DNA of 35,033 bases from an uncultured Thermoguttaceae bacterium (GTDB lineage Bacteria > Planctomycetota > Planctomycetia > Pirellulales > Thermoguttaceae): the NCBI GenBank assembly GCA_937951625.1, contig CALFBP010000003.1:1-35033 (forward strand), in the 5' to 3' direction. The position numbers and the translations under genes are program-made. The notes under the pieces were generated by a model that worked only from the letters and a program-made list of their open reading frames with translations, did not search any database and was not told the DNA's origin. This document shows, piece by piece, positions 1-35,033 of the stretch. Positions within the stretch are counted from its first letter, which is position 1. Each line of letters begins with the position of its first letter.

Positions 1-1196
1 GCGATGCGGCGCCAGCGAAGCGGGCGATCGACCTCGATCTCGCAGCCCTGATCTACACGTCCGGATCGACCGGGGTGCCCAAAGGGGTCATGTTGACCCA
101 CGCCAACCTTGTCGCCGTCATCTCGTCGATCGCCGACTACCTGGAAAACACCGCGGAAGACGTGATTCTCAACGTGCTGCCGCTGTCTTTCGGCTATGGA
201 TTGTGCCAGCTTTTCACCGCGGTCAAGGTCGGCGCCTCGCTCGTATTGGAACGATCCTTCGCCTATCCACATGCGGTGCTCCAGCGGCTGGTCGAGCACC
301 GGGCGACGGGATTTCCGCTCGTGCCCACCATGGCCGCGATGCTGCTCCAGATGGACTTGAGCAAATACGATTTTTCCAGCCTGCGCTACCTGACCAACGC
401 GGGTGCGGCGTTGCCGACCGATCATATCCGCAAGCTGCGGCGGCTTTTGCCGCACGTGCGGATTTATTCGATGTACGGCTTGACGGAGTGCCTCAGGGCC
501 TCGTACCTGCCGCCGGAGGAAATCGACCGCCGACCCGACTCCGTCGGCCGCGGCATTCCCAACCAGGAAGCTTACGTAGTGGATGAGGAGGGCCGTCGGG
601 CGGCGCCGGGGGTGGTCGGCGAATTGGTCGTTCGCGGCTCCCACGTCATGCAGGGCTACTGGAACCTGCCCGCCGAAACCGAACAACGTCTCCGGCCCGG
701 CCCCCTGCCGGGGCAGCGCGTGCTCTACACAGGCGACCTGTTTCGGACCGATCAAGAAGGGTTCCTTTACTTCGTGGGCCGCAAGGACGACATCATCAAA
801 AGCCGCGGTGAGAAGGTCAGCCCGAAAGAAGTCGAGAACGTCCTCTACCAACACCCGGCCGTGGCCGAGGCTGCCGTGGTGGGCGTGCCCGACGCCATCC
901 TCGGCCAGGCGGTCAAGGCCGTGGTGGTTCTCCGCCAGGACGCCGCCGTAACCGAACGCGAGCTGCTCCGGCACTGCGCCGGCCGCCTGGAGGACTTCAT
1001 GGTGCCGAAAGTAGTGGAAATCCGCCCGTCGCTCCCGCGGACAGCCAACGGGAAGATCGACAAACGGGCCTTGCTTGCGACGCCCGAGTCGCCCACGAGT
1101 TTGCTGGACCAAACATTTCCCTCGGGCGATCGGGCGATTGGTCCTCAACTCCAAATAATTCCCGCCGCTTTTTCCGCGACGGGGCAAAATGGGTAG
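1..1196 (+). CDS. Acyl-CoA ligase (AMP-forming), exosortase-A-associated type, 5'-truncated
   Basis: The reading frame is open from the first bases, so the gene starts before the window. The visible part covers the ATP-binding motif YTSGSTGVPKG just before position 75, the YGLTE motif (about 474-488), the YTGD motif (about 726-737), GRKDDIIKSRGEKVSP (about 777-824) and the C-terminal NGKIDKRAL with the catalytic lysine (about 1047-1073). These are the A3, A5, A7, A8 and A10 motifs of adenylate-forming enzymes, which activate a carboxylic acid as acyl-AMP and pass it to CoA or a carrier protein. The stretch after YGLTE (YLPPEEIDRRPDSVGRGIPN) resembles what I remember of the ligases found with exosortase A systems. 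That subfamily call is from memory. A NadE-like gene follows 125-137 bases downstream on the same strand. The natural acyl substrate cannot be read from the sequence. Confidence 0.88.
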   Translation, partial: DAAPAKRAIDLDLAALIYTSGSTGVPKGVMLTHANLVAVISSIADYLENTAEDVILNVLPLSFGYGLCQLFTAVKVGASLVLERSFAYPHAVLQRLVEHRATGFPLVPTMAAMLLQMDLSKYDFSSLRYLTNAGAALPTDHIRKLRRLLPHVRIYSMYGLTECLRASYLPPEEIDRRPDSVGRGIPNQEAYVVDEEGRRAAPGVVGELVVRGSHVMQGYWNLPAETEQRLRPGPLPGQRVLYTGDLFRTDQEGFLYFVGRKDDIIKSRGEKVSPKEVENVLYQHPAVAEAAVVGVPDAILGQAVKAVVVLRQDAAVTERELLRHCAGRLEDFMVPKVVEIRPSLPRTANGKIDKRALLATPESPTSLLDQTFPSGDRAIGPQLQIIPAAFSATGQNG

Positions 1197-1333
1197 CCAG
1201 ATACCAGCGTGAGCATCGAAGAGATACAGACCGGGCCGGCAAAAACGGCGACGTTGCCGGAAACGCTTCCAGCGCGAACGCCGGGCTCGAACAGGGAATC
1301 CTCACCAACCAAACCAACGTCATGAGGTGTTGC

Positions 1334-2359
1334 ATGATCCGCAAGGCATGTTTTCAACCGGATTGGGCGGCCGCTCTCACTTTGGACGCGGAAAAGGAAG
1401 CCGATCGCATCGCCGCGGCCATTCGGCGCCAGGTGGCCGTCGAGTTGCGACGCAAAGGAGTGGTGGTGGGGCTTTCCGGCGGAATCGACAGCAGTGTGGT
1501 GGCCGCGCTTTCGGTCCGGGCCATGGGACCGGATCGCGTCCTCGGACTGTTCATGCCTGAGTACGACTCCTCGCCCGAAAGCCTTCGCCTGGGACACCTC
1601 CTGGCGGACCACCTGGGGATCCCCACCGTTTTGGAAGAAATCGGACCCGTGTTGGAGGCCGCCGGGTGTTACCGCCGCCGCGACGAGGCGATCCGCAGCG
1701 TGTTCCCGGAATATGGGCCCGGCTACAAAAGCAAAATCGTGCTGTCCAATTTGCTGGATGGCGAAAGCTACCGGGTGTTTTCGGCGGTGATCCAATCGCC
1801 GTCGGGCGAAGTGCGGCGGAAGCGGCTGCCGTTGGAGGCCTATCAGCAGGTCGTGGCCGCCACGAACTTCAAGCAACGCGTGCGGAAGATGATCGAGTAT
1901 TACCATGCCGATCGACTGCGGTACGCGGTAGCGGGCACCCCCAACCGGCTCGAATACGACCAAGGTTTCTTCGTCAAGAACGGCGACGGTTCAGCCGACT
2001 TCAAGCCCATCGCCCATCTTTACAAGACCCAGGTGTATCAAATGGCCGAATACCTGGGCGTGCCCGAGGCCATCCGCCGCCGAGCGCCCACCACCGACAC
2101 CTATTCGCTGGAGCAATCCCAGGAGGAATTCTATTTCTCGCTTCCCTACCACCAGCTCGACCTGTGCCTTTACGCGAAGGACCGGGGCATCCCTTGCGCC
2201 GAGGTCGCGGCGGTGGTCGGCTTGACGCCCGAACAAATCCAGCGCGTGTACGACGATATCGACGCAAAACGCAAGGTGGCGCATTATCTGCATTGCGGGC
2301 CGCTGCTGGCGGTGGACGAAACTCCGACAAACGCGACGCAGCTCACGCCGGCCGTGTGA
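1334..2359 (+). CDS. NadE-like ATP-pyrophosphatase (NAD+ synthase family), enlarged
   Basis: This is an N-type ATP-pyrophosphatase of 341 residues. The PP-loop SGGIDSS is at residues 48-54. The NAD+ synthase signatures GTPNRLE (201-207), KNGDGSADFKPI (215-226) and LYKTQV (229-234) are all present, so the adenylating core is intact. There is no glutaminase (nitrilase-like) domain, so ammonia would have to be supplied. Known ammonia-dependent NadE proteins are about 245-280 residues. The extra length here sits mainly between residues 112 and 176. I prefer the ATG at 1334 because GAGGTG ends 4 bases before it; the ATG at 1322 has no SD. It lies between an acyl-AMP ligase and a GNAT-like gene, which suggests amidation or adenylation of a pathway product rather than bulk NAD synthesis. 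That is inference, and true NAD+ synthase activity remains possible. Confidence 0.8.
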   Translation: MIRKACFQPDWAAALTLDAEKEADRIAAAIRRQVAVELRRKGVVVGLSGGIDSSVVAALSVRAMGPDRVLGLFMPEYDSSPESLRLGHLLADHLGIPTVLEEIGPVLEAAGCYRRRDEAIRSVFPEYGPGYKSKIVLSNLLDGESYRVFSAVIQSPSGEVRRKRLPLEAYQQVVAATNFKQRVRKMIEYYHADRLRYAVAGTPNRLEYDQGFFVKNGDGSADFKPIAHLYKTQVYQMAEYLGVPEAIRRRAPTTDTYSLEQSQEEFYFSLPYHQLDLCLYAKDRGIPCAEVAAVVGLTPEQIQRVYDDIDAKRKVAHYLHCGPLLAVDETPTNATQLTPAV

Positions 2360-2401
2360 GAGCTTACCTCTCGGGAGAGCAGCCCAGGTGAGTTTTTCCC
2401 C

Positions 2402-3436
2402 ATGAACTACACGATCACGCCATGCGACCCAGCCAATGCCCGACAAGCGATCCTCGATCTCTGGCAGCGGAATCTGCCCGAGGCCTCCGCGGACCGCTAC
2501 CCCTGGCTCTATGAAAGCGGCTTGGCCACGGGGTTGGTGCTCCGATCCGGCGGCGGCGAGCCGATCGGCGCGGCGGGATTGATGCGCCGCGACTTTCTCG
2601 CCTTCGGCCAACCGTTGAAGGCCGGACAAGCGATCGACCTGAACGTCGATCCGGCGCATCGCACGGTGGGACCGGCATTGAGGCTGCAACGGGCAGTGGT
2701 GGAAATGATGCATTCGGGCGGGTTGAAGATGGCCTACGCCTTTCCCAACCAACGGTCCGAGCCGGTGCTCCGCCGCATCGGCTATCGACCGCTGGGCGAC
2801 TTGGAGCGCTGGGTCAAAATCCTCTCCAGCCGTGCGGTCTTTCGCCGCTGGGGATGGCCGAACTGGATATCCCGAAGCGTCGCCCTGTTCGCCGATCCCC
2901 TCCTCTCCTCAAGACGCCTCGGCCGGCGCGATCCTCTCGAACCGACAATCCGTGTAGCCGAAGTCGAATCGTTCGACGATCGATTCGACCGCCTTTGGCA
3001 TCGGTCGGCAAGTTGTTTCTCGATCCTCGGTCGGCGGGATTCCGCCTATCTGACGTGGCGGTTCTCCTCCTGCCCCAATCAACATTACCGCACCCTGACG
3101 ATGGCCGGGCCTGACAACGAACTAGTTGGCTACGCCGTGTTTGGCCGCCGCAACGAAGTCATGCACTTGGCCGACCTGCTGGTGGCCGAGCCAAAGTTGC
3201 TCGATCGCTTGCTGACCGAATTCCTGACGCTTGCGCATCGGGAGGGAGTGGATACCGCGGTGATGCTGTATTTTGGGAGTCCCGCAGTCCACGAGGCCCT
3301 GCGGCGATTCGGCTTCTGGCAGCGCCCCTCCGGACGCAAGGCCCTGGTGTATGTAAGAGATCAGGCCCTTGCGGAGGACACCACTCGACCCGAATCCTGG
3401 CACCTCACGGGTGCTGATATCGACACCGACGAGTGA
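2402..3436 (+). CDS. GNAT-type N-acyltransferase family protein (tandem fold)
   Basis: The product has 344 residues. The first half contains IDLNVDPAHRTVGPALRLQRAV (written across residues 79-100), which fits the acetyl-CoA pyrophosphate-binding loop region of GNAT folds. It is followed by YAFPNQRSEPVLRRIGYRP, like the C-terminal GNAT beta-bulge. The second half (from about residue 190) repeats the theme, with LVGYAVFGRR, LADLLV and HEALRRFGFW. A tandem GNAT or FemAB-like arrangement is therefore likely. It starts 42 bases after the NadE-like stop, with AGGTGAG about 10 bases before the ATG, consistent with one operon. Such proteins in polysaccharide and exosortase clusters acylate sugars or amines, but the acceptor is unknown. 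An arginine-rich linker occupies residues 148-180. Confidence 0.68.
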   Translation: MNYTITPCDPANARQAILDLWQRNLPEASADRYPWLYESGLATGLVLRSGGGEPIGAAGLMRRDFLAFGQPLKAGQAIDLNVDPAHRTVGPALRLQRAVVEMMHSGGLKMAYAFPNQRSEPVLRRIGYRPLGDLERWVKILSSRAVFRRWGWPNWISRSVALFADPLLSSRRLGRRDPLEPTIRVAEVESFDDRFDRLWHRSASCFSILGRRDSAYLTWRFSSCPNQHYRTLTMAGPDNELVGYAVFGRRNEVMHLADLLVAEPKLLDRLLTEFLTLAHREGVDTAVMLYFGSPAVHEALRRFGFWQRPSGRKALVYVRDQALAEDTTRPESWHLTGADIDTDE

Positions 3437-3540
3437 TCGGCGGAAGGGTAGGTTGCACCGCCGTTTTCGAGACCCTGCCCAACACCAACCTTACTGTCGC
3501 TAGCCACCAGGAGGCGGATCGCATCGAAGTTCTAAAGAAA

Positions 3541-3576
3541 CAGGGCAGTGCAGGCCAAGAAGCCTGAACTGCCCTG
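3541..3576 (-). terminator. Intrinsic terminator for the two small secreted-protein genes
   Basis: A 15-base inverted repeat with one mismatch (CAGGGCAGTGCAGGC at 3541-3555 and its partner at 3562-3576) encloses a 6-base loop. On the minus strand the hairpin is followed by TTTCTTT, which is the U-rich tail expected of a factor-independent terminator. It lies 54 bases beyond the stop of the minus-strand gene ending at 3631. On the plus strand there is no T tract, so it would stop minus-strand transcription best. It may also act as a barrier to read-through from the GNAT gene. Confidence 0.75.
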
Positions 3577-3630
3577 GTTGCGAAAGGGACGGAAGGAGCA
3601 ACGATAAATGGCCCGGGCACTGCTGGAGCT

Positions 3631-3987
3631 TTACCACGGGCCGCGAATGGGATAGACGCCTAATTGATCCGTACTGCTGGGCCATTGGGGGACCGGGAGG
3701 AATTGCCCGCGATGGTAATAACCCGGCAGGGCAAACCCCGGCTCGAATTGGTGTCCGATCGGGGTGGTGCGGGTCGCCCCCACACCCCAGCCGTAATGTA
3801 CCTGTCGCTCCGCATTTGGCGGCACGACCAGGGCCAGGGGCATGCCCCACTCGGCTTGGTAATAGTCGCCGTGCCAACTCGGGGAGGCGATCTTAGGATT
3901 GGCGCGACCTCGTGCCCAGGCCGCCTCGTCCCAACCCAGCCCCGTCATCGTCAACGTCAACACGCTAGCCAAAACGAACTTTCTCAT
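3631..3987 (-). CDS. Small secreted protein of unknown function
   Basis: The product has 118 residues. The N-terminus MRKFVLASVLTLTMTGLGW is a basic start followed by a hydrophobic stretch, and ARG or AWA near residue 25 could be a signal-peptidase site. The mature part is short and rich in Gly, Pro, Tyr and Trp (HYGWGVGATRTTPIGHQF, GYYHRGQFLPVPQW) with no Cys and no recognisable catalytic motif. This fits a small secreted or surface protein. It is probably the second gene of a two-gene unit, 141 bases after the stop of the gene at 4129-4524, and a strong terminator follows. A GGAAGGA sequence lies about 11 bases before the ATG. I do not recognise a named family. Confidence 0.7.
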   Translation of the reverse strand: MRKFVLASVLTLTMTGLGWDEAAWARGRANPKIASPSWHGDYYQAEWGMPLALVVPPNAERQVHYGWGVGATRTTPIGHQFEPGFALPGYYHRGQFLPVPQWPSSTDQLGVYPIRGPW

Positions 3988-4128
3988 AGATCAACGATCC
4001 TTCCAGGAACGAGCGGCAACCCGGGCAAAGCCATTTCCCGCCGACCGCGACAGTTCGATGAAGACCTTTCTTGCTCTCCGGGAGTCGCCCCGCCGCGCGG
4101 TGTGCGGCGACCACCCCCACCGAGGTTC

Positions 4129-4524
4129 TCAACGCCAACTTACCCGCGTGCGGGTCCAACCACTCCCTGGATTGTACGTGTGGTAGGTTCGATGGTGTCG
4201 GTAAAGGAATTCGTGAGGCATCAAGGGGGGATAGGTCACATAGGTATGGCCGACTACTGGCGGGGTGGGTCGTGGGGAAAGGTAGAGCTGCGCCCCCAAC
4301 AAACCAGCCTCGCCCGGATGTACGTAGTAGTTGTACGCCCCGGGCGTCAGGTTGGCCTCGCCATTTTTTGCCGCGGTGGTCGCGGGCTTCGCAGGCGCCG
4401 TGGGCGTTTCTTCGGTGGCCTCGTCGTCTTGGGCCCAGCATGTCGCTGTTGAAAGCAACCCCGTGTTCCAGGCCGCAAGGGCCACCGCAACCAAGGTTGT
4501 CCACCGTAGCAATCGTGTCCTCAT
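4129..4524 (-). CDS. Small secreted Tyr/Pro-rich protein of unknown function
   Basis: The product has 131 residues. A signal peptide is clear: MRTRLLRWTTLVAVALAAW, then TCWAQ around residues 28-32. An Ala/Thr/Pro/Glu-rich low-complexity linker follows (residues 33-58), and then a Tyr/His/Pro-rich region ending in GWTRTRVSWR. It shares general style with the next minus-strand gene (secreted, aromatic-rich, TRT motifs), so the two may be distant relatives or partners. GGAAGGAG sits about 7 bases before the ATG, which supports this start. No function can be assigned. It is transcribed divergently from top6B. Confidence 0.72.
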   Translation of the reverse strand: MRTRLLRWTTLVAVALAAWNTGLLSTATCWAQDDEATEETPTAPAKPATTAAKNGEANLTPGAYNYYVHPGEAGLLGAQLYLSPRPTPPVVGHTYVTYPPLMPHEFLYRHHRTYHTYNPGSGWTRTRVSWR

Positions 4525-4674
4525 GGAGTCGCTCCTTCCAACTCAAATCGCCCGACGCAGGCAATCTCCTCAACCATCGTCGGCAAGTCCGGGCCTAGGG
4601 GTGAGACTTTACGAAACGGTCGTTCCAGGCGCAACAATCGTAATCGTCACTCCGGAAGGAAGGCCAAATCCGCC

Positions 4675-4703
4675 TTCGACAAGCCCTTCGCATTTGATAT
4701 AAT
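4675..4703 (+). promoter_or_regulatory. Sigma70-like promoter of top6B-top6A
   Basis: TTCGAC (4675-4680), a 17-base spacer and a perfect TATAAT (4698-4703) lie about 110 bases before the top6B start. They are in the gap shared with the divergent secreted-protein gene. The spacing and the -10 box are textbook; the -35 box matches TTGACA at four of six bases. Transcription would begin near 4710, leaving a leader of about 100 bases. Confidence 0.65.
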
Positions 4704-4741
4704 CCAAGCAGTTTTCCACGAAACCGCAAACGTTAGCGACT

Positions 4742-4758
4742 GCTAGGGAAATCCTAGC
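4742..4758 (+). promoter_or_regulatory. Leader inverted repeat upstream of top6B
   Basis: GCTAGG (4742-4747), loop GAAAT, CCTAGC (4753-4758) form a perfect 6-base stem, about 35 bases after the inferred transcription start and 54 bases before the start codon. It could be an RNA hairpin or an operator. There is no T tract, so it is not an ordinary terminator. Confidence 0.4.
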
Positions 4759-4812
4759 GGCCTGGTCGGCGCAAAAGCGACGCTCCAATGATGAAAATGC
4801 GGAGTTGGACGA

Positions 4813-6906
4813 TTGGAGAAGATAGCTAGGGAACGGATCGCTTCGGCTGGGGAAGACCAGCCCACGGATGGCGTTGAAACCAGACCTTTGGGTGAAAGCA
4901 ATGGCGAGGCTTCGGGCAACGGTCAAATTAGGGGAGATTTCGCCCCTCGACGTCGTGCCACCGCCCAGTCCATGGCGGCAAGCCAACGCGACATTTCGGT
5001 CAGCGAGTTTTTCGCCAAAAATCGCCACCTGCTCGGCTTCGACAACCCTCGTAAAGCTTTGCTGACGACCGTTAAGGAGGCGGTTGATAACGCCCTCGAC
5101 GCCTGCGAGGAGGCCGGCATCCTGCCCGAGGTGTGGATTCGCATTACTCCCACGGGCGAGAACCGGTTTCGGGTAGACGTTCAAGACAACGGGCCGGGCA
5201 TCCTCAAAAAGCAAATCCCGCTGATCTTCGGCAAGCTCCTTTACGGATCGAAGTTTCACCGTCTTCGCATGAGCCGGGGCCAGCAAGGCATCGGCATCAG
5301 CGCCGCCGGCATGTACGGCCTGTTGACCACCGGTAAGCCCGTTCGCATCCTTTCCAAAATTTCGCGGACGAAGCCAGGGCACTATTACGCGATTCAGATC
5401 GACACGAAGCGGAACGAACCGGAAATCCTCAATGGCCGCGGGGAGGGCGATGAGATTCCCGTCGGCGAACGGGGCCGCCAAGCGATCGAAAAGCTGGGCA
5501 TCGATTGGGTGGACGTGGACCATGGGACGTTGGTGACCATCGAGCTGGAGGCCCGCTACCAGCGTGGGCGGGGCAGCGTGGATGAATATCTCGAGCAGAC
5601 CGCGCTGGCCAATCCGCACGTGACCCTCCATTATGTCGATCCCGAGGGCAAAGCCACCACCTACGCCCGCGTAACCGAGACCTTGCCTCCGGAACCGAAG
5701 GAAATCAAGCCGCATCCCTACGGGGTGGAATTGGGTCGCCTGGTTTCGATGTTAAAGGAGACCAAGGCGACTACCATGATGCAATTCCTTACCAGCTCCT
5801 TTTCGCGCGTTAGCGGCAATGTCGCCCGGCGAATCTGCGATGCCGCCAAGGTTAGTCCCCGCGCTAGTCCGCGAAAAATCGGGCGGCATGAGGCCGATGA
5901 GCTGTACAAAGCCATTCAAACGACGAAGATTCCCGCCCCAGCCACGGATTGCATCTCGCCCATTGGCGAGGACTTGTTGCTCCGCGGTTTACACAAGCTA
6001 GTGCCGGGCGAGTTCTACGCTGCCGCCACGCGGCCGCCAGCCGTGTACCGTGGCAACCCGTTCGTGATCGAAGTGGGCCTGGCCTACGGCGGCGGGCCTG
6101 CCACGCACCGCGTCAGTCGGGAAACGCTCGTTGAACTCATCAGCCAAACCGACGCCCGCACTTTGCGCCAATTCCTTACCAGCACCTTTGACGGGGTGGG
6201 GGTGCAAGCGGCCGACAAGATCCTTCACGAGGCAGGGCTACGCCGCCGCACTGCCCCGGCGAAGCTCAAAGATGCCGAAATCACCCGCCTTCACGAGGCC
6301 ATGCAGAACGTCAACCTGAGCGACGGCCAGACCATGACCGTGCTCCGCTACGCCAACCGGGTACCCCTGCTGTTCCAGGCCGGGGCCTGCGCGATCACGC
6401 AGACCGTAATGGCGACCAACTGGCGGTCCTACGGCCTCACCCAGTCCCGAGGCAGCCTCCCCACCGGCCCGGTGACGATCATGGTCCACATGGCCAGCGT
6501 CTGGGTCCCTTTCACCAGCGAATCCAAGGAGGCCATCGCCAGCTATCCCGAGATTCAGAAAGAGCTTCGTCTGGCCTTGCAGGCCGTAGGCCGCAAGCTG
6601 GGCATGTATTTGCGGCGTCGCATCCGCGTGAAGCACGAGGGAGAACGGCGGAACCTGTTTCTCCGCTACCTCGGTGAGGTGGCCACGGCGGTGAGCGAGA
6701 TCAATCAGACCGATCGTGAAGAACTGTACCAGCGGTTGCTGAAGGTGGCCAAACGCAAGACGCGTCAGGCCGATTTGCAGTTCGACGACCGCGGTCGCCC
6801 AATCGAGCAAGACGCGGACGACTTCGGCGGCGGGGTGCTGATCGTCGGCGACGACGGGGCCCCTCGCGCCGCCGAAACCGGCGTGGCCGCCGAAACCCCG
6901 AAGTGA
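4813..6906 (+). CDS. top6B: DNA topoisomerase VI subunit B, with an apparent extra H2TH module
   Basis: The product has 697 residues. It is the ATPase/transducer half of the type IIB topoisomerase that passes one duplex through another as an A2B2 complex. The GHKL ATPase is at about 60-290: N-box VKEAVDNALDA with E89 and N93, DNGPGI at 125-130, and SRGQQGIGIS at 154-163. A first H2TH follows at about 308-372 (MQFLTSSFSRVSGNVARR). The transducer starts at about 385. A second H2TH-like segment (about 436-505, RQFLTSTFDGVGVQAADKI) interrupts it before LRYANRVPLLF. The switch-loop lysine is in SKEAIAS (K572). The tail after about 650 is acidic and glycine-rich. An in-frame TGA at 4792-4794 limits the start. 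TTG at 4813 with GGAG 8 bases upstream is chosen; ATG at 4972, just before the conserved fold, has no SD. top6A follows after 68 bases. Confidence 0.94.
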   Translation: MEKIARERIASAGEDQPTDGVETRPLGESNGEASGNGQIRGDFAPRRRATAQSMAASQRDISVSEFFAKNRHLLGFDNPRKALLTTVKEAVDNALDACEEAGILPEVWIRITPTGENRFRVDVQDNGPGILKKQIPLIFGKLLYGSKFHRLRMSRGQQGIGISAAGMYGLLTTGKPVRILSKISRTKPGHYYAIQIDTKRNEPEILNGRGEGDEIPVGERGRQAIEKLGIDWVDVDHGTLVTIELEARYQRGRGSVDEYLEQTALANPHVTLHYVDPEGKATTYARVTETLPPEPKEIKPHPYGVELGRLVSMLKETKATTMMQFLTSSFSRVSGNVARRICDAAKVSPRASPRKIGRHEADELYKAIQTTKIPAPATDCISPIGEDLLLRGLHKLVPGEFYAAATRPPAVYRGNPFVIEVGLAYGGGPATHRVSRETLVELISQTDARTLRQFLTSTFDGVGVQAADKILHEAGLRRRTAPAKLKDAEITRLHEAMQNVNLSDGQTMTVLRYANRVPLLFQAGACAITQTVMATNWRSYGLTQSRGSLPTGPVTIMVHMASVWVPFTSESKEAIASYPEIQKELRLALQAVGRKLGMYLRRRIRVKHEGERRNLFLRYLGEVATAVSEINQTDREELYQRLLKVAKRKTRQADLQFDDRGRPIEQDADDFGGGVLIVGDDGAPRAAETGVAAETPK

Positions 6907-6974
6907 ACGAGTTCACCCCCCAGCGCCCCTGCCGCTCGCCGAGCCGGTAGGGCAACTTATGGCAACTTTGCAGT

Positions 6975-8120
6975 ATGGCAAAAAAGACAACAAATCAGGA
7001 TCAAGCGGCCGCCGCGCCGAACCTCAATCCACGCGACCAGCACACCCTCGAGCAACTCGTGGCCCTGGCCGACGCCGTGGTGCGGTCCGCCCAATCGGGC
7101 GTCGATCCCACGTTGAAGATTCCCACGCGAACCCTGTCCAATGTCCGCTACAACCGGACCAAGCGGATCATCGAGATGGGCAGCGCGCGGAGCGACCGGC
7201 AGCTCTTCAATCTGAACCAAGCCAAGAGCTACATGCAGACCCTGCTGGTCGCCAGCGGGGCCAAGAAGCTCATCGCCCAAGGCAAGACCACGAGCCTGCG
7301 GGGTATGTTCTATCTCTCGAAGCACACCATCGAGGGGACCCGCGAAGAAACCTTCGACGACCAGAGTGAATCGGACGGGATCATCGAGGACCTCGAGGTC
7401 GCCATCAACGTGCTCCGCGAGGAACTCCATCTTTATGCCAAGAACGCCGGAGCGATGGTGGGCGAGATCACCCTCATCGACAGCGGCGACACCATCGATT
7501 GCACGCGGATGGGCTCCGGCGGCTACAGCATCCCCTCGATCGTCGAGCCTGAGGTCGTTCAGTTCGCCGAGTGCAACGCCAAGTTCGTGCTGCACGTGGA
7601 AAAAGACACGGTCTGGCGACGCTTCAACGAAGACAAGTTCTGGAAGACGCACCAGTGCATCCTCACGCACGGCGGCGGCCAGCCTCCCCGCGGCGTTCGC
7701 CGCTTACTCTACCGCCTTCACCATGAGTTGAAGTTGCCGGTCTATTGCCTCCTGGACAACGACCCGTGGGGATACTACATCTATAGCGTCATCAAGCAGG
7801 GATCGATCAACCTCGCCTATGAATCCAAACGCATGGCCATTCCCGAGGCCCGTTTCCTCGGCCTGCGGTCCAAGGATTTCGTCGAGTGCGGCCTGTCGAA
7901 CAGCGTCAAGATCCAGCTCAATGAGACCGACCGCAAACGGGCCAAACAGATCGCCAAGTATCCTTGGTTCGCCCACAAGAAAGCGTGGCAAAAAGAAATC
8001 GAGCAACTGCTAGAGAACGGGTTCAAGCTCGAGGTCGAGGCCCTCATCAGCAAGGACATCAGCTACGTGACGGAGGAATACACCCCCACGCGGCTGGAAA
8101 ACGAAGACTGGCTGGATTGA
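6975..8120 (+). CDS. top6A: DNA topoisomerase VI subunit A (Spo11-like)
   Basis: The product has 381 residues, close to the usual subunit A length. It cuts and rejoins DNA through a tyrosine in a winged-helix (5Y-CAP) domain. The segment SLRGMFYLSKH puts the likely catalytic tyrosine at Y113. The Toprim domain is at about 203-380, with the glutamate in HVEKDTVWRRF (E209) and the metal-binding acidic pair in LLDNDPWGYY (D261, D263). THGGGQPPRGVRRLL (231-245) is another conserved Spo11/TopVI-A segment. The gene follows top6B by 68 bases in the same direction, so the two subunits are made together. The SD before the ATG at 6975 is weak (GGTAGGG about 20 bases away). The related eukaryotic Spo11 makes meiotic breaks, but paired with a full B subunit this is a topoisomerase. 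Confidence 0.95.
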   Translation: MAKKTTNQDQAAAAPNLNPRDQHTLEQLVALADAVVRSAQSGVDPTLKIPTRTLSNVRYNRTKRIIEMGSARSDRQLFNLNQAKSYMQTLLVASGAKKLIAQGKTTSLRGMFYLSKHTIEGTREETFDDQSESDGIIEDLEVAINVLREELHLYAKNAGAMVGEITLIDSGDTIDCTRMGSGGYSIPSIVEPEVVQFAECNAKFVLHVEKDTVWRRFNEDKFWKTHQCILTHGGGQPPRGVRRLLYRLHHELKLPVYCLLDNDPWGYYIYSVIKQGSINLAYESKRMAIPEARFLGLRSKDFVECGLSNSVKIQLNETDRKRAKQIAKYPWFAHKKAWQKEIEQLLENGFKLEVEALISKDISYVTEEYTPTRLENEDWLD

Positions 8121-8462
8121 GACCCGACAACCATGCGACTTGTCTAAAACACAGGCCTTTGTTTTTTTTCGATCCAATGATCGGTTCTGCGTTCCACCCG
8201 CGGAAAACACAGCGTCGCTGAACGTTCGATCCAGACGTCATGATCATTGGTAATGCCTTATCAAGTCATGTGGTCATACGAAATACTCTACCCAGGCAGC
8301 CCTGTTCTTTCGTCAAAAACGACCGGGGTGGCCGCGTTGCTGCGGCAATTACGGCGTTGTGTCAAGCCCTTGGTGAAGGGCAGGTTCTCACTTGTATTCA
8401 GCCGGCGCCTCGGCGAAACTGATGGGGCAGAGGGTGAAAATGCTCAAGCAGGAGAAGGTCCC
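8121..8462. other. Intergenic region between top6A and the Gfo/Idh/MocA gene
   Basis: This gap of 342 bases holds a weak terminator-like element (8146-8169), a short CGATC-CAAT-GATCG palindrome at 8170-8183 and a weak possible promoter (TTGGTG at 8370-8375, 17 bases, TGTATT at 8393-8398). The Gfo/Idh frame is open back to 8247. I treat that as chance, because the SD and Tat signal point to 8463. Nothing else is recognisable. Confidence 0.45.
8146..8169 (+). terminator. Weak intrinsic terminator after top6A
   Basis: AAAACA (8146-8151) can pair with TGTTTT (8160-8165) around an AGGCCT core, and the T run continues to 8169. The stem is A/T-rich and short. This is a plausible but weak factor-independent terminator 26 bases after the top6A stop. 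Confidence 0.35.
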
Positions 8463-9767
8463 ATGGCTTGTACCCGTTGGCTGACGCGTCGGCAATTCCT
8501 GAAGAGATCAGCGGCGGTGGGGGCCGCCGTGGCCGTTCCAACGGTCCTACCCGCTTCGGTCCTCGGTGCCGAAGGGCGGCCAGCGCCCAGCAACCGGATC
8601 ACCATCGGCTGCATCGGGGTTGGCGGGCAGGGCAATGGCAATCTGAGTGGTTTCTTGGGCGATCCTCGTTGCCAAGTCTTAGCGGTCAACGACGTGGATC
8701 AGCAGAACCTGGCGAGGACCCAGCGCCGCGTCAACGACGCTTATGGCAACCAGGACTGCGCGGCCTATCGCGACTTCCGCGAACTGTTGGCGCGGGACGA
8801 CATCGACGCCATTTCGCTCGCCACACCTGACCACTGGCACGCCATCCCCGCCATCCTAGCCGCCCGCTCCGGCAAGGACATCTACGGCGAGAAGCCCTTC
8901 AGCCACGACTTGCGCGAAGGCCGGGCCATGGTGGAAGCCTTGAATCAGTATGGCCGTATTTGGCAGACCGGCTCGTGGCAGCGTTCCACGGGCGATTTCC
9001 GCTTCGCCTGCGAGCTGGTCCGCAACGGCCGCATCGGCAAGGTCCATACGGTCGAAGTCGGTTTGCCTACCGGCAGCGCCGGCGGAAACGCACCCTTCAC
9101 CGATCCGCCTCCACACTTGGACTACGACTTTTGGTGCGGGCCTGCGCCTTGGGCCCCCTATTCCGCCGATCGAACGCATTGGAACTGGCGGTGGCAAATG
9201 GATTATGGTGGCGGACAACTGATGGACTGGATCGGCCATCATGGCGACATCGCCCAATGGGGCTTGGGAACCGAGACGACCGGGCCGGTCGAATTCAAAC
9301 CGATCTACGCGGATTTTCCGAAGACCGGCATCTGGGACGCGGCCACCCGTTATCGCATCGAATGCACCTACGCCAATGGCGTGAAGCTCATCGTGCAGAA
9401 TGCCGAGGGCCCTGTGCGGATGGGAGCGAAGTGGATCGGGACCGACGGCTGGGTATGGGTCGACCGGGGCGGTTTCGAGACCCAGCCGGCAAGCCTCAAG
9501 AAAGACCGTATCCGGCCCGATGAAATCCGCCTCTACCACTCGACGAACCACATCGGCAATTTCATCGACTGCGTGATTTCGCGGCGGCCGACGATCACCC
9601 CGGCCGAGGTGGCCCACCGCTCGGCCAGCATTGGCCACTTGTGCGTGATCGCGATCACGCTGGGCCGCACCATTCGCTGGAACCCGGACGCTGAGGAAAT
9701 CCTCGACGATCCAGCCGCCACGGCCCTGCTGGGACGCGCCAAACGCGAGCCCTGGAATATCCTTTAG
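8463..9767 (+). CDS. Tat-exported Gfo/Idh/MocA family oxidoreductase
   Basis: The product has 434 residues. The N-terminus has a twin-arginine signal (RRQFLK at 9-14) followed by an Ala/Val-rich segment. A Rossmann fold then opens with IGCIGVGGQGNGNL (about 48-61). TPDHWHA (121-127) and GEKPFSHD (142-149) are the nucleotide/substrate motifs, with the catalytic-region EKP lysine at 144. Family members oxidise or epimerise sugars and sugar derivatives with NAD(P); exported ones are frequent in planctomycetes and are often linked to keto-sugar chemistry. The ATG at 8463 is chosen because GGAG lies 9 bases upstream and it leads straight into the Tat signal. A hairpin with a T run at 9847-9874 ends the transcript. 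Exact substrate unknown. Confidence 0.9.
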   Translation: MACTRWLTRRQFLKRSAAVGAAVAVPTVLPASVLGAEGRPAPSNRITIGCIGVGGQGNGNLSGFLGDPRCQVLAVNDVDQQNLARTQRRVNDAYGNQDCAAYRDFRELLARDDIDAISLATPDHWHAIPAILAARSGKDIYGEKPFSHDLREGRAMVEALNQYGRIWQTGSWQRSTGDFRFACELVRNGRIGKVHTVEVGLPTGSAGGNAPFTDPPPHLDYDFWCGPAPWAPYSADRTHWNWRWQMDYGGGQLMDWIGHHGDIAQWGLGTETTGPVEFKPIYADFPKTGIWDAATRYRIECTYANGVKLIVQNAEGPVRMGAKWIGTDGWVWVDRGGFETQPASLKKDRIRPDEIRLYHSTNHIGNFIDCVISRRPTITPAEVAHRSASIGHLCVIAITLGRTIRWNPDAEEILDDPAATALLGRAKREPWNIL

Positions 9768-9846
9768 AAAGTCGCCGTAAACAACCTGAGGGCCTCGGTG
9801 CGGTAGAGCGCACACGTGGCCTTCCGCGCGGAAGCCTGGGAACGTC

Positions 9847-9874
9847 CTTCGTCTTGCTCAGACGAAGAGTTTTT
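9847..9874 (+). terminator. Intrinsic terminator of the Gfo/Idh/MocA gene, overlapping the PIG-L 3' end
   Basis: CTTCGTCT (9847-9854), loop TGCTC and AGACGAAG (9860-9867) make a perfect 8-base stem followed by AGTTTTT. That is a standard terminator for plus-strand transcription. The right arm and T run lie inside the last codons and stop of the convergent PIG-L gene, which ends at 9858. Confidence 0.75.
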
Positions 9875-10679
9875 CATACTGCTTGGGCGAATAAAAATTG
9901 AACTCGATCTCGCGGATGTACTCTTGCGGGCCCGCGTTGCGTTGGACTTCGATCAGCACGTCGATTTGTTCCTGACTGGCATAGGCGCGGATCGCCTCGA
10001 GCTTGGTTTCGAGCATCGCCGCGGGAGTCGTGATGCGCAACTGCGGCGGCGAGGGAAAGTCGCAGTAAGTGGCGTATTCATAGACGGCGGGAACTTTTTC
10101 GATGGGCGGGCCTAGCTCTGGCCAGATGTTACCTTGGGCATGGAACAAACTGATCAGCATCTCCTCGTTGACAATTCGGTGATCGGGGTGCAAGTCGCTG
10201 ATCGTGGGTAGAAAGACGCGGGTCGGGCGGATTAAACGGAGGATGTGGGGATAGGCGTTTTGCAGGCCGCTGGCCCCCTCCACCTCCGTCGGATCGCCGA
10301 TCGTGGCGAAATGCCGTCCTCGGTAGGGATTCAAGTTGCAATCGGGAAAATGGAGGAAGTGAAGATTCTCCAAGGGGAGGCCGAGGATTTTGAAGGATTT
10401 TTCCGCCTCGCTGCGGCGGATCTCAGAGATTGAGCGTCGCTGGGTGAACTTGCAGTAGCCCATGCGCCCGTCGGTCGTGATTACCGCGTGGACTTGAACG
10501 CCCTCGGCTAGGGCTGCCTGGAACGTCAGGCCGGCCCCGGTCACAATGTCGTCGTCGTGCGCCGCGACGAACATCCAACATTCGCGCGGCCCCTGCCAAT
10601 TGGGAAAGATTTCGGCGATGTTGTCGCTGGCCTGAATGGCCCCCACGCCCCGGCGGAAATATGTGATTCCGTGTGCCAT
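9858..10679 (-). CDS. PIG-L family N-acetylglucosaminyl deacetylase-like protein
   Basis: The product has 273 residues with no signal peptide, so it is probably cytoplasmic. The PIG-L/LmbE zinc-site motif appears as AAHDDDIVTGAG (39-50), in place of the usual AHPDD(E/D). The second zinc region is DLHPDHR (about 161-167). Family members remove acetyl groups from N-acetylglucosamine or related amides. The ATG at 10679 has AGGAGG 6 bases upstream. The gene follows the SIS-domain gene by only 21 bases, so the two form an operon; a deacetylase plus an amino-sugar isomerase/deaminase fold is a coherent amino-sugar pair. The His-Asp-Asp-Asp variant of the first motif keeps the metal-binding His and Asp. 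The true substrate is not shown. Confidence 0.86.
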   Translation of the reverse strand: MAHGITYFRRGVGAIQASDNIAEIFPNWQGPRECWMFVAAHDDDIVTGAGLTFQAALAEGVQVHAVITTDGRMGYCKFTQRRSISEIRRSEAEKSFKILGLPLENLHFLHFPDCNLNPYRGRHFATIGDPTEVEGASGLQNAYPHILRLIRPTRVFLPTISDLHPDHRIVNEEMLISLFHAQGNIWPELGPPIEKVPAVYEYATYCDFPSPPQLRITTPAAMLETKLEAIRAYASQEQIDVLIEVQRNAGPQEYIREIEFNFYSPKQYEKLFV

Positions 10680-10700
10680 CGTTGCCTCCTCTGCTACGGC

Positions 10701-11726
10701 CTATGGCGCGGCTACGAATTCGTTGCCGATCTTTCGTGCCCGTTCCGCTTTGTCGAGATTGATGCCCAAGGCGACGCCCACGTGGACGAGAATGTTCCAC
10801 CCGGCCAACAACTGAAGCACGGTGTCGTAGCCTGGCACCTGGGGAATGCGGATCGTGGGGAAGATCGTCTCGTGGCTCGACACGGCGATCACCTTCATTC
10901 CCACCCCGTTCACCAACACGTCCTTGAATTTTTCCATTTCTTCCCTGAAGGGGTCGATCACGACGACCACTTCGTCTTCTCGCATCACTTCCTCAATGCC
11001 GTGGACGGCATAGGTTCCTTCCAAATAGTCGCTCTTCTTGTGCGTAATTTCATTGGTTTTCAAGGCCAGTTCTTCGGCCACCCCGTTGTTGCGGCCCGCG
11101 AAGTAGATCGTCGGGGCGGCCGCGATCCACTGAACCATGTTGGGGTCCAATTCGGCCTCGAGCACCTCTTGCGCTTTGCTGGCGGCTTCGGCCTGATTCT
11201 GGGCCATGGGCCCGTCGGCCTCGAACGGACTGAGCAGCGAACGATAAAACAGAGCCTGCTCCACCACGCTTTTGGTGGCCGCCACGGCCTCCTCTTTGCC
11301 ACAGATCAGGGTGAAGCACCGCTTGCAAAGGGCTTCCAACGGGGTGCCTTGATGGGCCGTCAGCCCGAATCGGAGGCGATGCCCTTGTTCCGCCAGCCGC
11401 GTGAACAGCGAAATGACTTCCTTGGTTTTCCCGCTGTTGCTAGCGCCGAAAACAGCGAAGTCGGCCAGTGGATACTCATGCGCCTGCCGGGCCCCATCCG
11501 TAAACACGCTCAACGGTGCGCCAAGGCGGAGGCAATCGTAAATCAGGTTCTTAGCCGGAAAAATGCGGCTCGAGCCCTCGCCCGTCAGAAACAGCTTGCC
11601 GCACTGCTGAATTGCCTGGGCAACCAGCACCGCCTGCTCGAAATCGAATCGCTGGATAATGCCAGGCGTCTCCAGCATTTCGCGCACCAGGGCAAAGTCC
11701 CGATACTTCGCATCTTTGAGATTCAT
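10701..11726 (-). CDS. Double SIS-domain protein (GlmS/AgaS-like sugar isomerase or deaminase)
   Basis: The product has 341 residues with two SIS domains. SIS 1 is at about 35-170, with LFLTGEGSSRIF (46-57) and the Ser/Thr-rich FGASNSGKTKE loop for sugar phosphate. SIS 2 is at about 205-340, with YFAGRNNGVAEELALKTNEI and a HG motif in YAVHGIEE. This is the layout of the isomerase half of GlmS and of AgaS/FrlB-type enzymes that act on amino-sugar or fructosamine phosphates. No glutaminase domain is present, so it is more likely a deaminase/isomerase than a GlmS. The frame is open upstream to 12056. I choose the ATG at 11726 because GAGGG lies 8 bases before it and the SIS fold starts directly after. 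It is the first gene of an operon with PIG-L, driven by the promoter at 11816-11845. Confidence 0.86.
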   Translation of the reverse strand: MNLKDAKYRDFALVREMLETPGIIQRFDFEQAVLVAQAIQQCGKLFLTGEGSSRIFPAKNLIYDCLRLGAPLSVFTDGARQAHEYPLADFAVFGASNSGKTKEVISLFTRLAEQGHRLRFGLTAHQGTPLEALCKRCFTLICGKEEAVAATKSVVEQALFYRSLLSPFEADGPMAQNQAEAASKAQEVLEAELDPNMVQWIAAAPTIYFAGRNNGVAEELALKTNEITHKKSDYLEGTYAVHGIEEVMREDEVVVVIDPFREEMEKFKDVLVNGVGMKVIAVSSHETIFPTIRIPQVPGYDTVLQLLAGWNILVHVGVALGINLDKAERARKIGNEFVAAP

Positions 11727-11815
11727 CGCTGACCCTCGCTCGTTTTCCGGCCGCGACGGACACTTCCGCGGGCCGGAAGCCCCAAGGTTGGCAACACTGC
11801 GGCCTGAAGAACGGA

Positions 11816-11845
11816 AGTATAGCACTTGGTTGGGCCAAGCTGCAA
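11816..11845 (-). promoter_or_regulatory. Sigma70-like promoter of the SIS/PIG-L operon
   Basis: Read on the minus strand: TTGCAG (11845-11840), an 18-base spacer and TATACT (11821-11816). The -10 box ends about 90 bases before the chosen start codon at 11726. Confidence 0.55.
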
Positions 11846-12040
11846 TGGGCATAGGCCCAACGCTTGATCGCCAAACAGATTGGAACTTGGCACGGCCATC
11901 TTCGCCCAAGCACCGCCTGCTTGATGCTGCGCGGGATTCGCGCCCTCCATCCAGCGGAGGCGCACGTTGCTGTCCCAACCGGCCGGCTCCCGAACATGCG
12001 TTCGCCTGGCTCCGATCCGCAAATCGGTTTCCGATCGCGT

Positions 12041-12069
12041 TTGGCGTTTTCGGCATTGCCGGGTATGCT
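12041..12069 (+). promoter_or_regulatory. Sigma70-like promoter of the TIM-barrel gene
   Basis: TTGGCG (12041-12046), a 17-base spacer and TATGCT (12064-12069) lie about 80 bases before the ATG at 12150. Confidence 0.5.
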
Positions 12070-12149
12070 GGACAGACCCGAAGCGTTCCCGATATGCTGA
12101 CGTACTCTGCATTGTCCCGGAGTAACGCCCTTTGTTCAGGAGCTAAGAC

Positions 12150-13058
12150 ATGAGCCAGAGAATGAGTCGCCGAGAATTTGTCGTTACCGCCGGAGCTTTG
12201 GCGGGCGGGACTGTTTTATCTACTGCCGTGGCCGGGCTTCGTGCCGCGGAAGTTGGTTCCGGGGCGCCGCACGCGGAAAAACTGGGGTGGCGGATCGCCT
12301 GTTGCGCCTACACCTTCCGAAAGCATCCCTTTGCCGAGGCGGTCCGAAAGACGGCGGCCTTGGGCTTGAAACATATCGAGGGCTTCGCTTGGCAGCCGCT
12401 CAGCGCGGCCGAGGCGAAAGTCCAGACTAATGAAACGATGTCGCCCGCGGCCCGGCAGCAAATGAAAGCCATCTTGGCCGACCATGGGGTCAAGCTCGTG
12501 AGCTGCTATCTTAGCGAGCTGCCCAATAAGGAAGACGTGTGCCGCAAAAAGTTCGAGTGGGGTAAGGAATTGGGGGTCGAGTATTTCGTGGCCGAGCCGC
12601 CCAAGGACGCCTTCGACCTTCTGGCCCGGCTCTGCGATGAATACCAGATCTCGCTGGCCGTCCACAATCACCCCAAGCCGCACTCGGTCTATTGGAATCC
12701 CGAAACCGTCGTCGAGGTCTCGCAGGGCCGGACCAAACGGATCGGCGCGTGCGCCGACACAGGCCACTGGGTGCGTTCGGGCCTCGACCCCGTGGAGTGC
12801 GTCAAGAAACTCGAAGGACGGCTTATCGGCTTCCACCTCAAAGACCTCGCTGCCTTCGGCGATCCGAAGTCGCACGACGTCCCCTGGGGCACGGGCAAGG
12901 CCAACATCGCCGGTGTGCTTGCGGAAGTGAAACGCCAAGGGGCCAAGCCGGTCTTCGGCATCGAATACGAGCGCGAACTGCCCGACGCCGAACTCGAGCG
13001 CGAAGTGGCCCAGTGCATCGCGAACTTTGACGAAATGGCGAGCAATTTGAGCTGTTGA
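12150..13058 (+). CDS. Tat-exported sugar phosphate isomerase/epimerase-like TIM-barrel protein
   Basis: The product has 302 residues. RREFVVTAGALAGG (8-21) is a twin-arginine signal, and the Ala-X-Ala-like end is near residue 34. The rest is an AP-endonuclease-2/xylose-isomerase-like TIM barrel. It has WRIACCAYTFRKHPFAEAV at the first strand, ALGLKHIEGFAW, a metal-site-like VHNHPKPH, GACADTGHW, GFHLKDL and PVFGIEYE near the end. The His, Asp and Glu residues in those strands match the usual metal-binding set. Family members isomerise or epimerise (keto-)sugars; with the Tat-exported oxidoreductase upstream and the DUF1080 segment downstream this suggests keto-sugar processing outside the cytoplasm. 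AGGAG lies 7-8 bases before the ATG. The next gene begins 58 bases on, so they may be cotranscribed. Confidence 0.86.
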   Translation: MSQRMSRREFVVTAGALAGGTVLSTAVAGLRAAEVGSGAPHAEKLGWRIACCAYTFRKHPFAEAVRKTAALGLKHIEGFAWQPLSAAEAKVQTNETMSPAARQQMKAILADHGVKLVSCYLSELPNKEDVCRKKFEWGKELGVEYFVAEPPKDAFDLLARLCDEYQISLAVHNHPKPHSVYWNPETVVEVSQGRTKRIGACADTGHWVRSGLDPVECVKKLEGRLIGFHLKDLAAFGDPKSHDVPWGTGKANIAGVLAEVKRQGAKPVFGIEYERELPDAELEREVAQCIANFDEMASNLSC

Positions 13059-13116
13059 GCATTGCTTTTGAATCGGGCTGGTCGAGGCCGGCCGAGCGAG
13101 GCAGGAGATTTCGACC

Positions 13117-14901
13117 ATGACACCCCGAGATGCACGAATCTGGGGCTGGACGAGGTGGATCATGCCGCTCTTCCTCCTCGTGGCGATGGCGAGGGTTGGC
13201 TTGGCCGCTGGCCCTGATCTTGCTCGGCAAGCGATCGAAGACTGCCGCGTCCAAGGCGGCGTGATCGTGCATCTTGGCTGCGGCGACGGCCATTCGCAGA
13301 ACAACTTTTTGCGGGGCGCTTGCCGCCTGGGCTTCATGCCGGCCAACGGGCTGGTGTACTTTCCGCCCGACCAATGTTTCTGCCAGCCGGGCGCGAAGGT
13401 CCTTGGGCTGAAAGCGGTCGGGCCCGCGCCTGCCCGGCCACCCCAACCGGTGCCCGACGCATCCCGGCTGATTCGGGGGCCGGCTTACGAGGCTTCGCTG
13501 GCCGCCAAGCCGTCTTCCTCTGCGGCGTCGGCCGTCGGCGATTGGCCCACCTTCCGCCACGACCCTGCCCGCCACGGTTCCACGCCCTCGGCCGTCGGCA
13601 TCCCGCTTGCCGACCGTTGGAAAGCGACGATCGGCGGCCCACTGACCGCGCCCGTCGCCGCGCAAGGAAAGGTCCACGTCGCCGCGCGCGACGCCCAAAC
13701 GTTGTACGCTTTGGACCTGGCAACGGGCCGGACGCTCTGGACGTTCGTGGCCGGGGGCCGCATCGATTCGCCCCCGACCATTCACGACGGCCGGGTGCTC
13801 TTCGGCAGCGCCGACGGTTGGATCTACTGCCTCAGGTCGGACGACGGTTCGCTCTGCTGGCGATTCCTGGCCGCGCTGTGCGATCGCCGCATTGCCTGCT
13901 TCGATCGCATCGAGTCGGTCTGGCCGGTGCATGGGAGCGTGTTGGTGCGCGACGGGATCGCCTACCTCGCCGCAGGCCGCTCGACGTATCTCGACGGGGG
14001 AATCGCCCTTTGGGCGCTCGATCCAGCCTCGGGACGCATCTTGCACAAGACCACGCTTTCCGGTCCCTTCCCTGACGGCGGAAAGACCGTCCCTCGCGAC
14101 GTGTCGTTTTTCATCCGCGGCGCGAATTCCGATGTCTTGGTGAGCGAGGGGGACGCCATCTGCATGCGGCAGAAACGCCTCACCCTGGATTTAAGGGAGC
14201 AGTGGCCCGAGTTGCTCTCCAACAAGGGTGAGTGCGACGTGGGCCTGCACGTCTTTTCGACCTCCGGCCTGCTCGACGGTTCCTGGTACAACCGCACGTT
14301 TTGGATGTACGCCAAGCGATGGCCGGGATTTCAGTTGGCCAACCAGGCGCCGAAAAGCGGCCAGATCCTTGTCGTTGACGCCGAAAACACCTACGCCGTC
14401 CATCCGTTCTACCGCCGCAACGTCCACAGCCCGATGTTTTTCCCCGGCAGGGAAGGCTACCTGCTGTTCGCCGACCGCAACCACAACGAGCTGAACTCTG
14501 GGGTGCAGATTCGCTCCAAGCTTCGCGGCGACCTCTACGGCGGCCGGGTCTACGGCCCGCAAGTCGAAATCGAGGCCGGCCCTGGCCAGTCGGGCTTCAT
14601 CTATGGCGAGGCCGCCGGCGGTTGGCAGTCGCCCGAACCGCTTTCCAAGGATAAGGCGACGAGCGAGCATAACCACTTCAACAATGGCCAGTGGAACCAC
14701 TATCGCGTGCGCGCGGTCGGCCGGCACATCGAGACCTGGATCAATGGCCACAAAATCGCCGACTTGATGTACGACGAGAAACGCTATGCGGACAATCCCG
14801 AGGGCTTCATCGGCCTGCAAGTCCATGGCGTGGGGAAGCGAGGGCCGTTTTCGGTTCGATGGAAGAACATCTACGTCAAGCGGCTGAACGACGCCAAGTG
14901 A
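13117..14901 (+). CDS. Mosaic secreted protein: methyltransferase stub, PQQ-like propeller fragment, DUF1080 C-terminal half
   Basis: The product has 594 residues in one open frame. Residues 1-31 form a signal peptide. VIVHLGCGDG (49-58) is the first SAM-binding strand and glycine loop of a class I methyltransferase, but the rest of that domain is missing. The text jumps to CRLGFMPANGLVYFPP (69-84), a segment I associate with the middle of large planctomycete propeller/methyltransferase proteins. A propeller part follows (about 142-455, WPTFRHDPARHG, LYALDLATGRTLW). At about 457-458 it jumps again into NSGVQIRSK...GPQVEIE, the second half of a DUF1080 3-keto-disaccharide hydrolase fold, which runs to the C-terminus (WINGHKIADL, GFIGLQVHG). 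Neither module looks complete. AGGAG is 10 bases before the ATG, and the stop overlaps the next start. It may be a real rearranged gene, a decaying one, or an assembly artefact. Confidence 0.72.
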   Translation: MTPRDARIWGWTRWIMPLFLLVAMARVGLAAGPDLARQAIEDCRVQGGVIVHLGCGDGHSQNNFLRGACRLGFMPANGLVYFPPDQCFCQPGAKVLGLKAVGPAPARPPQPVPDASRLIRGPAYEASLAAKPSSSAASAVGDWPTFRHDPARHGSTPSAVGIPLADRWKATIGGPLTAPVAAQGKVHVAARDAQTLYALDLATGRTLWTFVAGGRIDSPPTIHDGRVLFGSADGWIYCLRSDDGSLCWRFLAALCDRRIACFDRIESVWPVHGSVLVRDGIAYLAAGRSTYLDGGIALWALDPASGRILHKTTLSGPFPDGGKTVPRDVSFFIRGANSDVLVSEGDAICMRQKRLTLDLREQWPELLSNKGECDVGLHVFSTSGLLDGSWYNRTFWMYAKRWPGFQLANQAPKSGQILVVDAENTYAVHPFYRRNVHSPMFFPGREGYLLFADRNHNELNSGVQIRSKLRGDLYGGRVYGPQVEIEAGPGQSGFIYGEAAGGWQSPEPLSKDKATSEHNHFNNGQWNHYRVRAVGRHIETWINGHKIADLMYDEKRYADNPEGFIGLQVHGVGKRGPFSVRWKNIYVKRLNDAK

Positions 14902-15911
14902 CGCCGAACGACCTCGACCGCCGCATCTGGCGAGACGAGCTGGAATGGCTCGTGCCTTCCCGCGTGTTCGACGTGCATACCCACGTCTATCGCTGGGAGT
15001 TCAACACCGATCCGGCCAAGGAGAGCGGTCCTTTCGCGGAGACCGTGGGTCGGTTGTGGCCGGAGGCGACGTGGAATGCGCTCGACGCCTGCGACGCGGC
15101 GCTCTTGCCTGGCCGCACCGTCGACCGGCTCTGTTTCGGCTTTCCCTTCGCACCGGCGTGCGATCTTGGGGCGAGCAATCGGTTCGCGGCGGAGCAAGTC
15201 GCGGGCAAGGCAGGCTCCCGCGCCTTGCTGCTGGTCGATCCCGCGATGACGGCCGAAGCGGTGGAGCAACAGCTCGACGAGCTTGGCATGGTGGGCCTCA
15301 AGCCGTACCGCTTCTACAGCCGCACGGGCGATGCCGTCAACTGCCGCATTACCGACTTCTTGCCCGAACACCAGATCGCCGTGGCCGACCGCCGCGGTCT
15401 GATCGTCATGCTCCACCTTTCGCGCCCCCAAGGAATCGGCGACCCGGAAAACCTCGCTGATCTCGATCGACTGACCGGGCGTTATGCCAACGTCAAGTGG
15501 ATTCTTGCGCATTGTGCCCGAAGCTACGCGGCTTGGGCAATCGAGCAGGCGAGCGAGCGGTTGCGCCGCTGGCCCAACGTCTGGTACGACACGTCGAGCG
15601 TCTGCGAGTCGGACGCGATCGAGGCCCTCATGCAGGCCGTCGGGCCTGAGCGGGTGATGTACGGCAGCGACGACCTGCCCGTGGGCATGCTCCGCGGCAA
15701 ATACATCGCCTTTGCCCGCGCTTGGGCCTTCCTTTCCGAGGACAACCATGCGCTCAACCTCTCGCACTGTGACCCGCGCATGACCTTCACCCGCTACGAG
15801 CAACTTCGCGCCATGGCCCGCGCTGTGCGCCGCCTGGCTCTTTCTCGCGCCCAGGTGGAGGCCCTGTTCTTTGGAACCGCGCGACGGCTGGTCGATTCCA
15901 TTTCCTTTTAG
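14898..15911 (+). CDS. Amidohydrolase family protein (amidohydrolase-2 type)
   Basis: The product has 337 residues with no signal peptide. The metal-binding opener is FDVHTHVYRW (about 18-27), followed by a His strand (VMLHLSRP), ILAHCARSY and the late catalytic-site Asp in MYGSDDLP. These are the four landmarks of the COG2159-like amidohydrolase TIM barrel, which includes decarboxylases, lactonases and hydrolases. The GTG start at 14898 overlaps the TGA of the mosaic gene (GTGA), which implies translational coupling. The frame is also open upstream inside the mosaic gene, but that part is not protein-like. A long helical tail (about 285-335) may be an oligomerisation element. Substrate unknown; the coupling suggests it works on the same sugar or a breakdown product. 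Confidence 0.82.
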   Translation: MTPNDLDRRIWRDELEWLVPSRVFDVHTHVYRWEFNTDPAKESGPFAETVGRLWPEATWNALDACDAALLPGRTVDRLCFGFPFAPACDLGASNRFAAEQVAGKAGSRALLLVDPAMTAEAVEQQLDELGMVGLKPYRFYSRTGDAVNCRITDFLPEHQIAVADRRGLIVMLHLSRPQGIGDPENLADLDRLTGRYANVKWILAHCARSYAAWAIEQASERLRRWPNVWYDTSSVCESDAIEALMQAVGPERVMYGSDDLPVGMLRGKYIAFARAWAFLSEDNHALNLSHCDPRMTFTRYEQLRAMARAVRRLALSRAQVEALFFGTARRLVDSISF

Positions 15912-16057
15912 CGTCGCCGGGCGAGGAAGCGAAAGCGGTTTCGCGCCACTGACTTCGCGCGTGCCCGCGACCGTGCCACGATTGACAAAGCGGGCAACGC
16001 CGCGAGAATGACGAAAATAAAGCCCATCCGCTTCCTACTTGATATCGAGGCGAAGCC

Positions 16058-18724
16058 ATGTCGAAACTGTCGCCCGTCGTGTGCTTGGTCGCGCTTTGTT
16101 TGACAGTGTTGGGAAGCCACTTTGCCGCCGGCGCGGAGGCCTGGGAACAATTCAAGTTCGACTCGCGACATTCGGGCAACGCCCCGGAACGTGTGCTGTC
16201 GCTGCCACTTGGCTTGATCGGCGCCGTGCCCGCCACCGACGCCCTGCTCACTTCGCCGGCGATTGCCGATGGGCGAGTCTATGTGCTCGACGCCTCCGGC
16301 GTCGCCTTGTGCATCGACGCAGCTAGCCTGGCCGTCGTCTGGCGGTTTCAGAGCCGCGGCGGCAAGGCCAACTGCAACAACGTCTCTTCGCCGGCCGTGG
16401 CAGGGCGCTATCTGCATTTTGGAACCATGGCCGGCTGGTATTACGTGCTGGACCGAGCCACGGGCAAAGCGGTCCGCGAGATTTTTTGCGGAGAGCCAAT
16501 CTTCAGCACGCCCGTGGTCGCAGCGGACCGAGTCTATTTCGCCACGTTGGGAGCCAGGGTCCATGCCGTCCGTTACGACGGCAGTCCCTGTTGGCAGTGG
16601 GACTTCGTGACGGAAATCCTCAAGTTCCCCGGCGATCGTTGGAATCCCTCCGATTGGCTAGATTTCAAAAAAGGCCGCGTCACATGGCGCGACACGTTCT
16701 GCACGGCGACCGATCTGGCGGTGTTTCAGAAAACGGTGGTCGTTCCAGCGGGCGGGCGGACCGTGTTCCTGGAGGACGCAGGCGATCGGGCTGAACTCCG
16801 CGGATTGGGAATCGTGCCGAAGAACGAGGGCATCGAATTTCCCGCGTCGTTCGGGTTGAGTATTGGTGAGGACGGGGCCGCGTATAATCAATGGCATCGC
16901 CGCGATAATACTGGTCGCGTGGAGATTTTCCGACTCCGCGGCGATACGATTGACACGGACCACGTTCCCGGCACGCAAACCGCCATCAACTTTCCCGGCC
17001 TCCTGAGCTTCGCCTCCGTGAGCCTTCGCGGAACAGACGTCTTCCGCACCCGACCGGAGGCGGGATTCGGGCTTTGCAAGCATGTTCTTGGCGGGAAGGA
17101 AGCGATTCGTCTGAGCGGCTATCCCGCGATCGCCTCGCCCATCCTCTTGCGCGATCACGCCGTTTATGGCGGTCTGGACGGGAATGTGTATGTGGTGCCG
17201 TTGTCGAGCGGCGAGGTGTGGTCGTTCAAGACCGCCTTTGGCAAACCGATCTCCGCCCCCGTGGCCGTGTGCGACGGCCGAATCTATGTCCCGTGCGAGG
17301 ACGGCTATCTGTATGTGCTCGGTCCGGGAGGTACGGCGCCGCTACCCAGGAAAGATCTTGAACTCTGGAGGATTCGCTCCCCCCTGACGAGCAAGCTGGC
17401 CGATGCCCGATACGACTGGGCCACGAACTTTGGCGACTTGGCCAACACGAACGCCAACAACCAGGGCCTGCGGACGCCCTTACGCATGAAATGGATTCGC
17501 CGCTACGAAGGGACCTTCAAGCACGTGCCCACCGCCGGGGGTGGCCGCGTGTACACGCACACCGCCGAGGGCCAGATTTTCGCCGTCGAACAGGAAACCG
17601 GACGCCTTCTCTGGCGGCGTTACTTTCCTGAAGTGTACCTCTCGTTTACTGCGCCTTTGTATCTCAATGAGCGACTGCTTTTGCCCCAGGCGGGGCTGAG
17701 GCAGTCTCGTTTACGTTGCCTCAATGCAGCCACCGGGGAGTTGCTTTGGGAGGCTCCCTTCAGCGGCTCGCCGAGTTGGAGTCGTCAGGCCCCGCCGGTG
17801 GTCTACAAAAATCTAGCGATCTACGCCTTTGGTTCGGGCCGATATGCGCCGCAAGGGACAGAAAAGGCCTTCGTGATGAGCGGCGAACCCCAACCCTCGC
17901 CCGACGGCGCCGAGATCATGAGCTGGATCTATACCCATGACAATCCCTATTATCCGCGCGACAACAAGCCGCTGATTCGGGCGTGGGATGTGAACACGGG
18001 TCAGGAGGTGTGGAGTCGCGATTTTTCGGACTTGGGGAGCGGGGGAAACGACTGCGGCCTATGCTTACTGGACGGAACGCTTTACTACTCGACCTTCTTC
18101 GGCTACGCCCCGCGACCCCTTCGTAAAGGCAGCGACTCGCCCAATGGCATCACCGTGGCGCTCGATCCGCTTACGGGCAAGACCCTGTGGTCCACCACGG
18201 CGGTTTCGGTGACCGCTGGCTGCACGATCTCGGGCCGCGACGGCCGCCTCTACGTCGGAGGCTACAATAAACCGCACGCCGGGACCAACGACCGCTATGT
18301 GCGTTGCCTCGATGCCCGCGACGGCCGCCTGATTTGGCAGTCCGAACCCTTGGCCTCCGCCGTGAACGTCGTGTCGGTTGGCGAGAAATACGTGTTCACC
18401 AATGCCTCGGGCCGCGACGGCTACGTCTTGGACCGGGAGACCGGCAAAGTCGTCTCGCGGTTCAATTATCGCTATGCCTGCACGCGGTTCACGCTCTCCG
18501 AGCCGTATGTGCTTGGGTGCAATATGGACTTGATCGACCTCTCGGACGGCAATCGCCTCGCAAGCACCGGCCCGGCCATCGACAGCCGCGAATGCATCGG
18601 CGCGGTGGTCTCCAACGGGCGGCTTTTTTACACCTCGCAGGCCAGTGGCCTTCAAGTTTCCATGGTTTACGGTGACGAGGCTGAAGGCTTCACACCCCCA
18701 TGGCAAAGGCAAGATACCCCGTAG
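16058..18724 (+). CDS. Secreted PQQ-like beta-propeller repeat protein
   Basis: The product has 888 residues. MSKLSPVVCLVALCLTVLG is followed by an Ala-rich end near residue 28, a signal peptide. The remainder is a string of PQQ/WD-like blades. Recognisable pairs are GRVYVLDASGVALCID, GWYYVLDRATGKA, GNVYVVPLSSGEVW, GQIFAVEQETGRLLW, IRAWDVNTGQEVW, VALDPLTGKTLW and GYVLDRETGKVV. Two complete propellers are likely. Opening motif WEQFKFDSRHSGNAPE is like the blade-1 entry of such proteins. No catalytic residues are visible; these proteins may bind PQQ, act as scaffolds or be enzymes of unknown type. GAGG lies 7 bases before the ATG. It follows the amidohydrolase after 146 bases and ends at a 9-base inverted repeat. 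Confidence 0.85.
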   Translation: MSKLSPVVCLVALCLTVLGSHFAAGAEAWEQFKFDSRHSGNAPERVLSLPLGLIGAVPATDALLTSPAIADGRVYVLDASGVALCIDAASLAVVWRFQSRGGKANCNNVSSPAVAGRYLHFGTMAGWYYVLDRATGKAVREIFCGEPIFSTPVVAADRVYFATLGARVHAVRYDGSPCWQWDFVTEILKFPGDRWNPSDWLDFKKGRVTWRDTFCTATDLAVFQKTVVVPAGGRTVFLEDAGDRAELRGLGIVPKNEGIEFPASFGLSIGEDGAAYNQWHRRDNTGRVEIFRLRGDTIDTDHVPGTQTAINFPGLLSFASVSLRGTDVFRTRPEAGFGLCKHVLGGKEAIRLSGYPAIASPILLRDHAVYGGLDGNVYVVPLSSGEVWSFKTAFGKPISAPVAVCDGRIYVPCEDGYLYVLGPGGTAPLPRKDLELWRIRSPLTSKLADARYDWATNFGDLANTNANNQGLRTPLRMKWIRRYEGTFKHVPTAGGGRVYTHTAEGQIFAVEQETGRLLWRRYFPEVYLSFTAPLYLNERLLLPQAGLRQSRLRCLNAATGELLWEAPFSGSPSWSRQAPPVVYKNLAIYAFGSGRYAPQGTEKAFVMSGEPQPSPDGAEIMSWIYTHDNPYYPRDNKPLIRAWDVNTGQEVWSRDFSDLGSGGNDCGLCLLDGTLYYSTFFGYAPRPLRKGSDSPNGITVALDPLTGKTLWSTTAVSVTAGCTISGRDGRLYVGGYNKPHAGTNDRYVRCLDARDGRLIWQSEPLASAVNVVSVGEKYVFTNASGRDGYVLDRETGKVVSRFNYRYACTRFTLSEPYVLGCNMDLIDLSDGNRLASTGPAIDSRECIGAVVSNGRLFYTSQASGLQVSMVYGDEAEGFTPPWQRQDTP

Positions 18725-18749
18725 GTTTACAACGATTATCTAAACCTAC
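18721..18749 (+). terminator. Stem-loop at the end of the PQQ-like propeller gene
   Basis: GTAGGTTTA (18721-18729) and TAAACCTAC (18741-18749) are perfect 9-base complements around an 11-base loop. The TAG stop at 18722-18724 is inside the left arm. There is no T run after it, so it may end or protect the transcript rather than act as a classic terminator. Confidence 0.4.
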
Positions 18750-18896
18750 CGCACCAGCGGCCCAAGGGAGGATCGCGGCTGCTCAGCACAGACAGCCAGA
18801 GGGTATTTTCGCTGCGCCGGGTGCAGAACTGCTTCGTCGGCCGTAGCGCGGGTGATCCTGGCCCTCGACGATCGCCGAGTAGGAACACGAATTCTC

Positions 18897-19073
18897 TCAG
18901 CGGCGGTCCGGGGCCGAGGCTTCGGCTTGATCGGATCGGGCCGAAAGCACGCGGATCATGCGCACGATGTCCCGACCACCCTTAATGCCCACGTGGAAGA
19001 GCAAGTAGCTGTACCAGGCCACCGAGCCGAAGACCATGGCGGTCCAAAACCCGATGAAGAATTGATCGATCAT
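18897..19073 (-). CDS. Small one-helix membrane protein (58 residues) beside a symporter
   Basis: The ATG at 19073 with GGGAG 9 bases upstream gives a 58-residue protein. It begins MIDQFFIGFWTAMVFGSV, contains one hydrophobic segment (about 5-30) and ends in a charged tail (RMIRVLSARSDQAEASAPDRR). The open frame continues upstream to 19265 but that extension has no SD and is very Arg-rich, so I reject it. It directly follows the sodium:solute symporter gene on the same strand (stop at 19210). Small accessory subunits for SSS-type symporters are known from other bacteria; here the assignment rests on position, size and one membrane helix. Confidence 0.6.
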   Translation of the reverse strand: MIDQFFIGFWTAMVFGSVAWYSYLLFHVGIKGGRDIVRMIRVLSARSDQAEASAPDRR

Positions 19074-19209
19074 GGTGTTGGCTCCCGAAACGGGGCGAGC
19101 CGTCGAGCAAACGGCCTCGCGTCTGCGGGCTGCGGAGGCATTGGCCCCCCAATCCTTAAACCAGGTCGCAAAAAACCTATCCCTTCTGTCGCAGTCCTGT
19201 TTCGTTGGA

Positions 19210-20799
19210 TCATGATTCCTTGTTCGTTTCCGCCGAGGAAGCGGTTCGGCCCTTGCCCAAGGCATTGCCGATCAGCGAGCCGAAGATCATGCCGGCGAAG
19301 GCCATTCCGAAAGCCGACCAACCGGCCGTTTCCGGCGAAATCTGGTGCTGCTTCTCGACAATGGCGTTGACCACCAGGAATGTGATCGGGCCGATGGCCC
19401 CGAGGATGATCGCGGCAATAGCGCCCCAACTGTTGGCGCGGGGCCAGTAGAGGGCGGCGACCAACAAGGTGAACAGACTGGCCATGTAGATATTGCCCGT
19501 CACGGCCAAATAATCCCAGGCAGCCCCGGGAAGTTGATACCAGAGACCGTAAAACACCAAAAACGCGCCAATCGCCAAGACCAGCAGGCGGACGGTCAGC
19601 AACTTCGCCCAGGGCGGCATGGGCTTGCGGAGGCATGGGCTGATGATGTCGTTGTAGATCACCGTGGCCCAGGTGAGCAAGTAGCCGCTGTCGGTCGACA
19701 TCTCGGCGGCCAGCATGGCAGCGATCACGATGCCGAGCAAGCCGGGCCCCAAGATCGTGTGCAAGTAGGCAGGCATGGCGGTCAGGCTGCCAGCTCCCTC
19801 GGGCAGGCCGCCTTTGCTAGTAAAATAGAGAAACGCTCCGATGCCCCACAAGCCTGGCAAGCCGAAACGACCTACGTAATAGAAGCTTGTGCGGCGGTAA
19901 ATAGACTTGGCCGTCTTAGCGTCGCGTGCGGAGAGCACGCGGGCGATCGTGGTTTGCCACGTGGTGACGATGGCGATGCTGAGCATCGCCTGCCACGTGA
20001 CCCACCCCCACCCAAATGTGCGAATGGGATTGAAAGGATGGGCCATAGTGATTTCGGTCGTCTGTCCCGGGATGCTGGTGTCGGTAAGTCGCACGCCCGA
20101 GGTATGCGCTTCCCACAGCCCGTGGATCAGGTTCGACCAACCGACGTTCCAAATCACCAGCACCGAAGTGACAACGATGCCCGTGCCCATGACGAGAAAC
20201 TGGAGATAATCGGTAATCAGCACGGAGAGCATCCCACCCAGTGCCGTATAAATCAGCACTAAGATCAGAAGGCCCGTCATCATGGCTTCCAACATGCTCA
20301 GTTGAAAGTCGGTGCCGGGCACTTGAATGGTGTATTTCGGGTCCAAGCCGCTGACGTACATGAGGAAGTCGCCGCCGAGGCGGAGGAAGATCCCCATGTT
20401 GAGCACCCCGCCAAGGATCACGACCACGCCGGCCAGCCATCGCACCCGCTTGCCAAACCGCTTTTCGAAAAGTTCGGGGATGGTGATCACGCCCGCATTC
20501 CGCAGCGGCACGATCACGAATCCGGTCAAGCCGACCAGGAGCATCATGATGCAACCTAGAAGGCCGGGAGTGGCCCCAGCCAGGCCGTTTTTGAAACCGT
20601 TCTCGGCCGTGTACATCACGGTAACGATGCCGACCTCCGTGGCTGCCAACGAGGCCACGCCGAGGTTCAAGTCCATTTCGCGGCCAGCAACGGCGAAATC
20701 CTCCACGTTGCGCACGTAGCGCCGCATCCAGATGCCGGCCGCGACGCACCCGACGAGGTACACAACGATAATGATCCAATCGATTGTCGCCAAAGTCAT
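19210..20799 (-). CDS. Sodium:solute symporter family protein
   Basis: The product has 529 residues and many hydrophobic segments, typical of the 13-helix SSS fold. It starts MTLATIDWIIIVVYLVGCV (helix 1), then RNVEDFAVAGREMDLNLG, the usual DFFLAGR-like segment after helix 1. GIVTVMYTAENGFKNG lies near helix 2. FGWGWVTWQAMLS and STDSGYLLTWATV (the helix with the Na+-site-like Ser/Thr) follow. The ATG at 20799 has AGGAG about 9 bases before it; the upstream extension to 20868 is unlikely. A promoter fits at 20887-20916. The substrate is probably a sugar, amino acid or organic acid; the sugar genes nearby favour a sugar but do not prove it. A 58-residue membrane protein is encoded just downstream. 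Confidence 0.92.
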   Translation of the reverse strand: MTLATIDWIIIVVYLVGCVAAGIWMRRYVRNVEDFAVAGREMDLNLGVASLAATEVGIVTVMYTAENGFKNGLAGATPGLLGCIMMLLVGLTGFVIVPLRNAGVITIPELFEKRFGKRVRWLAGVVVILGGVLNMGIFLRLGGDFLMYVSGLDPKYTIQVPGTDFQLSMLEAMMTGLLILVLIYTALGGMLSVLITDYLQFLVMGTGIVVTSVLVIWNVGWSNLIHGLWEAHTSGVRLTDTSIPGQTTEITMAHPFNPIRTFGWGWVTWQAMLSIAIVTTWQTTIARVLSARDAKTAKSIYRRTSFYYVGRFGLPGLWGIGAFLYFTSKGGLPEGAGSLTAMPAYLHTILGPGLLGIVIAAMLAAEMSTDSGYLLTWATVIYNDIISPCLRKPMPPWAKLLTVRLLVLAIGAFLVFYGLWYQLPGAAWDYLAVTGNIYMASLFTLLVAALYWPRANSWGAIAAIILGAIGPITFLVVNAIVEKQHQISPETAGWSAFGMAFAGMIFGSLIGNALGKGRTASSAETNKES

Positions 20800-20886
20800 A
20801 AAACGATCTCCTGGAGCACGCCCGTAGCTCGCGTCGGGACTGCCGTTCGAGTTCACGCTGGAACTCAATGAATTTGGAATGGCGAG

Positions 20887-20916
20887 AGTATAAAATGCCT
20901 AGGGGCGGTCAAGCAA
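20887..20916 (-). promoter_or_regulatory. Sigma70-like promoter of the symporter operon
   Basis: On the minus strand: TTGCTT (20916-20911), an 18-base spacer, TATACT (20892-20887). It sits about 88 bases before the ATG at 20799. Confidence 0.55.
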
Positions 20917-21039
20917 GTTTCTTCTTGATTCACTTTCAAAAGTTCTCGCGGCCGTTCTTCACGAAGCCGCCGGCGTAACCAGTTTGGTTAAGGCCCGAGA
21001 AACTTTGGAGCGTCGGGGCTAGTCCGGTAGTCATCCCGA

Positions 21040-21068
21040 TTGACACAGGGTTGGCGGGCTCCTAAGAT
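21040..21068 (+). promoter_or_regulatory. Strong sigma70-like promoter of the ferredoxin gene
   Basis: A perfect TTGACA (21040-21045), a 17-base spacer and TAAGAT (21063-21068) lie 100 bases before the ferredoxin ATG. This is the best promoter match in the window. Confidence 0.72.
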
Positions 21069-21168
21069 GAACGTTCGTGAGGGCCGTGAAATACCGTTGC
21101 TTTTTTGGCCCTAGGCGGGCGGACGCTGGGTCCGTCCGACGCGAGTCCGCTCAAGGAGATGGCCGTTT

Positions 21169-21450
21169 ATGACCCACGTCGTTTGCCAACCGTGCGAAAA
21201 CTGCAAATACACTGACTGCGTGGTGGTCTGCCCCGTCGAATGCTTCTACGAGGGCGAGCGGATGCTGTATATTCATCCGGACGAGTGCATCGATTGCGAG
21301 GCCTGCGTTCCCGAATGCCCCGTGGAAGCCATCTTTCTCGATGCCAACGTGCCGGAAGAATGGAAGAGCTATATTCAGCTTAATGCGGAGATGGCGCCCA
21401 AGTGCCCCGTGATTACGGAAAAGAAGACGCCGTTGGCGGAGCAGCAGTAA
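21169..21450 (+). CDS. fdxA: 7Fe ferredoxin (FdxA type)
   Basis: The product has 93 residues. The N-terminal half has C9-x2-C12-x4-C17-x3-C21-P and C25. This spacing matches that of Azotobacter-type 7Fe ferredoxin I, with one [3Fe-4S] and one [4Fe-4S] cluster. The second set is CIDCEACVPECPVEAI. The sequence EEWKSYIQLNAEM and ITEKKTPL near the end is also the family's C-terminal signature. It is a soluble low-potential electron carrier; its partner is not encoded next to it. GGAG lies 11 bases before the ATG, and the promoter at 21040 fits it. The gene is convergent with the HNH gene, with only 14 bases between stops. Confidence 0.94.
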   Translation: MTHVVCQPCENCKYTDCVVVCPVECFYEGERMLYIHPDECIDCEACVPECPVEAIFLDANVPEEWKSYIQLNAEMAPKCPVITEKKTPLAEQQ

Positions 21451-21464
21451 GCCACCAAAGGGCG

Positions 21465-22100
21465 CTAAAAGACGCTTGCCTCGACCGTCGCTCCATCGAC
21501 CCAAATCCGCCAACATTCGTATTTCGGATTGCGGAGTTTCAAGGCAATCAAGGGGCTCCGCTTTGGGCGGACAGGCTTGGCAACGAGCTTCATGTGGGCT
21601 TCCTGCGGGGTGCGACCGCCCTTCTTGATGTTACAATCTAGACAGCAACACACCACGTTCTCCCAGGTGGTATCGCCTCCCCTGCTCTTGGGGATCACGT
21701 GATCCAGGCTCAATTGGCTGGTGGGGAATCGCTTGCCACAGTACTGGCAACGATGTTCGTCGCGGGCGAAGACCGAATGCCGGTTGAGCCGCAAAGCCCG
21801 GCTGGGAACGCGGTCGTATTTGAGCAGGCGGATCACACGCGGCACCTGGATCTCGAAATTGACCGCCCGAATCCAGTCTTCATCCGGCTGTTTGTCCTCC
21901 ACCCGAAGCTCGCAGTATTCCCGCCACGCCTGAAAATCGTAATTGGCGAAACGACCATTCTCGGCGGCGATGACTTCGGCCAAATCGCAGTAGAGGAGGC
22001 TGAAGGCCCGGCGGGGACCAATCACGTGAACCGCGGCGTAAGACCGATTGAGCACCAGAACGCTGGAAGACAGGGCATCGGATTTGCCAGCACTGGGCAT
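21465..22100 (-). CDS. HNH endonuclease family protein
   Basis: The product has 211 residues. The HNH core has C118-x2-C121, SLDHVIPKSRGG (metal-binding D133-H134), ENVV with N148, and C153-x2-C156, so it is an HNH fold with the four structural cysteines of the zinc-bound type. The N-terminal 110 residues (VLNRSYAAVHVIGPRRAF, FEIQVPRVIRLL) are like those of stand-alone bacterial HNH proteins of unknown role. No restriction or toxin partner is nearby. The start at 22100 is the furthest upstream plausible ATG; the SD is poor. It is unlikely to be part of a homing element because no intron or intein is visible. Confidence 0.88.
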   Translation of the reverse strand: MPSAGKSDALSSSVLVLNRSYAAVHVIGPRRAFSLLYCDLAEVIAAENGRFANYDFQAWREYCELRVEDKQPDEDWIRAVNFEIQVPRVIRLLKYDRVPSRALRLNRHSVFARDEHRCQYCGKRFPTSQLSLDHVIPKSRGGDTTWENVVCCCLDCNIKKGGRTPQEAHMKLVAKPVRPKRSPLIALKLRNPKYECWRIWVDGATVEASVF

Positions 22101-22597
22101 GAGGCAGACCCCGCGACTCCCTCATCCGGCCAACGATCCGCGAATTGCGGTGGTCGACCGCAATGGTTGCGATGCGCCGGCGAACTTGCCCCCCGATTCC
22201 GGCCATCTGCATAACTACCTGACAAGCCAACGTGAACCGTTGACCTAGGTTTCTGCATTCTAACGCACACATTCTCCGCAAGCTAGAGTCCTAACCATTT
22301 TTTTAACACGGACGGGTCGTGTTTTGACACGAAAGGGTCGTGCAAAGGCCTTCGGGCCTTGCTGAAGCATTGGGTCCGCCGAGAGAAGCTCGGCAAAAAT
22401 CGGCTATCGTCCCGTTTTCCGAAAATACGCCTTTCCATACCGGCAAAAAGATCAACTCGGACCATGTTTCCGCCCGCATAAAAAATCGGTTAAGTCCGCC
22501 TTGCCACGCTTCGGCGTTTCTCATTACGATGGAGGAAATCGGCGGATCTCTTCTCGGTTGTTGATGCATCCAGCCGACGTAACTCGGGAGCGGGTCC
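22101..22597. other. Intergenic region with a cluster of hairpins
   Basis: The gap has about 497 bases between the divergent HNH and small acidic protein genes. It contains the structured stretch at 22297-22394 (separate entry) and a weak promoter (TTGCCA at 22501-22506, 18 bases, TACGAT at 22525-22530) for the gene at 22598. The rest shows nothing recognisable. Confidence 0.5.
22297..22394. other. Hairpin cluster, candidate structured RNA or palindromic element
   Basis: After a run of seven T bases there are alternating CACG/CGTG blocks at 22307, 22318, 22328 and 22339 that could pair in different combinations. A perfect AAGGCC-TTCG-GGCCTT hairpin with a very stable UUCG tetraloop follows at 22345-22360, then GCCGAG-AGAAG-CTCGGC at 22378-22394. 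The octamer GGGTCGTG occurs twice (22314 and 22335). No ORF explains this. Whether it is transcribed is unknown. Confidence 0.45.
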
Positions 22598-22933
22598 ATG
22601 ATTCATTACACTTGCGATCTGTGCAAACGAGTGTTGGATCCCAAGCGCGATCTGCGCTACACGGTGAGGATCGAGATTTCCGCTGCCTTCGATCCCGCGG
22701 TGGATGAAGAGGAGCAAGAGGAGGATCGGGACTATCTCGAAGAAATTCAGGACATGTTGGAACGCCTCGAGGATGACCCGAATGCCGAAATCGGTGAGGA
22801 GGTCTACCAAGAGTTGCGATTCGATCTTTGCCCGGAGTGCCGCAAACGATTCTGCAAGAACCCTCTAGGGCAACCCGCGAAGATTTTGGATTACAGCGAA
22901 ATCTTCGATTTCAGCGATCACCAAAAGAATTGA
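22598..22933 (+). CDS. Small acidic protein with CxxC pairs, probably zinc-binding
   Basis: The product has 111 residues. C6-x2-C9 near the start and C78-x2-C81 (then C86) near the end could form one Zn site, bringing the two termini together. Between them is a very acidic stretch (EEEQEEDRDYLEEIQDMLE, residues 37-55) likely to be helical. No signal peptide. GGGAG lies 7 bases before the ATG at 22598. I do not recognise a named family; I vaguely recall similar short Cys-rich acidic proteins in planctomycetes. The fold suggests a protein- or RNA-binding adaptor, but this is a guess. Confidence 0.72.
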   Translation: MIHYTCDLCKRVLDPKRDLRYTVRIEISAAFDPAVDEEEQEEDRDYLEEIQDMLERLEDDPNAEIGEEVYQELRFDLCPECRKRFCKNPLGQPAKILDYSEIFDFSDHQKN

Positions 22934-23201
22934 ACAGGCCGTTTGCGAACCAAGCGTCTTTTGTGCCAGGGACCGGTGCAAACCCGGCAAGCGGTGGCAG
23001 TGTCCGTGCCCTAGTTAGCCGACTTTGCTAGAGGCCGCACGCCAATCCGCGGGGCCGCGCAACGGTTCTTTTGTAGAACGGACTCCCATCCCCAGCCGCT
23101 CGGCGAACTGGGATGGTTGCCGTTTGCGAAGCGGAAACGGGGGGCTCTTCTCGCGACTAATGCCCGTGAGCAATGGCGGTCCCATCGCCAACGCCTCCCA
23201 G

Positions 23202-24884
23202 CTAGCGCAGAGCAAGGCGTTTATACTTGCCGCGGCGATGGGCCAAGCGATCGGGGTCCTCGGCCAGCACCGACGCCTCGTAGGCCGCGAAATTGCCCTC
23301 GAACCACCGCGTCTTCCCGTTGCCTTCCATAATCAACAGGTGCGTCGCGATCCGGTCGAGGAAGAACCGGTCGTGGCTGATCACTAAGGCGCAGCCGGGA
23401 AAATCGATCAGCGCCTGCTCCAAGACGCGCAGCGTGGCCACATCGAGATCGTTCGTCGGTTCATCCAACAGCAGCAGGTTTCCTCCGCGGCGGAGCATTT
23501 TGGCCAGATGGATGCGGTTCCGCTCGCCGCCGGAGCATTGTCCTACCTTTTTCTGTTGCTGCGGCCCGCGGAAATTGAACCGCGAGACGTAGAGACGCGA
23601 GTTGACCGTCGTGCTGCCGAGTTGGAGCGTGTTCTGCCCGTCCGTGATTTCCTCGAAGATCGTCTTATCATCGTCTAAAGCATCGCGGTGCTGGTCCACA
23701 TAGGAAAGAACGACGCTGGGGCCAAGCTCGATCGTGCCCGAATCCGGTGTCTCCTGCCCCACGATCAAGCGAAACAGCGTGGTCTTGCCGGTGCCGTTGG
23801 GGCCAATCACGCCCACGATCGCGCCTCGGGGCACGCTGAAAGTGCAACGGTCAAGGATCGTGGTCCGTTGCCCGCCGATGACGTAGCTTTTGCATACCTC
23901 CTTCACTTCGAGGACCTTTTCTCCCAGCCGCGGCCCCGGGGCGATCTGGATGATCGCCTCGCTCTTGGAGTCGATCTCCTGAGCTGCCAATTGTTCGTAT
24001 GCCTTGATGCGGGCCTGATTCTTCTGCAATCGCCCTTGATGCGAATTGCGGATCCATTCCAATTCGCGCTGCAAGGTTTTCTGCCGCTGGGTCTCGCGCT
24101 TCTCGATTACCCGTAACAACTCCGCCTTTTGGGCTAACCAGGAGGAATAATTACCCTCGAACGGCAGTCCGCGGCCGTTTTCCAGCTCCAAAATCCAGCG
24201 GGTGATGTTATCGAGGAAGTAGCGGTCGTGGGTGACGATGATCACCGTGCCCGGATACTCGCGCAAGGCTTGCTCCAACCATTGGATCGTCTCGGCATCG
24301 AGGTGATTGGTCGGTTCGTCGAGCAATAACAGGTCGGGCTTCTCCAATAGGGCCATGCACAAGGCCACGCGGCGGCGCTCGCCGCCCGAGAGCTGTCCGA
24401 CGATGGCATCGTCGGGCGGGAGCACCAAGGCATCGGAGGCGATGTCCATGAGCCGGTCGATCTCCCAACCGTTGGTCGCGTCGATCTTCTCCTGAAGTTG
24501 GGCCAGCTCTTCCATGAGCTTGTCGAGGTCATCGTTGGGCCCCGGATCGGCCATGCGCGCGGAGACCTCGTTGAAGCGGTCGACCAGATCCTGGATCGGT
24601 TGCACCGCCGTGCGAAGGTTCTCACGCACGGTCTTTTCGAGGTCCAGCTCCGGCTCCTGGGCCACATAGCGGACGCGCATCCCCTTGGCCAGCGTGGCCG
24701 TACCGTCGATGTCCCGGTCCAAACCGGCCATGATCCGCAAAAGCGTCGACTTGCCAGCCCCGTTTTCCCCCACCACGCCGATTTTGGCGCCGTAATAGAA
24801 CGACAAACTGATGTCCCGAAGCACGACCTTGTCGCCATAGGTCTTGCTTACGTTCCGCATTTCGAAGATGAATTGGGGAGGCAT
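23202..24884 (-). CDS. ettA: Energy-dependent translational throttle protein EttA (ABC-F)
   Basis: The product has 560 residues, matching EttA (555 in E. coli), with two ABC domains and no membrane part. Domain 1: Walker A GENGAGKST (39-47), signature LSGGERR (165-171), Walker B ending DE (189-190). The linker holds the arm and P-site-tRNA interaction motif region (about 240-320) with the run GRLQKNQARIKAYEQL. Domain 2: Walker A GPNGTGKTT (361-369), signature CSGGERN (450-456), Walker B ending DE (474-475). EttA binds the ribosomal E site and gates the first elongation step according to ATP/ADP. The second signature has Cys where Leu is common. GAGGG lies 5 bases before the ATG. It stands alone, and no terminator was obvious. 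Confidence 0.93.
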   Translation of the reverse strand: MPPQFIFEMRNVSKTYGDKVVLRDISLSFYYGAKIGVVGENGAGKSTLLRIMAGLDRDIDGTATLAKGMRVRYVAQEPELDLEKTVRENLRTAVQPIQDLVDRFNEVSARMADPGPNDDLDKLMEELAQLQEKIDATNGWEIDRLMDIASDALVLPPDDAIVGQLSGGERRRVALCMALLEKPDLLLLDEPTNHLDAETIQWLEQALREYPGTVIIVTHDRYFLDNITRWILELENGRGLPFEGNYSSWLAQKAELLRVIEKRETQRQKTLQRELEWIRNSHQGRLQKNQARIKAYEQLAAQEIDSKSEAIIQIAPGPRLGEKVLEVKEVCKSYVIGGQRTTILDRCTFSVPRGAIVGVIGPNGTGKTTLFRLIVGQETPDSGTIELGPSVVLSYVDQHRDALDDDKTIFEEITDGQNTLQLGSTTVNSRLYVSRFNFRGPQQQKKVGQCSGGERNRIHLAKMLRRGGNLLLLDEPTNDLDVATLRVLEQALIDFPGCALVISHDRFFLDRIATHLLIMEGNGKTRWFEGNFAAYEASVLAEDPDRLAHRRGKYKRLALR

Positions 24885-25027
24885 CCGAGCCCTCGTACAT
24901 CAAAAAGAGCAGAAACTCCGCTTGGCCACTGCGGCGTGCGTTGCCCGCGACGGGCTCAATCCGCTCGCCGGGCGTGCAGCCAAGCGCCGCGCCATTTAAA
25001 GTTCAGACCAGGTTTCGATGGCGGTCG

Positions 25028-26851
25028 CTAACGCAGTTTCCATCGGTTACGGCCGGTGGCCGGGTTCTCGAAGGGACCAGGCGTGGGGTTCGATGCGTTT
25101 CGCCTTGCACCGAAAAAGTCCGAGTCGAGGCGAATCGGTTCGCCGCTGGGAAGCTCGTAAGGCAGATTGGCAATGGCTGTCTTGCCGAGCAGCTCCGTGG
25201 TGACCAGGGGGCGCTTCACGTCGCCTGTCCAGCCCGACTCCAGCGTCAGCTCCAAAAACGCCGAATCGCCTTGCAGGTCGAGCTTGAGGCCGGGATCCAC
25301 GTCCGCATGGACCACAGCGTTCTGCTCTCGGGCGGAAGGTTTCGCGTCGCGGAAAAAGACATTGCCCTCCAAAAGCATGGGCAAGCTGGCTTTGTCGTAG
25401 GCGTCCAGGCCCGTGCCCCCGACGAAAATGTTGTTGAAGAATCGGTCATCGCCGCCAACGATGTTGCGGAGCCCAGCCACTTCGGTGGAGTGGGCCGGAT
25501 GGAATGGCGTGGCGCGTTCGAGTTCGGGCTGCAACACGACGCGCCCGGCGATCAGATTGTGGGCATACGCCCCGCCCTCGGACATATCCAGAAGCGTCGT
25601 CGGCGACAGGAACACGTTGTGGTCCACCAGAAACGGCCCGTGATTGACCTCGACGAACAGGTCCTCCCACTGGTTTTCGTGGAAGAGATTGGCGGTAACG
25701 CGTGTGCCTTGGGCCATCCAATCAAGCCACAGGCCGCGGCAGGTGCGGAAAATGTGGTTGCGGCTGATTTCCGTGTCGATCGCGGCGTGGAACTTGATGC
25801 CCGCCATTTCCGCGCCCGTGAACGCCTGCCGCACGTGGATGTCGTGGATCGTATTGCCCGTCACCACGCAGAAGATCGGTCCCAAGCTGCCCACGATCCC
25901 CGCCTGCTCGCAGTGGGAAATGTGGTTGTTGCGGACCACGTGATGGCCGATCGTTTCCCGGTTCCAACCGTTCTTTAGCGCTCGTTCGATCGTCTTGACA
26001 TAACCTTCGGCTGTGTTGGCCGACGTATTGTCCCACTCGTCGCCGTACTTGCCCAGGGCGATTCCCGAGCACATCGAGTGGCTGATCACGTTGTTTTCGA
26101 TGATCCAACCTTTGCTCCAATGGGTGCCGATCAGGCCGATTTGTTCCGCGGTGGGCGGGGCCCAAGGGGTGGCCGCGTGACGCATCGTGAAACCGCGAAC
26201 CGTAATGAAATTCCTCCCCGGCTTGTCGGGATAGAACACCGTCTGACGCACGTTGATTTCCACAGGCTCCGCATTGGGATCGATGCCCGGGAATTGGGCC
26301 CAGATCGTCGTGTTCCGCTCGTCCACCTGAGCGAACCAGAGCGGCACCGGACCGGCCGCTTTGAGCACCTCGTCCAAAGCCGCGGCCTCGGCCAACCATT
26401 GGTCGCGGACATAGACCGCGCCGGTGTGGTGCTGGCGGCCCTTCGGGTTGAACCAGTCGCCGCGGATCACATCGCGATAGGGATTGAAGCTGCCGAAGAA
26501 GGAATTCGGCAAAGTCACCCTCCAGGCATCGCCCTGGACCTTTTGCCATCCGCGGATGATTTCCGAGCCCTTGATTTCAACCTTCTCGCCTGAAGCCGCC
26601 TGATACACAATCCGCTTGGCATCCGATTCGCCCCCGCGCGGCGGATTGACGCGCTCGCGGTATACGCCTTCATGGACGGTGATCACGTCACCCGGCTGGG
26701 CCAGCTCAGCCGCCCGCTGGATTGTCCGCAACGGCGCCGCCTGGGTGCCGGGATTCGCGTCGCTGCCGTCGGTGGCCACGTGGAACTCCCTAGCCTGGAC
26801 CGTAACCGTCAGACCGATCAGGGCCACCAAAGGGACCATCGTTGCTTTCAT
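25028..26851 (-). CDS. Secreted right-handed parallel beta-helix protein
   Basis: The product has 607 residues. MKATMVPLVALIGLTVTVQA is a signal peptide. FHVATDGSDANPGTQAAPLR and TIQRAAELAQPGDVITVHEGVY (residues 22-66) are the classic start of pectate-lyase-like, DUF1565-type parallel beta-helix proteins. The body (about 200-520) repeats short strands ending in NN, such as IIENNVISHS, VVRNNHISHC and ISRNHIFRTC, which are the asparagine-ladder turns. Family members are polysaccharide lyases, glycoside hydrolases or binding proteins; the catalytic residues cannot be fixed here. The start at 26851 is chosen over 26902 because GAGGGA lies 6 bases before it and the signal peptide follows. It is divergent from the heparinase gene, which suggests one glycan-degrading module. 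Confidence 0.86.
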   Translation of the reverse strand: MKATMVPLVALIGLTVTVQAREFHVATDGSDANPGTQAAPLRTIQRAAELAQPGDVITVHEGVYRERVNPPRGGESDAKRIVYQAASGEKVEIKGSEIIRGWQKVQGDAWRVTLPNSFFGSFNPYRDVIRGDWFNPKGRQHHTGAVYVRDQWLAEAAALDEVLKAAGPVPLWFAQVDERNTTIWAQFPGIDPNAEPVEINVRQTVFYPDKPGRNFITVRGFTMRHAATPWAPPTAEQIGLIGTHWSKGWIIENNVISHSMCSGIALGKYGDEWDNTSANTAEGYVKTIERALKNGWNRETIGHHVVRNNHISHCEQAGIVGSLGPIFCVVTGNTIHDIHVRQAFTGAEMAGIKFHAAIDTEISRNHIFRTCRGLWLDWMAQGTRVTANLFHENQWEDLFVEVNHGPFLVDHNVFLSPTTLLDMSEGGAYAHNLIAGRVVLQPELERATPFHPAHSTEVAGLRNIVGGDDRFFNNIFVGGTGLDAYDKASLPMLLEGNVFFRDAKPSAREQNAVVHADVDPGLKLDLQGDSAFLELTLESGWTGDVKRPLVTTELLGKTAIANLPYELPSGEPIRLDSDFFGARRNASNPTPGPFENPATGRNRWKLR

Positions 26852-26900
26852 GGTGTTCCCTCTTTTCCAAACTTCGCTACTGGAAGCCACTTGGCCCCTC

Positions 26901-26928
26901 ATTGTATCGCCAGCTACGTTGCCTGCAA
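26901..26928 (-). promoter_or_regulatory. Sigma70-like promoter of the beta-helix gene
   Basis: On the minus strand: TTGCAG (26928-26923), 16-base spacer, TACAAT (26906-26901), about 50 bases before the ATG at 26851. TTGCAG is also the -35 box proposed for the SIS operon. Confidence 0.55.
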
Positions 26929-27017
26929 CACGCCAATTCAGTGTGACAAGTTTTCGTCATCTCTTCTGACACGAGGAACGGTGATCGCACTTTGTCAGCG
27001 CAAGGGACCGTTGTGGC

Positions 27018-27046
27018 TTGACGGGGCCGCACGGCTGGCTCAAATT
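27018..27046 (+). promoter_or_regulatory. Possible promoter of the heparinase gene
   Basis: TTGACG (27018-27023), a 17-base spacer and a weak CAAATT (27041-27046) lie 62 bases before the start. The -35 is good, the -10 poor. Confidence 0.35.
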
Positions 27047-27108
27047 GGGACCAACTCAGGACAACTCTTTGGCGTGGCTTTGTTTTCCCGTTTGAGGAGG
27101 TCACCACG

Positions 27109-29727
27109 GTGATGCGAAGACAGATTCCGCTCCTTGCGGCGACGTGCCTTGCGATGGCCCAATGGGTTCTGCCTGCTTCGCCTGATCCGCCGAGCGGCTT
27201 CGGCGAACCGCTTTTCGATTGGTCGCCGTGGGAGCAATACCGCACTACGGTCAAGCACCCGGGTGTTACGATCAAAGCGGCCGATATCGCCCGGGCCAAG
27301 GAAAATATCAAACGTTACGTTTGGGCGAAAAACTATGCCGCCGCCGTCGAGAAAAACGCGCAACGCGACTTGGGACGCATCACGCCCGAGTTTCTCGCGG
27401 CGATGATACCTGAAACGACGCCGGGCGATCCGCTGTGGACGCCGTGCCCTTCCTGTCGCGAGCAGGGCAAGCCGGTGCATCCCCACGGGCTTTGGAGTTG
27501 GAGCGTGAACGATCCGGAGCACCTGAAATGCACTGTCTGCGGGACGGTTTTTCCCAATGACAAGTATCCGGAAGACACCGTGTTGAGAGCGAAGTGGCGC
27601 AAGCCGCAGGAGATCCGATTCTACGGGGGCGACACGTTCGTGTTGTTCGGCTACAAGCATGGCCGCCCCAGTTTCACGGCCAATATTCGCGCCCGCAAGG
27701 TCCGGTGGATCGCGGCCTACTGCCGAACGCTGGCCGAGGCCTTTGTGTTGACGGGCAAGCTGGAATACGCCCGCGCTTGCCGCGACGTGCTGTTGCGTTT
27801 TGCCGCTTGCTACCCCAACTGGCTGGTCCACGTGGGCTACGGCGAATATGCCGACATGGATCCGCGGATCGCCTCGCTGCACATCAGCAATTTGCCCGAG
27901 CCTGAACTTTGCTTCCCACCCAACAAGCCCGACCGGAAGCTGCACACCGGTTTTTGGACGGCGGGCCGGGCGGGCGGCGTGGGCATGGAATCGGCGTTCG
28001 TCCGAAACGTGGTCGAGGCCTACGATCTCACCTGCGAGGCCCGCGAGGCCGATGGTTCGCCGCTGTACACCGACGCACAGCGGCGCACCATCGAGCGCGA
28101 CCTGCTTCTGGAGAGCACGATCCTCATGGTTTGCGACAAACAGATCAACAACAAGTCGGTCAGCAACCGCACGGCGACGGCGCTGGTGGGAATGTGTGTA
28201 GGGCATCCAGGACTGGTGCGGTTCGGCCTGGAGGGATTTTATCGGACCGTCGATGGATGGTTCCTGCCCGACGGCACGACGTCCGAGTCGCCAGTCTACG
28301 GCTTGATGACGCTCGGCGGCATCTGGGACTTGGCCGAGGCATTCCTCGGTTACAGCGATCCGCCGGGATACCACGACCCAAACGGCAACCGGATCGACAA
28401 GCTGAATCTTTATCGCAACACGGCGTATGAGCGGGTGTGGGAGGGATTTTTCCGCGGATTGCAGGGAGACCTTACGTTTCCGCCCTACGCCGATTGTTCG
28501 CCTGGCGCACGTTTACCCGCCAACTTCATCGAATTGATGGTCGCCAATTACCCTGAACGACCCGAATATCTCGCCCTGCTCAGAGAAACGTTTTCGGGCT
28601 CGCCGATAAAACAACGGACGCCCCGGGGCGATGTGGCGCGGCAGGAGTTGCTGAAGGAAATCCCGGGATCGGACATCGCGATCTATGTTCGTGAGCCGGG
28701 CCTGGAGGAAAAGACAGCGGCCCCGCTCGTTTTGCCTGACTGGTGCCCGCCCGACCTGCGAATCGGCCACATGCGCACCGGCAAGGACGGTCGCGAGAGC
28801 CTGCTTCTGCTCAGTGCCAGCCATTGGGGCAACCATCACCACCTCGACAGCTTGAATCTCTACTATTGGAAGAACGGCCACGAGGTCCTCTCGGATTTGG
28901 GATACCTTTGGGACCATCCGAAGTCCCACATGACCCGGCGCACGGTGGCCCATCACACCGTGGTCCTCGATGAGAAGGACCAACTCACGGTGAATCGCGG
29001 CGGCGAGATCCTGTTTTTCAAAACTTCCCCGCAGGTGAAGGCGATGGAGGCCCAGTCCTCCGCCTACGCGGAGGCGAAGCTCTATCGCCGCACCTCGGCC
29101 GTGATCGACCACGGTGAAGGTCGCAACTACGTGGTGGACTTCTTCCGCGTGGAAGGCGGCAAGACGCAAGACTACGTGTACCACGCTTCCGCGAAAACTT
29201 GCGACATCGCGGATTTGAAACTGGCTGCGGATGGGAACGCGAAGCTTTACGACTTAGCCAACGTTCGGGTCGGCGACGGCGCCGGGATTTGGCGAGCCAC
29301 TTGGCAGTGCGGCCCTGGCTTGACCTGCACGGCTTGGAACGTCGGCCAGCAGGGCGAGCGAGCCTTCGTGGCCGACGGTTGGGGCCAGCGCGACTGGAAG
29401 AATTCCGACATCGGCGCGACGATTCCTTATGTGGTTCGCCGCTGCGAAGGAACCGGGCTGAAGACGTTCATCTCGGTGTTCGACGCCCACGCGGCCGGGA
29501 CGCCGCTGGTCCGCAGCGTCAACCTGCTCGACCCGGCGGGCGTGGTCGTCGTCGAAACAATCATGGGCCGGGATTATGTGATGTGCCACGCGGAGCAAGG
29601 CACGCTGGAAGTCCCCTTGCCAACGGGCATGCACCGCACCGAAGCCCATTTCGCGGTCGTTTCCGTCCAAGGCGACAAGATTGCTTGGACCGTGACGGAA
29701 CCCATGCCCGCTTCGTCGTCCCCATGA
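27109..29727 (+). CDS. Heparinase II/III family polysaccharide lyase
   Basis: The product is 872 residues with a hydrophobic N-terminus (PLLAATCLAMAQWVLPA), so secreted. C113-x2-C116 and C141-x2-C144 form a zinc-ribbon-like segment ending in FPNDKYP, before the alpha/alpha toroid (about 150-530). The heparinase II/III C-terminal beta-sandwich starts near 580: SASHWGNHHHLDSLNLYYW with a His triplet, VLSDLGYLWDHP and RRTVAHHTVVLDE are the known central motifs that hold active-site and metal residues. The enzyme would cleave acidic polysaccharides by beta-elimination; the specific polymer is unknown. GAGGAGG lies 8 bases before GTG at 27109 and 11 before ATG at 27112, so either could be the start. 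A GC hairpin (29718-29737) covers the stop. Confidence 0.9.
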   Translation: MMRRQIPLLAATCLAMAQWVLPASPDPPSGFGEPLFDWSPWEQYRTTVKHPGVTIKAADIARAKENIKRYVWAKNYAAAVEKNAQRDLGRITPEFLAAMIPETTPGDPLWTPCPSCREQGKPVHPHGLWSWSVNDPEHLKCTVCGTVFPNDKYPEDTVLRAKWRKPQEIRFYGGDTFVLFGYKHGRPSFTANIRARKVRWIAAYCRTLAEAFVLTGKLEYARACRDVLLRFAACYPNWLVHVGYGEYADMDPRIASLHISNLPEPELCFPPNKPDRKLHTGFWTAGRAGGVGMESAFVRNVVEAYDLTCEAREADGSPLYTDAQRRTIERDLLLESTILMVCDKQINNKSVSNRTATALVGMCVGHPGLVRFGLEGFYRTVDGWFLPDGTTSESPVYGLMTLGGIWDLAEAFLGYSDPPGYHDPNGNRIDKLNLYRNTAYERVWEGFFRGLQGDLTFPPYADCSPGARLPANFIELMVANYPERPEYLALLRETFSGSPIKQRTPRGDVARQELLKEIPGSDIAIYVREPGLEEKTAAPLVLPDWCPPDLRIGHMRTGKDGRESLLLLSASHWGNHHHLDSLNLYYWKNGHEVLSDLGYLWDHPKSHMTRRTVAHHTVVLDEKDQLTVNRGGEILFFKTSPQVKAMEAQSSAYAEAKLYRRTSAVIDHGEGRNYVVDFFRVEGGKTQDYVYHASAKTCDIADLKLAADGNAKLYDLANVRVGDGAGIWRATWQCGPGLTCTAWNVGQQGERAFVADGWGQRDWKNSDIGATIPYVVRRCEGTGLKTFISVFDAHAAGTPLVRSVNLLDPAGVVVVETIMGRDYVMCHAEQGTLEVPLPTGMHRTEAHFAVVSVQGDKIAWTVTEPMPASSSP

Positions 29728-29737
29728 CGATGGGGGC
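29718..29737 (+). terminator. GC-rich stem-loop at the heparinase stop
   Basis: GTCCCCAT (29718-29725), loop GACG, ATGGGGGC (29730-29737) form an 8-base stem with one G-T pair. The TGA stop is at 29725-29727. There is no T run. It separates two convergent genes and could stop transcription from both sides with Rho. Confidence 0.4.
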
Positions 29738-29739
29738 TT

Positions 29740-29778
29740 GCGGCCGTCAGGGATTGCGGCCGTCAGGGATTGCGGCCG
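29740..29778. repeat. 16-base tandem repeat at the 3' end of the phosphatase gene
   Basis: GCGGCCGTCAGGGATT occurs twice in tandem (29740-29755, 29756-29771), followed by a partial third copy GCGGCCG (29772-29778). Copy 2 and the partial copy hold the last codons and stop of the minus-strand phosphatase gene (ending 29763); copy 1 lies just beyond. This looks like a slippage duplication. Confidence 0.85.
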
Positions 29779-31460
29779 AAGGTCATGATCGTGATATCGT
29801 CGCTCTGGGAGCGGCCCGCCGCGTGCCGGCGGACGTCTTCCAAAAGCAATTTGCCCAATTTTTCCGCCTCCGGCGGGCCATTTTTGATCACCTCCATTAC
29901 GCGTTCAGTGGTGTAGAGGTCGCCGTTGACGTTCATGGCTTCCTCGACGCCGTCGGTGGTGATCACGACCATGTCACCCGGTTCGAGCGTTCGGGTCTCG
30001 GACTCATAAGGGTAGTCCTCCATCATCCCGATCGCCGGTCCGGCGATGTCTTGATTGAATTGTTCCAACGTGCCATTGGCCCTGCGGATGATCGGCGAGG
30101 CGTGGCCCGCGTTGGCCAACGTGACCGTGTGGTTCCGCGTATCGACGATGGCGAGAATAAAGGTCACGAACTTGCCCTCGATCTTCCCGTCGGACATATG
30201 GTTATTGATGGCCTGAATGGCCTCGACTACGTCGTGGACGTGCCGGATCGTGCTCTGCACGCAGCTTGACATCCGCGACATGATCAGTGCCCCGGGAACG
30301 CCCTTGCCAGCCACGTCGCCGAACGCGAGACAGATTTTTCCCTCGGGCAGGACGAAAAAGTCGTACATGTCGCCGCCCACGGCCTTGGCCGCATCGTACG
30401 AGGCGTAGAACTGATAGCCATCCACTTTGGGCAGCTCCGTCGGCAAGAGATTCCGCTGCACATTGCGGGCGATCTCCAGCTCGGCGTCCTGTTTCATCTT
30501 TTCGGCATAGGACTGGGCCAGCCGGGAATTCTCGTAGGCCAGCGCCGCTTGACCAGCCACCGCCATGAGCAGTTCCAAATCGTCGCTGGTGAACTGGCCC
30601 AACGGGTTCTGCGAGTCGATGCTCACGACACCCAGCGGCTCTCCGTCCAGCCCCAGCAAAGGTACGCACATCATGGAGCGGATCTTCAAGTCGGCGATCG
30701 ATTGGCTGCCGCTGAAGGCCTCGTCCGTGCTGGCATCCGCCGAGAGGATGCCCGCCTTGTCCTTCAGCACTTTGTTGAGAATGGTTCGGCTCAGTCGGAC
30801 CGTGGCGTCCTGGTCCTTTCGCCGGTGTCGCATGGCCCGGGGCACCATCTCGCCAGTGCGCTCGTCCTTCAACAGGATGCAGCCGCGATCGGCGTATTTG
30901 AAGATATTGAACAGGGTGTCGAGAATCTTCGGCAGCAAGGCCCCCAAGTCGATCGTTCCCGCCAGACTGTTGCTGATTTCGAGGACCGCCTTCAGTTTGG
31001 CCTGGGGATTCACGTCCAAGCCACCGAACCGGCCGCGGCCGAGAACTTCGCCGGTGATGGTGGCTTCGGTTTCGTCCCGAATGTCGATCTGGCCAGTGAT
31101 CAAGTCGGGCTTGGCCACGCGGCTGGGGGCAGCGCCGGCTGCGGAAGGGGTGGGGGCCGCGCTCGTCGGGTCGAGGAATCGGGCCTGAGCGTCGCCAAAG
31201 CGGATCATGTCGTTGTGCCGCAACTTGACCCGACCGTTGATCCGCTGTTGGTTCACGTAGGTTCCGTTGCGGCTACCGATGTCCTCCAAGAAGAACTCGC
31301 CGCCCTCGGCGTGGATCACCGCGTGTTTACCCGAGGCCGTCGGATGATTGATCGGAATGGGGTTTTCGGCCAGACGGCCGATCAGATTCGCGCCTTGCTT
31401 CAACTCGTATTCGATCGGCTTCTCCTGATAAAGGACTTGCAAACTCGCCATCGATCGCAT
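29763..31460 (-). CDS. FHA-GAF-PP2C (SpoIIE/RsbU-type) serine phosphatase
   Basis: The product has 565 residues. The FHA domain is at about 22-95 (LIGRLAENPIPINHP, DIGSRNGTYVNQQRI), a phosphothreonine-binding module. A Pro/Ala-rich linker spans 98-118. GAF is at about 155-310 (ILLKDERTG, SMMCVPLLG, GVVSIDSQNPLG). A coiled-coil connector follows (315-340). The PP2C/SpoIIE domain is at about 340-563. It contains VGGDMYDFF (D364), FGDVAGKGVPGAL (D382), TTDGVEEA (D503) and SDDITIM (D554-D555), which together are the metal-binding aspartates. This is a cytosolic signalling phosphatase that likely dephosphorylates a protein in a partner-switching or Ser/Thr-kinase pathway; the partner is not nearby. 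Two in-frame ATGs (31460 and 31451) are possible; neither has a clear SD. A good promoter is at 31539-31566. Confidence 0.92.
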   Translation of the reverse strand: MRSMASLQVLYQEKPIEYELKQGANLIGRLAENPIPINHPTASGKHAVIHAEGGEFFLEDIGSRNGTYVNQQRINGRVKLRHNDMIRFGDAQARFLDPTSAAPTPSAAGAAPSRVAKPDLITGQIDIRDETEATITGEVLGRGRFGGLDVNPQAKLKAVLEISNSLAGTIDLGALLPKILDTLFNIFKYADRGCILLKDERTGEMVPRAMRHRRKDQDATVRLSRTILNKVLKDKAGILSADASTDEAFSGSQSIADLKIRSMMCVPLLGLDGEPLGVVSIDSQNPLGQFTSDDLELLMAVAGQAALAYENSRLAQSYAEKMKQDAELEIARNVQRNLLPTELPKVDGYQFYASYDAAKAVGGDMYDFFVLPEGKICLAFGDVAGKGVPGALIMSRMSSCVQSTIRHVHDVVEAIQAINNHMSDGKIEGKFVTFILAIVDTRNHTVTLANAGHASPIIRRANGTLEQFNQDIAGPAIGMMEDYPYESETRTLEPGDMVVITTDGVEEAMNVNGDLYTTERVMEVIKNGPPEAEKLGKLLLEDVRRHAAGRSQSDDITIMTFGRNP

Positions 31461-31538
31461 TCCGTAGCTAAGGAGGCAGCACCCCGCCCTGGCCCAAACG
31501 CCCGTCGTGACGCCCTGCGTCGGCCCGTTTCGGCAATT

Positions 31539-31566
31539 ATTCTACCCCCTCAATGCGACCGGACAA
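31539..31566 (-). promoter_or_regulatory. Sigma70-like promoter of the phosphatase gene
   Basis: On the minus strand: TTGTCC (31566-31561), 16-base spacer, TAGAAT (31544-31539), 79 bases before the ATG at 31460. Confidence 0.55.
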
Positions 31567-31645
31567 TCCCTTCAATCTCTTTGAGGGTACCGCGTGTGAA
31601 CTTTGCGGCCCGAACGACTCGGGTGAATCCTCGCCGCACGCGGAC

Positions 31646-31674
31646 TTGCCAAGTGGTCCCACGGTAGCCACAAT
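31646..31674 (+). promoter_or_regulatory. Possible promoter of the cysteine hydrolase gene
   Basis: TTGCCA (31646-31651), 17-base spacer, CACAAT (31669-31674). The -35 is good, the -10 moderate, and the leader would be about 160 bases long. Confidence 0.3.
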
Positions 31675-31839
31675 GAGCATGTGGTCCGTTGAAACCACGT
31701 GGCGTGGACGCGCGCGGCGATGGGCCTATGCGCCGCGGGGACAAACTCTCTCAAGGACACCGGGCCGTCGAGGGTCGTTTGTTGCGCAGTCGGAGAAATG
31801 GGGCGCGGACTGGGAAATGGAACTGTTAGGTATCGCGAA

Positions 31840-32763
31840 ATGAGCACGCGGCGGAAATTTCTTTACCAATCAGCCAGTGGCCTTTTGGCGGCTGCCGTGG
31901 CGGCGCCGTTCCAATCGCCCGCCTCGCAATCCGTCGAATCCCCTCGAATCGTGCGTGTCCCGACGAGTTACTACCAGCAGTTCGACGCCGACCCCCGCTT
32001 GGATGTCCCGGCCGAAGGCTACGGGGGGTGGAAAAAGACGGTGTTGGAATTGGACCTGCGTCGTACGGGCGTGGTGATCATGCATGCCTGGGACACGGGC
32101 ACTTGGGAGGAGTTTCCCGGTTGGCACCGGTGCGTGGAGTATCTGCCCCGGGCCGAGGCGATCTGCCGCACCGTTTTTCCAAAACTTTTGGGCGGCGTGC
32201 GGTCGGCGGGGGTTTCCTTGTTTCATGTGGTGGGCGGTGGTCAATACTATCAAAAGTTACCAGGGTACCAGCGTGCCCAACGACTTGCCGGACCGCCGCC
32301 GCAGCCCCGCGAGATGATCCCGGCGGATCCCACCCTCCAGCGTTTGCAACAGTTCCGCAGTGAGAATGTCTTCGTAGGCAAACACAACCAGGCCGACGTC
32401 GCCCGAGGCTTTGCCCGGCTCGATTTCGCCCCAGAAGCCCGGCCGGTGGGCGACGAAGGCGTCGCCGAAAACGGAGACCAACTGTTCGCGCTATGCAAAG
32501 AGGCGGGCGTCAACCACTTGATTTACGCCGGTTTCGCCATCAACTGGTGTCTGCTCTTGTCTCCCGGCGGGATGCATGAAATGAGCGGACGCGGACTGCT
32601 TTGCTCCGCATTTCGCGACGCCACGACGGCCGTCGAGAATAAAGAGAGCGCCCGGCGGCAATGGGCCAAGGAGCTGGGGCTGTGGCGTGTCGCCTTGGCC
32701 TTCGGCTTCGTGTTCGACGTGGATGATTTCCTCGCGGCGTTGGCAAGCGCTCAGCGTCCCTGA
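31840..32763 (+). CDS. Tat-exported isochorismatase-like cysteine hydrolase
   Basis: The product has 307 residues. RRKFLYQSASGLLAAAVAA (4-22) is a twin-arginine signal. The hydrolase core shows VVIMHAWDTGTW with the triad Asp at 85, VFVGKHNQADV with Lys at 181, and GFAINWCLLL with the nucleophile Cys at 237. D, K and C are the catalytic set of isochorismatase-like cysteine hydrolases (nicotinamidase, N-carbamoylsarcosine amidase). It therefore probably cuts a small amide or similar compound outside the cytoplasm. The frame is open upstream to 31699 but the ATG at 31840 leads directly into the Tat signal, so it is chosen. The SD is weak. The gene is flanked by unrelated signalling and PPC genes, so the context gives no substrate. 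Confidence 0.8.
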   Translation: MSTRRKFLYQSASGLLAAAVAAPFQSPASQSVESPRIVRVPTSYYQQFDADPRLDVPAEGYGGWKKTVLELDLRRTGVVIMHAWDTGTWEEFPGWHRCVEYLPRAEAICRTVFPKLLGGVRSAGVSLFHVVGGGQYYQKLPGYQRAQRLAGPPPQPREMIPADPTLQRLQQFRSENVFVGKHNQADVARGFARLDFAPEARPVGDEGVAENGDQLFALCKEAGVNHLIYAGFAINWCLLLSPGGMHEMSGRGLLCSAFRDATTAVENKESARRQWAKELGLWRVALAFGFVFDVDDFLAALASAQRP

Positions 32764-32825
32764 ACTCGCCGCTTCGCCCTAGTGATGATTCCCGATTTCT
32801 CCGCTTCGAAGAGCGGACCACGAGA

Positions 32826-35033
32826 TCACCGTTCCCTGGCCATGGGCCGGGTCTTCTTGCCGGCGACAACCTCATAAGGGACGGCGGGCAGCAGTCCGTA
32901 GACATTTTTGCCCGTCACCAGTTTCTTGTCCTGGCGGTTCACGTACGAAGTCTCCTGTGAGACGATGAAGAGCAGATTGCCCTTCTCGCCAGGCTTGACC
33001 TTCTCGGGATCGCACTTGACGGGGACGATGAGGCCACGGGTCAGGCCGACTGGCTGCGGGGTGTCGAGGGTAATGCCCCGGGGCGGCTCGCTCAGCTCGA
33101 AGCGGAGATTGTTCGAGTCGATGCCTTCGGCGACCATGAAGCGGGCCTGGCCAACGCCATCCACGGGGATCCGCACGCCAGCGTCCACATACGTGCAAGG
33201 CGGCCTGCCTGGCGCTGAACCTGTTACAAACACCGCCCAATCCTTCGTAGGTACGATGTGCTTCAGGATGAAGGCCTGAGTCATTTCGTCGGCGGGAAAG
33301 GCCGGCCGCAGCAAGCGCCGACCTTGGACCGTGGCAAAGCCTTGCATTTGAAGCAGGAAAGGCTCTTTGGCGGGCTCAGGCGGGACGGAAAGCGTCAGGC
33401 GAACCTTTTCCTGGCCGCCCGGGACCCATGCCCCACTCAGCGCGAATCCCGGCGGAGGATTCACCAGTTCCAACGCGATGTCGTCATCAAAACCGTCCCT
33501 GCGCAAAGCGTGGACCGTGATCGGCACACACGTGCCCGCCCTGGCGGTGACGCTCGAGGGCGTGACGCGGAGGTCGAAGTCCGGCCGCGGTGGCCGGATG
33601 TAGAGGCGATAGGCATAGTCGGGGCCGCCACGGCCCTGCGCGTCGGCGATCGACACGAAGTGCGCTCCCTTGGTCGTGGTGAGCAATCGGGAATCGGCAT
33701 GATGGGTGATCAGCGGCCAGGCCCGATCCTCGTGATCGTCATCGTAGGCCATCACCTTGCCGTTTTCGTCGGTAAGCCGCACCACGGAATCGAGCGGCGA
33801 GTACATGCGTCGGGCGTAGACCTCGGCCACGATCGAGCCCAACCCCGAGAACTTGAAGTAGTCGATGTCGCCGGGCTTGTCGATCCGCCCATTAATCACC
33901 AAGGGCACAGTAATCTCTTGGGCCTTCTCCGGTGTGTCGTTGGGTTCGATTTCGAACTCCTCGCGGAGCGTGTCGACGATGAATCCCACGCGGTTGGAGA
34001 AGATGTTGTTTTGCTCGAGGATGTCGGGCCGGATGCCAGTCCCTCCCCGATAAAAGGACGGCTCGAGATTCAGCGTCTTGACTGGCAAGTTCCAGCCCTT
34101 CAATTCGATGGTCACGGGTTGGCCAACCCGGCCGCCCAACGGGAAGATGCCCGTGACGTAAGGAATTTCGCCGATCGAAATCCGATACACGAAATCTTCG
34201 CGGCCGCGGTAGATCGAGTCGTGGATTTCGATCGTGTAGACCCCGTCCTTCGGCACTTCGTAATACAATACCGGATCGTGGAGGAAACCGAGCGAGTCGG
34301 CGAAGGCCACCTCATAACCCTGCTCGTCGTACAGATGCAGCACGGCCTGGAACCAGCCGGGAACCGCGTCGGCCAAGTAGGGGATCAACCCCCGGGCAGC
34401 GCAGGCCGCCACTAATTTGGTTCCCTTTTTGGCCTCGAAGGCGAAACGGTCCACGTCGCCGGGCATGATCTGGCCGTTGATGACCATGGGAAGCTGGACG
34501 TGGGTCGACTGGTGGGGCGTCACGTCATTGGGTTCCTGTTCCCGCGTCTCGGCATATTGGCCGACGTAGAAGTAAAGCGGGTTGGACATCGCGTTGGGAT
34601 GGATCAGCCGCAGTTCGCGATCGCCCAATTTGGCATCCTGCGAGATTTGGATTTGGACCGTAAGCTCCTCGGCGATCTGCGGGTTGGGCTGGCGTTTCGG
34701 GTCGGCTTCCCGCTTTCGATAAATTTCCATCTCCTTGACTTGCTCGTCGGTGACGCCGGCAATCTTCCTGGCCTCTTCCCAGGTCACCTTCCCCTTGCCG
34801 CGGACTTTTTCCAGTTCCTCGAGCGTGTTCTGGATTTTCATGTTCAGGCCGACGTACTCGCCCTGAGTCATCGGCCGATACCATTTGACGATCTTGGTCT
34901 GAATGCCCCCGCCGGAAATGTAGGCATCGGTCACTTCCTTGATGTTCTCGCCGCCGACGACGACTTCAATTGTTGTGCCGCGCTGGCCGCCGCCAGGGTA
35001 TACGTAACCAATATGCGGAAGTCGGCCTTGGGC
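32826..35033 (-). CDS. Large PPC-domain secreted protein, 5' end outside the window
   Basis: The frame stays open to the last base of the window. The first codons there (AQGRLPHIGYVYPGGGQRGT, then TIEVVVGGEN) belong to the same protein, so the true start is beyond 35033. At least 735 residues are visible. Two bacterial pre-peptidase C-terminal (PPC)-like beta-sandwich modules can be read: EPNDVTPHQSTHVQLPMVIN..GDVDRFAFEA and EPNDTPEKAQEITVPLVINGRI..GDIDYFKFSG. Between and after them are Ig-like/CalX-type beta segments (FPLGGRVGQPVTIELKGWNL, LRVTPSSVTARAGTCV). A helical stretch near the visible N-terminal part (LEELEKVRGKGKVTWEEA) is unusual. These modules are adhesion or carbohydrate-binding scaffolds of secreted planctomycete proteins; no catalytic site is visible. 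Confidence 0.85.
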   Translation of the reverse strand, partial: AQGRLPHIGYVYPGGGQRGTTIEVVVGGENIKEVTDAYISGGGIQTKIVKWYRPMTQGEYVGLNMKIQNTLEELEKVRGKGKVTWEEARKIAGVTDEQVKEMEIYRKREADPKRQPNPQIAEELTVQIQISQDAKLGDRELRLIHPNAMSNPLYFYVGQYAETREQEPNDVTPHQSTHVQLPMVINGQIMPGDVDRFAFEAKKGTKLVAACAARGLIPYLADAVPGWFQAVLHLYDEQGYEVAFADSLGFLHDPVLYYEVPKDGVYTIEIHDSIYRGREDFVYRISIGEIPYVTGIFPLGGRVGQPVTIELKGWNLPVKTLNLEPSFYRGGTGIRPDILEQNNIFSNRVGFIVDTLREEFEIEPNDTPEKAQEITVPLVINGRIDKPGDIDYFKFSGLGSIVAEVYARRMYSPLDSVVRLTDENGKVMAYDDDHEDRAWPLITHHADSRLLTTTKGAHFVSIADAQGRGGPDYAYRLYIRPPRPDFDLRVTPSSVTARAGTCVPITVHALRRDGFDDDIALELVNPPPGFALSGAWVPGGQEKVRLTLSVPPEPAKEPFLLQMQGFATVQGRRLLRPAFPADEMTQAFILKHIVPTKDWAVFVTGSAPGRPPCTYVDAGVRIPVDGVGQARFMVAEGIDSNNLRFELSEPPRGITLDTPQPVGLTRGLIVPVKCDPEKVKPGEKGNLLFIVSQETSYVNRQDKKLVTGKNVYGLLPAVPYEVVAGKKTRPMARER

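Follow-up and report, generated by a model that had tools for sequence, protein, structure and literature searches.

The topoisomerase VI subunit B (Top6B) encoded in the window, the 35,033-nucleotide stretch of DNA analysed here, appears to hold a second H2TH domain inside its transducer, and we put at about 0.95 the probability that this insert is an H2TH domain copied within the Top6B family. The gene lies on the forward strand at 4813..6906 (697 aa from the listed TTG, a putative start) and is followed downstream by that of its partner, subunit A (Top6A; 6975..8120, forward strand, 381 aa). Judged by their sequences, the two products are clear family members and make up a type IIB topoisomerase VI pair. 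Top6B scores over the curated cut-offs of NF003218 (694.8 bits, cut-off 274) and TIGR01052 (513.1 bits, cut-off 380.7), and its model of residues 50-660 shares 41% identity with M. mazei 9o0g_B in Foldseek; Top6A scores over the cut-offs of PF21180, PF04406 and PF20768, as well as that of NF003333 (555.2 bits). A 368-aa open frame also runs antisense to the start of Top6B (4609-5715, reverse strand), and is probably a by-product of the Top6B coding composition.

Layout of Top6B and identity of the insert

Profiles, structure alignment and the model agree on the order of a GHKL ATPase domain, a canonical H2TH and the transducer. The canonical domain (H2TH-1; 5713..5937, forward strand, residues ~301-375) can be aligned along its length with the Top6B of both M. 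mazei and S. shibatae. The remaining parts follow on the same strand. The first part of the transducer (5989..6096, residues ~393-428) ends in GLAYGGG, this end being matched by positions 31-54 of the Pfam profile Topo-VIb_trans. It is followed by the insert (H2TH-2; 6097..6333, residues ~429-507) and then by the second part of the transducer (6334..6642, residues ~508-610), which starts with MTVLRYANRVPLLF, is matched by profile positions 56-157 on residues 504-610 and holds the switch lysine in its SESKEA motif, by alignment to M. mazei K435. Last comes the C-terminal part of the Top6B stalk region (6643..6795, residues ~611-661), where the model has a long helix at 579-631 and then another at 635-659.

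Since the Topo-VIb_trans profile breaks off at position 54 and resumes at 56, the extra segment is an insertion inside the transducer, placed at the hairpin turn between GLAYGG and LRYANRVPLLF. The solved structures interrupt at the same point: 2q2e (M. mazei) aligns to Top6B residues 50-428 and resumes at 502, while 2zbk (S. shibatae) aligns to residues 60-428 and resumes at 505, leaving ~73 Top6B residues that have no counterpart in either, both having a short turn there. The original prediction had put a second H2TH inside the transducer just before LRYANRVPLLF, and the split profile and the broken alignments locate it exactly there; the coordinates it gave, 6118-6327, cover the core of the insert but fall short of the whole, which spans ~6097-6333.

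The two segments quoted in that prediction as bearing the same H2TH pattern are indeed found at residues 323-341 and 452-470. Aligned ungapped, residues 305-375 and 434-504 have 23/71 identical positions and 36/71 positive ones (identities included), with a BLOSUM62 score of 93, as compared with a mean of -49 (sd 16, maximum 39; z 8.9) when the second copy (434-504) was shuffled 20,000 times. This is also the top internal diagonal: the strongest 71-residue ungapped repeat anywhere in Top6B shares this offset of 129, starting at 300 and scoring 98, and the next diagonal scores 31. NF003218 matches all 25 of the inserts scanned, and in the window copy the part of the model that aligns is its H2TH section, positions 240-310 (49.1 bits, E 3.1e-13). 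When a profile of the insert was compared with solved structures, the best matches were the H2TH stretches of Top6B (S. shibatae, 2.8e-8; M. mazei, 1.5e-4), with weaker ones to the nucleic-acid binders ribosomal S13, Fpg and XPF. The insert is thus nearer in sequence to the Top6B H2TH than to other H2TH families, in the structure-profile, NCBIfam and Pfam searches alike.

Structure prediction points the same way, and the insert is predicted to have the H2TH fold. In an AlphaFold model of Top6B residues 50-660 (71 sequences, mean pLDDT 86.4), the helices of H2TH-2 (436-445, 451-458, 464-474 and 487-499) match those of H2TH-1 (307-316, 322-329, 335-345 and 358-370) in number, order and approximate length. 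The insert modelled alone (25 sequences, pLDDT 78.5) superposes on the H2TH domains of Top6B and MutM: Foldseek places it on M. mazei 9o0g_B at 0.8 Å over 70 columns, and VIA-align on residues 232-311 of 9o0g_B with Z 14.3 (1.4 Å, 80 residues), the MutM domains coming next after Top6B with Z up to 11.4. Because VIA-align scores of Z < ~13 can be common for helical bundles, the argument is carried by the Top6B rows at the head of the list in combination with the sequence match. A chance or generic helical match is ruled out by the diagonal test, the shuffles and the fold superposition. An intein or frameshift artefact is unsupported, with no stop inside the insert among the order-search matches listed.

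Distribution and origin of the copy

The second H2TH is not general in planctomycetes; it is kept in one order. A scan of named genomes gave 80 Top6B loci, of which the 24 best (L039-L062) hold the whole insert and the 25th (L063, Pirellulales) reaches the insert end only. The window insert and these 24 align ungapped over 85 columns, with constant length in all 25. By label, 21 of the 24 loci are planctomycete (many Pirellulales or Thermoguttaceae) and three are other, one Chthonomonadales (L039) and two Acidobacteria (L056, L062); these three point either to misbinning of their contigs or to transfer from this order into other lineages. Both H2TH rows of L039 are nearly identical to those of a Rhodopirellula-labelled locus, which suggests that its label reflects mislabelling or misbinning.

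Within the window genome's order, which the labels of the named loci lead us to infer is Pirellulales, the insert profile matches 179/196 sampled genomes, and in 176 the match is strong (E 4.7e-32 or better). Of the 20 without a strong match, a search at E 1e-9 found no Top6B in 17, and in the other three (G394, G414, G549) Top6B runs off the contig at the insert, so that no readable Top6B lacking the insert was seen among the 196. Twelve of the 17 genomes without Top6B at this threshold belong to one family (f2), and most of the 17 are listed as at least 90% complete; the genomes without it include G493, G497, G501, G517, G540 and G564, suggesting a lineage-specific loss.

Across the phylum sample, Top6B matches over the cut-off occur in 189/392 genomes. 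The insert profile is strongly matched (E 2e-37 or better) in just 11/392, all in the window's order, with none among the 380 sampled phylum genomes outside it, which rules out a feature of all planctomycetes. Weak matches (E 5.4e-14 to 8.9e-9) occur in a further 48/392, and 333/392 have no match at 1e-8. The canonical H2TH-1 reaches this weak level too, matching the insert profile at 3.7e-12 in the window, and in one genome (G207) the weak match was read and confirmed as the canonical domain.

The hairpin was also compared across an alignment, A1, of the window and 70 of the 80 loci, the 10 incomplete loci being left out. The insert occupies this region in 22 rows, 24-32 residues do so in 26 and 3 residues in 23. 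All 19 archaeal rows, drawn from DPANN-type archaea and Methanosarcinaceae only, have the 3-residue form, and TACK archaea were represented in our comparisons by S. shibatae alone. As the original prediction supposed for archaeal Top6B, the second copy is absent from M. mazei, S. shibatae and 19/19 archaeal rows of A1, which rules out that every archaeal Top6B has it. Woesearchaeota and Nanoarchaeota loci gave long tblastn spans, but these are rejected as inserts, the hairpin being short wherever the pattern located one, and probably come from the canonical H2TH.

The 26 intermediate rows, which belong to Elusimicrobia and to Planctomycetota of other lineages, carry low-complexity linkers of 24-32 residues with a net charge between -8 and 0 (L064-L080, L084-L086, L098, L101, L107, L112, L114 and L117 in A1; also L149, L150 and L152). 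As these linkers in other lineages lie at the same transducer hairpin, the turn is a recurrent insertion site. Three further genomes whose Top6B profile is split, two of a different planctomycete family, f50 (G171, G056), and G207, likewise have low-complexity linkers there (46, 44 and 41 residues) and not the insert; the net charge between the two strand motifs is -14 and -10 in the f50 genomes and -1 in G207.

The H2TH trees were built on 71 columns only. In the careful one, of Top6B rows only and including an S. shibatae row that was trimmed by hand and is very long (branch 7.61), all 22 H2TH-2 rows fall into a single clade (100/100) with a long stem, and this clade joins the H2TH-1 of the same order (96/98). 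AU tests on the quick tree found two constrained topologies better than the free tree, one with the H2TH-1 of the order as a single clade (p 0.899) and one with all bacterial H2TH-1 as a single clade and H2TH-2 outside it (p 0.882). The AU tests do not separate an origin within the same order from one outside the bacterial H2TH-1 rows. We conclude that H2TH-2 had one origin, from within the Top6B family.

It is very improbable that the domain was instead borrowed from another H2TH protein, such as Fpg/MutM, RqcH/NFACT or S13. Pfam NFACT_N does match all 25 inserts (best E 3.9e-7), and the MutM superposition noted above, with Z up to 11.4, would also fit such a source; yet the window copy scores 49.1 bits with the Top6B profile as against 26.1 bits with NFACT_N (profiles from different libraries), Top6B heads all three structure searches, and H2TH-2 joins the same-order H2TH-1 at 96/98 in the tree, which was built without non-Top6B rows.

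Conserved residues and possible roles of H2TH-2

In M. mazei, the accessible text of two papers describes the H2TH as touching DNA through R263, K268 and K308 (PMC13040014, PMC5922973). By alignment, the equivalents are T327, R332 and K372 in H2TH-1, and T456, G461 and N501 in H2TH-2. None of the three positions is basic in any of the 22 insert rows: the first is I, L, A, T, M, V or S, the second is G in all 22, and the third is N in 21 and S in one. The first position is seldom basic in canonical domains either (R/K in 2/22 H2TH-1 of the same proteins, R in 2/49 other A1 rows); therefore it is positions 268 and 308 that carry the point, and at 268 four of the 22 H2TH-1 have C. Net charge in these 22 proteins ranges from -5 to +3 for H2TH-2 and from +1 to +9 for H2TH-1. 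Over the same rows H2TH-2 has a mean pairwise identity of 55%, the lowest value among the six regions measured, as compared with 59% for the stalk, 61% for H2TH-1, 78% for GHKL and 82-85% for the transducer.

Individual residues are kept more strictly. The sample comprised the window, L039-L062 and L119-L148, with 46/55 sources parsed (39 distinct sequences); L119-L148 are the 30 best-scoring order-search loci, a biased draw in which L124 is the window itself. In this sample L439, R449, F454, F459, G461, R479 and P482 are invariant (46/46), position 452 is R or K in 46/46, and G463 is G in 43/46, while the non-basic D447, Q453, N501, G505, Q506 and M508 are conserved in 42 to 45 of 46. The equivalents of 449 and 479 are often basic in canonical H2TH domains also, and the two arginines may be partly inherited. 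H2TH and HhH motifs that grip the phosphates of DNA or RNA typically have a GxG turn, and the weak matches by profile to S13, Fpg and XPF are in keeping with this.

The window genome is 97.9% complete and has one GyrA/ParC-family gene (L159:1327-4074; G000, contig C10), no second gene of this type having been found in it. In its 915-residue product the heptad QHRGGKG occurs twice, at residues 582 and 829; as this resembles the GyrA box, we read the single protein as GyrA. From this GyrA/ParC search only, we infer that topo IV is absent from the window genome, in agreement with the available text of PMC11302465, where topo VI-bearing bacteria outside Pseudomonadota and Terrabacteria are described as without topo IV.

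We expect the enzyme to work as an ordinary topoisomerase VI, by ATP-gated strand passage, and, as only one GyrA/ParC-type gene was found, it probably serves the cell as its dedicated decatenase. In this reading the gate segment, which is bent, would still be touched from outside by H2TH-1, and H2TH-2 would sit on the transducer's cavity side. There the GxG turn and invariant arginines of H2TH-2 would make contact with the transported segment, or with the DNA crossing, and so help to link the capture of a second duplex with closure of the transducer and cleavage at the DNA gate. The cavity-facing placement comes from the description of another species' Top6B, that of Pirellula staleyi, in which a "unique alpha-helical bundle" protrudes into the central cavity according to the text available (Allen and Maxwell 2024, PMC11302465). 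The storage cavity is the holding place of the transported segment (PMC5922973), and its T-segment-binding residues are given a role in crossover recognition and cleavage control in the accessible parts of PMC5922973 and PMC13040014. It is because the P. staleyi bundle protrudes into the cavity and the storage cavity holds the transported segment that a putative contact with the transported segment or crossing is our favoured reading, held tentatively and at a little under even odds. The original prediction had suggested more broadly that the element might contact DNA or a partner and alter the clamp, which is plausible.

The conserved R449 and R479, the basic position 452, G461/G463 and the matches to nucleic-acid binders all speak for a T-segment contact. 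Against it, the M. mazei R263, K268 and K308 are not kept, the charge is near neutral, the identity is the lowest of the six regions, and it is the gate segment and not the transported one that the canonical H2TH of Top6B binds, as far as described in PMC13040014. Almost as likely, though likewise short of even odds, H2TH-2 may be a protein-protein module that makes no DNA contact and sets the tightness of the clamp, serving as a brace between the two transducers, or between them and the GHKL domain or Top6A. The missing DNA-contact residues and near-neutral charge fit such a module equally, as do the conserved non-basic residues listed above (D447, Q453, N501, G505, Q506, M508), and the available text of PMC13040014 has inter-transducer status in M. 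mazei coupled, at least partly, to cleavage competency; it accounts less well for three conserved basic positions (449, 452, 479) beside a GxG turn, and for nearest non-Top6B relatives (Fpg/MutM, S13, RqcH) that bind nucleic acids.

A copied H2TH might also have landed in an insertion-tolerant hairpin as a neutral passenger with no new job. The site is permissive, with 24-32-residue linkers in 26/49 rows lacking the insert, and H2TH-2 is the least conserved of six regions (55%); but its length is constant across the 25 aligned inserts, it is present in 176/196 genomes of the order with no readable Top6B lacking it, specific residues are strictly conserved, and its identity is not far under that of H2TH-1 (61%) and the stalk (59%), so that we regard this explanation as improbable. 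Returning to the favoured contact with the transported segment, a bolder extension, which we consider rather unlikely, is that the order rebuilt the strand-passage cavity by moving a copy of the gate-binding H2TH onto the transducer, where a dedicated domain would hold the transported duplex. If this is true, the topo VI of the order would be a variant that prefers another crossing angle or differs in its decatenation preference, sitting in cells that appear to be without topo IV.

Comparison with known systems

In the literature searched, a second H2TH in Top6B is not named in titles or abstract openings; the phrase "two H2TH" was counted twice for PMC5922973 and was not found in the accessible portion of its main text. 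The bundle itself has already been noticed: in the available text of PMC11302465, a transducer alpha-helical bundle is said to occur only in the Top6B models of P. staleyi and of a dinoflagellate, Cladocopium goreaui. What is new relative to that text is its identity as a conserved, single-origin H2TH duplication, so that a "unique helical bundle" reported without an identity now gets one. An H2TH domain can, it appears, be duplicated within a topoisomerase, and the result is a natural variant with an extra folded transducer domain, order-wide, in which one compact domain offers a direct handle for removal or mutation.

Archaeal Top6B (M. mazei, 2q2e and 9o0g; S. shibatae, 2zbk) has the same order of GHKL, H2TH, transducer and stalk, from which the window Top6B differs by the ~73 extra residues that form a second H2TH inside the transducer. 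The H2TH domains of Fpg/MutM, ribosomal S13 and RqcH/NFACT share the fold of the insert (MutM with Z up to 11.4), but match it more weakly in sequence than Top6B does. A further parallel lies in the Top6B of P. staleyi and C. goreaui, known here by the description in PMC11302465, which likewise have a transducer helical bundle; the available text does not term it an H2TH or a duplication, nor survey the order. Since P. staleyi belongs to the order where the insert is the rule, its bundle is very probably the same insert.
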